A DNA stretch of 64,000 nucleotides from Nitrospirota bacterium (lineage in GTDB: Bacteria > Nitrospirota > Leptospirillia > Leptospirillales > Leptospirillaceae): contig JAJZXW010000021.1 of NCBI GenBank assembly GCA_021806225.1, forward strand, positions 62,001 to 126,000, written 5' to 3'. The notes under the pieces are model-generated. The model was not told the origin of the DNA. It worked only from the letters and a program-made list of their open reading frames with translations, and ran no database searches. Below, piece after piece: positions 1 to 64,000 of this stretch (its first letter is position 1; every line of letters begins with the position of its first letter). The translations under genes were made by a program, and so were the position numbers.

Positions 1-1052
1 CAGAAATGGATCTGGCCTTGACCACCTTCGATGAGGGACGTCTTGGCGAAATCCTGGACGAGGTGGGGGGAATTGCCCCATCCTTCCGTCCCCGTCTGAC
101 TTTTCCGCTGGCCGAATCCCGTCTGACGCCTCCCCACCGGGCCTATGTCAAAGTATCGGAAGGGTGCGACCATCCCTGTACCTTCTGTTCGATCCCGCTG
201 GCTCGCGGAGGGCAGGTCAGCCGTCCTCCGGAGGAAATCCTAGACGAGGTGCGGCACCTGTCTTCCCGCGGGGTGAAGGAAGTCACTCTCATCGCCCAGG
301 ACCTGACCCGGTATGGCCATGACCTGGGGCAGACCGATGGCCTGTCATCGCTCCTCGAAAAAATCGACAGGGAAGGAGGCGTTCCCTGGGTTCGTCTCCT
401 GTATGCCTATCCGACACTGGTTACCGAGGCTCTTTTGCGGATGATCAGGGAGTCCCAAAGCGTCCTGCCTTATCTCGACATTCCACTGCAGCATGTCGAC
501 GAAGGAATCTTGGGCGCAATGAAAAGGCCAGGAAGCGTCGACTTCATGAAGAGGCTGGTCGACCGCATCCGGGAAGCCGTGCCGGGAATTGTCCTTCGAA
601 CCACCTTCATCGTGGGCTTCCCCGGTGAAGGAGAGGAGGAGTTCGAAAGTCTGCTTCGCTTTGTCGAGTGGGCCCGATTCGATCACGTCGGGGTCTTTGC
701 CTTTTCGAGGGAAGAGGGGACGCCTTCCTTCGATCTTCCGGGACAGGTTCCGCACGGGATCCGCATGCGCCGGAGAAAGGAACTGATGTCCCTGTGCGCG
801 ACCATCGCCCAGGAGAAAAACCGGAGCCTTGAAGGAAAAACCCTGCCGGTATTGATCGAAGGTCTTTCCGAACAGTCGGATCTGGTCCTTTCCGGACGGA
901 TCATGGGAATGGCCCCCGACGGCATCGACGGGGAGGTCCTTGTGCTTTCGGGACAGGGCCGTCCGGGAGATATTGTGGATTGCCGGGTCATGAAGGCCCA
1001 TGCCTATGATCTTGAGGCGTGGGAAGTCGGGGTTCCAGAACCGGCAAGTTAA
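1..1052 (+). CDS. rimO: Ribosomal protein uS12 methylthiotransferase RimO (5' end missing)
   Basis: Radical SAM enzyme that adds a methylthio group to a conserved aspartate of ribosomal protein S12. The frame is already open at the window edge, so roughly the first 90 residues, most of the N-terminal UPF0004 cluster-binding domain, lie outside. What remains has the radical SAM cluster motif CDHPCTFC (C-x3-C-x2-C) near residue 54 of the visible part. It also has the RimO-like context TLIAQDLTRYG, a full TIM-barrel region with a TTFIVGFPGE segment, and a C-terminal TRAM-like stretch. TRAM composition and this motif context favour RimO over the tRNA enzyme MiaB. The gene converges on the chemoreceptor gene, leaving about 120 bases with no clear terminator. 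Confidence 0.93.
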   Translation, partial: EMDLALTTFDEGRLGEILDEVGGIAPSFRPRLTFPLAESRLTPPHRAYVKVSEGCDHPCTFCSIPLARGGQVSRPPEEILDEVRHLSSRGVKEVTLIAQDLTRYGHDLGQTDGLSSLLEKIDREGGVPWVRLLYAYPTLVTEALLRMIRESQSVLPYLDIPLQHVDEGILGAMKRPGSVDFMKRLVDRIREAVPGIVLRTTFIVGFPGEGEEEFESLLRFVEWARFDHVGVFAFSREEGTPSFDLPGQVPHGIRMRRRKELMSLCATIAQEKNRSLEGKTLPVLIEGLSEQSDLVLSGRIMGMAPDGIDGEVLVLSGQGRPGDIVDCRVMKAHAYDLEAWEVGVPEPAS

Positions 1053-1171
1053 CAGGCTCCTTTTCCATTCCGGGAAGGATCCACCCGGCTTGCGCTCCAT
1101 GCTCGATACCTCCTGCCTTCTCGCAAAAAAGTGGCAAATGGATTCCCGTATAAAAACCACCCATTCCTCAG

Positions 1172-2791
1172 TCAGGAAAGCTTGCCGCCTTGTTCTGTCC
1201 GGAAGGAAGATGTGAGGGCCGAGAGGGACCGGACAATGTCCCGGAGGCGCTCGACAGCCGGTACTGCGGATGAAATGTCCTTGCCCCGGGCTTCCATGAT
1301 CCCCGCGAGCGCGTTCACCGCCTCCAGGATCCGGTCGGAGGACATCTTCTGCACCTCCGTCTCTTCCACGATGATGTCGACGTTGTGCCCGGTGGTCCGG
1401 ACCATTCCGGCCAAGGTATCGAGGACCTTTTCTGCCTGACCCGCCTTGGCTCCGCAATCTGCCAGAGCTGAGGCCTCCTTGCGGATGTCTGAGACCGTTT
1501 CTGCGATGGAGGTCTGAATCTCCGCGATGGCGGTGCTGATCCCCTCGGTGGCTTTCGAGGTCGTTTGGGCAAGCTTCCGGACCTCCTCCGCCACGACGGC
1601 GAATCCCCGGCCCTGTTCCCCGGCCCGGGCGGCTTCGATCGCGGCGTTCAGTGCCAGGAGATTTGTCTGGGTGGCGATCGCGGTGATGGAGCCGGCGATG
1701 GTTCCAACTTTCTGGCTTGATTCCTCGAGACCGGCGATGCGATTCGCGAGGCTTGATATTTCATCGGAAGAGGTACGGACGGATTCGAGAACGCTCCGGA
1801 CTGTCTTCGACCCATTGTCGGCCTCAGAGACCGCCTTCTTTGAGGACTTCCCCATTTCTACCGCCAGATTGCTTTCGCGTTGTGCTTCCTCCGCAAGACC
1901 CTGTGCCTTTTCCCGGACATCGGCAAGAGTGCCGACTGCCTCTCGGAATCCCTCGGAGACCGCCGAGAGAACCCGGGAGAGATGGTCGGCTTCTTGGGAG
2001 ATTGTGAGGGCCTGATTGTTCAGGTCACCGGTCACTCCGGAAAGTTCCTCTATCAGCCGGTCGATACTCCGGCCCACCTCTCCGGCCTCGTCCTGTCCAT
2101 CCACCCTCGAAAGACAGGTCAGATCCCGCGACGAGGCAAGGCGTACGGTTTCTGCGGCTAGTCCTAGTCGTTTTGCCATTTTTGACAGGGCCTTGAAATC
2201 CCAAAAGAGCACGATGGCCCAAGCCATGAGGGTCACGATCTGGACCCATGTCTGGAGCCTTCTCAGGTAGACGATACTCTGGTCTGTCTTCCGGATCTGA
2301 CGAGAGATGTGGGCAAAAAGGAGGCGGGTCTCGGTGACGTAATGCGAAAAGGCGGGATGGGCGATCTGCATCCACAGCAACGGCGCCAGTTTTTCGTGGT
2401 GGTTTTTGACCAGGTTCACGATCTGAATCGAGGTGGAATGGGCTTCGTTCCTGTCTTGGACCAGCTTCTTGACCGGTTCCAGATTTCCCCAGGCCTTTAG
2501 GGCATCGATCCGGAGACGCATCATCTGGACATGGGAGAGGGCCTTCATCTGGATGACCTGCGCCTGCACCGCGCTGAACTTGCTTTTCGGATTTTCTCCG
2601 AGTTCGGTCATGGATCGTTCCATACGGGATTCGGAGGCCATCATGAGGGCGAGGTCCACCGCCACGCGCTGAAGCGCCGATTCGGATTTGAGCGAGAGAG
2701 TCACCTGGTGCTGGAGCCAGTACCCGGTTCCGATGTTGAGGCCCAGCATCAGAATGACCACGATAACAGTTTTCTTGATGAGCATCTTCAT
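1172..2791 (-). CDS. Methyl-accepting chemotaxis protein
   Basis: Transmembrane chemoreceptor of 539 residues. The first membrane segment lies at about residues 7-26 and the second at about 181-199. Between them is a mostly helical periplasmic domain of about 155 residues, resembling a four-helix-bundle sensor with no recognisable PAS or Cache motif. A HAMP linker follows (about 196-250), then a long coiled-coil signalling domain. Its hairpin tip carries the near-invariant [17 protein letters not shown] and [13 protein letters not shown], which bind CheA/CheW in this family. An AGAGG-type ribosome site sits 7 bases before the ATG. No other chemotaxis gene is in the window, so the ligand and the signalling array it joins are unknown. 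The 3' end faces rimO. Confidence 0.93.
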
Positions 2792-3316
2792 GACGGACCT
2801 CTTGAAATGGGATCCTTGTGTGGTCTTAAACCTCAGGTTCTTTTTTCAATGAAAACCGATCAAATTGAGGATCAGTTTAAGCCGACGTTCCCGGCGCGAA
2901 GACGTTTCCCCGACGGCACTGCATGGTGTTTTCTCAGGAACCCCCCCATACGTAAGTTCGGATCCTGCAGCAGAGACTCTCTGTCCTTCCGCGCTGTCGT
3001 TTCAGGGAGAGAGTCCCATCCTGCAAAGGGAAAGATGATTCGGTGCATTTTCCCGCTGGACTTTCCGGAGCTGTATTCGGGGTGGGGCTCCGAAGGTTGC
3101 CCTCCAACGGTTCCTTCTCATCGCGTTCCGCTCCGAAAGCGGCAGAAGTGTTTCGATCCGGGGGAGGGCTCGAAGTGCCGGAAGGGTGCCGAAGTTCCTG
3201 CCCCGGCAAACCCGCAATCGCGAGGACAATTTCCGAGAGATTGCCCGTTTTCGGGGATTCACATGATCACTCTCCCTCATTTCGGCCGAGCTTTTCATTT
3301 ATTTTTATTTCATCAG
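2792..3316. other. Intergenic stretch without a recognised gene
   Basis: This region separates the 5' end of the chemoreceptor gene from the 3' end of the oxidase subunit gene, both on the minus strand. Short open frames exist on both strands, but none has a convincing ribosome site, composition or recognisable domain. I did not find a sigma-28 type promoter for the chemoreceptor, although its promoter must lie here. Confidence 0.5.
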
Positions 3317-3349
3317 AAAATAAAAGGGACGATGCGGATGCACCGTCCC
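3317..3349 (-). terminator. Intrinsic terminator of the oxidase subunit gene
   Basis: On the minus strand a 10-bp stem (GGGACGGTGC paired with GCATCGTCCC) closes a 4-base loop and is followed by TTTTATTTT. The only imperfect pair is a G-U wobble on the minus-strand RNA but an A-C mismatch on the plus strand, so it works in the minus direction. Confidence 0.85.
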
Positions 3350-3361
3350 TGGGACGAGAGG

Positions 3362-3420
3362 GGGATTCCGGCTTCCAACTCGGAATCCCGTTCATCACCG
3401 GATCATGGGGATCCGGTGAT
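3362..3420. repeat. Two further perfect inverted repeats in the 3' region of the oxidase gene
   Basis: Two perfect hairpins lie in tandem between the oxidase stop codon and the terminator. One has 9-bp arms at 3362-3370 and 3381-3389. The other has 11-bp arms at 3394-3404 and 3410-3420 around a 5-base loop. Neither is followed by a T-run on the minus strand, so they look like mRNA 3'-end stabilising structures or binding sites rather than terminators. Confidence 0.7.
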
Positions 3421-3450
3421 TTTCGAGAACAGGGCAGACTGTCGTATGTC

Positions 3451-4839
3451 CTACGCAGTCACCTTTTCTGGGGCGACAAGACGCTCGGCAGATTGGGAGG
3501 TTGCCACCCGATAGATGTTGTAGAGAAAGATCCATTGTCCGGCGATGATCATGAATCCTCCCCAGGCCCGGGCCACCATGTAGGGGTGAGCGGCCTGGAC
3601 GGAAGCCACGTAGGGGATCTCGTAGACCTTGGCCGCCGCCTGGATCAGTCCGGCCGCAGTGAGCGAAGTCCAGAAGATGATGAATCCGATGGTCATGAGC
3701 CAGTAGTGATAGAGTTCGAGGGTCGGGTTGAACTTGCGTTTCAGGAGTCGTTCCAGACCGTAGTACATGGCGCCGATCTCGATGAAAGAGGAGAACCCGA
3801 GGAGGGCCAGATGGGCGTGGGCCACGATCCAGTGGGTCCCGTGGACGTACCAGTTGATCGCCCGGGTCTGCTGGAAGCCGCCCTGGAACAGCAACGGAAT
3901 GCCCATCAGGGTTCCGGTGATCGCCCAGCGAAGGGCCGGCACTTCGACGAAGAGTTTCCACTTGCCCTGCATGGTGAGGAGGGCGTTGGCGATAAAGGCC
4001 ATTCCAGGGACCAGGATGAGGACGCCGGAGACCGAGGCGAAGGATTTCAGCCACTCGGGAACGGGAGCTCCCATCATGTGGTGCGCCCCGGGGGTGGAAT
4101 AGAAGGCGAAGAGCCCCCAGAATGTGAGATGCGCCAGCTTGTGGCTGTACAGAGGATTGCCCGTAAGTTTTGGAATGATATACATGGCAATGGACATGGA
4201 AACCGGCGTCACCCAAATCCCGAGCTGGTTATGGGCGTTCCACCAGGTCACGAGGGCCTCGTTGAGCCCCGTGATGTGAAAGACCTCCACGCACTGGCTC
4301 AGGGAATAGACGGTCGCAAGGTACAGCAGCGAGGCCATCATGATCCAGGTGGTGGGGTAGATGCCTTTCACCGTACGGGTGAGGACCGTCATCCAGACAT
4401 TGACGGCCAAGGGGACGAGGACAAAGAGGATCACATAGACGTCCACCGGCCAGATGAAGTCGGAATATTCGCGGCCGGAGGTCATGCCCAGATCGATGGA
4501 GATATCTGCTACGGTGATGCCGAGGTTCCAGAGCCAGATGTTCATGACACCGAGCCGTTCGCTCCAGAGCTTCGTCCCGCAGAGGACGGGGGTCATGTAG
4601 TACATGGCAGCCCCGAAGGCCATGGATATCCAGGCATAGATCACGGTCATCACATGGACGGGTCGGATATGGCCGAAGTTCAGATAGGGAGTTCCGTTCA
4701 GGACATCCGGATACGCCAGCTTGAGCGAGGTGACAAACCCGAGCGTGGTTCCCATCGCCAGCCAGAATACCGACGAGATGATGGCGGTTTTCGCCGCGGT
4801 TCCGCTTGGAATCTCTTTCCCTTTTCCTGGTGCCATCAT
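3451..4839 (-). CDS. ccoN: cbb3-type cytochrome c oxidase subunit I (CcoN-like), orphan
   Basis: Haem-copper oxidase catalytic subunit of 462 residues with about 12 membrane segments. It would reduce oxygen at the haem b3-CuB site in the cytoplasmic membrane. Visible ligands are H62 (low-spin haem b), H203 (CuB, in WWNAHN), H253-H254 (CuB, in GAHH), and H341 (haem b3) with H343 (haem b) in HWIVAHAH. Y247, six residues before the HH pair, matches the position of the histidine-linked tyrosine of cbb3 enzymes. The glutamate pattern of NorB nitric oxide reductases is absent. Start: two consecutive ATGs (4839 and 4836) behind GGGGGG. No CcoO, CcoP, CcoQ or assembly genes are adjacent. A good sigma-54 promoter lies about 125 bases upstream, and a sigma-54 activator gene is divergent. 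Confidence 0.9.
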   Translation of the reverse strand: MMAPGKGKEIPSGTAAKTAIISSVFWLAMGTTLGFVTSLKLAYPDVLNGTPYLNFGHIRPVHVMTVIYAWISMAFGAAMYYMTPVLCGTKLWSERLGVMNIWLWNLGITVADISIDLGMTSGREYSDFIWPVDVYVILFVLVPLAVNVWMTVLTRTVKGIYPTTWIMMASLLYLATVYSLSQCVEVFHITGLNEALVTWWNAHNQLGIWVTPVSMSIAMYIIPKLTGNPLYSHKLAHLTFWGLFAFYSTPGAHHMMGAPVPEWLKSFASVSGVLILVPGMAFIANALLTMQGKWKLFVEVPALRWAITGTLMGIPLLFQGGFQQTRAINWYVHGTHWIVAHAHLALLGFSSFIEIGAMYYGLERLLKRKFNPTLELYHYWLMTIGFIIFWTSLTAAGLIQAAAKVYEIPYVASVQAAHPYMVARAWGGFMIIAGQWIFLYNIYRVATSQSAERLVAPEKVTA

Positions 4840-4963
4840 AATCCCCCCTTCACCATCCTGTTTGCCTTTCTGCGGCGCTTCATTTATGGCCGAATTTCCA
4901 ACTCTTCCGGCATTCGCTTCCCATTCCCAATGCCGGGTATTGGCTAGGCCTTCCCGCCTTGAA

Positions 4964-4980
4964 AAGCAATCCCTGTGCCA
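4964..4980 (-). promoter_or_regulatory. Sigma-54 (-24/-12) promoter of the oxidase subunit gene
   Basis: Read on the minus strand, 4980-4964 is TGGCACAGGGATTGCTT. It matches the RpoN consensus TGGCAC-N5-TTGC with exact GG-to-GC spacing. Transcription would start near 4953, giving a leader of roughly 115 bases. The next upstream gene, divergent, encodes a sigma-54 activator with an intact GSFTGA loop. Confidence 0.8.
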
Positions 4981-5037
4981 TCACCGTTGATTCGGGATTT
5001 ATCTTTGTATTTCGAATTCTTGCATGACACGGCAAAT

Positions 5038-5107
5038 GAGTGGACACTCCCCTGCTCCTTTGGGGTTCCCGAATAAAATGGAAACGGGTTGTTTCTGGTC
5101 GACAACC
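5038..5107. promoter_or_regulatory. Candidate enhancer sites for the sigma-54 activator
   Basis: Two inverted repeats lie about 60-130 bases upstream of the -24 element: GAGTG-N2-CACTC at 5038-5049 and GGTTGT-N9-ACAACC at 5087-5107. Their distance suits upstream activator sequences. They are listed on position and symmetry only. The rest of 4981-5479 holds no gene I can support; a weak TTGGAT/TTAGGT pair near 5286-5314 could serve the activator gene. Confidence 0.35.
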
Positions 5108-5479
5108 GGATGCACACTCCCCCCCGGGTCTGAGCTTCCGGATGGGGAGAGGTCCCGGGGAGGGTCGCTTCGATCTCCCGCTCCGACATATGCCGGCTTC
5201 TTTTCTTGAGACGCGTGAAATTCTAGAAGTATGCGGTGTTCAGGTCATTCAAGGGGGTTGGGGGGGATATCCGGAGGGTACGTGATTGGATTTTATTCTT
5301 GGGATTTGTTAGGTATATGGACGAACAGGACTTCGGAGGGATTTCTCCGGCAAGATGAGCCGCTTCCCCCTGCGTTCGCCGCCGGACCCGGTTCGGGGCG
5401 GATGCCGGCTCCTCACTCACCTTGGTCTTGAGGGTTTTGATTCGCCCTGCTATTCGCGGGCCTCACAAAGGGGAGCAAA

Positions 5480-6892
5480 TTGCCTTTAAAGCAGAATTTT
5501 CAGAACAACATGTACCGGATACTGTCCCACCGCATTGCGGAACAGACCGATTCCTCCTTTCTGCTGATCGGAAACGACTACCGCATCCAGTGGATCTCGC
5601 GCCCCGTCAGGAAGCTTCTGTTCGAGGGTGAAGGGACTGTCGTGGGAAAGCTCTGCGCGAATGTCCTCAAAGATCGGGTGTGCTCCGCCCGTTGCCTCAA
5701 GGCCGGGGAGATGATCTCTCCCGCACAGAATGGAAATCCCTTCGGGCCTTTCTGTCTGGAGGAACGACTGGATTCCTTCCAGATCCGCAATACTATTCTT
5801 CGGGATCCGAAAGGATCCTCTGTCGGCCTCCTGAAAATGATCGTTCCCCGGGAAGCCGGCATCCTTGAAGAATCTGCCGATAACGATACGGATCTCGAAA
5901 GCAGCCTCTTCGAGGCGGGAGGGGCATGCGAAACCTCCATCCCCTCCACCCTTTTGCGAGTCGCACGGACCACCATTCCCGTTCTGCTCGTCGGAGAAAC
6001 CGGGACCGGAAAAGAGGTTCTGGCTCACAGGATCCACAGCTTGAGTCCACGAAGGGAGCGGCCCTTCGTGGTTCTCGACCTTTCTGTCGTTCCGGAAACG
6101 CTCGTCGACGATTCCCTTTTCGGCCATGCCCGTGGATCCTTCACCGGGGCAACCGCCGATTATACCGGCAAGCTGCTTCAGGCCGACAAGGGGACGCTTT
6201 TTCTGGATGAACTCGAGAACATTCCCCTCCCTGTCCAGGCAAAGCTTCTCCGCTTTCTCGAGACGGGAATCATCGAGCATATCGGCAAGAATCAGAGAAC
6301 CCTGGTTGATGTCCGCATCCTGGCCGCCACCAATGTGGACCCGGTCAGGCTTCTTAACGAAGGAAGGCTCCGGGAAGATCTTTATTACAGGCTTCGGGGA
6401 ATGACTGTGGACCTTCCGCCCCTCAGGGACAGAAAAGAGGAGATTCCCCTTCTGATCCGGTCTTTTAGGATCGCATGGGGAGAAAAGTATGGCGAACCGG
6501 TTCCCGAATTCGATGGTTCGGCAATCGACTGTTTCGCAAAGTATGCCTTTCCGGGGAACATTCGCGAGCTCAAGCATCTCGTCGATCTTTGCCTGGCCCT
6601 GTCTTCGGATCAGACAATCACGGAATTCAATCTTCCGGAACCTGTCCGAAAAATCCTGTCCGAGAGTCCGTCTCTTGGGGAGGAGCTAAAAAAAACCGCG
6701 TCCCAGGAACAGGAATGCGAGCCCATGAGGGCGACCCTCTCCTCGGTCGAGAGAAAGATGATCCAGAGAGCCCTTGCCGACAATCAGGGCCGCATATCTG
6801 AGACCGCAAAGATCCTCTCCATGAGCCGGATCACTCTTTGGCGAAAAATGCAAAAATATGGTCTGGACAAGAGGCATCCCTTCTCTCCCTGA
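5480..6892 (+). CDS. Sigma-54-dependent transcriptional activator with cysteine-bearing sensor domain
   Basis: NtrC-family activator of 470 residues. Residues 1-150 form a PAS-like sensor region without a phosphoacceptor receiver domain. The sensor contains cysteines at 59, 68, 72, 92 and 150, with C68-x3-C72 closest together. The AAA+ domain follows, with Walker A GETGTGKE (172-179), the sigma-54 contact loop GSFTGA (219-224) and Walker B GTLFLDE (238-244). The C-terminus is a Fis-type helix-turn-helix (GRISETAKILSMSRITLWRK). The start is a TTG with GGGGAG 6 bases upstream; an ATG about 10 codons in is the alternative. The gene is divergent from ccoN, whose promoter is of the sigma-54 class, so ccoN is the likely target. 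That the cysteines sense redox or oxygen is an inference. Confidence 0.9.
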   Translation: MPLKQNFQNNMYRILSHRIAEQTDSSFLLIGNDYRIQWISRPVRKLLFEGEGTVVGKLCANVLKDRVCSARCLKAGEMISPAQNGNPFGPFCLEERLDSFQIRNTILRDPKGSSVGLLKMIVPREAGILEESADNDTDLESSLFEAGGACETSIPSTLLRVARTTIPVLLVGETGTGKEVLAHRIHSLSPRRERPFVVLDLSVVPETLVDDSLFGHARGSFTGATADYTGKLLQADKGTLFLDELENIPLPVQAKLLRFLETGIIEHIGKNQRTLVDVRILAATNVDPVRLLNEGRLREDLYYRLRGMTVDLPPLRDRKEEIPLLIRSFRIAWGEKYGEPVPEFDGSAIDCFAKYAFPGNIRELKHLVDLCLALSSDQTITEFNLPEPVRKILSESPSLGEELKKTASQEQECEPMRATLSSVERKMIQRALADNQGRISETAKILSMSRITLWRKMQKYGLDKRHPFSP

Positions 6893-6905
6893 CCCTCATG
6901 ACCTC

Positions 6906-6967
6906 TCTCCGGGTTCTGGCCGGCCTGGAACGACAGTCCGGGGCACTTCTCCGGGTTCTGGCCGGCC
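6906..6967. repeat. Perfect 20-bp direct repeat
   Basis: The 20-base unit at 6906-6925 (TCTCCGGGTT then CTGGCCGGCC) recurs exactly at 6948-6967, with start points 42 bases apart. Each copy ends in the palindrome GGCCGGCC. The pair lies just after the activator gene in the spacer before tRNA-Leu. No function is apparent. Confidence 0.8.
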
Positions 6968-7164
6968 GAATGCCGTAAGGCTTGCACCCAGCGCTTCTTG
7001 CAAACGAACCGGTTAACTCAAAACGGTACCGGCGAGAGACCCCTGGCGATGATTCATCGGAGGAAGAAAGCGAAGGGTTTGGAGAGAAAAATGAAGAATG
7101 AACCGACGAATGGGTGACAGAAAAAATTTGGTTCATTTTTTTGTTGCAGCCGATGGAAATGTGT

Positions 7165-7248
7165 TGGTGCGAGAGGGGGGACTTGAACCCCCACGGGTTT
7201 CCCCGCCAGATCCTAAGTCTGGTGCGTCTGCCATTTCGCCACTCTCGC
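7165..7248 (-). tRNA. tRNA-Leu(UAG)
   Basis: An 84-nt class II tRNA that includes its 3' CCA (encoded at 7167-7165). The acceptor stem GCGAGAG pairs with CTCTCGC, the anticodon loop is CTTAGGA with anticodon TAG, and there is a long variable arm. The T arm GGGGG-TTCAAGT-CCCCC follows. The CCA end is genomically encoded. Confidence 0.96.
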
Positions 7249-7283
7249 TCGGAGAGCTTTCATTCTAGGAGGTTTCGTTCCCT

Positions 7284-8111
7284 TTGACAATTGCCGGAAC
7301 GAATGGATATCGTCTTTTTCTTCGTTTCTTCGCTTTGGGAAATACGCTCTTCGCCGGCATCCTTTTCGCTATGACCCGCCCGTCCCTTTCGACCCCCCTG
7401 TTCGAGTTTTCACTGCTCGCAGCCCTCCATGCCCTGGTTGTGGGCACCCTTGTCCCGCTTCTCCTCGACAGGTTTAGACGGGATTCCCCATTCTTTCGTG
7501 TGTCGGGGCTCTTTATTGCCACCGGCGACCTGGTCTTGATCACGGGGTTCCTCCTTCACCCCCGCTCCGCCCTTCCGGAGGAGGGCGGTCTGATGGTCAC
7601 CGCCGGAATCCTGATGGCGGGTGTCACGCTTTTCTCAGGATCGTGGCGATTCCTTTACTGGACGGCTCTTTGCGGTGCGGCCACCCTGGGCGTCCTCCTC
7701 GGGGCCGTCCTGGCCCGGTCGGCCGTCGACCCCATTCCCTTTTCGATGATAGCCGCCCATGGAGTCCTGGGGGCCGGGCTCGGACTGTTTCCGCTCTTCT
7801 GGCTTCGGACGGAGGGCAGGATCGCTCGAAAGCTTCCCGTTCTGCTTTTCACCGCTGTGCTTCTCCTGTTGCTCATCCTCATTCTTCAAAACACCCTTAT
7901 CTCGGGATCGATGGCCGTCTTCGCGGGGGGAGCGCTTCTCCTGGCCGGCGCGGGAGTCGGCAGGGAGGGGCGACTTCTTGGCCTTTTGTGTCTCTCCGTT
8001 GTCGGGGTTCTTCGTATTTCGGGCGTGCTTCTTCCGGGGGAATGGCTTTCCTTTCTGGGAATACTACTCCTGGGAGGGTGTTTCTGGGGGTATTTCAGAC
8101 AGGGGAGGTGA
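7284..8111 (+). CDS. Polytopic membrane protein of unknown function
   Basis: A 275-residue, very hydrophobic protein with about eight predicted membrane segments and short loops. I recognise no catalytic motif or family. The start is a TTG preceded by AGGAGG at 7267-7272, a somewhat long spacing of about 11 bases. No in-frame ATG fits better without losing the first membrane segment. The gene ends 3 bases before the stop codon of the convergent triple-AAA+ gene, leaving no room for a terminator. It could be a permease-like or scaffold protein, but nothing in the sequence distinguishes these. Confidence 0.7.
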   Translation: MTIAGTNGYRLFLRFFALGNTLFAGILFAMTRPSLSTPLFEFSLLAALHALVVGTLVPLLLDRFRRDSPFFRVSGLFIATGDLVLITGFLLHPRSALPEEGGLMVTAGILMAGVTLFSGSWRFLYWTALCGAATLGVLLGAVLARSAVDPIPFSMIAAHGVLGAGLGLFPLFWLRTEGRIARKLPVLLFTAVLLLLLILILQNTLISGSMAVFAGGALLLAGAGVGREGRLLGLLCLSVVGVLRISGVLLPGEWLSFLGILLLGGCFWGYFRQGR

Positions 8112-8114
8112 TGG

Positions 8115-11100
8115 TCAGGACGTTCCCGGCGGAGACTGTGTCGCCGCGACAGTCGGAGTCCCTTCGACGAGTTCGAGGCGATTGTCCATGATGCCGACCT
8201 TGAGGACGCTTCCGGAGGTCGGAGAGTGAGTCTGCCCTTCGAGATCCTTCAGGACGGGCAGAAGCATGGACTGAATCTTCCTTGTCAGTTCGGACGCGGT
8301 GATTGTGGATGGATCGACCTGATAGGTGATGAAGGCGGGAATTTCCGGATCGACCTCGATCGTTCCCCTGAAGGGATGTTTCTCGAGAAAGCGGGACAGG
8401 GTCTCGTAAAGCGTCCGGCGGGACATATCGGTGATGTCCAAATCGGTGTAGGCGGGAAACGGAACGATCAGGTCGAGCGCTCCAAGGGTCTCCCTGCTGA
8501 AGACCGGCAGAAAAGCCAGCCGTCGATTTTTTTTGGAAAGTGTGTCAAGGATCAGGTCCGCACGATTTCCGCGGCGAGCGATCTCCATGTCGTCGCCGGA
8601 AAACAGTGACGTGGCGAGAATGAGGGTGCTTCTGGGAACGGATAGAGACTTTCCTCCCGAGGTGATGACCCCCGAGCTCAGGTAGTCAGGGAGAAAATCC
8701 CAGGCCGACGGATGGGCCTGTTCGATGTTGTCGAGATAAAGGACGGCGTCCGGCCTCTCCTCAAGAATCGTGCGGAGCCCTTCGGGAACCGGGCTGGATT
8801 TTGTCGATCCAAGGGGGCGCTGGAGAATCATGCTGGCAAATAGGCGATCCGCATAAAGCCCCATGTCCCGGACCACAAGTCGTCCTTTGCCGGGATCAAG
8901 GTGATGCGCGATGGCCTGCGCCGCCTCCCTTTTTCCGGTTCCCCTCGGTCCGGCAAAGAGGAATGCGCCCATCACGGCCGCTCCTCCCTTTTTGATATCG
9001 TAGCCTGCGGCATCAAGAATGGATCGGATCTCGTCCTGGAACTCGGGACGACCCGGAAATCCCGGAAGGGATGCAGGTTCGGGCGGAGCCATCAGAATGG
9101 CACCATGTTCCTGATGTTCTTCTTCGGCCTCTCCCGTCTCCTGCGGAATTTGCGTGGGTTCGTCGAATTCGGAAAAATCGATCTTTTCTGCCGGAACTCC
9201 TTCGAGAATCCGGCTGAGGGCAAATTCTTCGAGCTCCGAGAAGAGGGATCGACCAAGTTCCGCTAGGTCCAGAAGGGAGGAAAAGCGACGTGCGATAAAG
9301 GGGTCGATTTTGTTGATGTCTTCGGCCCCGCCGATGAGCCAGACACCTTTGTCCTCATTGGCCTGGGCGAGCTCCATCACCTTCTGGTTGTAGATTTCTC
9401 CATGGTACCCGTAGTTGGAGAGCTGAACCTTGGGAAACAATTCTTCGAGAGGGTCCACGAAAATCATTGAGGGACGATTTTTTCGACTTTTCAGAAGCAG
9501 ATTCCGGAATTCCGTTCCGTCAAGCTTTTTGTCATCCGGAGTCATTAGAAATGACACTCCGGCCTGTTGTGCCAGCTTTTCGGCGATCATGCGGCGGATC
9601 GGTCGATTTCTTCCGATAATCAGAATCGATTCGTGGGATTTCTTTTGCCGATTTGAAAAGAGTTCGTTGGCCCGGTTGACGAGAATCGGACCCATCGTCT
9701 GGTCTGTCAGTCTCGATCGGATCACCTCCATAGGGCCGGCCGTCGGATCTTTCCAGTTCTGGGCCTTGCGCCGGATGGACACATCGACGTCAAGCTGCCG
9801 AAGCGAGCGACGCAGCTTCCGCGCATAATCGCTGCTGTGGAGAACGACATCCCGGATGTCTTCCGGCGCAAATCCCTCCATGATTGCGGCCAGCTTACCC
9901 AGGTCGAACCCTTCGATCATGTCGGGGGTCAGGAGAGGAACGTTTCCGGGCAGAATCTCGTTTTTTCTTGATTCCTCAAGAAGAAGGCGGGCCAGGAGGG
10001 ATCTTCTTGTCTCCACATCCGGCAAGGGGACGGAGAGGATCCAGTGGATGATGGGGGGAGAGGTGAACTGTTTCGGAATCTCCTCTACATTTTCGGCCGA
10101 GGCGATGAGGAGATGAGTCCGGTTGCGAGCGAGCCGTCCCAGGAAAATCTGGATATTGTGAAGTCCCTGCGGATTGGTCTGGGCGGCCGCCGAGATGGTT
10201 TTCCCATAGTTTTCGAGGTAGATGACAAGGGGATTGAAGGGCTTGATCTTGAACAGAAAGCCCTTCCAGTAGTTGTCCAGAGCGGATCCGTCGATCGAAA
10301 GAAGGGGTTCGAGGGAGAAATTGTAAAAAGGACGCTTATATTCTCCGGCAAGAGCCCGGGCGAAGATGGTGCGCCCGAGCTGGGAAGGACCGGTCAAAAG
10401 GATTCCGTTGGGAACAGCTCCGACCGTTTTCTGGGCGGATGCGACCTGATAGAAAATTTGCGACAGCTCGCCCTTGATCCCCGGATTTCCTGCGATCTGC
10501 TTGAAGTCCTCTCCCGGCACCAGAAGCCTTGTTTTTGAAACGGCGTTCGCTTCGTCTTCAAGCCCCATGCGAAAGAGCGCGACCAGGGAGAGGATCATGG
10601 CGCCCAAAAGCCACCCGGCGCCGGTTCCCATGCTGATCATCGATCCGATGGTCGCCGAAGACCTCAGTACGGCACCTGAGATCAGGAAAAATCCCCCGTA
10701 AACGATCGAGGAACTCCAGAAATAGATGGCCTTGGGCGCCATCCGGACCGGGTTCGGCTTGAAGACGATATCCCCATCGGAATTTTCAGAGTGGACCTGG
10801 GATGGAATCAGGAGAAAGCAGAGGGCGGAGAGAAGGGTCACCCCTCCGAGAATCCAGAGCGTCAGCGCCAGCGTCGGGACAGAGGTTCGGAAAAAGAGTC
10901 CGGATCCGATCGTTACCAGGGCGACGAAGCTCCATGTACCCACAAAGGGAAGGGAAGGGGGGGGAATTCCCCTGGGGCCCCGCTTCTTTTTCCCGGCTTG
11001 ATAGGGACGACCGAGATTTTTTCCGATCCCGGCCAGAACCGCCGCGTGCATGAGAAGAAAAAGAAGGATGACAAGGGTGGACATCAGGGGAAACTGGTCA

Positions 11101-11186
11101 TTGATGGGGTCTATCTCCCGGCGAAAGAAGAGCGAGGCCGAAACCCAGATGAGCCCGACAAGCATGAGGATGATCGGCTGCAGCAT
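8115..11186 (-). CDS. Membrane-anchored protein with three AAA+ modules, two with degenerate P-loops
   Basis: A protein of 1023 residues. About six membrane segments occupy residues 1-206, followed by three successive ATPase-like modules. Module 1 (about 225-470) has GPSQLGRT at 266-273, with arginine replacing the Walker A lysine, and VIYLEN at 321-326. Module 2 (about 490-665) has GRNRPIRR at 525-532, no GK at all, and MIFVDP at 574-579. Module 3 (about 710-985) has a canonical GPRGTGKR at 746-753 and a ClpB-like Walker B VLYLDN at 815-820. This suggests one active and two structural or regulatory modules facing the cytoplasm. The ATG overlaps the uvrC stop (TGATG), with GGGGAG about 9 bases before it, so translation is coupled. 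The open frame continues upstream inside uvrC, but that part is not used. I do not know a characterised homologue. Confidence 0.88.
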   Translation of the reverse strand: MLQPIILMLVGLIWVSASLFFRREIDPINDQFPLMSTLVILLFLLMHAAVLAGIGKNLGRPYQAGKKKRGPRGIPPPSLPFVGTWSFVALVTIGSGLFFRTSVPTLALTLWILGGVTLLSALCFLLIPSQVHSENSDGDIVFKPNPVRMAPKAIYFWSSSIVYGGFFLISGAVLRSSATIGSMISMGTGAGWLLGAMILSLVALFRMGLEDEANAVSKTRLLVPGEDFKQIAGNPGIKGELSQIFYQVASAQKTVGAVPNGILLTGPSQLGRTIFARALAGEYKRPFYNFSLEPLLSIDGSALDNYWKGFLFKIKPFNPLVIYLENYGKTISAAAQTNPQGLHNIQIFLGRLARNRTHLLIASAENVEEIPKQFTSPPIIHWILSVPLPDVETRRSLLARLLLEESRKNEILPGNVPLLTPDMIEGFDLGKLAAIMEGFAPEDIRDVVLHSSDYARKLRRSLRQLDVDVSIRRKAQNWKDPTAGPMEVIRSRLTDQTMGPILVNRANELFSNRQKKSHESILIIGRNRPIRRMIAEKLAQQAGVSFLMTPDDKKLDGTEFRNLLLKSRKNRPSMIFVDPLEELFPKVQLSNYGYHGEIYNQKVMELAQANEDKGVWLIGGAEDINKIDPFIARRFSSLLDLAELGRSLFSELEEFALSRILEGVPAEKIDFSEFDEPTQIPQETGEAEEEHQEHGAILMAPPEPASLPGFPGRPEFQDEIRSILDAAGYDIKKGGAAVMGAFLFAGPRGTGKREAAQAIAHHLDPGKGRLVVRDMGLYADRLFASMILQRPLGSTKSSPVPEGLRTILEERPDAVLYLDNIEQAHPSAWDFLPDYLSSGVITSGGKSLSVPRSTLILATSLFSGDDMEIARRGNRADLILDTLSKKNRRLAFLPVFSRETLGALDLIVPFPAYTDLDITDMSRRTLYETLSRFLEKHPFRGTIEVDPEIPAFITYQVDPSTITASELTRKIQSMLLPVLKDLEGQTHSPTSGSVLKVGIMDNRLELVEGTPTVAATQSPPGTS

Positions 11187-13045
11187 CAAGAGGTCTCCCC
11201 GCCATCTGTCATGTCCCCGTTCAGGGCCGCCAGGATCTTTCCGGCAAGCGTCGCCGGTATCGAGCATTTTTGCGCGATTTCTTCCGGATCGGCGGCCTTG
11301 AGCGATGCGATCGAGCCGAAAGTCTGGATCAGCTGTCGCTCCCTGGAGGGTCCGATGCCGGGGATCTCGAGGAGCCGCGACTGGGTCAGTGCCTCCTCCC
11401 GCACCTTCCTGTGGTAGGTGATCGCGAAGCGGTGGGCTTCGTCGCGGATACGAAGGAGAAGGTGGGTGGCCGCCCTGTGGGGTGGAAGCAGGAGGGGTTC
11501 GGGTAGCTCCTCGGCCACGATTCTCTCCAGATGCCCTGTTCTGGTCCTTTCCTTTGCGAGACCCATGACCTGAAAGGGAGACGGCTTTTTCCCCATATTT
11601 TTCAAAGCTTCGAGCGAGGCTTTGAGCTGGGGGCGCCCTCCGTCGATCAGCAGGAGATCGGGGAGGGGGTGATCGTCGAACTGCCGCTCCAGCACCTCGG
11701 CCAGCATCCTGAAGTCGTCCTGGCCCTTCCCGTACCGGATTCCGAATCGCCGGTAAAGGGATTTTTCGGGGAGTCCCTCGACGAAGACGACGAGAGATGC
11801 AACAGGATAGGCATCTCCCGTATTCGAGATGTCGACGCATCCGATGGAGCGGGGCGTGGCGGGGAGAGAGAGCAACTCCCGGACCTCGTCAAGGGTCCTT
11901 TGCCGGTCCTCCTGGCTTTTGACCCGTTCACGAAGCGCCTCCCGCGCATTGTCGATGGCAAGCTCCAGCACGATTTTCCTTTCTCCCCGCTTTGGATGGA
12001 GCAGCGATACGCGTTCTCCTCTCTTTTCGGTCATCCATTCGAGGGACATGAGGGCCGAAGGAGGCAGGGCATGGGAGAGAAGGATTTCCTGGGGGAGAAC
12101 CACGGTCTCTGGGGAGTAATGCTGCTCGAGAAAAAGCAGGAGCAAATCTTCCGGTGCCTCTCCGTCGGGATTCCGGAGATGGGCTTCCCTCCTTCCCGAA
12201 ATCCTTCCGTTTCTGATCGAAAGGAGCTGGATCTGGACCCAGGGCCCGTCACAGACCAGAGCGACCGCATCGACAGGGTGGCGGACTGAAAATTCCACCG
12301 TTTGCCTCTCGAGAACCGTGTGGACGCTTTCGATCTGTCGACGGACCTGTGCGGCCTTTTCGAATTCTAGGCCTCGGGCGAAACGGGCCATTTCCGCATA
12401 AAGATGATTTTCCAGGTCCCGATTTTTGCCTTCGAGGAAGAGACGGACCCCCTCTGCCATTTTCCGGTAGTCGCCAGGGGAGACCAGACCGGCGCAGGGG
12501 CCAAGGCAGCGCTGGATCTGGTATTCGATGCAGGGTCTTTCGATCGTTTTTCCAAGATCGAGAGTGCAGGTCGCCAGTGGAAAGAGCTTTGCGATCGACC
12601 GGAGGGTTTCCCTGAGGGCTCCGGGATTGGCATAGGGGCCGAAATAGAGATCGTTTCCTGGTCGGACGCGACGGGTCACGGTAAGCCTGGGATAGGTTTC
12701 TGACCAGGAAAAGCGGAGATAGGGATAAGTCTTGTCGTCCCGGAAAAGAACATTGAACCGGGGACGGTATTTCTTGATCAGGGTGTTCTCGAGGATCAGG
12801 GCGTCGAGTTCGCTTCGGGTGACGAGCGTTTCGATGTTCATGACGCGCTCGGTCATTTTTCGGATGCGGGGGGAGGATGGACGGGTTTTCTGGAAGTAAG
12901 ATCGGACCCGGTCCTTCAGGCACTTCGATTTTCCGACATAAAGGACCTCGTCTTCCGCTCCTTTCATCAGATAGACGCCGGGTGAGTCGGGGAGCAGCCG
13001 AAGTTTTTCCTCAAGGTTCTGCGGAAAGCTTTGTGCAATGTCCAA
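11186..13045 (-). CDS. uvrC: Excinuclease ABC subunit C
   Basis: UvrC makes the dual incision in nucleotide excision repair after damage recognition by UvrA and UvrB. The 619-residue length is normal. Order: GIY-YIG nuclease (about 16-94, GVYLMK...VLYVGKSKCLKDRVRSYF), a cysteine-containing region, a UVR motif that binds UvrB (about 205-240), an RNase H-like nuclease domain containing IGCVDISNTGD, and tandem helix-hairpin-helix motifs at the C-terminus (IPGIGPSRERQLIQTFGS). The start is a TTG with GGGAG 8-9 bases upstream. The stop codon overlaps the ATG of the triple-AAA+ gene, making a two-gene unit. uvrA and uvrB are not in the window. Confidence 0.96.
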   Translation of the reverse strand: MDIAQSFPQNLEEKLRLLPDSPGVYLMKGAEDEVLYVGKSKCLKDRVRSYFQKTRPSSPRIRKMTERVMNIETLVTRSELDALILENTLIKKYRPRFNVLFRDDKTYPYLRFSWSETYPRLTVTRRVRPGNDLYFGPYANPGALRETLRSIAKLFPLATCTLDLGKTIERPCIEYQIQRCLGPCAGLVSPGDYRKMAEGVRLFLEGKNRDLENHLYAEMARFARGLEFEKAAQVRRQIESVHTVLERQTVEFSVRHPVDAVALVCDGPWVQIQLLSIRNGRISGRREAHLRNPDGEAPEDLLLLFLEQHYSPETVVLPQEILLSHALPPSALMSLEWMTEKRGERVSLLHPKRGERKIVLELAIDNAREALRERVKSQEDRQRTLDEVRELLSLPATPRSIGCVDISNTGDAYPVASLVVFVEGLPEKSLYRRFGIRYGKGQDDFRMLAEVLERQFDDHPLPDLLLIDGGRPQLKASLEALKNMGKKPSPFQVMGLAKERTRTGHLERIVAEELPEPLLLPPHRAATHLLLRIRDEAHRFAITYHRKVREEALTQSRLLEIPGIGPSRERQLIQTFGSIASLKAADPEEIAQKCSIPATLAGKILAALNGDMTDGGETS

Positions 13046-13077
13046 AGAGGCGACTCCCGGGATGAAAGATCCCGATA

Positions 13078-13106
13078 TTGTTGTGGGCTTGCGTGTCTCC
13101 TATAAT
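13078..13106 (+). promoter_or_regulatory. Sigma-70 type promoter for the 83-residue membrane protein
   Basis: TTGTTG at 13078-13083 and a perfect TATAAT at 13101-13106 are separated by 17 bases. The predicted start near 13113 gives a leader of about 120 bases before the ATG at 13233. The -10 box with its following GG (TATAATGG) recurs upstream of recG and near 45200. Confidence 0.75.
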
Positions 13107-13232
13107 GGAAGGACGGGTCCATGCTTCTGGCTCATTCAGGACCTTCCGACCTTTTTTACCAGTGTAGCATGGAGAGGGACGGACGGACCGGATCGTTTCT
13201 GGTCAGTTTGTCTGCTCCCAAAGGAGTTTCTG

Positions 13233-13484
13233 ATGGAAGATAATCATGGAATGGATCATTCTCCTTTCCCTGATCCGGATGATCGTCCGGGTGAGAATGT
13301 CCCGATGAAGAAAGAGGAATGGTTCGGCCTTTTGCGGTACTTTCTCGGGGGGCTGTTCGTTGCAGTCTTCTTCTTTTTCATGATGTCCACCGGACCAAAA
13401 GGGGTTCTGGCGGGAGGGGTTTCTCTTCTGATCGGACTATTGGTCTGGGTGGTTTACCGCTTTGTCTTCCGGGAGGTTGATTAG
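13233..13484 (+). CDS. Small two-segment membrane protein, unknown function
   Basis: An 83-residue protein. An acidic, proline-rich N-terminal 25 residues is followed by two hydrophobic segments at about 35-52 (with a run of phenylalanines) and 56-76. The ATG is chosen because AAGGAG lies 7 bases upstream; the frame is open further 5' but has no better start. It has its own promoter and lies alone between the divergent uvrC and the convergent ftsY. I do not recognise the family. The arrangement resembles small subunits or assembly factors of membrane complexes, but no motif supports a specific role. Confidence 0.72.
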   Translation: MEDNHGMDHSPFPDPDDRPGENVPMKKEEWFGLLRYFLGGLFVAVFFFFMMSTGPKGVLAGGVSLLIGLLVWVVYRFVFREVD

Positions 13485-13491
13485 AAGCGGC

Positions 13492-14403
13492 TCACCCTCG
13501 TCTCAGGATGGACCGGACAAACATGAGCGGGTCAAATGGGAGGAGGTCCGAGGCCTTTTCCCCGATCCCGATGAACCGGACGGGAAGATGATGTTTCTGG
13601 GCCAGGGCGACGACGACGCCTCCCTTTGACGTTCCGTCGAGCTTTGTGAGGATCAGGCCGCTCAGTGGGGCGATCTTCCTGAACTCCTCGAGCTGGGAGA
13701 GGGCATTCTGTCCGATGGTCGCATCCAGGACCAGAAGGATTTCCACCGGAGTCTCCGGATCGTCCTTCCGGATGACGGATCCTATTTTCTGGAGTTCGGC
13801 CATCAGGTTGTGCTTGTTCTGGAGCCTCCCCGCCGTATCGATGATCGCCACATCCAGCTTCCTCGCGCGTGCCGCCTTGACCGTATCGAAGGCCACCGAT
13901 GCGGGATCGGCCCCCGGTTTCTGGTAGACGACGGGGATGTCGAGCTGGTCCCCCCACTTTCTGAGCTGTTCAATGGCGGCGGCGCGGAAGGTATCGGCTG
14001 CCCCAAGGATGACCGTGCGGCCCTGCTCCAGAAAGTGGGATGCCAGCTTGCCGGTTGTCGTTGTCTTCCCGACCCCGTTCACACCAACCATGAGAATGAC
14101 GAGAGGCCCGGTTTTCGGAGGGGCCTCCCAAAGGGGAGGGGTTCGAGCGAATTCTTCGGCCATTTTTTGTTCAAGGTGGGAGAGGCTTTCCTCGGGAGTT
14201 CCCCTGGGATGCTGTTTCTCCCAGTCTTCCAGATCGGAGACCAGGGCCCGGGCAACGACAGGCCCTACGTCGGATGTGATCAGGAGCTCCTCAAGATCCC
14301 GGTAGAACGCGGGATCCTTCCGGTTGAAAAGGACCTCGACCGCCGAGGCGATGCGCGTGCGCGTCTTTGACAGGCCTTCCCTGATCTTCTCAAACAAACC
14401 CAT
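13492..14403 (-). CDS. ftsY: Signal recognition particle receptor FtsY
   Basis: GTPase that docks the SRP-ribosome complex at the membrane. It has 303 residues: an amphipathic membrane-binding start (MGLFEKIREGLSKTR), the N four-helix domain, then the G domain. The G domain shows GVNGVGKTTTTGKLA (G1), DTAGRLQNK (G3) and TKLDGTSKGG (G4 and closing loop). The long acidic A domain of E. coli FtsY is absent, as in many bacteria. It is the last gene of the usp-phoH-ybeY-ftsY unit, and its ATG overlaps the ybeY stop (TGATG). Its partner ffh begins at the other end of this window. Confidence 0.97.
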   Translation of the reverse strand: MGLFEKIREGLSKTRTRIASAVEVLFNRKDPAFYRDLEELLITSDVGPVVARALVSDLEDWEKQHPRGTPEESLSHLEQKMAEEFARTPPLWEAPPKTGPLVILMVGVNGVGKTTTTGKLASHFLEQGRTVILGAADTFRAAAIEQLRKWGDQLDIPVVYQKPGADPASVAFDTVKAARARKLDVAIIDTAGRLQNKHNLMAELQKIGSVIRKDDPETPVEILLVLDATIGQNALSQLEEFRKIAPLSGLILTKLDGTSKGGVVVALAQKHHLPVRFIGIGEKASDLLPFDPLMFVRSILRRG

Positions 14404-14921
14404 CAGTCTTGATCCCCTCCCTTCAGAAACGTGTCCGGAATCTTTCCGGAAATGGAAGTCGAAGTCCCACCCCCGGGCTCATTCTTTCGGATGGCCCTGG
14501 CCATCTTTTCTTCGGCCTTCTTCATCTCCAGAGCCTCTCGGTCGCCTTTCTCGTGGTCATATCCGAGAAGGTGGCAAAGTCCATGGATCAGAAGGTTCGA
14601 GACCTCGTCGTCGAAGGTGATTCCCAGCCTCTTTGCCTGATCGAGGGCCCGAGGAAGGGCGATGACGATCTCTCCCAGGAATCTGGATCGGGGCCCGGTG
14701 CCAGGGATGGCGGGGCCCGCTTCGAATGAGAGAACGTCCGTCGTCCGGTTCTTGCTTCTGTATGTGGCGTTGAGGGCCCGCATCCTTCGGTCGTTGACGA
14801 GGACGATCGTCAGATTAGCCGAAGATTTCCGGGCTGACCGGAGACCCCGGAGAGCGTGGCGCTCGAGCCGGTCCCGGTCAATGGTCAGCTTTCTTTGAAG
14901 ATCAAGAAGGACAACGGCCAT
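14403..14921 (-). CDS. ybeY: Endoribonuclease YbeY
   Basis: Zinc-dependent endoribonuclease of 172 residues involved in 16S rRNA 3'-end maturation and 70S quality control. The family signature H-x3-H-x5-H is visible as HGLCHLLGYDH. Upstream is the typical NATYRSKNRTTDVLSFE region, which carries the conserved arginine. The gene follows phoH by 8 bases and is coupled to ftsY by a TGATG overlap. The phoH-ybeY pairing is a very common bacterial arrangement. Confidence 0.96.
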   Translation of the reverse strand: MAVVLLDLQRKLTIDRDRLERHALRGLRSARKSSANLTIVLVNDRRMRALNATYRSKNRTTDVLSFEAGPAIPGTGPRSRFLGEIVIALPRALDQAKRLGITFDDEVSNLLIHGLCHLLGYDHEKGDREALEMKKAEEKMARAIRKNEPGGGTSTSISGKIPDTFLKGGDQD

Positions 14922-14929
14922 GAATCGTC

Positions 14930-15961
14930 CTAGCCGCGAGAGCGCGGGCGTGTTTTAGAACGCGGTCTTTCCGTCTTGTCGGGGCCGGAAGAAGACTCCT
15001 CTTTCCGGGGGGCTTCGTAGCGTTCGTAGGCTTTGATGATCTCCTGGACCAGACGATGGCGGACCACGTCGACGTCCGAAAAAAAGGTGAACGAGATTCC
15101 TTCGATTCCCTTCAAGACTTCCTGTGCCTCGAGAAGTCCGCTGTAGCGATCCTGGGGGAGGTCGATCTGGGTCGTGTCCCCCGTGATGACCGCTTTGGAG
15201 TTGAAGCCGATCCGGGTGAGAAACATCTTCATCTGTTCGACGGTGGCGTTCTGGGCCTCGTCGAGAATGACGAAGGAGTCATTGAGCGTTCGGCCCCGCA
15301 TGAAGGCCAGGGGCGCGACCTCGATTTCGCGGCGATCCATCATCCGGTTGACCTTTTCCACGTCGATCATGTCGAAGAGGGCGTCATACAGAGGGCGGAG
15401 GTAGGGGTTGATTTTCTCCGCGATGTCCCCCGGAAGGAACCCCAGTCTCTCCCCAGCCTCGACCGCCGGACGGACCAGGATGATCCTCCGGAAGGCCCCT
15501 TTCAAGAGATGGTGGACCGCCAGTGCGACGGCAAGGTAGGTTTTGCCGGTTCCCGCCGGGCCAATCCCGAAAACGATATCCTTTTTATTCATGGCCCGGA
15601 TGTATTCGAGCTGATGGAGGGATTTGGGGAAAATGACCCTCTTCTTGCTGTTGATGGGCACATACTCGGAGAGCAGATCCTTGAGGGAGAGATGAGGCGA
15701 GCTGCGGGAGACGGAAATGGCCTGGCGGATTTCCTCCTCGCGGATCGTGTACCCTGCGGCCATGAGGGAGGTCAGGTCGTTGATGACCCGGGACCCCTGT
15801 CCGACATCCTCTTCTTCGCCTACCATCGTCAGGACAGGTCCGTTGACCGAGATTCGAAGATGAAAGGCCTCTTCGAAGAGGTGGATGTGGCGATTCATCT
15901 CACCCAGAAATCCTGCGGTGTCCAGATTCGGAGGAAGGTCGAGGTTCTGACGAATTGCCAT
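14930..15961 (-). CDS. PhoH-like ATPase
   Basis: A 343-residue P-loop ATPase of the PhoH family, thought to act in RNA metabolism alongside YbeY. An N-terminal domain of about 110 residues precedes the ATPase core. The core has Walker A GPAGTGKTYLA and Walker B SFVILDEAQN, followed by an ITGDTTQIDLP motif of helicase-like character. The C-terminal 25 residues are a basic, low-complexity tail. The ATG overlaps the stop of the upstream universal stress gene (TGATG). It differs from E. coli PhoH in lacking any PIN domain. Confidence 0.93.
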   Translation of the reverse strand: MAIRQNLDLPPNLDTAGFLGEMNRHIHLFEEAFHLRISVNGPVLTMVGEEEDVGQGSRVINDLTSLMAAGYTIREEEIRQAISVSRSSPHLSLKDLLSEYVPINSKKRVIFPKSLHQLEYIRAMNKKDIVFGIGPAGTGKTYLAVALAVHHLLKGAFRRIILVRPAVEAGERLGFLPGDIAEKINPYLRPLYDALFDMIDVEKVNRMMDRREIEVAPLAFMRGRTLNDSFVILDEAQNATVEQMKMFLTRIGFNSKAVITGDTTQIDLPQDRYSGLLEAQEVLKGIEGISFTFFSDVDVVRHRLVQEIIKAYERYEAPRKEESSSGPDKTERPRSKTRPRSRG

Positions 15962-16494
15962 CAGCCCTTCCGGATATCTTGGGTAAATGCCATCGGGAGG
16001 AGGGCGTTTTTGTCAGCCATGTGGAGCTCTGCCGATTTTTTCAGGGAGTTCTGAGCGGAGGGCTCCTTGAGAACCAGGACCGGGACGGGTGAGATATGCA
16101 TGAGGGAAGTCGAGACCGATCCGACCATGAGGCGTCCCAGAAGATTCCTGGCGTGGGAAAGAATGAGAAGGAGATCGTACCCACCCGAAACAGCCAGGGC
16201 GGAAAGAGTATGGTCCGCTCTCCCGGTATAGACGCCGGCAGAGACGACTCCCGGGGCGAGGTCGAGCGAGCGGGCAATCTGAACGAGTCGCTCCAGTGCC
16301 TCCCGGGCGACAGGCTCAAGGGAGACTCCGGGAATGGGAAAGTCTGAGGGAATTTCGTGAAAGGCCTCCAGGACAAAGGCCAGATGGAGCTCTTCAAGAT
16401 CCGTTCCGCCAATGTCCCGTATCTTGCCTATAAGCTCCGGCGAGAGGGGGGACAGATCGGATGGAAACAGTATGCGCCGAAAGGAGCAGGACAT
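15961..16494 (-). CDS. Universal stress protein (UspA) family
   Basis: A 177-residue single-domain Usp fold. It opens with the usual beta-strand RRILFPSDLS and ends its core with a conserved segment around GSVSTSLMHISPVPVLVLK. The ATP-binding glycine cluster appears as GRLMVGSVSTS, a reasonable match to G-x2-G-x9-G(S/T), so it may bind ATP. It is the first gene of the unit continuing into phoH, ybeY and ftsY and overlaps phoH by one base. A GGGAG sits about 10 bases before the ATG. The trigger and target are unknown. Confidence 0.88.
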   Translation of the reverse strand: MSCSFRRILFPSDLSPLSPELIGKIRDIGGTDLEELHLAFVLEAFHEIPSDFPIPGVSLEPVAREALERLVQIARSLDLAPGVVSAGVYTGRADHTLSALAVSGGYDLLLILSHARNLLGRLMVGSVSTSLMHISPVPVLVLKEPSAQNSLKKSAELHMADKNALLPMAFTQDIRKG

Positions 16495-16620
16495 GAATGG
16501 GCGACTCCCAGTGATCGTCGGTGGCTCCGGGAGACCCCGGAATGAAGCCGCTCCAGAATATCATATCTTGCGGCGGTTGATCCAATCACCCGCGAAGGGC
16601 AATCCCCCGATTTGGGAGAA

Positions 16621-16654
16621 GAAAAGGGCGGACAACCCGGTCAGGACTGTCCGC
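16621..16654 (-). terminator. Probable terminator of the cytochrome c gene
   Basis: A 7-bp stem (GCGGACA with TGTCCGC) around a 13-base loop lies 13 bases past the cytochrome stop codon on the minus strand and is followed by CCTTTTCTTC. The T-run is modest. Confidence 0.55.
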
Positions 16655-16666
16655 GCCGATGGAATC

Positions 16667-17257
16667 TCAATGCAGGGACAGGTCGAGCGGGGAAGAGCTT
16701 ACAGCAAGCGTTGATTCGGCCGGCGAGGAGGACGTGGCGGATTCTTCATGGATGGGCTGTTTGGCGACCCAGTCCGCCGAACCGTTCACGCAATCCATAT
16801 CTCCTCCGCAGCCGAGGCTCCGTTCGTACATAACCGCTTCCCAGGCCTGCTTGTCGGTGATCTGACCCGCGCTGACGAACCCGACCATTGCGGGCTGGAG
16901 GGGAGAGCCGTTTGTGACGACCCACACCATTTCCCCCGCTGTGCGGACCTGGTCAAACTTGTGGTTTGTGAAGTTCCGGGGAGCTGGATCCATTCCTGCT
17001 GCCCCCGGTCCGTCTCCCTTGCCTGAGGCTCCGTGGCAGGTATAACAGGTGCCTGCCCCGTTGAAAACATCCTTCCCCTTGGCGATCGTGTCGGCTGTAA
17101 CTGAAAAAGGAGGTTTCATGGCCTTGGCCGCCGCGATCTGGTCTGCGGGAACCCTGGGTTTCAGAATGTCAAGCTCTCCCGCCTGGGCCGGCAGGGAAAA
17201 CAGTGCGGCCATAGAGATTCCCAGAGTTGCCTGGATCCATCGTCCTCGTTGCATCAT
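16667..17257 (-). CDS. Periplasmic monohaem c-type cytochrome
   Basis: A 196-residue protein with a cleavable signal peptide ending at about AQA (residue 26). One haem site C71-Y-T-C74-H75 follows in a context (GAGTCYTCHGASGKGDGP) typical of class I electron-transfer cytochromes. M124 in QPAM is the likely sixth ligand. Two extra cysteines (C150, C156) could form a disulphide, and the last 30 residues are a serine-rich tail. It probably shuttles electrons in the periplasm, for example between the cytochrome bc module and an oxidase; that partnership is an inference because no oxidase gene is adjacent. Two ATGs (17257, 17254) follow AGGAG. A promoter is proposed at 17418-17445. Confidence 0.9.
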   Translation of the reverse strand: MMQRGRWIQATLGISMAALFSLPAQAGELDILKPRVPADQIAAAKAMKPPFSVTADTIAKGKDVFNGAGTCYTCHGASGKGDGPGAAGMDPAPRNFTNHKFDQVRTAGEMVWVVTNGSPLQPAMVGFVSAGQITDKQAWEAVMYERSLGCGGDMDCVNGSADWVAKQPIHEESATSSSPAESTLAVSSSPLDLSLH

Positions 17258-17417
17258 GTTGCTCCTTTCTTGATGGGCCGGTTCGGTTGATTCGGCCGGC
17301 TATCTGAAGTTGTATGGGATGACCTCGCTTTTTCAAAAACAAACAAGAAAGTGTCAAAAACACGCACAATTTCCAAATCTTCAAGAAATAAAAAAGAATT
17401 GTCGCGAGGTTCTTATA

Positions 17418-17445
17418 AACATACCCCCGGGGATCGGTTTGTCAA
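17418..17445 (-). promoter_or_regulatory. Candidate promoter of the cytochrome c gene
   Basis: On the minus strand a perfect TTGACA (17445-17440) is separated by 16 bases from TATGTT (17423-17418). The predicted leader is about 150 bases and very AT-rich in its second half (17330-17400). A second TTGACA at 17357-17352 lacks a good -10 partner. Confidence 0.5.
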
Positions 17446-17498
17446 TGCAAGGCCCTGCGATCGAAGGGAGAGGAAAGATCGAGGCGAGATCGGGCAAG

Positions 17499-17525
17499 AA
17501 TAAGGGGGAACCGGGGCTCCCCTTT
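17499..17525 (-). terminator. Candidate terminator after the dehydrogenase gene
   Basis: A short GC stem (GGGGA with TCCCC around an 8-base loop) is flanked by TTATTCTTG on the minus-strand side and TTTTT on the plus-strand side. On position it would end the minus-strand unit from the Dsb-like gene to the dehydrogenase. The T-run is actually better in the plus direction. Confidence 0.45.
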
Positions 17526-17594
17526 TTGGAAGAGCGTGTTATTTGAGGATGAGATTGGTTCCCCGACCGGCGGTGGGATCGGCGTCGGGGGTGT

Positions 17595-18503
17595 TCATGA
17601 GGCTGGAAGTCCTTGGTAGGATCCCTCCGGGATTCCGGCCCTTTCATAATGGGAGAGGATGACCGCCGACCAGTCCAGCGATTGTCTCCCTTTTGCGAGG
17701 CCCGAAAGAAAGGAGTCCCGAAGAATGCCCCCGAGAGGCAAAGGGACTCTCAGGCCATTGGCAGCCTCGAGCACGAGGTTGATGTCCTTGAGGCCGAGAT
17801 CCATCGTGAATCCGGCCTTGTTGTAATTTTTTTCGGCCATGATCCGCCCATAGTTTCCGTAAAGTGGAGAATGGAAGAGGGAGTCGTTGACGATTTCGAG
17901 AAAGAGGGACGGGTCGACTCCCGCTTTCTTGGCCAGCGAAAAGGCCTCGCCGAGGGTTTCCAGGGCGGCAGCGATCATGAAGTTCCCGGACAGCTTGACC
18001 AGATTGGCGGTCGAAGGTGTTTCTCCCAGTTGAAAAACTCTCGATCCCAGCGTGTTCAGAATGGGGATGACCCTTTGCACCGATTCCGCTTTCCCGGCGC
18101 AGAGGAGGCGGAGCCGACCTTCCCGCACGGCATCCGGCCGGCCGAAGACCGGGGCCGAGACAAATCCCTGGCCGTGGGCGGCGTGTCTTTTTTCTAGAGA
18201 GGCCGAAAAGTCGACGCTGATGGTCGAAAACGAGAGATGGATTGCTCCCTCAGGCATGGCGTCAAGAATTCCTCCCGTGACCAGGAGACTTTCCAGTGCC
18301 GTGTCGTCTGCGACCATTGTGGCGAGAATGTCGCATCGGGCCGCACTCAATGCCGGAGTTTCAGCCCAGATGGCCCCTTTTTCGAGAAGCGGAAGCGCAC
18401 GGCTCTTGGTCCTGTTGAAAAGTGTGACCGGAAATCCGTCAGCCAGGAGGCGCTCGACCATGGGCTCTCCCATGTGTCCCGTTCCCACAAAGGTGATATT
18501 CAT
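17595..18503 (-). CDS. NAD(P)-dependent beta-hydroxyacid dehydrogenase
   Basis: A 302-residue member of the 3-hydroxyisobutyrate dehydrogenase / glyoxylate-succinic semialdehyde reductase family. The Rossmann start is ITFVGTGHMGEPM (GxGxMG), followed by the NRT motif (LFNRTKSRA) whose arginine suggests NADPH. The family catalytic lysine lies in VKLSGNFMIAAALE, within the usual K-x2-(G/S)N pattern. The C-terminal helical domain has the expected KDINLVLE segment. The substrate cannot be told from sequence. The ATG overlaps the prepilin peptidase stop (ATGA), so it is co-translated although functionally unrelated. Confidence 0.88.
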   Translation of the reverse strand: MNITFVGTGHMGEPMVERLLADGFPVTLFNRTKSRALPLLEKGAIWAETPALSAARCDILATMVADDTALESLLVTGGILDAMPEGAIHLSFSTISVDFSASLEKRHAAHGQGFVSAPVFGRPDAVREGRLRLLCAGKAESVQRVIPILNTLGSRVFQLGETPSTANLVKLSGNFMIAAALETLGEAFSLAKKAGVDPSLFLEIVNDSLFHSPLYGNYGRIMAEKNYNKAGFTMDLGLKDINLVLEAANGLRVPLPLGGILRDSFLSGLAKGRQSLDWSAVILSHYERAGIPEGSYQGLPAS

Positions 18504-19285
18504 AAAGGTATCTCCAGGATATGACTGTTGATGAGGTGGACGAGGCCCGGGAAGGCCAGGGCAAGGAATCCTCCCAGACTCAGAAAGGGCCCGAACGGCA
18601 GGGCCTTTCCGAAAAGAGCCCCCCGATTGCCGCGCGGCTTGAGATAGTGGACGGCGAGAGCGGCGAGAATGCCGGTGGAGGAGGCCGCCAGAAGGACGAG
18701 GGAAAGGTTCCGGGGACCGGTGAATGCCCCGATGGCGGCAAGCCAGAAGGCGTCTCCCATCCCCATCCCCCGGCTATAAAATAAGGCGACGAGCGCCACG
18801 GGAATAAAGCCAATGAGCGCTCCTTCGCCAGAGCCAAGAAGGCCCTTCCAGCCCATCGTGAAGGTGGAGAAAGCAAGTCCGGTTGCGATTCCCGAAGAGG
18901 TGAGAAGATGGGGAAGGCGATGATGGCGCACGTCGATCAGGGTCAAGGGCAGGGCAAAGGAGAAAAAAAGGAACAGCGCAACCCGTTCCTCGATGGATGC
19001 TGGGAAAAAAACGACAAAAAGAAAAAAAAAGGAGGTTGCGAATTCTGAAATCGGAATTTCAGGGAGAATGCGATGATGACATCGTCTGCATCGTCCTCCC
19101 GAACGCATCCAGGAAACCAGGGGGAGAAGTTCAGAGAGGCCAAGAGGGGTAAAACAGTGATCGCACCGGGAGCCGGGAGTCGCGATGGAGAGTCCCTGGG
19201 GAATCCGAACGGCCAGGACCCCCAGAAAGCTTCCCCAGATACCGCCGGCAAGCAGTGCCGAAAGACCGATCAGGAGATTGGTCAT
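18500..19285 (-). CDS. pilD: Prepilin peptidase / N-methyltransferase (type 4, PilD/GspO family)
   Basis: A 261-residue polytopic aspartic protease that would cleave and methylate type IV pilin-like precursors. The N-terminal zinc-binding cysteines are present as C41-x2-C44 and C66-x2-C69. Catalytic aspartates are D118 in TLIDVRHHRLP and D178 in the GMGMGD signature, with about eight membrane segments around them. No pilin, ATPase or secretin gene is in the window, so it serves substrates encoded elsewhere. It is coupled downstream to the dehydrogenase by ATGA and lies 35 bases after a small unknown gene. Confidence 0.93.
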   Translation of the reverse strand: MTNLLIGLSALLAGGIWGSFLGVLAVRIPQGLSIATPGSRCDHCFTPLGLSELLPLVSWMRSGGRCRRCHHRILPEIPISEFATSFFFLFVVFFPASIEERVALFLFFSFALPLTLIDVRHHRLPHLLTSSGIATGLAFSTFTMGWKGLLGSGEGALIGFIPVALVALFYSRGMGMGDAFWLAAIGAFTGPRNLSLVLLAASSTGILAALAVHYLKPRGNRGALFGKALPFGPFLSLGGFLALAFPGLVHLINSHILEIPL

Positions 19286-19320
19286 GGCATGTCTCCTGAC
19301 GTGAGACCCATAGGGTGGAT

Positions 19321-19650
19321 CTAACTCTGAACCCCTGTTTCCTGAGGCTTGGGAGCCGACTCCTCCCGGGAAGGGTCCTTGAGTCTTATCTGAAAGCCCA
19401 GACGGAGCAGGATGTTGATCCGCTCTTTGGTCATCCGGTCTCGTTCCTCCTTGGTGGACTTTTTCTTTTCAAGGAATGAAAGAGAGTTTTTGATGGTCTG
19501 GATCGCATCCTTGATGGAGTCCTTATTCGTGTCGTTTGTCAAAGCGGCTGATTGCTCGACGATGTTCTCAATGTCGATTTCAGTCCATCTGTCGATATCG
19601 GTCCAGGGGCGAAATGCCACGGGGTCTGTTCTCCTTGATTTCTGGGCCAT
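19321..19650 (-). CDS. Conserved-looking small soluble protein, unknown
   Basis: A 109-residue charged protein without membrane segments or a signal peptide. The central part (about 40-85) is predicted helical with heptad-like spacing (IKDAIQTIKNSLSFLEKKK). There are no cysteines and no catalytic motif. The ribosome site is weak (GTGGG about 5 bases before the ATG). It sits between the Dsb-like gene and the prepilin peptidase in the same direction, with short gaps, which argues for a real gene in that unit. Confidence 0.6.
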   Translation of the reverse strand: MAQKSRRTDPVAFRPWTDIDRWTEIDIENIVEQSAALTNDTNKDSIKDAIQTIKNSLSFLEKKKSTKEERDRMTKERINILLRLGFQIRLKDPSREESAPKPQETGVQS

Positions 19651-19714
19651 CGGCCCACGTCTGTCTTCGAAATTATTTTAAGATAAATCCGGGGGATTGT
19701 TTCGATCAATCCTT

Positions 19715-20770
19715 TCAGTTCGTTTTTGGCTGGGAAGCTTTTTGCGATTCCTGGGCAAAAATCTGTTTAATGTCGTCATAGGAAAGATAGCCAGACTTGA
19801 CTTGGCCATCGACGATGAACACCGGTGTCGAAGGAACCCCGATGTGAGAGGTCAATGTATCGCCGGCTTTCGAAATGTCGGGAAGTGGGCGACTTTGGTC
19901 GATGCATGCCTGGACCTTGGGAGTGGGAATTCCCGCCTGGACCATGAATCCGGCAAAGATGGGCTTAAGGCCCGCTTTGTCGATATTTTTGAGGTCGACC
20001 CGCTGGTCAAGCTGATTGTGAATCGCCCAGAAGGCGGCCGGCTTCTCTTTATAGACGCACATTTCGAAGATTGCCGCGTCCAGGGAGTTTCGGTGGATGG
20101 TGACCTGCGGGTAGGGAATATATGTGAAACGGATGGAGGAATCTGACGCGACCTTGTCCTGAACCTCCCGGTTCCAGCGACGACAGACCGAGCATTGTTC
20201 GTCTCCGAACATGATCAGGGAGTGAGGAGCGTTTCCAGGTCCTGTGGAGGGAAACTTGTCCATCTGGAAAGTTGATGACGGGATAAAAAGGGAGACGGGT
20301 TGCGGGGGAGGGATGCTTGGAACGACAGCATAGTGCTGGGTAATGTCGAGAAGGGGCGTCGTAACGAGATAGCGATGATTGATGATATAGACAGGAAGAA
20401 CAATTTTTTGAGCTCCGACGATTATCGAAAAAGGAAGTGCCAGAATGTCATTGTCGACTGCCTTGGGGGCGAGCCAGGAAAAATCACGGTAGGGAATGCG
20501 CTGGCGGGCCAGGGAATCGAGAATGACCTTCTGGAATCGTTTCTGAAGCGCTGCAGGGTCGTCTGAGACCGGCGCACTCGAGATTGCGGGAGATTGCACT
20601 GAAGGGGATGGCCCCGAAGGGGAAGCGGCCAGGGCTTTGCCGAAGTCAACGCCTCCGGAAAGTGAGACCATGAGTCCCAAAAAAACCCAAAAAACAAGGG
20701 ATCGGTCTCGAGCGAAAACGCGTTTTAAAAATCCGCTCCGTGAAAAGCTGCTTGAGAAGGCAAACGGCAT
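19715..20770 (-). CDS. Periplasmic DsbA/DsbC-like thiol-disulphide oxidoreductase
   Basis: A 351-residue exported protein. A long N-terminal region contains a hydrophobic signal or anchor (about 24-40), then a proline/serine-rich linker (50-70). A domain of about 100 residues resembling a dimerisation region precedes the thioredoxin fold. The active site is C193-S-V-C196 in FGDEQCSVCRRW, and the cis-proline loop is GVPSTPVFIV near the C-terminus. Two more cysteines lie in the helical insert. It probably catalyses disulphide formation or isomerisation in exported proteins such as c-type cytochromes, which is an inference. It heads the minus-strand unit that continues to the prepilin peptidase. 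Confidence 0.87.
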   Translation of the reverse strand: MPFAFSSSFSRSGFLKRVFARDRSLVFWVFLGLMVSLSGGVDFGKALAASPSGPSPSVQSPAISSAPVSDDPAALQKRFQKVILDSLARQRIPYRDFSWLAPKAVDNDILALPFSIIVGAQKIVLPVYIINHRYLVTTPLLDITQHYAVVPSIPPPQPVSLFIPSSTFQMDKFPSTGPGNAPHSLIMFGDEQCSVCRRWNREVQDKVASDSSIRFTYIPYPQVTIHRNSLDAAIFEMCVYKEKPAAFWAIHNQLDQRVDLKNIDKAGLKPIFAGFMVQAGIPTPKVQACIDQSRPLPDISKAGDTLTSHIGVPSTPVFIVDGQVKSGYLSYDDIKQIFAQESQKASQPKTN

Positions 20771-21177
20771 GTTATGGTCTCTCTATGGTTACCAGATTCT
20801 TGTGTTTCCCGATCCGTCCCATATTCATTAGAAAGGGGCCAGGGGCTGGCAATGTCCTTCCCCTGTTCCCGGTATCGGGGATCTCTATCGTCGAGATCGG
20901 CATAGAGTGGAGCGGGGTCTGAACATAAAAAACTTTTCGGGACATATCCTTCTGGCCAGAATCGGAGTCCTTGAGAAATATCAGGCCCGGAATTGGTGAG
21001 GGACGGCGGTGGAGAAGCGTATGTCCGGATCGGTTTTTGGACCGCATCTTAACGATGCTAGCAAACGGGGGGTAAAGATTCAATCTTCCCTTGGAGGATG
21101 GAGGGAAGGGAGTCTTGAAATCGAGGTGCTGAATGGAGTAGCCTTTTGACGATTTGCCATCTTTGTTTCCGATAGTT
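20771..21177. other. Intergenic stretch between the Dsb-like gene and tRNA-Thr
   Basis: No gene is supported here. The region must hold the divergent promoters of the Dsb-like gene and of tRNA-Thr. The only structured element I noticed is a small perfect inverted repeat AAGATT-C-AATCTT at 21075-21087. Weak TTGAAA-type boxes occur around 21114. Confidence 0.45.
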
Positions 21178-21253
21178 GCTCCTGTAGCTCAATTGGCAGA
21201 GCACCCGCCTTGTAAGCGGAAGGTTCTCGGTTCAATTCCGAGCAGGAGCTCCA
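21178..21253 (+). tRNA. tRNA-Thr(UGU)
   Basis: A 76-nt tRNA. The acceptor stem GCTCCTG pairs with CAGGAGC, the D arm is GCTCAATTGGCAGAGC, the anticodon loop is CTTGTAA with anticodon TGT, and the T arm CTCGG-TTCAATT-CCGAG is intact. CCA is encoded at 21251-21253. The 27-43 pair is a C-A mismatch; otherwise the cloverleaf is regular. Confidence 0.95.
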
Positions 21254-21435
21254 GCTTTCGACTACTCCCCTCTATTATTCTTATTTTCTTCAGGACACAT
21301 GATGCGCCGACAGGGGTTTGGGTCGTGTCTGGTCCATGACATCTGTCTCGTTTTTGTGATTAAATAGAAAAAGGAAGATCTGGGGAGAATTTTTGATGCC
21401 GGTAAATGTTTGGCATCACGTTTTGTGGAGAGGCC

Positions 21436-22041
21436 ATGAGTCAGGAATCGCTTGAAGCCCATGACCTGATGGAGTCGCTCAGTGAGTCCATCGAAAAGCG
21501 CGAAGAAAAAAGAGATCAGTGGAATATCAAGGTGGCGTTGACCACCTCTATCCTGGCTGTTTTTGCCGCTTTGTCAAATCTTGAATCCGAGCAGAAAACC
21601 TCGGAAGCGATCATGCTGAAAAACTCGGCCATCTTTTATCAGGCCAAGGCCTCAGACCAGTGGTCTTTCTATCAGGCAAAAAAGATCAAGCTCCATATGT
21701 CCGAGAATCAAATTCACCTGGTGGATCTTATCCATTCGTCTCGGAGCGAAAAGGACCGTTTGGAAAAACTGATTTTGAAATACAAGGGACAGGTCGGGAA
21801 AATAAAAAAACAGGCCATGGGGTTCGAGGAAGAGCGTGATCGGATGAATGCGCTGTCGGACCGCTCTCTGGCTCACCATCATGCCTTCGCCCTCAGCGTT
21901 GTCTGTTTTCAGATCAGTATCGTCCTTTCGTCAATGGCCGTCATGCTGAGAAGAAATTCCCTCTGGTATGTCAGTTTGGGGCTTGGAGGCTTGGGAACAT
22001 TGGCTTTTGTCAACGGTTTCCTCATGTTTTTCCATCTTTAG
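21436..22041 (+). CDS. DUF4337-type membrane protein
   Basis: A 201-residue protein resembling the DUF4337 family. Order: a charged N-terminal helix, a first membrane segment (about 32-50) ending at LSNLESEQKTSEAIM, and a long helical soluble region with the family-like WSFYQAKKIK segment (Q-A-K repeats). A coiled-coil-like stretch and two hydrophobic C-terminal segments follow (about 145-165 and 175-198). Function is unknown in the family. The ATG at 21436 is preferred over the in-frame ATG at 21406 because GGAG lies 6 bases before it. A small lipoprotein gene follows after 13 bases. Confidence 0.83.
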   Translation: MSQESLEAHDLMESLSESIEKREEKRDQWNIKVALTTSILAVFAALSNLESEQKTSEAIMLKNSAIFYQAKASDQWSFYQAKKIKLHMSENQIHLVDLIHSSRSEKDRLEKLILKYKGQVGKIKKQAMGFEEERDRMNALSDRSLAHHHAFALSVVCFQISIVLSSMAVMLRRNSLWYVSLGLGGLGTLAFVNGFLMFFHL

Positions 22042-22054
22042 GCAGGTGATTTCG

Positions 22055-22291
22055 ATGGGATGCTTTAGAAAAGAGATTCGGGCTGTCATTTTTTGTGGGT
22101 TGCTTGTGATGGCAGGCTGCCATTCCTCTCCGGGGACATCAAAAACGGCAGAGGTCCCGGAGGCCTCTACCCCTTCTCCCTCTCGAACCGCAACCTCACC
22201 TTCGGTCCTTCCCGGACAGCTGGGGGGGGCCAACTCGTTTGTCCCCTATGCGGACAAGCCGCCCCTGGGAACTCCCGTTGAAACGCATTGA
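22055..22291 (+). CDS. Small lipoprotein
   Basis: A 78-residue protein with an N-terminal signal and a lipobox ending LVMAGC (cysteine at 22), so it should be lipidated and membrane-attached. The mature part is short, rich in serine, threonine and proline, and has no recognisable domain. The ATG follows AGGTGAT with good spacing, and the frame continues 5' only as an overlap with the preceding gene. It is probably co-transcribed with the DUF4337 gene. Function unknown. Confidence 0.8.
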   Translation: MGCFRKEIRAVIFCGLLVMAGCHSSPGTSKTAEVPEASTPSPSRTATSPSVLPGQLGGANSFVPYADKPPLGTPVETH

Positions 22292-22364
22292 CAGGGATGG
22301 CGATTGACGTCTCATCCTTATACACGGGGCAGGGGGTTGATTTATTAAAGGAGATCTGTAGAAT

Positions 22365-22886
22365 ATGTCCGATAACCCCGTTTTGCCCCCCTCCCCCGAC
22401 CGATTGACCGAAGAGATCTCTCTTCTCCTTGTTTCAATGGGACTGACACTCTACGATCTTGTGCTACCCAAGAAAAACAGCGGTGTCCTTCGGGTTTTTA
22501 TCGAAAGCCCCGAGGGGGTGACGATTGACCAGCTGGAAGGCGCCAGTCGCCGGATCAGTGTGTTGCTCGATGTCATTGATCCTTTCCCGGGCCGCTATCA
22601 CCTTGAGGTAAGCTCTCCCGGTCTTGACCGGATGCTGAAGATTCCGGTGGATCTTGAGCGCAATCCTGGCCGGTGGGTCAACGTGAAGCTTGTCGAGGCC
22701 ATGTCAGGCCAGAAGGTTTGGAAGGGCCGGATCGGAGCGGTGACTGCGGAGGGATTCGAGCTTTTGGTCTCGTCCGGAAAGAAGTCTGCCACCCTTGAGA
22801 TTGTTTTTTCGAATGTCAGGAGCGTGCAGGCGGAGTTCTGGCGTCCCGTTCCCGTATCAAAAGACCGGGAAGGGACCCGGTCATGA
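22365..22886 (+). CDS. rimP: Ribosome maturation factor RimP
   Basis: A 173-residue 30S assembly factor at the head of the conserved rimP-nusA-infB cluster. The N-terminal alpha/beta domain contains the family-typical LRVFIESPEGVTIDQLEGASRRISVL, split here by normal spacing, and the EVSSPGLDR signature follows. The C-terminal part is an SH3-like barrel ending in FSNVRSVQAEF. AAAGGAGA lies about 11 bases upstream of the ATG. Expression is probably linked with nusA, 111 bases downstream. Confidence 0.95.
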   Translation: MSDNPVLPPSPDRLTEEISLLLVSMGLTLYDLVLPKKNSGVLRVFIESPEGVTIDQLEGASRRISVLLDVIDPFPGRYHLEVSSPGLDRMLKIPVDLERNPGRWVNVKLVEAMSGQKVWKGRIGAVTAEGFELLVSSGKKSATLEIVFSNVRSVQAEFWRPVPVSKDREGTRS

Positions 22887-22997
22887 GGGTAAAACGGGCA
22901 TCGTGTGGTAGAGTGTAATGATATAAAGAGACAGGAAGCTTGTTTCCCGGATGACGTTCAAGTCGGACGAAGAGACGGGACCGATTGGGAGAGATGA

Positions 22998-24341
22998 ATG
23001 GTTAATCAGGAATTGTTGAGTGTTCTTGACCAGCTTCACCGGGAGAAAGGAATTCCCCAGGAAACACTCCTGGAAGCCCTGCAGTCTGCCATTATGACCG
23101 CTGCAAGAAAACGCTATGGCGGGGGCGATAATTTTCAGGTCGAAATCGATCCGAGAACAGGAGAGATCCAGGTCCTTCATATTCGCCGGATTGTCGAGAA
23201 TGTCCTTTCTCCCAATGAGGAGGTCTCTCTTGCCGAAGCGATGGAGTCCGACCCCGAGGCGGAGGTGGGAGATGAGATCGGCGCCTATCTCGAAATCGAT
23301 GACTTCGGTCGGATTGCGGCCCAGGCGGCAAAACAGGTCATTTTCCAGAAGGTGCGCGAAGCCGAATGGTCTGTGGTAGCCAGGGAGTTTGGCGGGAAAA
23401 AGGGGAATGTTGTCGCCGGGGTCTACATCGGACAGGAAAAGAGAAGTTTCATCATAGACCTGGGAAAGACGGAAGCGATCCTGCCCTACAAAGAGCAAAT
23501 TCCAAGAGAGTCCTTTCATCGCGGAGACAGGGTCAAGGCTCTTCTTCTCGACATCCGGACAACGACCCGGGGGCCGCAGCTTATACTGTCTAGAACCCAT
23601 CCCGAGTTTCTTGCTCGCCTCTTCGAGAAGGAAGTTCCTGAGATAAGCGAGGGGATTATCGAGATCAAGGGTGTTGTTCGTGATCCGGGTGAGCGGGCCA
23701 AGGTCGCTGTTCTTTCCCGGGACCCTAATGTTGATCCGGTCGGTTCGTGCGTCGGAGTCAAGGGCTCACGTGTCCAGGCCATTGTCCGGGAAATACACGG
23801 AGAGAAAATCGATATTATCGACTGGAGTCCGGATCCGGGGACCTTTATCGCCCGTGCGCTTTCACCAGCCAAGGTTCTTCGTGTGGCGACCCGGGACGGG
23901 GAGTTCGACAAGGTTGCAACGGTCGTCGTCGCCAATCAGCAGCTGTCCCTTGCCATAGGCCGTCGGGGCCAGAATGTCCGCCTTGCGGCAAAGCTGACCG
24001 GATGGAAGATCGACATCTTCAGTGAGCAGCAGTACGAGGCCGATCGGATGGCCCGCTCCGCAGAAGGAGAGCATGAGGGTGAAGCCGCGCTCTCACAGGA
24101 ATCTCCTTCGATGATTCTTCTCGAGGATCTTCCCGGAATGGGCGGAAATATGGCCGATGCCCTGAAGGCGGCGGGTTTTGACAGTGTCGAAAAGGTCGCC
24201 AATGCATCAGCGGAGGACATCGCCAAGCTTCCGAAGTTTGGTCCGAAAACCGCCGCCAAGCTGATCGAGACCGCGCGGGATTTCATGGGTTATCCGAAGA
24301 CTTCCGGGACAACGCCGGAGACGGATTCGGGGTCGGTATAA
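22998..24341 (+). CDS. nusA: Transcription termination/antitermination factor NusA
   Basis: A 447-residue RNA-polymerase-binding factor. Order: an N-terminal polymerase-binding domain (about 1-125), an S1 domain (about 130-200), KH1 and KH2 domains (about 200-345, with GVKGSRVQAIV and AIGRRGQNVRLA). There is one C-terminal helix-hairpin-helix/acidic-repeat-like unit (LLEDLPGMGGNMADAL and FGPKTAAKLI). GGGAGAG sits 5 bases before the ATG. A four-codon frame (ATG AAT GGT TAA) begins 4 bases upstream and overlaps the start; this is probably incidental. The gene is part of the ribosome-maturation operon. Confidence 0.96.
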   Translation: MVNQELLSVLDQLHREKGIPQETLLEALQSAIMTAARKRYGGGDNFQVEIDPRTGEIQVLHIRRIVENVLSPNEEVSLAEAMESDPEAEVGDEIGAYLEIDDFGRIAAQAAKQVIFQKVREAEWSVVAREFGGKKGNVVAGVYIGQEKRSFIIDLGKTEAILPYKEQIPRESFHRGDRVKALLLDIRTTTRGPQLILSRTHPEFLARLFEKEVPEISEGIIEIKGVVRDPGERAKVAVLSRDPNVDPVGSCVGVKGSRVQAIVREIHGEKIDIIDWSPDPGTFIARALSPAKVLRVATRDGEFDKVATVVVANQQLSLAIGRRGQNVRLAAKLTGWKIDIFSEQQYEADRMARSAEGEHEGEAALSQESPSMILLEDLPGMGGNMADALKAAGFDSVEKVANASAEDIAKLPKFGPKTAAKLIETARDFMGYPKTSGTTPETDSGSV

Positions 24342-24360
24342 CGAAGAGGGGGATGGTTCT

Positions 24361-26970
24361 TTGAAGGTTTATGAATTGGCTCGCGAATTGAAAATGGAAA
24401 GCAAATCCCTGCTTGCCAAACTTAAACTGTGGGGGATTCATGCGCCCTCTCACATGGCGACACTCGATGAAAGAACCATCAACACCGTTCGGCAAAAGAT
24501 AAAGAAGGGGGAGGAGGCCCCCGAGGCCCCCAAAAAACCGATACTCATCAAGAAAAAATCCCTCTCTTCCGGGAACGAAAGCCCTGAGGGGCAACCCGTT
24601 CAACCCGAAGCGTTCCCCGCTCCCGAAACGGCATTCGTCGAGGCCGAGCGCCCCGCCGGCATGGAAAAGGTCGTGAATGTCGTCGAAGCGGCCTCCTTCC
24701 CTGTCACGGAAGCCCTTCCAACAGCAGGATCTCCTGCCGAGAATATTCTTCCCCGGATTCCGGTTGAGGGGTGGACTCAGGAAAACGCGCCAGGTCGAGA
24801 AAAGGCTACAGCACCTCCTTCCCCGGCTGCTTCCTCAAAAGAAGGTGCGGACAAGGGAGCGGCCCGGGATCGGGGCCTCCCCGGAGACAAGCGCGGAAAG
24901 CCAGCAAAGACCACAAAAGATAAAAATCAGAAGCTCGATCGTCTTCACATGCTGCGCGAAGAGGATTTTGTCGATCTCGAGGAGGCTGGAGAAAAAGAAT
25001 CCTCAACATCCAAGCCGTCTGTTTCCCCCGCCCCGGTTCATCGTGTTGTCGCTCCCGGGGCTCCCCCCGAAACACAGACATCGTCCAGGACATCCTTTCC
25101 GCGTCCTGCATTCAAAAAACCCCCCGCCTTCAAGAAGAAGGCGAAAGGGGGAAGCGATTCAAGAGGAGCCGCTCAGGCCATTGACGGGACCAAAGCCCGG
25201 AAGAAATCCATACGGATCGAGGCCGGAACCAGCGTCAAGGATTTCGCGGACAAATTGGGTGTCAAGGTACAGGATGTCATCATGCGTCTGATGGCGATGG
25301 GGGTGATGACTACGATCACCGAGCCGCTCGACCCTGAAGCCGCGATGCTTGTCGCCGAGCAGCTGGGCATTGCCGTCGAGATCCAGCAGGAAGAGCCGGA
25401 GGAAGCCATTCTCGGTGAATCGGAGGATTCGACGGAGGATCTTTTGCCCCGCCCGCCCGTCGTCACAATCATGGGCCACACAGACCATGGGAAGACCTCA
25501 CTTCTCGATGCCATTCGTAAAAGCAAAGTGGCCGAGGGGGAGGCGGGTGGCATCACCCAGCATATCGGTGCCTACACCGTATCGATTAACGGACGGGACA
25601 TCACCTTCCTCGATACTCCCGGACACGAAGCCTTCACGGCGATGCGGGCCCGGGGAGCCAAGGCAACGGATGTCGTTGTTCTGGTCGTTGCCGCGGATGA
25701 TGGAGTCATGCCCCAGACAGTGGAGGCCATCAACCATGCCCGCGCGGCCGATGTTCCGATCGTCGTCGCCATAAACAAGATCGACAAACCGGAGGCTAAT
25801 CCGGACCGTGTCAAGCAGGCTCTGTCCGAATACGGGCTCACACCAGAAGAATGGGGCGGTACGACGATATTCTGCCCTGTTTCGGCTAAAAAGAGGACGG
25901 GTCTGGACCTTCTTCTCGAAATGATCTTGCTTCAGGCGGACGTTCTCGACCTTAAGGCCAATCCCAATCGCCGGGCCCGCGGTCTCGTCATCGAATCACG
26001 TCTGGACAGGGGAAGAGGCATCGTGGCTTCTGTTCTCGTTCAAAAAGGAACCCTCAAGGTCGGGAACTTTCTTGTCCTGGGAGCCCAGGTCGGTCGGGTT
26101 CGAAGCCTGACGGACCCCTTCGGCCACCGGATCACAGAGGTCACCCCTTCGCATTCGGCCGAAGTCGTTGGACTCGACGGGATGCCTCAGCCTGGCGACA
26201 TTTTCATCGCGGTCGAGGACGAAAAACTTGGTCGGCAGGTGGCCATGGCCCGGCAAGCCAGACAAAGGGCCCTTCAGCTTCTCCAGAACAAGAAGGTTAC
26301 GCTTGAGGATCTCTATTCCCAGATTGAGGAAGGAATCATCAAGGATCTCAACCTGATCCTCAAGGTCGATGTCCAGGGTTCGATCGAACCCATCCGCCAG
26401 GCGATCGGCAAACTTGAGAACAAGAAGGTCAGAGTACGATTCATCCATGAAGGTGTGGGAGGAATTAGGGAAACCGATGTCCTGTTGGCCCAGGCTTCAA
26501 ACGCCGTTATTCTTGGTTTCAATGTTCGTCCGGAGCCCAAGGCCCTGACTTTGGCGGAACGGGAAAAAGTGGAAATGAAGTTCTACTCGGTTATCTATGA
26601 CGCCGTGGAAGACATCAGGAAGGCAATGGAAGGAATGCTTTCGCCGACAATTCGCGAAAAGTTTGTCGGTCGTGCCGAGGTGCGTCAGGTTTACAATATC
26701 ACCCGTGTCGGAACGGTTGCCGGATGCTATGTTTCCGAGGGAGTCATGCAACGGACCGGGACGGTGGTCAAGCTCATTCGTGATGGAGCGGTGGTGTTCG
26801 AAGGCAAGATGGAAGCCCTTAAGCGATTCAAGGACGATGTCCGTGAAGTCGCCGCCGGCTACGAATGCGGGATTTCCCTGGAGAATTTCCGCGATATCAA
26901 GGTGGGTGATCTGATCGAGTGTTTCGTCCAGGAAAAGATAGCGGGAAAGCTTGAGCCGGTCAACACATGA
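24361..26970 (+). CDS. infB: Translation initiation factor IF-2
   Basis: An 869-residue GTPase that brings initiator tRNA to the 30S subunit. It has an N-terminal IF2N domain ([20 protein letters not shown]) and a long, charged proline/alanine/lysine linker (about 60-285). A second IF2N-like domain follows (about 285-335), then the G domain with GHTDHGKTS near residue 372 (threonine where valine is usual), [14 protein letters not shown] and SAKKRTG. Domains II-IV complete the protein. The start is a TTG behind GAGGGGG. Downstream ylxP may start inside the 3' end. Confidence 0.97.
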
Positions 26971-27271
26971 AAGGGATCCGCATCAGAGATCTCCCATTGC
27001 GCACCTCATACTGGTCCTCCATTTTCCTGACGTCCATTCCCTCAAGGAAAAAAGACACCTTTTGTCGAGTCTGACCGCCAAGATCCGGGAACGTTATCCC
27101 GTTTCGGTAGCCGAAACGGGATATCAGGATCTCTGGCAAAGGGCGGTGGTGGAGGTGGTTATGATTTCCTCCGATCCACTGCTCCCGGAACGCATTTTTG
27201 AGAAGGTCAGCGAGATGGTGCTTTCCACTCCAGAGATGGTTCTTCTCGATTCTCATCGAGAGTTTCTATGA
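26951..27271 (+). CDS. YlxP/DUF503 family protein
   Basis: A small ferredoxin-fold protein often found between infB and rbfA. The family core is clear from LILVLHFPDVHSLKEKRHLL to the end. The start is uncertain. The only ordinary initiation codon upstream in frame is a TTG at 26951 overlapping infB by 20 bases, with GGGA 6 bases before it. Homology would start the protein nearer residue 16, at an ATT (26996) that lacks a good ribosome site. The stop overlaps the rbfA ATG (ATGA). It probably acts with RbfA in ribosome assembly, but the function is not established. Confidence 0.82.
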   Translation: MSRSTHERDPHQRSPIAHLILVLHFPDVHSLKEKRHLLSSLTAKIRERYPVSVAETGYQDLWQRAVVEVVMISSDPLLPERIFEKVSEMVLSTPEMVLLDSHREFL

Positions 27272-27633
27272 AGCATGATTCTGGGTTCCGGAGGTCGGAC
27301 AGGGTCTCTGCTGAAATTCATGAGGTCATGGCCTTGATACTGTCCCGTTTTTCCCGTGATTCTCGCCTTTCCAGAGCGACCATCACGAGAGTGGCGCTTT
27401 CGGGCGATCTTAGAAAGGCGACAATCTACTATCGCGTTTATCCCGGAGAGGATCCAGCCGCCTGCCAGGAAGCGTTCGACCGTTACTGCGGCGGGCTCCG
27501 CAAGGAACTTGCGAGTCGGATCAGGATCAAGTACATTCCCGCTCTGACCTTCACCCTTGATGCCGATGACACAGATCCCGCCAGGATCGAACGCTTGTTG
27601 GCAAACCCGAAAGTAGAGGAAGGTGGAGAGTGA
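27268..27633 (+). CDS. rbfA: Ribosome-binding factor A
   Basis: A 121-residue KH-type RNA-binding protein needed for 16S rRNA 5'-end maturation. It shows the family opening RRSDRVSAEIHEVMALIL, the strand ITRVALSGDLRKATIYYRVY and the C-terminal IKYIPALTFTLDAD. It is coupled on both sides: ATGA with ylxP and GTGA with truB. Length and context are normal for the operon. Confidence 0.95.
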   Translation: MKHDSGFRRSDRVSAEIHEVMALILSRFSRDSRLSRATITRVALSGDLRKATIYYRVYPGEDPAACQEAFDRYCGGLRKELASRIRIKYIPALTFTLDADDTDPARIERLLANPKVEEGGE

Positions 27634-28652
27634 CCTTTTTTGACGATCGGAAAACATCGGAAATCTCCGGTCTTCTTCTGGTGGACAAACCAGCCGGTCC
27701 GACCTCTCACGACATCGTATACGCCCTTCGAAAAAAATCGGGCATAGACAAAGTCGGCCACGGAGGGACGCTCGATCCGCTGGCCTCGGGGTTGCTCCCT
27801 CTTTTTCTGGGGGAGGCCACAAAGATGTCAGGATTTATCCAGGCTCATGACAAGTCCTACTCCTTCGACATTGCCCTTGGAGTGACGACGGACACCGATG
27901 ACAGTCAGGGGACCATCATCGCGGAGGGTCCCCTGCCGGAAGATCTTTCTGAAGAAAAAATAAGGGAAATTCTGCGGGGCTTTGTAGGGGAGCAGTGGCA
28001 GGAACCTCCGATGTATTCGGCCGTCAAGCTGAAGGGGGTTCCGCTCTACAAGCTTGCGCGAAAAGGGCTGACCGTGGAGCGCGACCCTCGCCTTGTGACG
28101 ATTCATTCGCTGGATTTTCTTGCATTGAAAAATGGGACCCTCTCTTTGCGTGTCCATTGCTCCAAGGGCACCTATGTGCGTGTACTTGCACGCCAGATCG
28201 GGGATGCTCTGGGATGCGGCGGCCATGTGAGCCGACTGCGGAGATTGACCGTAGGACGCTTCTCTGTGGAGGAGGCGGTAGGGATGGAGGTCATCGAAAA
28301 CTTCTGGAATGTGGAAGACCTTGATGCCGCCTTGATTGGTCCGGAAAAAATCTTTCTGGGTCTTCCTTCACTGGAGATTCTTCCGCATGTCGCTCCGGCC
28401 TTGCAGAAGGGGGCCCTGCTTCCCGGCATCTGGTTTTTTCGCCGGAAAGGATTGTTTCATGCGAAGGATACGATTAGAATATTGGGGCAAGGAGGGAAGA
28501 TTCTCGGTTTGGCCGAGGCTCTTTTGGATTCTGAGGAGTTGAGTCTTTTCCCTGGAGGCATACCTGTGGCGAAAATCGCACTCCTTTTTCGGGCAAAGTC
28601 AGCGCAGGTACGAGAGGGAAAGTGTGTTCTTTCAAACAATGAAAACGGTTAA
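27630..28652 (+). CDS. truB: tRNA pseudouridine(55) synthase TruB
   Basis: Converts U55 of the tRNA T loop to pseudouridine. It has 340 residues with the catalytic motif GGTLDPLASGLLPL containing the nucleophilic aspartate, the opening LLVDKPAGPTSHDIV, and the CSKGTYVRVLARQIG segment typical of TruB. A C-terminal PUA-like region follows. The start is GTG, overlapping the rbfA stop as GTGA. rpsO follows after 15 bases. Confidence 0.96.
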   Translation: MTFFDDRKTSEISGLLLVDKPAGPTSHDIVYALRKKSGIDKVGHGGTLDPLASGLLPLFLGEATKMSGFIQAHDKSYSFDIALGVTTDTDDSQGTIIAEGPLPEDLSEEKIREILRGFVGEQWQEPPMYSAVKLKGVPLYKLARKGLTVERDPRLVTIHSLDFLALKNGTLSLRVHCSKGTYVRVLARQIGDALGCGGHVSRLRRLTVGRFSVEEAVGMEVIENFWNVEDLDAALIGPEKIFLGLPSLEILPHVAPALQKGALLPGIWFFRRKGLFHAKDTIRILGQGGKILGLAEALLDSEELSLFPGGIPVAKIALLFRAKSAQVREGKCVLSNNENG

Positions 28653-28667
28653 AAGGGAGTTCAGGGC

Positions 28668-28937
28668 ATGGCATTGAGCAAGGAAAAAAAACAGGAAGTC
28701 ATCAATTCATTCAAAATCTCCAACAATGATACCGGATCGGTCGAAGTGCAGGTGGCGATTCTGACCGAAAGGATCAACCAGCTTGGCGAGCATTTCAAGA
28801 AGTTCCCAAAGGATGTCCATTCCCGTCGGGGGCTCCTTCTCATGGTCAGCAGAAGGCGTCGTCACCTCAAGTATCTTCAGACAACCAATCCAGCCAAATA
28901 TCAGGAAATCATCTCACGTCTCGGGTTGCGTCGCTAG
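28668..28937 (+). CDS. rpsO: 30S ribosomal protein uS15
   Basis: An 89-residue primary 16S rRNA-binding protein. The full family pattern is present, including [17 protein letters not shown], the HFK...[14 protein letters not shown] segment and [11 protein letters not shown] at the end. Unlike many bacterial versions the initiator-proximal part reads ALSKEKKQE. It follows truB and precedes the pnp leader hairpin, the classic rpsO-pnp order. Confidence 0.97.
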
Positions 28938-28946
28938 ATTGAACGG

Positions 28947-29025
28947 CGGGTTTCAGAAGGGCGTTGAACCGACTTTTCATGTCGAACACAAGACGGAAGT
29001 CGGTTTTGCGGCCGCCTGAAACCCG
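28947..29025 (+). promoter_or_regulatory. Large nested hairpin in the rpsO-pnp spacer
   Basis: An outer 10-bp stem (CGGGTTTCAG 28947-28956 with CTGAAACCCG 29016-29025) and an inner 9-bp stem (AACCGACTT 28967-28975 with AAGTCGGTT 28997-29005) are both perfect. They are separated by a symmetrical 10 x 10 internal region. No T-run follows, so it is not a typical terminator. In E. coli the equivalent spacer forms a long hairpin cut by RNase III, which permits PNPase autoregulation. A similar role here is an inference. Confidence 0.8.
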
Positions 29026-29076
29026 TATCCATCAAGGATTCCATCGATCCGGCTACCGGAAAGGAACACCAAAACC

Positions 29077-31206
29077 ATGAAGCAAGAAACTGTAGAAGTC
29101 AACGTTGGCGGGAAGACGGTCAGGCTCGAAACCGGCCGAATGGCCCGTCAGGCAGACGGGGCGGTTGTCCTGTGGGTCGAGGGAACAGTGGTCATTGCGA
29201 CTGCTGTGGCGTCAAAAACCATCAAGCCCGGGACGGACTTCCTTCCGCTGACGGTCGACTACCAGGAGCGGGCCTATGCCGCTGGAAAGATCCCGGGCGG
29301 TTTTTTCAAGCGCGAAGGAAAACCCTCCGAGCGGGAAATCCTGAACAGCCGACTGGTTGATCGTCCCATTCGTCCTCTTTTTCCGGAAGGGTTTTATTAT
29401 GACACACAGGTCATCGCTTCAGTCGTCTCTGCCGACAGAAGCGGGGTGACCGATGTGATGGCCGTGGTTGCGGCCTCGGCGGCACTTACCATCTCCGACA
29501 TTCCCTTCCATGATCCCATGGGGGCCGTTCGTGTCGGCTGCATCGACGGGAATTTTGTCATCAACCCGGACCTTGAACAGCAGGAAAAATCCTCGATCGA
29601 CCTGGTCGTTGCGGGAACCGCCGATGCCATCATGATGGTCGAAGGAAAAGCCTCCGAGGTATCGGAGGAGCTGTTTCTCGAAGCCATTCGTACGGCACAC
29701 AATGCCTGCCAGCCGATCATCGCAGCCCAGATCGAGCTTCAGAAAAAGGCCGGCAAGGTCAAGCGGTCGCTCCCGCCTGTTCCTGTCCGCCCCGAACTGA
29801 TGGACAGGATTCGGCAGGGAGGCAAGGAGTCTCTGTCGGCGGTTCTGGTCATGTCCGACAAGAAGGCTCGTGAGGATAAAACCTCGGAAATCAGGAGCAC
29901 CCTTTCAAAGGAACTCTTTCCCGACGGATTCAAGGATGCCCATGAAGAGAAAGAGTTTTCTACGGGGTTTCACGATCTCGAGCGGGAGCTCCTCCGGGCG
30001 ATGGTTCTTGACCAGGGGATCCGGGCCGATGGCCGGAAGACAACGGAAATTCGCCCCATCACGATCGAAGTGGGCATCCTGCCCAGGACCCATGGATCGG
30101 CCCTCTTCACTCGGGGAGAAACCCAGAGCCTTTCCGTCGCAACCCTTGGAACCTCCGACGACGAGCAGAGGATTGATGCCCTGGAAGGGGAATCGACCAA
30201 ACGGTTCATGCTCCATTACAACTTTCCCGCATTCTCGGTGGGTGAGGTCAAGCCGATGCGGGGCCCTGGAAGACGGGAGATCGGCCACGGGAATCTTGCC
30301 GAGCGGGCTCTTTTGCCGATCCTTCCTTCCAGGGAAGCCTTTCCCTATTCCATCCGGCTTGTCTCCGACATCCTGGAGTCCAATGGCTCCACCTCCATGG
30401 CGACGGTCTGTGGGGGAACCCTGGCGATGATGGATGCCGGGATTCCGATCAAGGCTCCAGTGGCGGGGATCGCGATGGGCCTCATCAAGGAAGGTGATCG
30501 GGTGGCCATTCTCTCGGATATTCTGGGAATAGAGGACCATCTGGGTGATATGGACTTCAAGGTAACCGGAACCGATTCCGGGGTAACCGCGGTCCAGATG
30601 GACATCAAGATCAAGGGGATTACCCTTGAGATCATGAAAAAAGCGCTCGATCAGGCTCGGGAAGGGCGAATTCACATCATGGGCAAGATGAAGGCCTCGA
30701 TGCCGTCCGTTCGCGCCACGATGTCCCCCTACGCTCCCCGGATCCTGACGATTCAGGTGAAGCAGGACAAGATCCGGGAGGTTATCGGACCCGGAGGCAA
30801 AATGATCCGGAGCATCACGGAAAAAACCGGGGTCAAGATCGATATCGAGGATTCGGGTCTGATTCGAGTCGCTTCCGCCGACGAGGAAGCCGCTCGGAAG
30901 GCGATCGAAATGATCAACCAGATCGTCGCAGAGGCAGAGGTCGGGAAGATCTACCTTGGCAAGGTCAAGACGGTTGCCGACTATGGGGCATTCGTTGAAA
31001 TCATGCCGGGAACGACCGGTCTTTGTCATGTTTCGCAGCTGGAGCCCCGAAGGGTGGAAAAGGTAACCGATGTAGTCAATGAAGGGGACGATATCGTCGT
31101 CAAGGTCCTTGAAGTGGACCGGCAGGGGAAAATCCGCTTGTCCCGCAAGGAAGCCATTGCCGAAGAGGGTGAGGGCCGGGAACATCGGTCGGTTGCCAAG
31201 TCCTGA
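29077..31206 (+). CDS. pnp: Polyribonucleotide nucleotidyltransferase (PNPase)
   Basis: A 709-residue phosphorolytic 3'-5' exoribonuclease and degradosome component. It has two RNase PH domains (about 1-215 and 310-545) with an alpha-helical linker, FFKREGKPSEREILNSRLVDRP in the first and LPRTHGSALFTRGETQ in the second. A KH domain (IREVIGPGGKMIRSI) and an S1 domain (KVKTVADYGAFVEI) follow at the C-terminus. AAGGAAC lies about 11 bases before the ATG. The upstream hairpin at 28947-29025 may be its autoregulatory site. Confidence 0.97.
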   Translation: MKQETVEVNVGGKTVRLETGRMARQADGAVVLWVEGTVVIATAVASKTIKPGTDFLPLTVDYQERAYAAGKIPGGFFKREGKPSEREILNSRLVDRPIRPLFPEGFYYDTQVIASVVSADRSGVTDVMAVVAASAALTISDIPFHDPMGAVRVGCIDGNFVINPDLEQQEKSSIDLVVAGTADAIMMVEGKASEVSEELFLEAIRTAHNACQPIIAAQIELQKKAGKVKRSLPPVPVRPELMDRIRQGGKESLSAVLVMSDKKAREDKTSEIRSTLSKELFPDGFKDAHEEKEFSTGFHDLERELLRAMVLDQGIRADGRKTTEIRPITIEVGILPRTHGSALFTRGETQSLSVATLGTSDDEQRIDALEGESTKRFMLHYNFPAFSVGEVKPMRGPGRREIGHGNLAERALLPILPSREAFPYSIRLVSDILESNGSTSMATVCGGTLAMMDAGIPIKAPVAGIAMGLIKEGDRVAILSDILGIEDHLGDMDFKVTGTDSGVTAVQMDIKIKGITLEIMKKALDQAREGRIHIMGKMKASMPSVRATMSPYAPRILTIQVKQDKIREVIGPGGKMIRSITEKTGVKIDIEDSGLIRVASADEEAARKAIEMINQIVAEAEVGKIYLGKVKTVADYGAFVEIMPGTTGLCHVSQLEPRRVEKVTDVVNEGDDIVVKVLEVDRQGKIRLSRKEAIAEEGEGREHRSVAKS

Positions 31207-31432
31207 TTCCATTTTGATTCCCCCGATTCGGCGGCCTGTAAAAAATCTGGAACGGGGGATGAAAGGAAGCCTTGTTTTTTGAAATTGGCTTTGCGATAAT
31301 CGTCAAGTCTTAATTTCAAAGTGTCAGATTCGCCTTTTTAACCCCCCATCAACCTCTGTGGCCAGAGTCGCCTGGCGGGGGAGGGGTCTCTTCAGTGTTC
31401 GTGAAGAGGGTATGGCATTCTAAAAGGAGGAG

Positions 31433-31561
31433 ATGTCGATGGATGTGAACAAAGGTGCTGCGGGTCTGGTCGTTGTTGCGATTATCATGGCCGTGGTTTG
31501 GGGAGGACTCTCCGCGTATGTGGGCGTGAATCCATTCTTCCTTCCGACCGGAGCTCATTAG
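31433..31561 (+). CDS. 42-residue single-pass membrane peptide
   Basis: A short frame with a very strong ribosome site (AAAAGGAGGAG ending directly before the ATG region). It encodes a hydrophilic start (MSMDVNKGA), one clear membrane segment (about 10-28, GLVVVAIIMAVVWGGLSAYV) and a short tail NPFFLPTGAH. Size and layout resemble accessory small subunits of respiratory complexes, but there is no diagnostic motif. It stands alone between pnp and the M16 protease. A downstream hairpin at 31638-31662 suggests it has its own short transcript. An ATG at the third codon is an alternative start. Confidence 0.72.
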   Translation: MSMDVNKGAAGLVVVAIIMAVVWGGLSAYVGVNPFFLPTGAH

Positions 31562-31637
31562 TTTTTTTCGAGGTTTATCCGCCTGCCGGACAAGCCGGTG
31601 ATTTTTCTTTGGAATTATTCTATTCTTCTTTTGCAGG

Positions 31638-31668
31638 GGGTGTCGCTCCACAGGCGGCACCCTTTCTG
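31638..31668 (+). terminator. Probable terminator after the small membrane peptide gene
   Basis: A 9-bp stem (GGGTGTCGC with GCGGCACCC, one T-G wobble) around a 7-base loop is followed by TTTCTG. A weaker CCGG hairpin followed by TTTTTCTTT lies upstream at about 31583-31611. Confidence 0.6.
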
Positions 31669-31686
31669 TAATGGATGCCCCATCGA

Positions 31687-31700
31687 GGACCACGTGGTCC
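31687..31700. repeat. Perfect 14-bp palindrome GGACCACGTGGTCC
   Basis: A fully symmetric 14-base palindrome with no spacer, located about 145 bases upstream of the M16 protease gene. Flanking ATCGAG (31682-31687) and CTCGAT (31707-31712) can extend it into a larger imperfect dyad. It could be an operator or an arm of a terminator for the preceding gene; no T-run of note adjoins it directly. Confidence 0.6.
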
Positions 31701-31845
31701 CTTTCCTCTCGATAAAAAATAAACAGATCCTCCCCGGTATTAAGCCATATCCCGCTTTTTTCGGGCGACATTTCGCGCTCAGATAACTGCAGGATTCGGT
31801 TAGAAGTAAGAAGGATCGCCGGGGAATTCCAAAGAAAGAATCGCC

Positions 31846-33081
31846 GTGCCTTATATCAAGCAAATCCTGGCCAATGGTCTGACTGTCTATTGCGATCCAC
31901 TCGCGACATCCCGATCGGTCGCCATCGGAGTGTGGGTCCGCGCCGGTTCGCGCTTCGAGAGTCCCAGTGAAGCGGGCATGACCCATTTTCTGGAGCATAT
32001 GTGCTTCAAGGGGACTCCCTCGCGTTCGGCGCAGCAGATCGCAAACGAGATGGATCTTCTGGGTGGAGAGATGAATGCCTTTACCTCCCAGGAAATGACC
32101 TGCTTCTATACGCATGTTCTCTCTGAAAATGCCGAACGAGCGGCAACCCTTCTGGGGGACCTCCTGACACGATCGGTTTTTGATCCGGAAGAACTTGCCC
32201 GGGAAAAGGGGGTCGTCATAGAGGAAATTGCCGAATCCCAGGACGACCCGGAAGACCTGGTCACGCAACAGCTTTATGAAGCGCACTTCGGCAGCCATCC
32301 TCTCGCACTTCCCATCCTGGGAACGGAGTCTTCCGTATCGGCCTTTACCCGGGAAGACGTCCGAAAATATTTCCTCAAGAACTACCATCGGGGGGGAATG
32401 TTCGTGACGATTTCCGGCCGGTTTCAGTGGCCCCAACTCCGGGAAACCCTCGAAGACGCATTTTCCGACATTCCCCGGGACCAGTCCGAAACGATGCATT
32501 CCCCCGGGAGCTTTCTTCCAGCGTTCGATAGACGCGAAACTCCCCGGGATCTTGAACAGGTACACGTTGCCCTGGGGATGTCCGGATTGCCGGTGGTCCA
32601 CAAGGACCAGACGGCCCTTCGCCTTCTGAACCTGCACCTGGGAGGGGGAATGAGTTCCCGCCTTTTTCAGGAGGTCAGGGAAAAAAGGGGGCTGGCATAT
32701 TCGATCTATTCGACGGGACAATCCTTTGTCGACGGAGGCCTCGTCCGGATCTCCGCGTCGACCCGGCCTTCGAAAAAAGAAGAGCTCCTCTCCATCCTTG
32801 TCGATGAGCTTGGTCGACTCCAGCAGGTTCCCCTAACCGTCGAAGAGCTCTTGCGGGCGAAGAACCAGCTCAAAAGTTCCCTCCTCATAGGGCTCGAATC
32901 GATCCTGACCCGCATGAACAAGATGGGGCGCGACATCCTTTACTGGGGCGAGGAGCTGGAAGCGGACACACTGGAGAGATGGATCGACGACGCGACTCCT
33001 CTGGACCTGCTGCGTGTCGCCCGTGACCAGGATTGGGTGTCCCGGCGTTCTCTCAGCGTTCTCGGCCCGGAAAAGGATTAG
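31846..33081 (+). CDS. M16 family zinc metalloprotease
   Basis: A 411-residue pitrilysin-family peptidase of the single-subunit, mitochondrial-processing-peptidase-like type. The inverted zinc motif H47-F-L-E50-H51 is intact, with the third ligand in VIEEIAE near residue 127. The second, inactive-type half carries the RLFQEVREKRGLAYSI segment characteristic of the family. No signal peptide is seen, so it is probably cytoplasmic. The start is GTG with only a weak purine-rich AAAGAAAG upstream. pdxJ follows 2 bases after its stop, and the gene probably opens the long operon toward fabI. Confidence 0.93.
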   Translation: MPYIKQILANGLTVYCDPLATSRSVAIGVWVRAGSRFESPSEAGMTHFLEHMCFKGTPSRSAQQIANEMDLLGGEMNAFTSQEMTCFYTHVLSENAERAATLLGDLLTRSVFDPEELAREKGVVIEEIAESQDDPEDLVTQQLYEAHFGSHPLALPILGTESSVSAFTREDVRKYFLKNYHRGGMFVTISGRFQWPQLRETLEDAFSDIPRDQSETMHSPGSFLPAFDRRETPRDLEQVHVALGMSGLPVVHKDQTALRLLNLHLGGGMSSRLFQEVREKRGLAYSIYSTGQSFVDGGLVRISASTRPSKKEELLSILVDELGRLQQVPLTVEELLRAKNQLKSSLLIGLESILTRMNKMGRDILYWGEELEADTLERWIDDATPLDLLRVARDQDWVSRRSLSVLGPEKD

Positions 33082-33083
33082 CC

Positions 33084-33842
33084 ATGGCTCCTTCCGGCTT
33101 TCCTGTGCGTCTGGGTGTCAACATCGACCATGTGGCGACCCTGCGTCAGGCCCGGGGTGTGTTCGAGCCGGACCCCCTGGCGGCTGCCCACCTGGCGAGG
33201 CTTGCGGGAGCGGACCAGATCGTTCTCCATGTGCGGGAAGACCGTCGTCATGCAAACGAGACCGACCTCCGGCGCTTACGGGAGACGACCTCTCTTCCGG
33301 TCAATCTCGAGATGGCTCTGACGGAGGAAATGGCCGGGATGGCACTGTCTTTCGCTCCGGAGAGGGTGACTCTCGTGCCCGAAAAGCGGACCGAACGGAC
33401 AACGGAGGGGGGGCTGGTCCTGACGCCGGATTATCTGAAGAGCCTGACCTCATTCGCGGAGCGCTGCAAGGAAAAGGGAATCCGGGTCAGCCTCTTTATG
33501 GATCCCGATCCGGTGATGCTGGGCCGGATTCCTTCCGTAGGAGTGGACCAGGTAGAGCTCCACACGGGGCCTTATTCCCAGGCATTCGGGTCGCCCGGGG
33601 AGGGGGAGGAGTTTGCCCGACTTTCTGCCGCAGCCACCCAGGTCTATCGCCAGGGCCTCATTCTGGCGGCCGGCCACGGCTTAACACTGTTCAACCTTCC
33701 CCGAATTCTTTCGCTGCCCCACCTGGCCGAAGTCAATATCGGCCACAGCATCATCGCCCGGGCTGTGCTGTTCGGAATCCGGGAGGCGGTCTCCGAGGTG
33801 CGCTCCCTTCTTCTCGCCCCTTGCGGAGGAGGGTCCCGGTGA
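33084..33842 (+). CDS. pdxJ: Pyridoxine 5'-phosphate synthase
   Basis: A 252-residue TIM-barrel enzyme that condenses 1-deoxy-xylulose 5-phosphate with 3-amino-2-oxopropyl phosphate in vitamin B6 synthesis. Signature segments are LGVNIDHVATLRQAR at the start, HVREDRRH, NLEMA, LVPEKRTERTTEGGL and the phosphate-binding NIGHSIIARAVLFG. AAGGA lies 8 bases before the ATG. The stop overlaps the acpS GTG. The pdxJ-acpS pair is widespread in bacteria. Confidence 0.96.
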   Translation: MAPSGFPVRLGVNIDHVATLRQARGVFEPDPLAAAHLARLAGADQIVLHVREDRRHANETDLRRLRETTSLPVNLEMALTEEMAGMALSFAPERVTLVPEKRTERTTEGGLVLTPDYLKSLTSFAERCKEKGIRVSLFMDPDPVMLGRIPSVGVDQVELHTGPYSQAFGSPGEGEEFARLSAAATQVYRQGLILAAGHGLTLFNLPRILSLPHLAEVNIGHSIIARAVLFGIREAVSEVRSLLLAPCGGGSR

Positions 33843-34216
33843 TCCGCGGTCTCGGGGTTGATCTTGTGCTGCTTTCCCGGATCGAAAGCGCGATCGGCCG
33901 TTTCGGAGAACGCTTCGTCTCCCGTGTCTACACTCCGGAGGAACGCCGGCAGTCGGGTGGAAAATCGACTTTTCTGGCCGGGCGATTTGCGGTCAAGGAG
34001 GCCCTCTTGAAGGCCCTTGGAACCGGCCTGGCGGAGGGAGTCCGGTGGAAGGAGATCGAGACGCTCTCCCGGGAGACGGGAGCTCCTGAAGTCCGATGCT
34101 CCGGCAGGGTCCTGGACCTCCTGGGACGTCGCGGGATCGGAAAGATATGGGCTTCCCTCAGCCATGAACGGGACCATGTGGTGGCGGTCGTTGTCCTGGA
34201 GGGGCCTCCGTCATGA
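33839..34216 (+). CDS. acpS: Holo-[acyl-carrier-protein] synthase
   Basis: A 125-residue phosphopantetheinyl transferase that activates acyl carrier protein for fatty acid synthesis. Family motifs are GVDLVLLSRIE with the metal-binding aspartate, and FAVKEALLKALGTG. LSHERDHVVAVVV is a variant of the usual SLSH-(D/E)... closing strand. The start is GTG in the GTGA overlap with pdxJ, and the stop overlaps nnr (ATGA). The frame is open far upstream within pdxJ, but only this portion is AcpS-like. Confidence 0.95.
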   Translation: MIRGLGVDLVLLSRIESAIGRFGERFVSRVYTPEERRQSGGKSTFLAGRFAVKEALLKALGTGLAEGVRWKEIETLSRETGAPEVRCSGRVLDLLGRRGIGKIWASLSHERDHVVAVVVLEGPPS

Positions 34217-35829
34217 GGGTCATGACCCCCGAAGAAATGAATGAGACGGACGGGAAAGCGGTCCGCGAATTCGGAATTTCTGAAGAAATCCTGATGGAGC
34301 GCGCCGGCATGGCGGTCTCCCGTGTTTGCAGGGAATGGCTTGGACGGACAACTTTCCGCTCCGGTCGACGACCGGTCCTCGCGGTGGCGGGAGGCGGCCA
34401 CAATGGCGCCGACAGTCTGGTGGCCCTTCGTGATCTTGTCAGCCTCGGATACACGGGAGAGGCGCTTGTCGTCGTGGAAGAGGCGAACCGGCAGAGTACA
34501 GCGCTTCTTCGCGAAATCGAGCGGCTTCGGCGCATGGAGGTTCCCGTCCACCTCTCTTCGGACGGAGGTGTCCGCCACCGGATATCCCACGCTGGCCTGA
34601 TTATCGACGGAATCCTGGGGACGGGTTTCCGGGGAGATTTGCCGGAGGATCTCCTCCGGCATGTCGAGGCGATGAACCAGTCTGCCGCTTCCGGTGTTCC
34701 CGTAATCAGCGTCGACATTCCCTCCGGCGTGGATGGACGCACCGGTGCCGTTGCCCGCGCGGCTGTCCGGGCCTCGAGCACGGTCACCCTTGGGGCTCCG
34801 AAATGGGGGCTGCTTGTCGATCCCGGAACGCGCCATGCGGGCGAGATCCGGCTTTCGAGAATCGGTTTTCCTTTCGCCCTGTTGGCCGAAGGGACCGGAT
34901 CCTGCTTGACCATCCGCGAGGCCATGGCCCTTCTGCCGAAGCGCTTTCCCGAGATCCACAAGGGACAGGCCGGCCATGTCCTGATCGCCGGGGGAAGCCC
35001 CGGGAAGACGGGGGCACCTCTTCTGGCCGCCCGGGGGGCCCTCCGGGCGGGAGCGGGTCTGGTGACTCTTCTCTGGGATCGAGGACTTTCCAGTTACGCA
35101 AGCGCCCTCCCCGAGGTGATGGGACGTTTCTTCGACCAGTCAACCCCGGACCCCGGAGAGATCCGGAGAGCCTTCGAGGGGATCGATGCCGTCGGCTGCG
35201 GACCGGGACTTCCGGACGAAGAGGGAACGCGGATATTGATGGAAACGCTTCTCTCCGGATTTTCGGGGCCGCTGGTCGCCGATGCCGGAACCTTCAGCCT
35301 CTTTGCCGGCCATCCCGAACGGGTGGCGGAGCTCCGGGGAGGAAAAAAACTCGTATTGACACCCCACCCCGGGGAGTTGGGACGCTTTCTGGGGGTTGGG
35401 ACCCGGGAGGTTCTGAAGGATCCCCTGGACCTGGCCCTTTCCGGAGCCCGGAAAGCGAACGGGGTTCTTCTTCTGAAAGGGGCGCGGACTCTCGTGGTCG
35501 ATCCCGCCGGCCGTCGATATGTCAACCTGACGGGAGATCCGGTCATGGCCGGGGCCGGAATGGGAGACGTCCTCACCGGGATGATCACGACCTTTCTCGG
35601 CCAGGGGATGGAGCCCTTCGAGGCGGCCTGCCTGGCGACTTTTATCCATGGGGCGGCGGGCGAGCGTCTGGGACAGATGTCCTCCAGAGGGCGTCTCGCC
35701 TCGGAGTTGGCGGACGTGATCCCCACGCTTCTTTCCGACTGGGAGCAGGCGGCCGGTATGGCCGCCCTCCCGGAGGAGGACCCTCTGGCCCTATGGCCGG
35801 TCCACACTCCCGGAGGAAGGAGCCGATGA
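34213..35829 (+). CDS. nnr: Bifunctional NAD(P)H-hydrate epimerase and ADP-dependent dehydratase
   Basis: A 538-residue repair enzyme that rescues hydrated NADH/NADPH. The N-terminal YjeF epimerase domain (about 1-215) has MTPEEMNETDGKAVREFGI, AGGGHNGADSLV and DIPSGVDGRTG. The C-terminal ribokinase-like dehydratase domain (about 240-520) has KGQAGHVLIAGGS, LTPHPGELGRFLG and the nucleotide-site variant AGAGMGDVLTGMI. Both catalytic halves look intact. The ATG overlaps the acpS stop, and its own stop overlaps the uracil-DNA glycosylase start. Confidence 0.95.
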   Translation: MRVMTPEEMNETDGKAVREFGISEEILMERAGMAVSRVCREWLGRTTFRSGRRPVLAVAGGGHNGADSLVALRDLVSLGYTGEALVVVEEANRQSTALLREIERLRRMEVPVHLSSDGGVRHRISHAGLIIDGILGTGFRGDLPEDLLRHVEAMNQSAASGVPVISVDIPSGVDGRTGAVARAAVRASSTVTLGAPKWGLLVDPGTRHAGEIRLSRIGFPFALLAEGTGSCLTIREAMALLPKRFPEIHKGQAGHVLIAGGSPGKTGAPLLAARGALRAGAGLVTLLWDRGLSSYASALPEVMGRFFDQSTPDPGEIRRAFEGIDAVGCGPGLPDEEGTRILMETLLSGFSGPLVADAGTFSLFAGHPERVAELRGGKKLVLTPHPGELGRFLGVGTREVLKDPLDLALSGARKANGVLLLKGARTLVVDPAGRRYVNLTGDPVMAGAGMGDVLTGMITTFLGQGMEPFEAACLATFIHGAAGERLGQMSSRGRLASELADVIPTLLSDWEQAAGMAALPEEDPLALWPVHTPGGRSR

Positions 35830-36560
35830 GCGAAGATTCTGGAAGGAAAATCCTTGGCGGGCGTGAAGGTCTGGCCGTCTATTTGCGCTATCTGGGAGAG
35901 ACCGTCCCGGATTTTGTCCTTGCGAAAGGGATGGATTCCTCAGGGAGTCCTGGAGAGGCTGTCGAACCTTCCGAAAAGGCTGACCCGGACTGCGAGATGC
36001 TTCTGGCCGAACTTCGGGAGCAGTCCCGAACCTGTACCCGTTGCACACTGTCCTCCACACGGACCCAGGTTGTCTTCGGAGAGGGGAGCCCCAAAGCGAC
36101 CCTCATGTTCGTGGGAGAGGGGCCGGGGGCCGACGAGGATGTCACGGGCCGTCCCTTCGTGGGCCGTGCGGGGGAGCTCCTCACGAAGATGATCGGAGCC
36201 ATGGGTTTCGAGCGGCCGGAGGTCTATATCGCCAATATCGTCAAATGCAGGCCTCCCGGGAACCGTGTTCCCGAGGAGGCCGAGCGCCACGCATGCCTTC
36301 CCTTCCTGCACAGGCAGATCGCCCTTATCGCCCCCCGGTCGATCGTCCTTCTGGGGCAGACGGCGGCCTCCTCTCTCCTGGGCCAGACGGGAGGGATCTC
36401 CCGGCTTCGGGGGAAGGAATCCCGGCTTCCACATTTCCCGGAGATTCGGGTCATGCCGACCTACCATCCGGCCTATCTCCTCCGAAATCCCTCTGCCAAG
36501 GCCCAGGTCTGGGAAGATCTCAAGCAGGTGATGGCCTGGCTCGGAAAGGATCGGCCATGA
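35826..36560 (+). CDS. Family 4 uracil-DNA glycosylase (iron-sulphur)
   Basis: A 244-residue enzyme that removes uracil from DNA. The 4Fe-4S ligands are C70-x2-C73, C141 and C157. Motif 1 is GEGPGADEDVTGRPFVGRAG (family usual GEAPG) and motif 2 is the HPAYLLR segment near residue 217. A non-conserved N-terminal extension of about 60 residues precedes the core. ATGA overlaps connect it to nnr upstream and the lapA-like gene downstream, linking it with mutS in one repair-containing operon. Confidence 0.94.
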   Translation: MSEDSGRKILGGREGLAVYLRYLGETVPDFVLAKGMDSSGSPGEAVEPSEKADPDCEMLLAELREQSRTCTRCTLSSTRTQVVFGEGSPKATLMFVGEGPGADEDVTGRPFVGRAGELLTKMIGAMGFERPEVYIANIVKCRPPGNRVPEEAERHACLPFLHRQIALIAPRSIVLLGQTAASSLLGQTGGISRLRGKESRLPHFPEIRVMPTYHPAYLLRNPSAKAQVWEDLKQVMAWLGKDRP

Positions 36561-36809
36561 GACTTCTGCTGGGGCTCATTCTTGTCGTGGCCGGATGGCT
36601 TTTCATGGTGGAAAATGACCAGGAACACATCACCATTACACTTCCGGGGTCGGGGCAGATCGGTCCCTTTTCGGTGGGGGTGGTGGTTCTGGGTGCAGTC
36701 CTGACGGGGATCCTCCTTTGCCTTTTGGGTGGGGTTCTTCTGAAGGTCGCCTCCAGGCTGAAAAAGTCCCGTTCCCCGGAAGGCGGGACTTCGGCATCCG
36801 ACCCGCCTC

Positions 36810-36823
<14 letters not shown>
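36557..36823 (+). CDS. LapA-domain (DUF1049) membrane protein
   Basis: An 88-residue protein with two membrane segments (about 2-17 and 41-66). A short periplasmic loop containing NDQEHITITLPG separates them, and a basic/low-complexity cytoplasmic tail follows. The layout matches the LapA/YciS family, which in E. coli works with LapB in regulating lipopolysaccharide synthesis. No lapB neighbour is present here, so that role is not shown. It overlaps the uracil-DNA glycosylase by ATGA and mutS by 14 bases. Confidence 0.8.
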
Positions 36824-39383
<2,560 letters not shown>

Positions 39384-39394
39384 AGGAGACATAA

Positions 39395-40561
39395 ATGATG
39401 GAAACAATGCCGGGCGATCCGGAAAAGCCGATCGAGGAGCTCGTCGAGATCCTTCGACAGGGACCTCCTTCGGAGGTGTTGAAGGATGACGAGCTCTCGA
39501 TGCGCTTTTCAGACATCCTGGACTTCCTTTCGGAGGACCGGCAGCTTGGTGAGCTGGCCCAGCTTTCCGAAATGACCCCGGACTGGTCACTTTTCATCCG
39601 GAACTATCTCGAGATTTCGCACGACCGTTTCGACCTCGAGGAGGATGAAGGAGAGGATGAGGCCATGGAAGAAAGCGTTCATGAGCCGGGGGACGCCGTC
39701 TTCGGGATAGGCCTTCTCGTGGATCTCGACCAGCCCCTTTCCGAAGTCCTGACCCTCGATGCCCTGTCCCCTCTGGCCCGGATTCTCGAAACGGCCCTTT
39801 CCGACTCCACGAGGGCCGTCCAGGTCTTCCTGCATCCTCGGGTCCTCTCTTTTGCAGATATTTATACTTTTTCGTATGATAGCCGGCGGGGATTCGTCGA
39901 GGAGCGGATCAACTTCGGATTTTCGATGGATTCGTCCGGCAGCTTTGACGAGGTCCCGGTCATGATGGCGGACGCCCTCCTCGGGGACTGGGACCAGCCC
40001 GCCGACGAACTCATGGTTCCTTCGGACCCGGTCCTTCGTGCCTTCGGGTCCTCCCTTGAGTCGGGGAGGGGGGCGCTGGTGGGCGTGGTCCGGATGACGC
40101 CTCCTCCCTCCGGAGACTGGGGGGAAATCCTCGACGAATGCTTTGCGGGACCACTCCAGGAAGAGGTGGGGGTGGCAGTCTCCCGGATTTTCGATCTTGC
40201 CAGACCGTTTCCGGAGGGGGAGGGAGAGGGAGGACACGTGTCGTTCGTTCCCTGGTCCCTCCTCCTGCCCATGGCGGCGACGATCGAACTGGGGGCCTCC
40301 CTGGCCAAAAGCCTTGACGAGGAGTCGATTCACCCGGAACGCGTCGCCATGACTCCGGTCTGGCGCGACAGGGTGCTCTGGATCGAGGTCGAGGGGCGTT
40401 TCGGAAAAGACAAGCCGGCCAGGTTTCTGGCGGTGGACGAATATGTCGCTCAATTCATGGAACATTACGTTCCCGGAGTCATGGAGTCGATGATGGGGCT
40501 CTCTGTCCGATGGAACAAGAGGAAAGGCGGGGGAAGATTCCTTTCCCTGGGGGTCGTCTAG
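39395..40561 (+). CDS. Large acidic protein of unknown function
   Basis: A 388-residue soluble protein without signal peptide or membrane segment and with strongly acidic composition in its first 100 residues (DLEEDEGEDEAMEE at about 79-92). There are no recognisable motifs; a single cysteine lies near residue 249. The gene has a strong ribosome site (GAAGGAGA before the ATG), lies 11 bases after mutS and 5 bases before the next gene, and keeps the codon style of its neighbours, so it is real. I do not recognise a family. Its place in the mutS-fabI string suggests co-expression but not a shared role. Confidence 0.78.
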   Translation: MMETMPGDPEKPIEELVEILRQGPPSEVLKDDELSMRFSDILDFLSEDRQLGELAQLSEMTPDWSLFIRNYLEISHDRFDLEEDEGEDEAMEESVHEPGDAVFGIGLLVDLDQPLSEVLTLDALSPLARILETALSDSTRAVQVFLHPRVLSFADIYTFSYDSRRGFVEERINFGFSMDSSGSFDEVPVMMADALLGDWDQPADELMVPSDPVLRAFGSSLESGRGALVGVVRMTPPPSGDWGEILDECFAGPLQEEVGVAVSRIFDLARPFPEGEGEGGHVSFVPWSLLLPMAATIELGASLAKSLDEESIHPERVAMTPVWRDRVLWIEVEGRFGKDKPARFLAVDEYVAQFMEHYVPGVMESMMGLSVRWNKRKGGGRFLSLGVV

Positions 40562-40566
40562 GGTCC

Positions 40567-41592
40567 GTGTCCACAAGAATAGCTCTGTTCCTGTTTTTCT
40601 TTTTTTTCGCACTCTTTCCGCTCGGCCCGGCCTGGGGCATCGAGGATGCTTCTGCGCCACTCTTCTCCCGCTCCTTTCCTGCGGGCCGGACAACCCTGGC
40701 GGCGGGGGCCGGACGTCTCTTCCTTCTGTCCCAGAAGGCGGGATCCCTTTACCGGCTCGATCCGCGGACGGGCATGCCCGCCCTCCGGATCTCCGGACTC
40801 AAGAATCCCCGTGACATGGCGGTCGGGCGATACGGAGGCCGTCTTCTGGTCGATCTCGAGTCGAGCCGCTCCCTGCTGATCCTTCCGGCCGAGGAGGCCG
40901 GCCCCCCCTTCGAGCGGACCGTGGGACTCAATCCGGGCCAGATCCTGGGAGGGGCGGACGACCGGTACTACATAGCCGCCCGGGCCGTCCATATTCTCTA
41001 TGCGCTGGATCCCGACCGTTATAGCCCCCGGGACTGGATCGCGGTTGGGGACGTCTTTCCCCGGGTCGCGCGCGGAGTGGACGGACACCTCTGGATGCCT
41101 CTTTTCCGCTCGGATGCGGTCCTCGAAGTGGGGACCGCTCCGTTCGCCGTCCTTCGGACCGTGGATCTTGACGGCTGTTCCTCCCCCGTTCGCGTTGCGC
41201 CCCTCCCGGGGGGAGGGTTTCTGGCCGGATGCGAGGATGCGATCCTTTGGCAGAATCCCACTGGCCAGACGCGGCGGTTTGTCCTTCGGGGTCCCTTCCG
41301 CCACGGAGTCCGGGCGCTGAAGCTTCTCCCGGGTGGACGCCTCGCCCTCGTTCTTTTTCACCGTTCCAGGAGGCTGGTTCTTTTCGATGTACAGGCCATG
41401 AAAGTGACTTCTCAAGTCCGGCTTCCGTACCGCCCCCTCCGCTTGTATCTTTTCCCCAATTGGCCTATTCTTTTCGTGGTGATGAATGATCCGGACCATG
41501 AAATGACGTGGCTTTCCGGGTATCCGCTGACCGAATTCCATGGTCAGTTGGATACTATTCCAGTCACCTACAATTCGAGGAAGAAAAAATGA
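40567..41592 (+). CDS. Secreted beta-propeller-like protein, unknown
   Basis: A 341-residue protein with an N-terminal signal (TRIALFLFFFFFALFPLG, cleavage near AWG). The mature part has repeating blade-like units of about 40-45 residues (for example GRLFLLSQKAGSLYRLDPRTG and GRLALVLFHRSRRLVLFD), as in YVTN/NHL propellers. Such proteins often bind partners in the periplasm; no ligand motif is visible. I place the start at a GTG (40567), which gives a compact signal peptide behind TAGGG. An in-frame ATG at 40510 would overlap the previous gene. The stop overlaps the fabI ATG (ATGA). Confidence 0.75.
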   Translation: MSTRIALFLFFFFFALFPLGPAWGIEDASAPLFSRSFPAGRTTLAAGAGRLFLLSQKAGSLYRLDPRTGMPALRISGLKNPRDMAVGRYGGRLLVDLESSRSLLILPAEEAGPPFERTVGLNPGQILGGADDRYYIAARAVHILYALDPDRYSPRDWIAVGDVFPRVARGVDGHLWMPLFRSDAVLEVGTAPFAVLRTVDLDGCSSPVRVAPLPGGGFLAGCEDAILWQNPTGQTRRFVLRGPFRHGVRALKLLPGGRLALVLFHRSRRLVLFDVQAMKVTSQVRLPYRPLRLYLFPNWPILFVVMNDPDHEMTWLSGYPLTEFHGQLDTIPVTYNSRKKK

Positions 41593-42410
41593 CATCCTCC
41601 TCTTCTGGCATCCTCACATCGTCCCCATCGCTCCTTTCCGGCCGTCACGTCCTTGTCACGGGGGTCGCCAACCGCTGGTCGATCGCTTGGGCTGTTGTCC
41701 AGTCGGTGCTCCGGAACGGGGGGCGGGTGACCCTCACCTATCTGGGGGAGTCCCAGAAGGCCACCATCGGCAAGCTGCTGGAAGAACTTCCTGAGGAACA
41801 CCGCGGGAGTCTGCTCCTGCCACTCGACGTGCGAAACGACGACGAAGTGGCGTCGGTGGCCGAAAGGCTCAGGTCCGAAGGAATCACGCTGGACGGATTG
41901 GTGCACAGCATCGCCTTCGCGAAAAGAGAGGAGCTGGACGGGGCCTTTCTGGGGACGAGCCGCGAGGGGTTCCTCCTCGCGCAGGAGATCAGCGCTTTCT
42001 CCCTTGTCGTTCTTTGCCGGGCCTTCGCTCCGCTCATGCGCTCCGGTTCTTCGGTTGTCGCCATGACCTATCTGGGATCGGAACGGATCGTCCCCCACTA
42101 CAACGTCATGGGGGCAGCCAAGGCGGCCCTCGAGGCCTCGGTCCGCTATCTGGCCTACGATCTTGGAGCCTCCGGGATCAGGGTCAACGCCGTCAGCGCC
42201 GGTCCGATCAAAACGGCTTCCGGTCGCGCCATCAAGGGCTTCGTCGACATGCAGAAGGCGGTGTCGGACCGAGCCCCCCTGAAGGGTCAGGATCTGACGT
42301 CGGAGGAGGTGGGTGATGCCACCGCGGCCCTGCTTTCTCCCCTGATGAGGGCTGTGACGGGCGAGGTGCTGTTCGTGGATCTGGGATACCGCCAGATGGG
42401 AATGTTCTGA
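41589..42410 (+). CDS. fabI: Enoyl-[acyl-carrier-protein] reductase (NADH), FabI type
   Basis: A 273-residue short-chain dehydrogenase that performs the last reduction of fatty acid elongation. Key residues by pattern are Y161 and Y171 with K178 in TYLGSERIVPHYNVMGAAK, the same Y-x9-Y-x6-K arrangement as E. coli FabI. The cofactor segment is VTGVANRWSIAWA. The N-terminal 17 residues are a serine-rich extension. The start ATG lies in an ATGA overlap with the propeller gene and has GAGGAAG 6 bases upstream. A 110-base gap separates it from the Rieske gene. Confidence 0.96.
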   Translation: MTSSSSGILTSSPSLLSGRHVLVTGVANRWSIAWAVVQSVLRNGGRVTLTYLGESQKATIGKLLEELPEEHRGSLLLPLDVRNDDEVASVAERLRSEGITLDGLVHSIAFAKREELDGAFLGTSREGFLLAQEISAFSLVVLCRAFAPLMRSGSSVVAMTYLGSERIVPHYNVMGAAKAALEASVRYLAYDLGASGIRVNAVSAGPIKTASGRAIKGFVDMQKAVSDRAPLKGQDLTSEEVGDATAALLSPLMRAVTGEVLFVDLGYRQMGMF

Positions 42411-42520
42411 GATCATATTCGAGGAGATGATTCGAGGGCTTCTCCTGTCGGCTCTTTGCCGCGAAGCTCCGATGAGTGTGGCCCTCGGAAGGAGATGATC
42501 GCGCAAAACGGGAGACTCTC

Positions 42521-43453
42521 ATGGGCGAAGAAGTGACGTACAGGGTCGGCATTCCTGTTCTTGGGCTCCGGGGGGAAACTCTCGGGCGTCTTGAGAAAAT
42601 TCTTTTTTCCGAATCCCGTCACCTTGTGACGGGTCTGGTTGTCCGATCCCTCGAATCCCTCCACATGATACCCCTCGAAAAGGTCACGTCCGTGAGCGGG
42701 ACGGAGATACGCACCACACTGACCGAACAGGACATTCGCCAGTCTTCGGTCTTCGACCCGACGCAATATGAAGAAGTTCCTCCCTGGTTTTTCCCCCCGG
42801 GTCACCACATCGAGCTCGGAGCCCTCGTCACGATCAAGCCTCTCGACATCCGTGAGCAGGGAGAGGAGGCGTGCCGGTCGAGGCGGGCCTTCATGGCCAA
42901 GTCGGTCGCACTCCTGGCAACGGCGATCGGCGTAAGCCTCGTCGTCCCGATCGGCGGATACATCATGGCGGCCGCCACCACACCCGTCACTGACAACTGG
43001 CGGAATCTTGGGGTCAAGCTCCAGGACCTTCCGCTGGATGAGCCTGTCCAGGAATCCTTCCGGGCCGTCTCGGTCAGCGGATGGATGCGGGTTCCCGAAG
43101 AACGGTCCGTCTGGCTTATCCGCCACTCCGGAGCCGCCGATCCCTGGTCCGAGTCGGAGGATCAGAAGAAGAATCTCGATTCCCCTCTTGAAAAAAATGA
43201 TTCCGATCCACGGCTGACGGTTCTCTCCCCGATCTGTCCCCATCTCGGATGCGAGCCGCAGTGGCACAAGGGGCAGAAGCTCTTCATCTGTCCCTGCCAC
43301 CATTCGATATACCAGTTGAACGGGAACCGGATCGGGGGGCCGGCCCCTCGCCCGATGGACCAGCTTCCGGTCCGCATCGCTCCCGATGGATCCATATCGG
43401 TCATCTACGAGCAGTTTGCCATTGGAATCGCGGCCAAGGTTCGCCTGGCCTGA
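42521..43453 (+). CDS. PRC-barrel / Rieske iron-sulphur fusion protein (cytochrome bc complex)
   Basis: A 310-residue protein with an unusual architecture. Residues 4-65 form a PRC-barrel-like domain (VTYRVGIPVLGLRGETLG...MIPLEKV), followed by a linker. A twin-arginine-like motif S-R-R-A-F-M-A-K at 120-127 precedes a membrane segment (128-151). The C-terminal Rieske domain has C239-P-H241-L-G-C244 and C257-P-C259-H260. Ligands are therefore C239, H241, C257 and H260, with the C244-C259 disulphide. Topology by inference: PRC domain in the cytoplasm, Rieske domain outside. It passes electrons from quinol at the cytochrome b Qo site. The cytochrome b gene follows after 17 bases. The ATG has GGGAG 6 bases upstream. 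Confidence 0.92.
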   Translation: MGEEVTYRVGIPVLGLRGETLGRLEKILFSESRHLVTGLVVRSLESLHMIPLEKVTSVSGTEIRTTLTEQDIRQSSVFDPTQYEEVPPWFFPPGHHIELGALVTIKPLDIREQGEEACRSRRAFMAKSVALLATAIGVSLVVPIGGYIMAAATTPVTDNWRNLGVKLQDLPLDEPVQESFRAVSVSGWMRVPEERSVWLIRHSGAADPWSESEDQKKNLDSPLEKNDSDPRLTVLSPICPHLGCEPQWHKGQKLFICPCHHSIYQLNGNRIGGPAPRPMDQLPVRIAPDGSISVIYEQFAIGIAAKVRLA

Positions 43454-43470
43454 GGGAAGGAGCGATATTC

Positions 43471-44841
43471 ATGGGTCAGAAAATAATCGAATATCTTGAC
43501 GAGCGGGTCCGGATCCGCGCACTCATGAGCTTTCTTTTGAACGAGCCGATGCCTGGCGGGTCCCGGTGGGCCTACATTCCGGGCTCCATGGTCCTGTTCG
43601 TGCTGATCCAGCAGTTCATCACCGGCATGATGCTGGCCTTCTATTACGGAGGAACCCCTGACCACGCGTGGGACAGCGTCAACTACATCGACCACCTCAC
43701 CTACCAGGGGGTGCCGGTCGGCCGTCTGATCAGGGGCATCCACTACTGGGGCTCCTCGATCATGGTCATTGCCGTGGGAATCCATCTTCTGCAGGTATTT
43801 CTCTGGGGCGCTTACAAGAGGCCCCGGGAGATCATGTGGCTGGTCGGAACGGTCTTGCTCGCCCTCACGATGACGGCGGCCTTCTCGGGATATCTGCTTC
43901 CCTGGGACGAGCGGGCCTACTGGGGGACGATCGTCGGAACCAACATGATCGGTCTCGTCCCTCTCGTCGGGGAGGCCATCAAGGACGCCATCCGCGGCGG
44001 AGTGGGGCTCGGAGCCCTGACCCTTTCCCATTTTTTCACGATTCACACCATGATTCTTCCGACGCTCTTCATCATTTTAGTGATGCTCCACATGGTGATC
44101 TTCCGGCGGGTGGGGCCGGCCGGGCCCTTTTCTGGAACGCCGGAACAGAACGAGGCGACGAAGGACACCTTTTACCCCCGCCAGGTCCTGATGGACTCTC
44201 TCGGAATGATGGGTGTTTTTATCCTGATACTGCTCCTCGCGGTCCTTCGCCCCCCCGGACTCGAGTCGGTGGCAAATCCCTCCAACGCGGCCTACAGTCC
44301 CACTCCGGCCTGGTACTTCGACTGGATATTCCAGCTTCTGAAGATGATCCGCCCCGAGATCGTGGGAGTCGTGGGCCTGCCGGTTCTGATCGCGGTGGTC
44401 CTCATTTTTCTGCCCTTTTTGGACAAGAAGCCGGTCCGCTCGCCCTTCCGGAGGCCCTTCTCCGTCCTGTCGGCCCTGACGGTCCTGGTGTCGATGCTGG
44501 TGCTGTCCCTGATGGCGGAAAACGGATACAAGAAGCTTGTGGATGTGGACAGGGCCGCCATGGTGCAGGGGCAGGTCGTTTTCAACCAGTCCGGCTGTAT
44601 CGGATGTCATACCGTTTTTGAAAAGGGAGGGAAAATCGGGCCGGATCTTTCGGAAGAGGGGCTCGTGGGCCACTCCGTCCATTGGCTGACGGTTCAGTTC
44701 GTGAATTCGAAGGCGCACTTTCCGGGATCCATCATGCCGGATTTCACCTATCTGACGAAACAGCAGCAATACGACTTGGCCATGTATATTTCTTCGCTGG
44801 GACGGATGGGATGGCCTGATCCGACGAAGGCGCAACCGTAA
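43471..44841 (+). CDS. Cytochrome b fused to a C-terminal c-type cytochrome domain
   Basis: A 456-residue quinol-oxidising subunit. The b6-like N-terminal core has haem ligands H91/H105 and H192/H207, with the 13- and 14-residue spacings of b6-type proteins. A subunit-IV-like part (about 215-350) contains the Qo motif as P279-A-W-Y282, lacking the usual glutamate of PEWY. A C-terminal monohaem c domain has C376-I-G-C379-H380, with M422 in SIMPDF as likely sixth ligand. With the adjacent Rieske protein it would form a two-gene quinol-cytochrome c oxidoreductase. AAGGAG lies 9 bases before the ATG. Frame-open sequence upstream is inside the Rieske gene and not part of the protein. Confidence 0.93.
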   Translation: MGQKIIEYLDERVRIRALMSFLLNEPMPGGSRWAYIPGSMVLFVLIQQFITGMMLAFYYGGTPDHAWDSVNYIDHLTYQGVPVGRLIRGIHYWGSSIMVIAVGIHLLQVFLWGAYKRPREIMWLVGTVLLALTMTAAFSGYLLPWDERAYWGTIVGTNMIGLVPLVGEAIKDAIRGGVGLGALTLSHFFTIHTMILPTLFIILVMLHMVIFRRVGPAGPFSGTPEQNEATKDTFYPRQVLMDSLGMMGVFILILLLAVLRPPGLESVANPSNAAYSPTPAWYFDWIFQLLKMIRPEIVGVVGLPVLIAVVLIFLPFLDKKPVRSPFRRPFSVLSALTVLVSMLVLSLMAENGYKKLVDVDRAAMVQGQVVFNQSGCIGCHTVFEKGGKIGPDLSEEGLVGHSVHWLTVQFVNSKAHFPGSIMPDFTYLTKQQQYDLAMYISSLGRMGWPDPTKAQP

Positions 44842-44852
44842 CATTGGGGGAA

Positions 44853-44872
44853 GGAGGCCGTTCCCGGCCTCC
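44853..44872. terminator. Strong hairpin between convergent genes
   Basis: A perfect 8-bp stem (GGAGGCCG with CGGCCTCC) closes a TTCC tetraloop between the cytochrome b stop and the stop of the minus-strand glutaredoxin-like gene. No T-run follows on either strand, so termination is inferred from position and stem strength only. Confidence 0.45.
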
Positions 44873-44902
44873 CCCGGACTTGGTCCTGTGGTCCGGTCTC
44901 CT

Positions 44903-45154
44903 CTATCGGGAGGATTTGAGAAGGGTCATGGCCCGCTGCTTTTCGGGGACCCCGACGAAATAGGGGCGGTCGTTGACGAGTGAGGTCGGGACCGATTTGA
45001 TGTTGTACCGTTCCGCCAATTCTTTGCCCCGAGGGCTGTCGATGTCGATCTCTTCGTAATTGAAAGGGACTTCCTGCCGAAGACGGTTCCAGAAACTTTT
45101 GGCGGCGGGGCAGGATGGGCACCAGCTTGCATAGATCAGTTTGACTTTGGCCAC
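44903..45154 (-). CDS. Glutaredoxin/thioredoxin-like small redox protein
   Basis: An 83-residue thioredoxin-fold protein. The active site is C12-P-S-C15 in IYASWCPSCPAAKSF, followed by IDIDSPRGKELAERYNIKSVPTSLV with the cis-proline (KSVPT). There is no signal peptide, so it should be cytoplasmic. The start is GTG with GGGAG 8 bases upstream; the frame is open further 5' without a better start. The closest family is the mini-glutaredoxin/NrdH-like group. Possible substrates are unknown. Confidence 0.85.
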   Translation of the reverse strand: MAKVKLIYASWCPSCPAAKSFWNRLRQEVPFNYEEIDIDSPRGKELAERYNIKSVPTSLVNDRPYFVGVPEKQRAMTLLKSSR

Positions 45155-45197
45155 GGCCGACTCCCTGGTGTTTAAAGAGTGATGTGATACCTCTATC

Positions 45198-45205
45198 ATT
45201 ATAAT
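45198..45205. promoter_or_regulatory. Bidirectional -10 boxes between divergent genes
   Basis: The sequence ATTATAAT gives a perfect TATAAT on the plus strand (45200-45205, followed by GG) and on the minus strand (45203-45198). It lies between the minus-strand redox gene and the plus-strand gene at 45263. Convincing -35 boxes were not found on either strand. Confidence 0.4.
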
Positions 45206-45262
45206 GGGTTCGGCACCGGTGATCCACGGGGGACCGATCCGGTGAAAAAGAAAGGGGGACCG

Positions 45263-45448
45263 ATGGATTATACGGCGATGGTCTGGGGCGGAGCGGGAGG
45301 CGCAGCTTTCGGATATCTTCTGAGTTCCTTTTTGACCCGGGACGGATGTGGTGCCGTTGTCTGCCGCATCAACAGAAGTCCGAGGGTGGCGACGGTCTAC
45401 TATGCCGTGATTGGTGCGAGTCTGGGGTTGACCCTCCATGTCTTCTAG
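45263..45448 (+). CDS. Small two-segment membrane protein with two cysteines
   Basis: A 61-residue protein. The first membrane segment (about 4-22, glycine/alanine-rich GGAGGAAFGYLL) and the second (about 43-60) flank a loop with C28 and C33 (DGCGAVVCRINRSP). The ATG at 45263 follows GGGGGA; an in-frame GTG at 45242 is an alternative. It overlaps ridA by 11 bases. The layout, with cysteines in a short loop between two glycine-rich helices, resembles small DUF6132-type membrane proteins, but I cannot confirm membership. Confidence 0.65.
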   Translation: MDYTAMVWGGAGGAAFGYLLSSFLTRDGCGAVVCRINRSPRVATVYYAVIGASLGLTLHVF

Positions 45449-45848
45449 CAGAGGGAAGGATCGCAGGGTCGTGGCAGCGCCTCCCGGAGCGCCCCCTCCC
45501 GTCGGTCCTTACAGTCCGGGAATCGAGGCAGGAGGGTGGCTTTTCCTGTCGGGGCAGATTGCCCTTGATACCGAAGGCCGGGTCGTTCCTGGAGGTGTAG
45601 AGGCCGAAGCCAGGGTGATCTTTGACCGGTTGGGAAAGATGTTGGCCCAGGCGGGGTATCGTCCTTCAGATGTCGTGAAGCTGACGCTCTATCTGACGGA
45701 TCTTTCGGCCTTCCAGACGGTGAACGAGGCGTGCGCTTCCTTTTTCGGGGAACCTTATCCGGCAAGGACGACCGTCGGAGTGGCAGCGCTTCCGAAGGGG
45801 GTCGGACTCGAGGTGGACGTCATCGCATGGAAGGATGGAGAGAGGTAG
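45438..45848 (+). CDS. ridA: RidA/YjgF family enamine-imine deaminase
   Basis: A 136-residue protein of the family that hydrolyses reactive 2-aminoacrylate produced by PLP enzymes. Core segments are PPPVGPYSPGI, LFLSGQIALDTEG, VVKLTLYLTDLSAF and a closing PYPARTTVGVAALPKGVGLEVDVIA. The conserved arginine (PARTTV) that binds the carboxylate is present, as is a C-terminal glutamate. A short N-terminal extension overlaps the preceding small membrane protein gene. It converges on rpmB. Confidence 0.93.
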   Translation: MSSSRGKDRRVVAAPPGAPPPVGPYSPGIEAGGWLFLSGQIALDTEGRVVPGGVEAEARVIFDRLGKMLAQAGYRPSDVVKLTLYLTDLSAFQTVNEACASFFGEPYPARTTVGVAALPKGVGLEVDVIAWKDGER

Positions 45849-45856
45849 GGGATGCC

Positions 45857-45888
45857 CCCTTTCGGTCCTCTTTTCAGGGCCGAAAGGG
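45857..45888. terminator. Hairpin between ridA and rpmB
   Basis: A perfect 9-bp stem (CCCTTTCGG with CCGAAAGGG), extendable by CCT/AGG, lies between the convergent ridA and rpmB stops. No T-run follows directly on either strand. Confidence 0.5.
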
Positions 45889-45898
45889 AGAGTTGAAA

Positions 45899-46090
45899 CT
45901 AGATCGCCTTCTGGACCTTGCCGCTCCGGATGCAGCGGGTGCACACACGGACACGTCTGGGCTGCCCTTCGACGATGGCCCGGACGGTCTGCAGATTGGG
46001 CTTGAAGAACCTTTTGGATACGCGATGAGAGTGGCTGATCTGATTGCCGACCGCCTTCGCCTTGCCACATACGAAACAGGATGCTGCCAT
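45899..46090 (-). CDS. rpmB: 50S ribosomal protein bL28, zinc-ribbon form
   Basis: A 63-residue protein with the L28 pattern CGKAKAVGNQISHSHRVSKR and RVRVCTRCIRSGKV. It carries four cysteines (C5, C8, C50, C53), the zinc-binding C+ form. The ATG at 46090 (MAASCF) is chosen because GGGG lies just upstream; an earlier in-frame ATG at 46102 lacks a ribosome site. A promoter is visible at 46132-46161. Confidence 0.94.
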   Translation of the reverse strand: MAASCFVCGKAKAVGNQISHSHRVSKRFFKPNLQTVRAIVEGQPRRVRVCTRCIRSGKVQKAI

Positions 46091-46131
46091 TTTCGCCCCC
46101 ATTGAAAGTCATTGGAATGAACCATTCGTGC

Positions 46132-46161
46132 ATTTTAACTGAATCCTGTCCTGCAAATCAA
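46132..46161 (-). promoter_or_regulatory. Promoter of rpmB
   Basis: On the minus strand TTGATT (46161-46156) and TAAAAT (46137-46132) are 18 bases apart, about 40 bases before the rpmB ATG. Confidence 0.55.
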
Positions 46162-46175
46162 CCCGGTCCGGCTCC

Positions 46176-46204
46176 CGGACAAGGGGCGGCGCTCCTGCTA
46201 TAAT
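46176..46204 (+). promoter_or_regulatory. Promoter of recG with extended -10
   Basis: CGGACA (46176-46181), a 17-base spacer and TGC-TATAAT (-10 at 46199-46204, preceded by an extended TGN) are seen. The predicted start near 46211 leaves only about 9 bases before the recG ATG and no ribosome site, so the mRNA may be nearly leaderless. Confidence 0.65.
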
Positions 46205-46219
46205 GGCCGGGAATCAGCC

Positions 46220-48415
46220 ATGTCCGAAGACGACCAACTCCAACCGGGGAAATCCTTGTCCGAAATCACGACAAAGTCCCTCAAGCTGACCGCAGGGCTC
46301 GACCAGTGTCCTTCCATTGGACCGCGCCGCCGCCTGAAACTTGAACGGCGGGGAATCCTGAACGTTCTGGATCTCTTGTACTCCTTTCCCTTCCGGTACG
46401 AGGACAGACGCGTCCGGGTGACCATTTCCGACCTACGCGAAGGCGCTGAAAGTGGTTTTCTCGCCACGGTCCGCTCCATCCGGAAAAAAGTTGTCCCGAA
46501 GCTCAAGGCGCCGGTCATCGAGGCGGAGATCTTCGACCGTACGGGAGAGCTCCCGGTGGTCTGGTTCGGCCAGGAATATCTCCTGAAACAGCTGGCCGAG
46601 GGAACACTGGCCTTTTTTTTCGGGAAGGTGGAGTATTCCTCATTTTCGCGCTCCCTCGTGCTCCGGTCTCCCGTGACGGAACGCATCGATCCGGAGGAGG
46701 GCTTCCGGAAGTCCTATCACGTCGGACGGATCGTCCCCGTCTACCGGGAGGAGGAGGGGGTCTCGTCGGCGGTTTTCCGGAAACTGGTCGGAGACATGTT
46801 GCGCTCCCTGTGGGGGGAAACCTTCGATCCCCTGCCTCAAGAGGTCCGCAGGGAGGCGGGATTGATGGACTGGTTCCCGGCCATCGTCGAGATGCATTTT
46901 CCGAAGGAAACAGATCGCCCGCTCGAAGAACTGATTCTCCCCGCCTATCCGCCGCGCTCCCGTCTGATATTCGAGGAGTTCTTCCTTCTGGAGTATCTCA
47001 TGATGGTCCGGAGGAAGAGCATATTCGCCACGGGCAGGCATTGGACGCTTCCTTCCGGGGGAGACCCCTCCCTCGAGCGCTTCGAGCGGGGACTGCCCTT
47101 TGCCCTGACGGGGGCCCAGAGACGCGCCTGCCGGGAGATTCTAGGGGATCTTTCTTCCTCGCATCCCATGAACCGATTCCTTCTCGGCGATGTCGGCTCT
47201 GGAAAAACGCTCGTTGCGGCCTTCGCCATCCTTCAGGCGATCCGGCAGGGGCGCCAGGCAGCGTTCCTCGCTCCGACCGAAATTCTGGCCCAGCAGCATG
47301 CCCGGACCTTGTCGCAGGTCTTGGGGGCGGTCCGTCCGGAGGAGGGGACGGCCATCCGGCCGCTTCTCCTCTCGCAGGCCGTCCGCGGGATGGATCGCCG
47401 GCGCCTTCTGTCCGCTCTGGCCACAGGAGAGCAGCAACTGGTCGTCGGGACCCATGCTCTTCTCGAGGAAGGAGTTCCCTTCCATGACCTGGGGATGGTC
47501 GTCATCGACGAGCAGCACAAATTCGGAGTGGCCCAGAGACGGGCTCTGGCGACGAAGGGCCAGAATCCCGACGTGCTGGTCATGACGGCCACACCCATCC
47601 CCCGCTCGCTTGCCCTGTCTTATTACGGAGATCTGGAGATATCGGTCATCGACGAGCTCCCTCCGGGCCGACAGCCGGTGGCGACCTTTGTCGTGAACGA
47701 TTCAGGGGAGACATTCTGGAAGAAAAAAATACTGCCGGCCCTCCTGAGGAAGGAGCAGGTCTTCGTCGTCTATCCCCTCATCGAGGAGTCGGAGACGGTC
47801 GAGGCCAAGAATGCCGTGGACGCCCACGCCTCCCTCTCGGCCCTTTTCCCGGACCATCGAATCGGCCTACTGACGGGGCGGATGGACGCGGTGGAAAAGG
47901 AATCTGTCATGGAGCGGTTTCGCCGGGGGGATCTGGCCCTCCTCGTGGCCACCACAGTCATCGAAGTGGGGGTCGATGTCCCCAATGCCACGATCATGGT
48001 CGTGGAGAACGCGGAACGCTTCGGTCTGGCGCAGCTGCATCAGCTCCGCGGGCGAATCGGGCGAGGGGGACTTCCGGGAACGTTTTTTCTGGTTCCGGGA
48101 GACGCGACGGGGGCGGAGGGCCGACGGCGGCTTGAGATCCTTGAGACCTATTCGGACGGTTTTCATGTGGCGGAAGAGGACCTCCGGATGCGGGGTCCTG
48201 GGGAGTTCATGGGGGTTCGCCAATCCGGTTTGCCGATGTTCCTTCTCGCCGACCTCGTCCGGGACTTGGAGCGGCTTGTCCAGGCCCGGTCGATGGCCTC
48301 GCGCTTTGTGGAGGCGTCCATCGGGCACGGGGGAGCAGCCTGGGAGCTCTCCAGGATGGAGGAGTTTCTCCGGCTCAGGTACCGGAACGTGGACCAGTGG
48401 TTGGCGATCAGATAG
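46220..48415 (+). CDS. recG: ATP-dependent DNA helicase RecG
   Basis: A 731-residue helicase that remodels stalled replication forks and Holliday junctions. The wedge/OB domain occupies about residues 55-165. Helicase lobe 1 follows, with ALTGAQRRACREI, GDVGSGKT, FLAPTEILAQQHA, DEQHKFGVAQR and TATPIPRS. Lobe 2 has VATTVIEVGVDVPNATIMV and QLHQLRGRIGRGG. The gene has its own promoter whose predicted start lies just before the ATG. It is followed after 11 bases by a small basic protein gene and then ppx. Confidence 0.97.
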   Translation: MSEDDQLQPGKSLSEITTKSLKLTAGLDQCPSIGPRRRLKLERRGILNVLDLLYSFPFRYEDRRVRVTISDLREGAESGFLATVRSIRKKVVPKLKAPVIEAEIFDRTGELPVVWFGQEYLLKQLAEGTLAFFFGKVEYSSFSRSLVLRSPVTERIDPEEGFRKSYHVGRIVPVYREEEGVSSAVFRKLVGDMLRSLWGETFDPLPQEVRREAGLMDWFPAIVEMHFPKETDRPLEELILPAYPPRSRLIFEEFFLLEYLMMVRRKSIFATGRHWTLPSGGDPSLERFERGLPFALTGAQRRACREILGDLSSSHPMNRFLLGDVGSGKTLVAAFAILQAIRQGRQAAFLAPTEILAQQHARTLSQVLGAVRPEEGTAIRPLLLSQAVRGMDRRRLLSALATGEQQLVVGTHALLEEGVPFHDLGMVVIDEQHKFGVAQRRALATKGQNPDVLVMTATPIPRSLALSYYGDLEISVIDELPPGRQPVATFVVNDSGETFWKKKILPALLRKEQVFVVYPLIEESETVEAKNAVDAHASLSALFPDHRIGLLTGRMDAVEKESVMERFRRGDLALLVATTVIEVGVDVPNATIMVVENAERFGLAQLHQLRGRIGRGGLPGTFFLVPGDATGAEGRRRLEILETYSDGFHVAEEDLRMRGPGEFMGVRQSGLPMFLLADLVRDLERLVQARSMASRFVEASIGHGGAAWELSRMEEFLRLRYRNVDQWLAIR

Positions 48416-48426
48416 AGGAGGGTCTT

Positions 48427-48756
48427 GTGGACAGAAATTATGGCCGCGGGGTCTCCCGCGGACTCAGGCGCATGGGGCGATCCTTTGGGAGAATTGCGGT
48501 CCGGGTCTTTCACCTGGACGACCTGTTGCGAAGAGGAATGCGCCGAAGGCTTCTCGACAGGAATCTCGAGGCCGGCTACCGCGACCTGGGAGAGTTCCTG
48601 TACGCACGTCTCCAGGGGGAGCCTCTCGAGGAGGGGGACCTGACGCTTTTGGACCTCCTGCGCACGGAGCTGGCACGCATCAAGGAGGAGAGAAACGCGC
48701 TCGATACTGTCCGCGGGAGACGGGCCTCCTCCGGAAAAGGGGGGCGTGCCGCATGA
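48427..48756 (+). CDS. Small basic protein of unknown function
   Basis: A 109-residue arginine-rich protein, helical and without cysteines or membrane segments. It has two halves: a very basic N-terminus (about 1-45, RGLRRMGRSFGRIAVRVF) and a more acidic helix (about 45-90) before a basic tail. The GTG start is preceded by GGAGGG at 6 bases; an ATG inside recG's end is less likely. The stop overlaps the ppx ATG (ATGA), so it sits in a recG-ppx unit. I do not recognise a family; nucleic-acid binding would fit the charge but is not shown. Confidence 0.62.
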   Translation: MDRNYGRGVSRGLRRMGRSFGRIAVRVFHLDDLLRRGMRRRLLDRNLEAGYRDLGEFLYARLQGEPLEEGDLTLLDLLRTELARIKEERNALDTVRGRRASSGKGGRAA

Positions 48757-49712
48757 ATCAGCTCAGAAAGGTCGCGGTGGTTGATATCGGGACCAACTCG
48801 GTCCGTCTGGTGGTGGCCCTGGCCAATGGCCGCAGGATTGAAAGCATCCTGTTTCAGGACGGACGGATCACCCGTCTCGGCGAAGGGTTGGCCGAGCACG
48901 GGCAGATTTCCCGGGCCGCTGTGGACCGGACGGTGGCGGTCCTCTCCGAGTATGCCGACCGGATCCGCTCCTATGCTCCCGACCGGATCCTTCATGTGGG
49001 AACCTCGGCGCTCCGTCAGGCGTCGAACCGGACAGAGGTCCTTGCGCGGTTCGAGCGGGAGGCGGGAGCCTCCGTCCGGGTCATTTCCGGCGAGGACGAG
49101 GCGGCTCTCACCTATCGCGGGGCTCTACTCGACCTTAACGAAAGCCGGGGTCCTTTTCTCGTGATCGATATCGGTGGGGGGTCTAGCGAGCTCATCGTTG
49201 GGGAGACGACGCGGAAGTTCTGGAAGGCCTTTTCCGTCGAGGTCGGCGTCGTGACCCTCACGGAAGGATGGTTCCGGAACGACCCCCCGTCGGACCAGGA
49301 AATCCAGCAGGTCCGCCGATACCTGGAGGAGCGCTTTCGGGATGTTGTGACAGTGCTTTCTCCCTATCTCACCGCGGGGGTGACCCCTGTCGGGACAGCG
49401 GGATCCGTCACCACGATACTGGCCATGGTCCACAAGATGGCCCGGTACGATCCGGCCCTTGTTCACGGTCAGGGGCTGTCGCGGCAGGAGGTTGACCGGC
49501 TCTTCACCGAAATCCGCCCGATGAAATCCAGTGACAGGCTCCTCCTTCCGGGGGTCGAGCGGGGCCGAGAGGACATTATTCTATCCGGGGCCCTGATCCT
49601 TTTGTCTCTCCTCGAATTTGTCAATCAGGCGGGGCTGGTCGTATCGGCCTATGGTCTTCGGGAGGGGATTGTCCTCGATCTTGCGGACGGGGGAACCGAC
49701 GGTCTTTTATAG
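48753..49712 (+). CDS. Exopolyphosphatase / guanosine pentaphosphatase (Ppx/GppA) family
   Basis: A 319-residue ASKHA-fold phosphatase that hydrolyses polyphosphate or pppGpp. Phosphate loops are VVDIGTNSVRLVVA near the start and VIDIGGGSSELIVG near residue 137. HVGTSALRQASNR and PVGTAGSVTTILAMV are also typical. It is a short, single-module form without the C-terminal HD-like domain of E. coli Ppx, so it cannot be assigned to one substrate. It is coupled to the small basic protein by ATGA; its 3' end overlaps the convergent TPR gene by 6 bases. Confidence 0.93.
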   Translation: MNQLRKVAVVDIGTNSVRLVVALANGRRIESILFQDGRITRLGEGLAEHGQISRAAVDRTVAVLSEYADRIRSYAPDRILHVGTSALRQASNRTEVLARFEREAGASVRVISGEDEAALTYRGALLDLNESRGPFLVIDIGGGSSELIVGETTRKFWKAFSVEVGVVTLTEGWFRNDPPSDQEIQQVRRYLEERFRDVVTVLSPYLTAGVTPVGTAGSVTTILAMVHKMARYDPALVHGQGLSRQEVDRLFTEIRPMKSSDRLLLPGVERGREDIILSGALILLSLLEFVNQAGLVVSAYGLREGIVLDLADGGTDGLL

Positions 49713-51386
49713 GGAGAGGAGGCGGTTCCAGCGATCGGGATCCATGGACCGGTAGGAGGCGAAAAGGGAGGGGTCATCGGGAAAGGCTTCCATCCCCTGA
49801 ATGAGGATTTCCCGGGCAAGGTCGATGTCAGACCGGGAGGCGATGGAGGAAAGAACCCTGAAGAATCCCGGCATCGGTCCGTAGAGGTGCGAAAAGTCTT
49901 CGAGCAGGGGCCTCGGGTCGAGGGGAGGACGCGCATTGTGGAGATTTTCCGCGATCCTGAAGAGCAGGGTGACCGGCTCGCGGGAGTTTTTCTTCACCTT
50001 TTCATACCATTCGACCGCGGACAGCCATCGCCCGGCATCCTCGTCGATCATGGCCAGGGTCCAGTAGAGGGCTTCGCTCAGGGGGTCGACGGTGACGGCC
50101 TGTTCCAGGAGCCGGAAGGCCCTGTTCCGGTCGTGTCCCGGGAGAAAGGCCTCGGCAAGCCCGGCGATCGCGAGGAATTCGGGGTCGTCCCTTTCCCCGC
50201 CGGAGAGAGCGGCGGAAAAGTGTGCTTCCGCTCTCCTGAAAAGGCCGGAAGAGACCTTCGTCTTGGGAAAGAGGATCCGGAGAAAGGCGAGCGTCTCCAG
50301 AAAGAGGAGGTCCTCTCCTTCGTCGAGAAGAATGCCGAGAAGCTCCGGGGCATGATAAGGGTCCGGTCGCAGGGCGAATCCCCTGGCCAGGGCTCCGGCG
50401 GCCCGACGGGGCTCCTTTTTCCTGAGAAAGAGCTCGCCCAGCTGATAGTGTGCGGTGGCGCTGTCGATCCCGGCGAGGGCATCCTGGGCTTTTTCGGCGT
50501 CTCCCTGGTCCACGGCGACCAAACCCAGAAGAAGTCGGGCCTCGGGGTTATCAGGGTCCAGCCCAAGGGCCTGCCGGATAAGAGGGAGGGCTGCCAGTGG
50601 CTTCCCGGCCATCTTGTGGGTTTCGGCCATCGCCAGAAGGAGGTCGGGCGTTTCCCCAGTTTCCTCCATGAGGAGGCGGTAGGTATCGAGGGCCCTTGCC
50701 GTTTCGTTGGTGTTCCGGGAGATCCGGGCAACATGGGCGAGAAGGCGTTTGTCCCGTGGAGACTTTCTGAGGAGTCCTCGAAAAAACTTTTGGGCCTGCC
50801 CGGATTTTTCAATCCGCTCGAGAGACCTTCCATACCAGTCCTGGACGTCTGGATTGTTCGGGCTCCGTTCGAGGAGTCGGGAAAAGGCACGGTGCATCTC
50901 GCCATAGAGCTCGACGAGCTCCATGCGGTCGACAGCCGGCCCAAACGCCATGATGTTTTCGGATCGGTCGGGGGCGTCCCGATACGCCCCGAGAATCGAG
51001 GGCAGGGCCCGGTGCCATTGGCCGGTCAGACCATAGAGGATCCCCGCTTCCCTTCGAAGGTCGACGTCCTGGGGAAAGTGTCGCAACCCCTCCTCGAGAA
51101 CCCAGAGACCCCGTTCGCGCTCTCCCATGCGGTCCTTGAGAAGTCCGAGACACAGATAGGGATGCGGGGAGCGGCCCACCTCCGTCGAGAGGGCTTTCCA
51201 GTAGGCGGCCTCCGCTTCGGAAAGCAGGCCCATTCCTTCGAGCGCCTGCCCCCTGAGGGACTCCACGGCATTGTCGACGCCGGAGGGATCCGTGATCCGG
51301 GAGAGGATCTCCAGACCCTCCTGATAATGGCCGGACTGAATCTTCTTGCGAGCATCCGAAAGGGAAGCGGTGGAAAGGGGTGTCAT
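49707..51386 (-). CDS. TPR-repeat protein
   Basis: A 559-residue protein built almost entirely of tetratricopeptide-like helical pairs, for example NPDVQDWYGRSLERIEKSGQ, PDLLLAMAETHKMAGKPLAA and NPEARLLLGLVAVDQGDAEK. There is no signal peptide, membrane anchor or catalytic domain, so it is probably a cytoplasmic scaffold or adaptor. The partner cannot be inferred. The gene is flanked by opposing genes on both sides and overlaps the ppx 3' end. The upstream spacer contains an inverted repeat at 51474-51490. Confidence 0.85.
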   Translation of the reverse strand: MTPLSTASLSDARKKIQSGHYQEGLEILSRITDPSGVDNAVESLRGQALEGMGLLSEAEAAYWKALSTEVGRSPHPYLCLGLLKDRMGERERGLWVLEEGLRHFPQDVDLRREAGILYGLTGQWHRALPSILGAYRDAPDRSENIMAFGPAVDRMELVELYGEMHRAFSRLLERSPNNPDVQDWYGRSLERIEKSGQAQKFFRGLLRKSPRDKRLLAHVARISRNTNETARALDTYRLLMEETGETPDLLLAMAETHKMAGKPLAALPLIRQALGLDPDNPEARLLLGLVAVDQGDAEKAQDALAGIDSATAHYQLGELFLRKKEPRRAAGALARGFALRPDPYHAPELLGILLDEGEDLLFLETLAFLRILFPKTKVSSGLFRRAEAHFSAALSGGERDDPEFLAIAGLAEAFLPGHDRNRAFRLLEQAVTVDPLSEALYWTLAMIDEDAGRWLSAVEWYEKVKKNSREPVTLLFRIAENLHNARPPLDPRPLLEDFSHLYGPMPGFFRVLSSIASRSDIDLAREILIQGMEAFPDDPSLFASYRSMDPDRWNRLLSL

Positions 51387-51473
51387 CGTCGGTCCGGATC
51401 TAGGGGTTGGTCCCGGTCGGGGCTGGCCCCGCGGGGCGTTTGTCTCTTTTGGATAAAGATGGTATCACATGTT

Positions 51474-51490
51474 GTGTCCTCTTTGGACAC
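51474..51490. promoter_or_regulatory. Inverted repeat GTGTCC-N5-GGACAC between divergent genes
   Basis: A perfect 6-bp dyad with a 5-base spacer lies between the TPR gene and the tRNA nucleotidyltransferase gene, about 57 bases before the latter's GTG. It could be an operator for either. No matching regulator is known. Confidence 0.4.
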
Positions 51491-51546
51491 GGTCATTCTG
51501 AAGCCTTGCCCCCCAACGCTTTTTCCTTCGAACGAGGGAGCGATTC

Positions 51547-52878
51547 GTGGTCCATCTGCCGGATCCCGGTCCGCAATGGAGAACAATTCTCGAACGGATT
51601 CCAACACCCCCCGGGGGACGATTCTATGTTGTGGGAGGATGGGTCCGGGATCTCCTGCTTCTCGGCCCCTTCTCCCTGGGGTTCGATATCGACCTTGTCA
51701 TCGACGGGGATCTTTCTTCCTGGGCTGCGGCCGTGGCCCGGGCCTTCGGCTCCGGACTGCGCCTCGAACCGGGTTTTCTGACGGCACGGATCGAGCTTCC
51801 GGGAGAGGGCGGACACCCCGTCAGGATCGATATGGCCCGCTTCCGCCGGGAAGAGTACGAGTTTCCAGGGGTGCTTCCCCGGGTCTTCCCGGGCTCGATC
51901 GAAGAGGATGCCGGACGGAGGGACTTTTCGATGAACGCGGTCTTCCTGGAATGGTCGTCGGAAAAGAGAGGGTTCTCGAGGATCCTCGATCCCGCCGGAG
52001 GACGGGAGGACATCCGGCGTGGACGAATCCGCCCCCTCAAGGAGGAGACCTTTCTCGAAGATCCGACCAGACTGTTCCGCTGGGCACGCTTTTCGGTCCG
52101 GCTGGGGCTGTCCGGAGAAGCCCTTCTGGAACGGGCTCTCGAACAGTCCCTCGGAGCGCCGGGCCTTTGGGATCGCGTCGGCGGAGCCCGCGTCTTTCGT
52201 GAAATCGAGCGGGTTCTCCTCGAGCCGGACCCCCTGGACGTACTAGAGCTCTTGTTCTCCTCCCGGATTCTGGAGTCCCTCGCGGGAATTTCTGCCCTTT
52301 CGCGTCCCCGGCGCCAGAGACTCCGGAGATGGCTCCGCTTCAGAGGTCTTTTTCGGACCCTGGGGGCCGCCCGGGAGGGCATGGTGCCCCCAGGAGAGTC
52401 GCTGGAGCGCGACATGTTTTTTCTGGCCCTCCTGGCAGGACTTCCCAGAGGGCGCTTCCATGCGGCGGCGGAAAGGCTGGGTCTCGGGGCGAAGCTCAGG
52501 GAGCGGCTGGAGCGGGTGTTCTATGGGCGGGAAGGCTGGCCTTTTCCCGGACTCTATGTCGGACTGGAGCGGAACACCGGTCGGGACCAGGGAAGGATGC
52601 GTGCTGCAGCCGACCGTCTCGACATGGACCAGGTTCTTTTTCTGACCCTCACCGGACGGGAATCGGATCTCGAATTCTGGGAAGAATATGTTGCCAGAGA
52701 GCGTTGGACCCCCCCTCTCATAGGGGGGGAGGCCCTTCTTATCCATCCCCGGATTCCTCCCGCGATGAGGGGAACGATCCTGGCCGAGGTGAGAGTGCTG
52801 CAGCGGACAGGGGGCCTGCGCGACGCAGCCGAAGCTCTCCGCTGGCTGGAGCGAAAGGTCAGCGAAGAATTTTCTTGA
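51547..52878 (+). CDS. CCA-adding enzyme / poly(A) polymerase family nucleotidyltransferase
   Basis: A 443-residue class II nucleotidyltransferase. The signature motifs are GGWVRDLLL at 30-38 and the catalytic D47-I-D49 in GFDIDLVIDG. RRDFSMNAVFLE, the GGREDIRRGRIRPL segment and EDPTRLFRWARFSVRLGL then mark the neck region. The body and tail domains are divergent. Some bacteria split CCA addition between two such enzymes, so CC- or A-addition only is possible. Both tRNAs in this window encode CCA, so repair of tRNA ends is the likeliest role. The start is GTG; an alternative further in is unlikely. Confidence 0.88.
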   Translation: MVHLPDPGPQWRTILERIPTPPGGRFYVVGGWVRDLLLLGPFSLGFDIDLVIDGDLSSWAAAVARAFGSGLRLEPGFLTARIELPGEGGHPVRIDMARFRREEYEFPGVLPRVFPGSIEEDAGRRDFSMNAVFLEWSSEKRGFSRILDPAGGREDIRRGRIRPLKEETFLEDPTRLFRWARFSVRLGLSGEALLERALEQSLGAPGLWDRVGGARVFREIERVLLEPDPLDVLELLFSSRILESLAGISALSRPRRQRLRRWLRFRGLFRTLGAAREGMVPPGESLERDMFFLALLAGLPRGRFHAAAERLGLGAKLRERLERVFYGREGWPFPGLYVGLERNTGRDQGRMRAAADRLDMDQVLFLTLTGRESDLEFWEEYVARERWTPPLIGGEALLIHPRIPPAMRGTILAEVRVLQRTGGLRDAAEALRWLERKVSEEFS

Positions 52879-53380
52879 TCATCCGGTTGAGAGAGTAATA
52901 GTTGGCGTCTCCTGGAATGACATTCCGGATGACACCCTCCTGGTCGATGACGGCGACCCAGGGTTCGCCATGGACGCGCCATTCCCGGACCACCTTCTGC
53001 TCCGAATCCTCGTAGTCGTCGATATGGATGAAGGCCATGTCCTGATGGTAGGTTCCCTGGAGGCCCTGGACAACGCGGTCTTCGTGCACGCAGGGTGTGC
53101 AATGGATCGGGGCCCCGAAGAAAACGAGAATGGGGCGGTGATGGTAGATCGCATGGGAAAAGCTTTCCCTGTGGAGGTGATCCGGCACATTCATCGTGCA
53201 GATGTCTCCAAATCGTTCACCCACCTGGAGGACCGGGTTGTGGGTGATGGGAGCCCGGCTCCCTTCCTTCGGAAAGGAGAGGAACCAGTCGCATGAGGAA
53301 AGGGACAGCAATGCGGCGATGGCCAGCGGGCCGGCGAGCAAGGCCAGAAATCCGGGGCGGTTTTTTTTTGCGGGATTCAT
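52859..53380 (-). CDS. Thioredoxin-fold lipoprotein
   Basis: A 173-residue exported protein. The signal ends in a lipobox LSSC near residue 30, and the thioredoxin-like domain follows. The redox motif is CTPC in FFGAPIHCTPCVHED. Further on come the strand MAFIHIDDYED and a WVAVIDQEGVIRNVIPG segment in place of the usual cis-proline loop. It probably reduces or transfers disulphides on periplasmic partners while anchored to a membrane. The ATG at 53380 follows GGAGG closely; an earlier ATG is possible but would give a longer, less compact signal. It overlaps the 3' end of the convergent CCA enzyme gene by 20 bases. Confidence 0.83.
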   Translation of the reverse strand: MNPAKKNRPGFLALLAGPLAIAALLSLSSCDWFLSFPKEGSRAPITHNPVLQVGERFGDICTMNVPDHLHRESFSHAIYHHRPILVFFGAPIHCTPCVHEDRVVQGLQGTYHQDMAFIHIDDYEDSEQKVVREWRVHGEPWVAVIDQEGVIRNVIPGDANYYSLNRMIKKILR

Positions 53381-53548
53381 CGAACCTCCCAAGGCTCTGT
53401 TGAGTGAGGGCAATCTTTACTACGAGTCCATAATAGTGCATCGCCGAACTCTTGTCATGTGCGGACGGTTCCGGTAACCTCATGAAGTTTGGCCTGGAAT
53501 TCCCTGAGGCCCCACAACCACCTTTTCGACTTCCCGAGGATCCGACAA

Positions 53549-56500
53549 TTGTCCGACAGGCGTGAGACCCTGGCCCTGACAAACCGCGCCCTCAAGCATC
53601 CCAGCCTTGTCCTGGCACTGCTTGCGGGGCTTTGCATTATCGGAGCCTTCTCCTATCTGCAGCTGGGGGCCGATCTTTTTCCGCGTGTACGATTTCCTCT
53701 CGTGAGCGTCACGATTCAGGATCCGGGAGAGTCTCCCGCCGGAATCACCCGAAAAATCGTCCTTCCGGTGGAAAAGGCCCTTTTGGGCCTCCGTGGGATC
53801 AAGCATGTCCATTCGACCATCGTTCCCGGAGCCGCGGTCGTGACCGCGGTTTTTGGCGACGAGACCCTTGACGCCTCTCCGGAGAGAAAAGTCCGGAAGG
53901 CCGTCGACCGTCTTTCCGGCACGCTTCCTTCTGGCCTTTCTCCCGTGCGGATCGCCCGCGAAAATCCTACCCGCCTTCCCCTTCTCTGGATCCTCGTTCC
54001 GCTGGACGGCGAACGGGAAAGGGGCTCCGGCTTGGGAAAGGTCTGGCCATTTGTCAGGGCGAGGATCGTTCCCGGGATCGAGAAGGTGGAGGGAGTCCGC
54101 AAGATCACGATTCTCGCACCCGCCAAACGAGTGGTTCGCGTCACTCTTCCGGCCGCAAAGATGGCATCGACGGGCCTGACCGCGGAGGCCGTTGCCCTTC
54201 AGATCAGGGAACGCTCCCGGGAATATCCGGCGGGAACCCTTTCGACAGGGGGACGTTCCCTTGCCATCGATGTCAGGGGGAGCCCCCTGACTCTTTCTGG
54301 GCTTCATTCTTTTCCAGTGATGTTGCCCTCCGGGCCTCCCGATTCCCTCGGGAACCTGGCCAGGATTTCTGAAGGCGACGCCCGGACAGATGTCCTCTTC
54401 CGGTTCGAAGGAAAGCCCGCGATCGCCATCAAGGTCTACCCGTCCGAGGGGGCCAACCTCGTGACGGTCTCCCGGAAAATCCGGCTTTTTATCGACACCT
54501 TCCGGGGAACTGCCGGGGGGACCCCTCCCGATTTTAAGGCGGTGATCCGGATGGATCGTTCGATTCCCGTCGCACAGAACAACAGGGAACTTCTCGAAAC
54601 CCTGACTCTGGGCGCACTTCTCGCCGTTCTGGTCATCCTGCTCTTCCTTGGGAATCTAAAGGAGACAGTGGTTGCAGCCCTGGCGATTCCCGCCTCTGTT
54701 CTCGTCTCCTTTCCGCTTCTCCGGCTGTTTCATTTCACCCTCAACACCCTCACGATGCTGGGACTTTCCCTCGTTGTCGGCATCCTGATCGACGATGCGA
54801 TCGTCATTCTCGAGAACATTCACCGGCACCGGACGTTGGGGGAGTCTCCTTCCGAGGCGGCAAGGTTCGGCGTGGGAGAGATCGGACGGGCCGTTCTGGC
54901 GACCACTTTTTCCATCGTGGCAGTCTTTGCCCCGATGGCGATGATGCACGGGGTCCTGGGCGAATTTTTCACGCAGTTCGGATGGACGGTGACCTTCGCC
55001 GTCCTGGCCTCCCTGATCATCTCCCTGACCGTCACCCCCGCCCTCACCCTCTACGGCTCCATGACGCCTGGAGCACAGCCTCCTGCGCACCTCTTTCCCG
55101 CCGCCGCCCGGGGAGGCCGATGGTTCGCGGACATCTACGGATCCCTCCTGGTGAGGGCCATGGCCCATCCGGTCCTCGTTACGGCGGGAAGTCTCCTCCT
55201 CCTGGGGGGATCCCTGCTTCTGGCGACCCGTCTGGGGTCGAACCTGATCCCGGCCGTGGACCAGTCCGCCTTTGCCGTCCATCTCCGTCTTGAAGGCTCC
55301 CCGAGCCTCTTCCGGACCGATGAGGTTATCCGCGAGATTTCTGGCAAGGTCGGCGCGATGCGGGGGGTCCTCTCCGTCTTTCAGCAGTCGGGGGGCAGGA
55401 AGGGCGCCTCTCCGTCGGAGGGATACCTCTATGTCAACCTCGTGCCCCGATCGCGACGAAGCGGGGCCGATACGGAATACATGGAGAAGACTCGCCGCAT
55501 TCTGGCCACCTTCCCGGGCCTCCGCGCCTCCGTGGACGCCATCAGCCCGCTGGGGGGGACTGGAGCCAGCGCGCCCTTCCAGTGCTTTCTTACGGGGAAG
55601 GACCCTGCGACCCTGAAGGATCTCTCGGAGGAGCTCCGAAGCTATCTGAAGGCCCTTCCCGGATTGCGGGACGTCAATTCTTCCAGCTCGGGGTTCCTGA
55701 ATATCATTGCCGTCACGCCCAGGACCACAGCCCCCCCCCAATGGGGAGTCTCCCCGGGGCGGCTTGCCCAATGGATCTCCCAGGCGACGGCGGAGCATGG
55801 AGCGGGATCGCTGGAGACCCCGGACGGTTCCCGGGAGATCGTGGTGTCGATGGAGCCTTCCGATGCCGCCTCGGTTTCGGCCATCTCGAAGCTTCCTTTT
55901 CCGGTGGGTGGGGGGCGTGTGACCCCTCTTTCCGCCGTGGCGAAGATAGCGGAAGAGAAGGCCGACCAACGGGAGAGCCGGGACGACGGTCAGCCCTCCG
56001 TCACGCTCTCGGCAAACATTTATGGAACAATTTCCCTGGGCGAGGTCATGCACAAGGTCGACACATGGGCTAAAACACGCCTCCCTCCTTCTTATAGCAT
56101 CCGTTATGCCGGAAACTCCGATGTCCTGAACGACGCCCGGTCCCAGATCGTCATGGCCATCGTTGTTGCGGTTCTCGTTGTTTACGGTCTGCTTTCGATC
56201 CAGTTCCGGAGCCTTGTACTGCCTTTTGTGATCATGCTGTCGATTCCCTTCAGCCTGGTCGGGGCCATTCTTTTACTCTGGATTTCGCGGATCTCTGTCA
56301 ATATGATGGGGGCCATAGGACTGATCATCCTCTTCGGGTTGGTGACAAAGAATGCCATTTTGCTGGTAGACTATGCCAACACGCTGGGGGCAAGAGGCCG
56401 GACTGTCCGGGAGGCGGCACTCGAATCGGCGAGGGTTCGCCTTCGTCCCGTGGCCATGACGACTCTGGCCATGGTATTCGGGATGGCCCCCATGGCGGTC

Positions 56501-56653
56501 GGCTGGGGAGCCGGAGGAGAAATCCGGGAGTCGATGGCGATGGTCGTTATCGGAGGACTTCTGTCCTCCATGCTATTCACCCTCGTTCTGGTTCCTGTCG
56601 TTTATGCGCGGTTCGCATCGGAAAGACGTCCGGCGGTTTCGGGGGACAACTGA
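53549..56653 (+). CDS. RND family (HAE1-type) efflux transporter inner-membrane component
   Basis: A proton-driven exporter of 1034 residues with the AcrB-like arrangement: one membrane segment, a large periplasmic loop, then six and six more segments with a second loop. The proton relay is intact: D415-D416 in GILIDDAIVILENI and K934 in GLVTKNAILLVDYAN. RND-typical endings (AMTTLAMVFGMAPMA) are present. I choose a TTG start at 53549 behind GAGG; a TTG at 53489 would add 20 residues. There is no adjacent membrane-fusion protein or outer-membrane channel gene, so it is an orphan pump. The substrate is unknown. Confidence 0.93.
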   Translation: MSDRRETLALTNRALKHPSLVLALLAGLCIIGAFSYLQLGADLFPRVRFPLVSVTIQDPGESPAGITRKIVLPVEKALLGLRGIKHVHSTIVPGAAVVTAVFGDETLDASPERKVRKAVDRLSGTLPSGLSPVRIARENPTRLPLLWILVPLDGERERGSGLGKVWPFVRARIVPGIEKVEGVRKITILAPAKRVVRVTLPAAKMASTGLTAEAVALQIRERSREYPAGTLSTGGRSLAIDVRGSPLTLSGLHSFPVMLPSGPPDSLGNLARISEGDARTDVLFRFEGKPAIAIKVYPSEGANLVTVSRKIRLFIDTFRGTAGGTPPDFKAVIRMDRSIPVAQNNRELLETLTLGALLAVLVILLFLGNLKETVVAALAIPASVLVSFPLLRLFHFTLNTLTMLGLSLVVGILIDDAIVILENIHRHRTLGESPSEAARFGVGEIGRAVLATTFSIVAVFAPMAMMHGVLGEFFTQFGWTVTFAVLASLIISLTVTPALTLYGSMTPGAQPPAHLFPAAARGGRWFADIYGSLLVRAMAHPVLVTAGSLLLLGGSLLLATRLGSNLIPAVDQSAFAVHLRLEGSPSLFRTDEVIREISGKVGAMRGVLSVFQQSGGRKGASPSEGYLYVNLVPRSRRSGADTEYMEKTRRILATFPGLRASVDAISPLGGTGASAPFQCFLTGKDPATLKDLSEELRSYLKALPGLRDVNSSSSGFLNIIAVTPRTTAPPQWGVSPGRLAQWISQATAEHGAGSLETPDGSREIVVSMEPSDAASVSAISKLPFPVGGGRVTPLSAVAKIAEEKADQRESRDDGQPSVTLSANIYGTISLGEVMHKVDTWAKTRLPPSYSIRYAGNSDVLNDARSQIVMAIVVAVLVVYGLLSIQFRSLVLPFVIMLSIPFSLVGAILLLWISRISVNMMGAIGLIILFGLVTKNAILLVDYANTLGARGRTVREAALESARVRLRPVAMTTLAMVFGMAPMAVGWGAGGEIRESMAMVVIGGLLSSMLFTLVLVPVVYARFASERRPAVSGDN

Positions 56654-56682
56654 GACACAATCCTGCAAGGAGGAGGCACCGC

Positions 56683-57306
56683 ATGGGATTCAAGAGACTT
56701 GCCCGAAATTCCGTTCTTTCCGGAATCGTCGCGGGAATGATGGTGCTGTCCGGATGCTCATTCAGCCATACTCATCCGACGCTCCATTCGGCTGGACTCA
56801 CGCCCGATGCGAGTCCAAACGGAATCATCGTCCGGGCCATCAACCCTTTTTACAACAAGAAGGCTCTTCCCTACGAACTGCCCTATACGATATCCCTGGA
56901 CTCGGAACATCCCTATGTCATCCATTGCGAACATAACAGGGTGGTCAAGGTCCCTTCACGGTACCGGAAGGTTCTTGTGCGATTCATCGGAAGAGAAAAC
57001 GGCTACGTCCAGTCTGTCGAGGTCAAGGGAACGGACTGGAACAACCGCATCGACCGGAGATTCTATTTCCATCCGGACCTGGACCGCTTCCTCAGGACCC
57101 TCTCCCCGCTCGCGGTCAATTCCCAGAAAGGGATCGGGATCGGAAATTTCGTCAACGGATGCACCGATCCGCTCCTGATCCTGTCGGTCGCTCCCGGGAA
57201 CCCCAAGGTTGTCAACGAGTTCACATTCCTGGGGGATTTCATTCAAAAGATCCTCGATCCCCAGAGTCCGCTCAAGGTGTTTTCTTTCCTGCTCGTCGAT
57301 CAGTAG
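56683..57306 (+). CDS. Lipoprotein of unknown function
   Basis: A 207-residue protein with a signal peptide and lipobox VLSGC (cysteine near 25). The mature protein is a single soluble domain with basic and aromatic residues and one internal cysteine pair position (HCEH and NGCTD). I do not recognise a family. A strong AGGAGGAGG precedes the ATG. The gene lies 29 bases after the RND transporter and 6 bases before a Fur-family gene in the same direction, which makes it likely to belong to that unit and perhaps to the pump's periplasmic machinery (inference). Confidence 0.8.
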   Translation: MGFKRLARNSVLSGIVAGMMVLSGCSFSHTHPTLHSAGLTPDASPNGIIVRAINPFYNKKALPYELPYTISLDSEHPYVIHCEHNRVVKVPSRYRKVLVRFIGRENGYVQSVEVKGTDWNNRIDRRFYFHPDLDRFLRTLSPLAVNSQKGIGIGNFVNGCTDPLLILSVAPGNPKVVNEFTFLGDFIQKILDPQSPLKVFSFLLVDQ

Positions 57307-57312
57307 GCATCG

Positions 57313-57864
57313 ATGGCAGACCAAGATCGATCGAAAGGACAGCATAAGGTGTACAGCGTCACTGAAATGTGCAGGACGATCGAGCGGCATGGAATTCGCC
57401 TGACCCCTCAAAGAACGGCTATTGTCGAGGCCCTGTCCAAATATACGGGTATTTTTTCCGTGGGCGAGCTTCAGCGCTATCTGGCCCTTTCCAATCCGGA
57501 CCTCGGGCGGGCCACCCTGTTTCGTGCACTCGATCTCTTCGTCAGGCTCGGTGTTCTGGAAAAAGTTCACAGGGAAATGGGGGAGGACGGGTATATCGTC
57601 GGGATGACCGGCCATCATCACCATTTGATTTGCCGTGTGTGCGGAGATGTCCGGCATATCGATTTCTGTCCCATCGAGAAGGAAATCGATGAAATCGTCC
57701 TTCAGGAAGGGTTTACCGATGCCATCCATCGGTTTGAAATCGAGGGAATATGCACCAGGTGCCGGAATCAGTCCGAAATCAGGAAAGGCGTCAGGGGCCC
57801 AGTGGCTGGAAAACGGGGAGTTCCTGCGAGGCAAGGTAAAGCCCCAGAATCAGAAGGGCGATAA
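57313..57864 (+). CDS. Fur-family metal-responsive transcriptional regulator
   Basis: A 183-residue repressor. Winged helix about residues 20-85 (IRLTPQRTAIVEAL and DLGRATLFRALDLFVRLGV). Metal and zinc sites appear as GHHHHLICRVCG (H101-H104, C107, C110), C119, and C147-x2-C150. The zinc CxxC pairs are intact. The tail after C150 is about 33 residues longer than usual and is low-complexity. The family includes Fur, Zur, PerR and Nur; the metal cannot be decided here. It may regulate the neighbouring lipoproteins or the RND pump, but no binding site was identified. Confidence 0.9.
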   Translation: MADQDRSKGQHKVYSVTEMCRTIERHGIRLTPQRTAIVEALSKYTGIFSVGELQRYLALSNPDLGRATLFRALDLFVRLGVLEKVHREMGEDGYIVGMTGHHHHLICRVCGDVRHIDFCPIEKEIDEIVLQEGFTDAIHRFEIEGICTRCRNQSEIRKGVRGPVAGKRGVPARQGKAPESEGR

Positions 57865-57925
57865 GTCCCGCAATGAGAAGAAAAGGTTTTTTGCGAGAGG
57901 GAGAGGGTGTGCTCACGAAAGACAT
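57791..57925 (-). CDS. Possible 44-residue single-pass membrane peptide (antisense overlap)
   Basis: A short minus-strand frame encodes a basic start (about MSFVSTPSPSRKK) and a strong membrane-like segment PFLLIAGLIALLILGLYLAS. It overlaps the last 74 bases of the Fur-family gene, just where that protein has an unusually long tail. There is no ribosome site on the minus strand before the ATG, so it may be a chance frame. Kept at low confidence. Confidence 0.25.
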   Translation of the reverse strand: MSFVSTPSPSRKKPFLLIAGLIALLILGLYLASQELPVFQPLGP

Positions 57926-58328
57926 TCTAGGAGGGGCGCGGGAGACTGTCAAGCGAATGGCGGGAGCCCTCCTTCTCACAGCCGGACTCTTTCTTTTCTC
58001 GGCGTGCGCCGGGGGAGGGGAGGAATCCGGAAGCACGGTCTCCCTTTCCGTGGAAGGGGACCAGCCGAGCCCGATCCGATTCGAAGGCCAAGCCACACCG
58101 GTCCTTCTTCCCCATACCAACCTCTACGTATTCCTCACGTCGAACCGTCCCCTGTACTTCCGGGACGGCAAATACTTTCAGTATTACAGGGACAACTGGT
58201 ATCGATCGGAGGATCTCAAGGGGCCCTGGGAACAGGTCGACGGGACCCAGATTCCCGACCTTCTGCAGAACATCCCCCCCGACTATTACTACGACAATTT
58301 CCCATATAAGCTGAGAAAAGACCACTGA
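57909..58328 (+). CDS. Small lipoprotein with a tyrosine/tryptophan-rich domain
   Basis: A 139-residue protein with a lipobox FSAC after a hydrophobic stretch (ALLLTAGLFLFSAC). The mature part contains YFQYYRDNWYRSEDLKGPWE, as in small exported domains with a Y-W repeat that bind cell-envelope partners. Function unknown. I prefer a GTG at 57909 (GGGAG 5 bases upstream), which gives a basic n-region; an ATG at 57957 is an alternative. It follows the Fur-family gene by 44 bases and converges tightly (16 bases) on the SAM-hydroxide adenosyltransferase gene. Confidence 0.75.
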   Translation: MLTKDILGGARETVKRMAGALLLTAGLFLFSACAGGGEESGSTVSLSVEGDQPSPIRFEGQATPVLLPHTNLYVFLTSNRPLYFRDGKYFQYYRDNWYRSEDLKGPWEQVDGTQIPDLLQNIPPDYYYDNFPYKLRKDH

Positions 58329-58344
58329 CGAGGGGATCCGGCGC

Positions 58345-59142
58345 CTATGTGTCGAAGAGCCTCCTCCCCACTCCTCCTTCCATGGACGCGTCCAGGAACA
58401 TTCCGGGATAAAATCCAGTCAGTTCGGAGGCGCTTCCTTCCCGGCAAAAGATCTCAAGCCATCCGGAGCTGTTTACCAGGATCCCGGGACGGCCCTTCGG
58501 GACATCCTGGTAACGGGAGACGTAGGGGAGGTCGACACCGTCGGCCACGATCCTGACACTTCGTGGAGGAATGCTGGCCCGGTAACCGAGAAGGACGTTT
58601 CCGAACCGGTCGACATTCCATACCAGGAGCCTGTCCGCTCCGGCCCCTGAAAATCCCGTTTCGCGGACAAGATCTCCGGAGGAAATCTCTGCCCCCATCT
58701 CTTCGGGGCGGATTCCCCGACAAAGAGCGGCGACGGCTGGGGCGAAAAGATCCCGCCCCTGAAAGGTCGCCGTTTCCGTTCCCCCGAAAGCCGACGGATC
58801 CGAAAGATGGTAGAAGCGAAGGTTTTCGACCCATCGGTTCAGATGATGGGGGAGGCCGTTGTCTGGCAAGACAAACAGGGTGCCATGCGCGGATCCGACC
58901 AGCGCCCGTCGGGGGCTTCCGACCCCCGGATCGACGACGACGAGATGAATGCAGCCGGGTGGGGAGATCTCAAGAATCTCGATCAGGGGCGGAAGTGCGA
59001 GGAGAGGCATGAAGGCGGGAACGTCATGGGTGACATCGATCAGGATGGCCTCCTGAGCCCGGGAAAGAATCGCCATCCTCACGCTTGCAACGTAAGTGTC
59101 CCTTTGGCCGAAGTCTGAGATGAAGGTGACGAAAGGTCTCAC
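58345..59142 (-). CDS. SAM hydroxide adenosyltransferase (DUF62 family)
   Basis: A 265-residue enzyme of the family that converts S-adenosylmethionine plus water to adenosine and methionine, related to fluorinase and chlorinase. Conserved segments are FITFSDFG-like TFISDFGQRDTYVASV, LIDVTHDVPAFMP, LVVVDPGVGSPRRALV, LPDNG, FQGRDLFAPAVAAL and VDRFGNVLLG. The start is GTG in an overlap with the upstream methyltransferase gene (GTGA), and AAGGAG lies 5 bases before it. Confidence 0.92.
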   Translation of the reverse strand: MRPFVTFISDFGQRDTYVASVRMAILSRAQEAILIDVTHDVPAFMPLLALPPLIEILEISPPGCIHLVVVDPGVGSPRRALVGSAHGTLFVLPDNGLPHHLNRWVENLRFYHLSDPSAFGGTETATFQGRDLFAPAVAALCRGIRPEEMGAEISSGDLVRETGFSGAGADRLLVWNVDRFGNVLLGYRASIPPRSVRIVADGVDLPYVSRYQDVPKGRPGILVNSSGWLEIFCREGSASELTGFYPGMFLDASMEGGVGRRLFDT

Positions 59143-59924
59143 AGGGGCTCCTTCGATTGCTCGGGAATCCAGACGGGAGCGGTCAGGGCGAGAGCCGTGG
59201 CCAAGAGGAAGGCGATCCAGAAGAAGGAAATGCCGGGGGTGGCCCAGAAGGCCAGAAACCCCCCCATGAGGCCTACATTCAGGGCCTCCGACCGGAGGCC
59301 TCTTCCGAGGTTCTTGCGGAGGGGAATGGAAAAGGAATTCCTGAAGCGGCACCCCCTTCCGAAGGAGGGGAAAAATGACGGTACGCGTCTCCTGTAATCT
59401 GCATATTCGGGAGTGGTACGAAGGAGTCCTTCCTCTTCGTGACGAGCCAGGAAGACAAGAAAGGGGATTCCTCCGCCGACAAGAATCGCCGCCCCCTCGG
59501 CGGACGACATCAGTGAAAGGGAGAGGATCATCCCGGCGGATCCGGCATACAGGGGGTGACGGACGCAGGAAAAGATTCCTCCTTTGACCAGATGAGCGGT
59601 TCTGGGGGCGGCACTCCACACCGTCTCGCTGCCCAGCGTCGCGGTGGCGGACAGTCTGACGAGAAGCGCGATCCCATAAAGGCCAAGGGGAGGGAGCAGT
59701 GCCAGATGGCGCATGCCTTCGGTGATTTCCCGCGTTCCTCCATCGATGGTCCGGAGGATCCCTGCCCAGAGGGGAAATGGATGGCGGCTGTTTTCGGCCA
59801 TGGCAAGCGCAAAGAAACCCAGGAGGATCGGGACCCTTGCCCGGTAGGCCCATGGTGCGAAGAAAAAAGGGCGTCGGGGGGCGGGGTGGCCAGGTCGGGG
59901 GTCCGGTTCCGGGATTGTCGGCAT
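59139..59924 (-). CDS. Isoprenylcysteine methyltransferase-like (ICMT/NnrU) membrane protein
   Basis: A 261-residue polytopic protein with the C-terminal methyltransferase signature of the ICMT/PEMT-like family: RHPLYAGSAGMILSLSL followed by the helical EEEGLLRTTPEYADYRRRVP segment that binds S-adenosylmethionine. About six membrane segments are seen. It is coupled to the SAM-hydroxide adenosyltransferase by GTGA, so both genes consume the same cofactor. A link between methylation and SAM turnover is an inference. The methyl acceptor is unknown. Confidence 0.85.
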   Translation of the reverse strand: MPTIPEPDPRPGHPAPRRPFFFAPWAYRARVPILLGFFALAMAENSRHPFPLWAGILRTIDGGTREITEGMRHLALLPPLGLYGIALLVRLSATATLGSETVWSAAPRTAHLVKGGIFSCVRHPLYAGSAGMILSLSLMSSAEGAAILVGGGIPFLVFLARHEEEGLLRTTPEYADYRRRVPSFFPSFGRGCRFRNSFSIPLRKNLGRGLRSEALNVGLMGGFLAFWATPGISFFWIAFLLATALALTAPVWIPEQSKEPL

Positions 59925-60007
59925 GGATCGATCCTGCGGGTCAGAAATTCCAAGACCTTTAAATGTCCAAAGTCATCGTGTGCATAGTAACAGGATGGAG
60001 GCGAGGG

Positions 60008-60739
60008 ATGAAAGGGGTGCGGCGTGCCGGACTGAAGGAGGGTGTCCTGCTGGCGGTTCTTCTGCTTTTGGAGACGGCCTGCGCGACGGGAGCGGGAGAT
60101 GGGCAGACTGTGCCCACTCTCGAAAAGGAGGCCCACGGGGCCCTGGTGCGGGGGGACCTGAGAAAGGCCCTGAGTCTCGACAGGCAGGCCCTGGCGCTTT
60201 CCCCGGGCGATGCGAGCCTCCTGAACAATCTGGCGGTGGTCGAGGATCGGCTCGGAGAAGAAGAAAATGCCCTCCGGATTCTCGAAGAGGCCAGCAGGAG
60301 ATCTCCCCGCGATCCTAAAATCCTTTTGAACCTGGCACGGATAGAGCTCAAGATCGGACGTGAGGGCGAGGCCTTCCGGACGGCGGGAAAAATCGTTGCG
60401 ATGGACCAGTGGCCAGAGGGTTTCCGGACCCTGATGGGAAAAATAGATATCGATCTTTCGCGCTACGGGGAGGCGCACATCTATCTCCATGAGGCCTTCG
60501 AGCGTCATCCGGGCAATCCCCTGATTCTCACCTACCTGGGAATCGTGCATTATCGTCTGGGAGAGTTCTCCGACGCAGAAAACAATTTCAGGGAGGCTCT
60601 CGCAAGGAATCCCCCTCCCCGGCTTCGGGGGACCCTCGAAAAATTGCTGAAGTCCGCCGACAGGGTTCTTGGACCCGTCCCCTCACGTTCCCTTCAGGAC
60701 GAAGAACTCCGCCAGAAAAAAGCAGAAGGGCGTCCCTGA
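60008..60739 (+). CDS. Exported TPR protein
   Basis: A 243-residue protein with an N-terminal signal (about 9-22, GVLLAVLLLLETAC). The cysteine lies where a lipobox would be, though E at -3 is atypical, so lipidation is uncertain. The mature part has about five TPR-like helix pairs (for example PGDASLLNNLAVVEDRLGEEE and NPLILTYLGIVHYRLGEFSD). It resembles PilF/Pal-type outer-membrane assembly lipoproteins only in layout. The ATG at 60008 is chosen because GGAGG lies 6 bases upstream; an ATG at 59963 adds a non-signal leader. It is separate from rpsA. Confidence 0.8.
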   Translation: MKGVRRAGLKEGVLLAVLLLLETACATGAGDGQTVPTLEKEAHGALVRGDLRKALSLDRQALALSPGDASLLNNLAVVEDRLGEEENALRILEEASRRSPRDPKILLNLARIELKIGREGEAFRTAGKIVAMDQWPEGFRTLMGKIDIDLSRYGEAHIYLHEAFERHPGNPLILTYLGIVHYRLGEFSDAENNFREALARNPPPRLRGTLEKLLKSADRVLGPVPSRSLQDEELRQKKAEGRP

Positions 60740-60830
60740 AAAAATACTTTCCTTTCGTCAGGAATACGGATAGAATAAAAAGATTCCGAACCGTAGAAAA
60801 GCGGTAAAGGTCAGAGGAGGATTCGCGCGC

Positions 60831-62468
60831 ATGTCACTTTCAAACCAAAACAATCTTTCAGAAGACGTCGTCACGGACCAGGATGAAAATCTTGGGCGGG
60901 ACCAAATGGATCTGCTTTATTCCGAAACGCTCCGGAATTTCGAAGAAGGCGCCGTTGTCGATGGAATGGTCATCGCCATATATCCGACCGAGGTGGTTGT
61001 CGATATAGGCTACAAGTCCGAAGGGCACATCGCCAAATCGGAGTTTTCCGAGGAGGAGGCATCCGCCCTCAAGGTGGGCGACAAGATCAGCGTCTATCTT
61101 GAGGAAAGGGAGGATCCCCAGGGGAACCTGGTCCTTTCCAAGGAGAAGGCCGATCGCATGAAGGTGTGGGATTCCCTTGAGGCCCTGTCTGAAAAGGGCG
61201 AGGTTCTCGAAGGGAAGGTCGTGAGCCGCATCAAGGGAGGCATGACCGTCGACATCGGTCTCAAGGCCTTCCTGCCGGGTTCACAGATCGATCTTCGGCC
61301 TGTCAGGGACATGGATCGCCTTGTCGGTCAGACCATTCAGGTCCGCATCATCAAGATGAACAAGAAGCGCGGCAACATCATTGTCTCCCGCCGCGTCCTT
61401 CTCGAGGAGTGGCGTGACCGGCGCAAGAAGTTGACGATGGAGTCGCTCAAGGAGGGTGAGGTTCTCGAGGGAATCGTGAAGAACATCACCGATTACGGAG
61501 CCTTTATCGATCTCGGCGGAGTCGACGGACTTCTGCATATCACGGACATGTCCTGGGGGCGTGTGTCGAGCCCTCAGAATCTGATGGCCGTGGGTGACAA
61601 GATCAATGTGATGGTCTTGAAGCATGATAAGGAAACGGGCCGCGTCTCCCTCGGCCTGAAGCAGCTGAAGAGCGATCCGTGGACGACTGTTGCGGAGCGC
61701 TATCCGGAAGGGTCGAAGGTGACGGCGAAGGTGGTTTCGATCACCGATTACGGAGCCTTCCTTGAGATCGAGCCTGGGGTTGAAGGTTTGATGCACATTA
61801 CCGAAATGAGCTGGAACCATGAGGTCAAGCATCCCAGCAAGATCATGAATGTGGGGGATATGGTCGAGGCGAAGGTTCTGAAGATCGACGAGAAGAACCG
61901 GAAGATTTCTCTTGGTTTGAAGCAGCTCGGCCCCAATCCCTGGGATGTTGTGGAGGACAAATATCCGATCGGAACCATCGTTTCCGGTAAGGTAAAGAGT
62001 CTCACCGATTTCGGGGTCTTTGTCGGCCTCGAGGAGGGGATCGATGGGCTGATCCATATTTCGGATCTTTCCTGGACCCGCCACGTCCGGCATCCGTCCG
62101 AGGTCTTCAAAAAAGGCCAGAAGGTGGACGCGATCGTCCTGAAGATCGAAAAGGAGCGTCAGCGCCTTTCCCTCGGATACAAGCAGATGACGATCGACCC
62201 CTGGGAGTCCGAGATCCCGGAGCGTTTCCCGGTCGGGCGCACCATGAAGGGCAAGGTGACGAAAGTCATGGATTTCGGATTCTTCGTCGAGATCGAGGAT
62301 GGTGTAGAAGGTCTGGTTCACGTCAGCGAAGTCGATCTCCCGTCCGGAGAGCGGCTCGACCAGATGTTCCCGGTCGATTCAGAGGTCAATGTCAGGGTTG
62401 TCAAGATCGACAAGGCGGAGCGCAAAATCGGCCTTTCCGTCAAGGGACTCGAAGAGGAAACCGCCTGA
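60831..62468 (+). CDS. rpsA: 30S ribosomal protein bS1
   Basis: A 545-residue mRNA-binding ribosomal protein with six S1 domains. They begin at about residues 37 (EGAVVDGMVIAIYPTEV), 122 (KGEVLEGKVVSRIKGG), 207 (EGEVLEGIVKNITDYG), 292, 377 and 462. Repeats 3-6 are most regular. The ATG follows AGGAGG at good spacing. A very strong terminator lies right after the stop. A possible TAGAAT -10 box is at 60771-60776. Confidence 0.96.
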   Translation: MSLSNQNNLSEDVVTDQDENLGRDQMDLLYSETLRNFEEGAVVDGMVIAIYPTEVVVDIGYKSEGHIAKSEFSEEEASALKVGDKISVYLEEREDPQGNLVLSKEKADRMKVWDSLEALSEKGEVLEGKVVSRIKGGMTVDIGLKAFLPGSQIDLRPVRDMDRLVGQTIQVRIIKMNKKRGNIIVSRRVLLEEWRDRRKKLTMESLKEGEVLEGIVKNITDYGAFIDLGGVDGLLHITDMSWGRVSSPQNLMAVGDKINVMVLKHDKETGRVSLGLKQLKSDPWTTVAERYPEGSKVTAKVVSITDYGAFLEIEPGVEGLMHITEMSWNHEVKHPSKIMNVGDMVEAKVLKIDEKNRKISLGLKQLGPNPWDVVEDKYPIGTIVSGKVKSLTDFGVFVGLEEGIDGLIHISDLSWTRHVRHPSEVFKKGQKVDAIVLKIEKERQRLSLGYKQMTIDPWESEIPERFPVGRTMKGKVTKVMDFGFFVEIEDGVEGLVHVSEVDLPSGERLDQMFPVDSEVNVRVVKIDKAERKIGLSVKGLEEETA

Positions 62469-62485
62469 TTCATCCATTGGAGTGC

Positions 62486-62531
62486 GGGGAGTCCTGTCGT
62501 CATGTTGCGACAGGACTCCCCTGTTTTGTTA
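62486..62531 (+). terminator. Strong intrinsic terminator of rpsA
   Basis: A perfect 14-bp stem (GGGGAGTCCTGTCG with CGACAGGACTCCCC) around an 8-base loop is followed by TGTTTTGTTA. It separates rpsA from sppA. Confidence 0.93.
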
Positions 62532-62593
62532 TGAAGGAATTTTTTTCTCATTGATTTTGGTGGTCGTCCAGGCAAGATGTTTTATGTGGGGAA

Positions 62594-63484
62594 ATGATGG
62601 TTCGAAAGATTTTTCGGGCTCTCCTGGTGATTCTGGCCGTTCTTGTCGTCATTTTTGTGCTCGGGCGGGGAGCGGCTTTTTTTAGTCGCTCGATGCCTCT
62701 GGTCGGGGGGGCGGAGATCGGCGTGGTCCGCATTTCTGGGGTCATCCTCTCGTCACGAAAGCCCATCCGCCAAATCCGGTCCCTTGCCAAAGATCCGAGA
62801 ATCAAGGCGATCGTTCTGCGAATCAACAGTCCCGGCGGAGCCGTTGTGCCATCCCAGGACATTTACGAGGAAGTTCTGAAAGTCCGGAAAAAGGGGAAGC
62901 CCGTCATCGCGTCGATCGGGACGGTTGGAGCCTCCGGAGCTTATTATATTGCATCCGCCTGTGACAGGATCGTGGCAAGTTCGGGATCGCTCACGGGAAG
63001 TATCGGTGTTATCATGGAGCTGGCTGAATTCCAGGATCTCATGAAAAAAATAGGCATTCAGAGCGAGGTCATGAAGAGCGGGGCTCTAAAGGACGCCGGT
63101 TCGCCCTTCAGGCCCATGACGCCTGATGAGAAGATCTATTTACAATCCGTGCTGGATGAGATGCACCAGCAGTTCATTTCGGATGTAGCAAAAGGGCGCC
63201 ACATCCCGATTGCGGTCCTGAAGCCCTTGGCGGATGGCCGCGTCTTTACGGGGCATTCGGCCATGTCAAATCATCTCGTGGACCAGTTGGGGGATTACCA
63301 GGATGCGGTGGCTGAAGCGACAAGATTGGCTCATATAACCGGTTCACCCGTGATCAGGGCCTTTCCCGAAAAAAGTTTTCTGGATAAAATGCTTTCATCG
63401 CAGATCAACAACATGTTGGAGTCCGTAGCACAACAACCGGCCGGTTTCTGGTCCATACTGCCGGGACATGCCATTCTCCGATAA
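62594..63484 (+). CDS. sppA: Signal peptide peptidase SppA (S49 family, short form)
   Basis: A 296-residue membrane serine protease that clears cleaved signal peptides. One N-terminal membrane segment is followed by a single S49 domain (the short SppA36K type). The catalytic serine is S114 in GTVGASGAYYIASAC, the lysine is K166 in KSGALKDAGSP, and INSPGGAVVPSQ precedes them. ATG codons at 62594 and 62597 are both possible; GGGGAAA favours the second. An HU/IHF gene follows after 30 bases. Confidence 0.94.
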   Translation: MMVRKIFRALLVILAVLVVIFVLGRGAAFFSRSMPLVGGAEIGVVRISGVILSSRKPIRQIRSLAKDPRIKAIVLRINSPGGAVVPSQDIYEEVLKVRKKGKPVIASIGTVGASGAYYIASACDRIVASSGSLTGSIGVIMELAEFQDLMKKIGIQSEVMKSGALKDAGSPFRPMTPDEKIYLQSVLDEMHQQFISDVAKGRHIPIAVLKPLADGRVFTGHSAMSNHLVDQLGDYQDAVAEATRLAHITGSPVIRAFPEKSFLDKMLSSQINNMLESVAQQPAGFWSILPGHAILR

Positions 63485-63514
63485 CCTCTTAGCCGAGAAG
63501 GAGCGGGACAAACG

Positions 63515-63808
63515 ATGACCAAAGGTGAGCTTGTACAAAGACTGGCAAGGCAATTCCCCGGAATCAGGCGGGAAGATGCCCGTATGATGATCGACCTGTT
63601 CCTCGATTCAATGAAGGACGGTCTTCGATCAGGCGATACCGTCGAACTCCGTGATTTCGGCGTGTTGCGCGTCAGGACCCGAGCTACGAGAAAGGCCAGA
63701 AATCCCCGGACCGGCTCCTCGGTCGTCGTTGCTCCGAAGAAGGTCCCTTACTTCAAGCAGAGCCGAATTCTGAAATCCAGCCTCAAGTCCAGCCAGGTCA
63801 AGGGATAA
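63515..63808 (+). CDS. HU/IHF family DNA-binding protein
   Basis: A 97-residue nucleoid-associated protein of the bacterial DNA-binding family. The core LVQRLARQFPGIRREDARMMIDLFLDSM and the beta-arm RKARNPRTGSSVVVAPKKVPYFK are clear. The arm carries an IHF-like RNPRTG segment, and partners cannot be decided between IHF-beta and HU. AGAAGGAGCGGG lies before the ATG. It lies between sppA and ffh. Confidence 0.93.
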   Translation: MTKGELVQRLARQFPGIRREDARMMIDLFLDSMKDGLRSGDTVELRDFGVLRVRTRATRKARNPRTGSSVVVAPKKVPYFKQSRILKSSLKSSQVKG

Positions 63809-63813
63809 TCTCA

Positions 63814-64000
63814 ATGTTCGAAAGCCTGACAGGCCGTTTTGAAGGGATTTTCCAAAAACTGACGGGGCGCGGAGGTCTATCCGATGCGGCCGTCGAGGAA
63901 GCCCTTCGAGAGTTGAGGGTTGCCCTCCTGGAAGCCGATGTGAGTCTCCCCGTCGTCAAGGAATTTACGGAGGCATTGGGGAGCCGCCTCGTGGGACAGG
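63814..64000 (+). CDS. ffh: Signal recognition particle protein Ffh (3' end missing)
   Basis: Only the first 62 codons are inside the window, and the frame is open to the edge. They match the N domain of SRP54: MFESLTGRFEGIFQKLTGRGGLSDAAVEEALREL and the following RVALLEADVSLPVVKEFTE, split here for length. The full family protein would be about 450 residues with a G domain and an M domain beyond the edge. AAGGGA lies before the ATG, 5 bases after the HU/IHF stop. FtsY, its receptor, is encoded at 13492-14403. Confidence 0.95.
   Translation, partial: MFESLTGRFEGIFQKLTGRGGLSDAAVEEALRELRVALLEADVSLPVVKEFTEALGSRLVGQ

Follow-up and report, generated by a model that had tools for sequence, protein, structure and literature searches.

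The gene on the minus strand at positions 8115–11186 of the window, the 64,000-nucleotide stretch of DNA from a Nitrospirota bacterium that was analysed, probably encodes a membrane-anchored pseudo-AAA+ scaffold, which docks its partners through the second of three AAA+ modules, and not an ATP-driven machine. Its product brings together three seemingly inactive AAA+ folds of two clades in a membrane-anchored, single-copy and class-universal protein. Pseudo-AAA+ proteins are already known as parts of larger assemblies, and to our knowledge a classic AAA domain and a Clp D2 domain have not been described together in one inactive chain. The open-access literature on Leptospirillum yielded no mention of a triple pseudo-AAA+ protein. 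The class to which the bacterium belongs is probably that of Leptospirillum and its relatives, acid-loving bacteria that matter for biomining and acid mine drainage. If the scaffold reading is true, the class would gain a signature membrane protein with a testable role, and the protein would be a clean test case for AAA+ folds used purely as scaffolds. The gene and its parts are as follows.

8115..11186, minus strand: gene of the putative triple pseudo-AAA+ membrane protein, 1023 aa (orthologs and dN/dS)
10551..11186, minus strand: predicted six-helix membrane domain, residues 1–212 (hydropathy, AlphaFold helices, loop charges)
9741..10550, minus strand: module 1, classic AAA of the p97/Cdc48/FtsH-like type with lid helices, residues 213–482 (Pfam AAA, profile against p97)
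10368..10391, minus strand: degenerate Walker A of module 1, GPSQLGRT, residues 266–273 (ortholog alignment)
9171..9740, minus strand: module 2, AAA core without a P-loop, residues 483–672 (Pfam, profiles, AlphaFold, Foldseek, dN/dS)
9591..9614, minus strand: lost P-loop position of module 2, GRNRPIRR, residues 525–532 (ortholog alignment)
9363..9476, minus strand: module 2 block RPxxxxVDPxExLFPxVQLSxxxYHGExYNQKVxEL, residues 571–608 (ortholog conservation, dN/dS)
8232..9068, minus strand: module 3, Clp/Hsp100 D2-like AAA+ with C-terminal small domain, residues 707–985 (Pfam AAA_2, ClpB profile)
8928..8951, minus strand: P-loop of module 3, GPRGTGKR, residues 746–753 (ortholog alignment)
8727..8744, minus strand: Walker B of module 3, VLYLDN, residues 815–820 (ortholog alignment; ClpB has DE there)
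8478..8480, minus strand: lost Arg-finger position of module 3, Ala903 (ClpB LNRLDEIV versus LGALDLIV)

The 1023-aa open reading frame has no internal stop; its strand, minus, was left unsaid in the initial annotation. Upstream of position 11186 the frame is still open in the source genome, giving a frame of 1241 aa; the relatives keep the ATG at 11186 as their start, with an identical start site in all orthologs, and this conservation indicates that the gene limits 8115–11186 are right. Searched against Pfam, the whole protein matches AAA over three stretches (58.5 bits) and AAA_2 at residues 739–894 (45.5 bits), both above cut-off. The initial annotation had taken the order of the domains to be without a characterised counterpart; this holds in so far as the full-length architecture has no named family in Pfam or NCBIfam, but EccC/EssC is a known analogue (PMC11154593). 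In the full-length AlphaFold model the packing of the domains is of low confidence (pTM 0.38), so that ring formation is without structural support, and Foldseek with the whole model gave TM-scores of just 0.21–0.24 of the query, the domain packing being uncertain; this result was left out of the claims about the assembled protein.

The six N-terminal membrane segments noticed at the outset were recovered by hydropathy (n=6; residues 2–20, 34–52, 81–99, 109–127, 156–174 and 191–209), and they coincide with six helices predicted by AlphaFold. Helices 2 and 3 are joined by a loop rich in K/R and free of acidic residues, and by the positive-inside rule both this loop and the AAA modules would be cytoplasmic. 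The membrane domain of the source protein has no Pfam match, and those of the 19 orthologs gave scattered weak matches only, each in 1–3 members and with E of 0.02 or worse. An internal repeat of three hairpins in this domain was considered and rejected, the hhalign scores being little or no better than those of shuffled controls.

The presence of three AAA+ modules, also part of the initial annotation, is borne out by Pfam, by profiles against solved structures and by the AlphaFold model of module 2. The profile of module 1 scores 52.8 bits against p97. Its Walker A in the source protein is GPSQLGRT, with the Arg in place of Lys noticed at the outset; the orthologs have this motif or variants of it, the lysine being absent in 19/19, and the DE pair of Walker B is replaced by (E/D)NY or (P/T/V)DY. 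The Arg-finger residues of the LLRPGRFD motif, as found in FtsH of the same class, are gone.

Module 2, correctly described earlier as having no GK, is harder to recognise because its P-loop is gone. An architecture of fewer than three AAA+ folds is nevertheless contradicted by this module, which Pfam recognises as AAA and which matches p97 by profile and Foldseek. Taken alone it scores 26.3 bits against PF00004 (cut-off 21.2), and the Pfam AAA match of module 2 alone is seen in 19/19 orthologs; its profile matches VCP-like and p97 chains at about 1e-11. The AlphaFold model of the module (pLDDT 88, pTM 0.82) finds p97 in Foldseek with an E of 1e-8, as well as i-AAA and FtsH structures, and 8xku, the structure of a Ycf2-FtsHi complex, is among the matches. 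In the model the lid seems to be reduced to one helix. Walker B reads VDP, and R633 is retained near the Arg-finger site, although the module has no P-loop for it to act on. The densest block of conservation in the protein lies here, with 20 of the 30 positions at residues 579–608 invariant against an average of 4.5 per 30, and residues 571–608 are proposed as a candidate site of partner binding or a ring interface.

Module 3 is related to the D2 domain of ClpB (profile match at 2e-24). It was said at first to keep a full Walker A, and the protein was suggested as a possible membrane remodelling or gating machine; the comparison of orthologs corrects the former and gives no support to an ATP-powered machine driven by module 3. 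The P-loop Lys is present in 18/19 of them, with Arg in L018, but the residue that follows is Ser or Thr in 0/19; the catalytic Glu of Walker B is Asn in 19/19 (LDN versus (F/L)DE), with the preceding Asp kept in 19/19. The Arg-finger position is variable and never Arg, and the sensor-1 Asn is lost. An active ATP-driven machine for membrane remodelling or gating, with module 3 as its motor, would draw on the Clp-D2 fold and a P-loop containing GK, but it is highly improbable, since the module lacks the catalytic Glu, the Arg finger, the sensor-1 Asn and the pore-loop Tyr in all orthologs.

The main rival of the scaffold is a nucleotide switch, in which module 3 would hold ATP or ADP without fast hydrolysis and signal to the membrane domain or to a partner, the Glu-to-Asn exchange in Walker B acting as a natural trap. 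The retention of the P-loop Lys and of the Walker B Asp argues for such a switch, as does the invariant LDNxExAHPSxW block, and the same two residues count against the scaffold, being unexpected if nucleotide binding is irrelevant. Several losses speak against the switch, which we consider unlikely: the Mg-coordinating Ser/Thr is missing from every ortholog, the Arg finger and sensor-1 Asn are gone, and L018 is without even the P-loop Lys. Some AAA+ proteins with odd motifs retain weak activity.

Considered over the whole chain, the hallmark of active AAA+ proteins, Walker A GK(S/T) with Walker B hhhhDE, is found in none of the three modules in the 19 orthologs, and where p97 and ClpB have their pore-loop aromatics each of the modules shows a gap or a residue that is not aromatic. 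Within the class and the phylum, FtsH and Clp proteins aligned to the same profiles retain canonical motifs at these columns. Judged from these alignments, all three AAA+ sites look catalytically dead. Three features of a pseudo-AAA+ protein, namely the AAA+ fold, the loss of catalytic residues and purifying selection, are present.

The gene is single-copy in 21/21 genomes of the class examined, in two of them as pieces: in G012 (contigs C44 and C69) and G006 (contigs C244 and C71) most of the pieces lie at contig ends, and these split copies are probably assembly breaks. A check on phylogenetic spread, suggested in the initial annotation, showed only domain matches in the other 375 genomes of the phylum, to the Clp domain and, at lower scores, to the FtsH domain. 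A single-sequence scan of the whole collection gave matches confined to the same genus; the sensitive homolog search covered the protein's own phylum, and the novelty of the architecture rests on that scope. Among the plasmids searched none covers 80% of the query, and the match with the best coverage, 36% of the query at 23% identity, was rejected as an ortholog; it is an AAA protein of Azonexus encoded in a type IV secretion locus. The search for viral relatives found none.

The protein is under strong purifying selection, strongest on module 2. Pairwise dN/dS is 0.06–0.10 for the whole gene, about 0.04–0.11 for the membrane domain and modules 1 and 3, and 0.13–0.60 for the linker; at about 0.01–0.05, module 2 is the slowest-evolving module. 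Constraint is thus greatest on the module with the least capacity for nucleotide binding, and this suggests a role in binding or assembly. The lost nucleotide-binding motifs could by themselves suggest a chance open frame or a degenerating pseudogene, but the probability of this is negligible and the reading is already refuted by the intact full-length frames of 19 orthologs, by dN/dS values of about 0.1 or less and by the identical start site; the two genomes lacking a whole copy still carry its pieces, and a gene present in all genomes of the class is not a decaying one. A separate ordinary FtsH gene, with the M41 domain, is found in 20/21 genomes, and so is a separate Band_7 protein; replacement of a missing FtsH or of a missing Band_7 protein was rejected on these grounds.

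On its 5' side the gene adjoins uvrC, with which it overlaps as follows.

11186..13045, minus strand: uvrC, constant upstream neighbour (Pfam GIY-YIG, UvrC RNase H and HhH domains)
11184..11188, minus strand: TGATG, overlap of the uvrC stop and the AAA gene start, preceded by GGGGAG, a likely ribosome-binding site

The TGATG coupling to uvrC, called odd in the initial annotation, is indeed there, but it is not odd. Following up whether the linkage is conserved, uvrC was found directly upstream in 20/20 loci, with protein divergence down to 35% identity, and in all 20 the stop and start codons overlap or nearly abut, with a spacing of -4, -1 or +2. Three forms of this junction occur: TGATG, ATGA and TGAnnATG. 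It is ordinary stop/start translational coupling, conserved class-wide. A part in nucleotide excision repair, in which the protein would recruit or control UvrC at the membrane, would agree with this constancy, whereas the downstream genes differ between the source genus and the others; yet uvrC belongs here to a general housekeeping cluster with phoH, ybeY and ftsY, which lie farther upstream, so the adjacency may reflect shared expression only, and UvrC itself looks standard. In E. coli, uvrC shares a transcript with pgsA, the gene of a membrane enzyme of unrelated function, and linkage to uvrC alone is therefore no proof of a repair role, which we hold to be very improbable.

Downstream, an orphan membrane protein gene follows in the source genus, and thiC-like, 231-aa and metH-like genes, named by sequence resemblance, in the other genera; on account of this difference, the idea of a partner gene conserved on the downstream side was rejected. 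In the window, the plus-strand gene at 7284–8111, convergent with the AAA gene, encodes a hydrophobic 275-aa protein with a TTG start and no Pfam match, whose orthologs were found in the source genus only (48–80% identity). At 5480–6892 on the plus strand, beside the cluster studied here and upstream of the orphan membrane protein gene, lies the gene of a sigma-54 activator that has AAA+ and Fis-type HTH domains. The conserved 231-aa protein of the other genera, MPSMRLGAPVFFNNIPFQIEERQILREMRIPKK (L038:13762-14457, with equivalents in L034, L036, L037, L039 and L040), is encoded between the thiC-like and metH-like genes. On the other side, a 148-aa protein with a hydrophobic C-terminal part and no Pfam match is encoded at 13038–13484 on the plus strand; the gene diverges from uvrC and overlaps its start, and short matches (29–46%) occur at the equivalent place in most other genera.

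The scaffold reading is preferred because the motifs are lost from modules 1–3 across 19 orthologs while the FtsH and Clp proteins compared with them keep theirs, and because the pore-loop aromatics are missing and dN/dS is low, lowest in the P-loop-less module 2. Anchored by its six helices, the protein would sit in the inner membrane and expose the AAA folds to the cytoplasm. There the folds may serve as surfaces for assembly and docking, in a ring of their own or together with active AAA+ proteins; FtsH and Clp are candidate partners. The invariant block at residues 571–608 of module 2 would be the main partner or ring interface, and the protein would be produced in step with UvrC through translational coupling, without necessarily having any role in DNA repair. 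A more specific version, put forward tentatively, is an ATP-independent stack of two classic AAA and one Clp pseudo-domain in a single chain, forming class-wide a ring or platform at the inner membrane. This would bring active AAA+ machines or clients into position, and module 2 would be its conserved functional surface.

Modules 1 and 2 share fold and profile with p97/Cdc48 and FtsH, tandem AAA domains with p97 and a membrane anchor with FtsH. Unlike in these proteins, the Walker A Lys and the Walker B DE are missing from both modules, the Arg fingers from module 1, and the pore-loop aromatics from both. No match to the N domain of p97 was found, and module 2 is without most of the lid. As in FtsH, an N-terminal anchor precedes a classic AAA domain, but with six helices in place of the usual two, and the protein has no match to the M41 zinc peptidase with its HEXXH motif. 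Module 3 has in common with the D2 domain of the Hsp100 proteins ClpB and ClpC the fold, the order of motifs and the small domain, and can be considered its homolog; it differs in having DN for DE and GK(R/I/L/M/K) for GK(T/S), in the loss of the Arg finger and pore-loop Tyr, and in following, within one chain, a set of membrane helices and classic AAA domains.

The EccC/EssC proteins of type VII secretion have an active D1 beside degenerate D2, D3 and DUF modules (PMC11154593). The likeness lies in a series of ATPase modules behind membrane helices, of which modules some are degenerate and regulatory (PMC11154593). EccC/EssC are of the FtsK/SpoIIIE type and not homologous module by module: the present protein has no FtsK/SpoIIIE match and no canonical module, and its neighbours are housekeeping genes and not an ESX locus. 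The plastid FtsHi proteins have lost the protease, keep an intact AAA+ domain and are essential in complexes (PMC8197885); with FtsHi and Ycf2 the protein shares the character of a membrane AAA+ relative without enzymatic function (PMC8197885), and it differs from FtsHi in that all three AAA+ sites appear lost and a Clp module is added. EccC/EssC and FtsHi thus offer precedents for degenerate AAA+ modules in membrane complexes, and what appears to be new here is the mix of classic AAA and Clp D2 in one apparently inactive chain.
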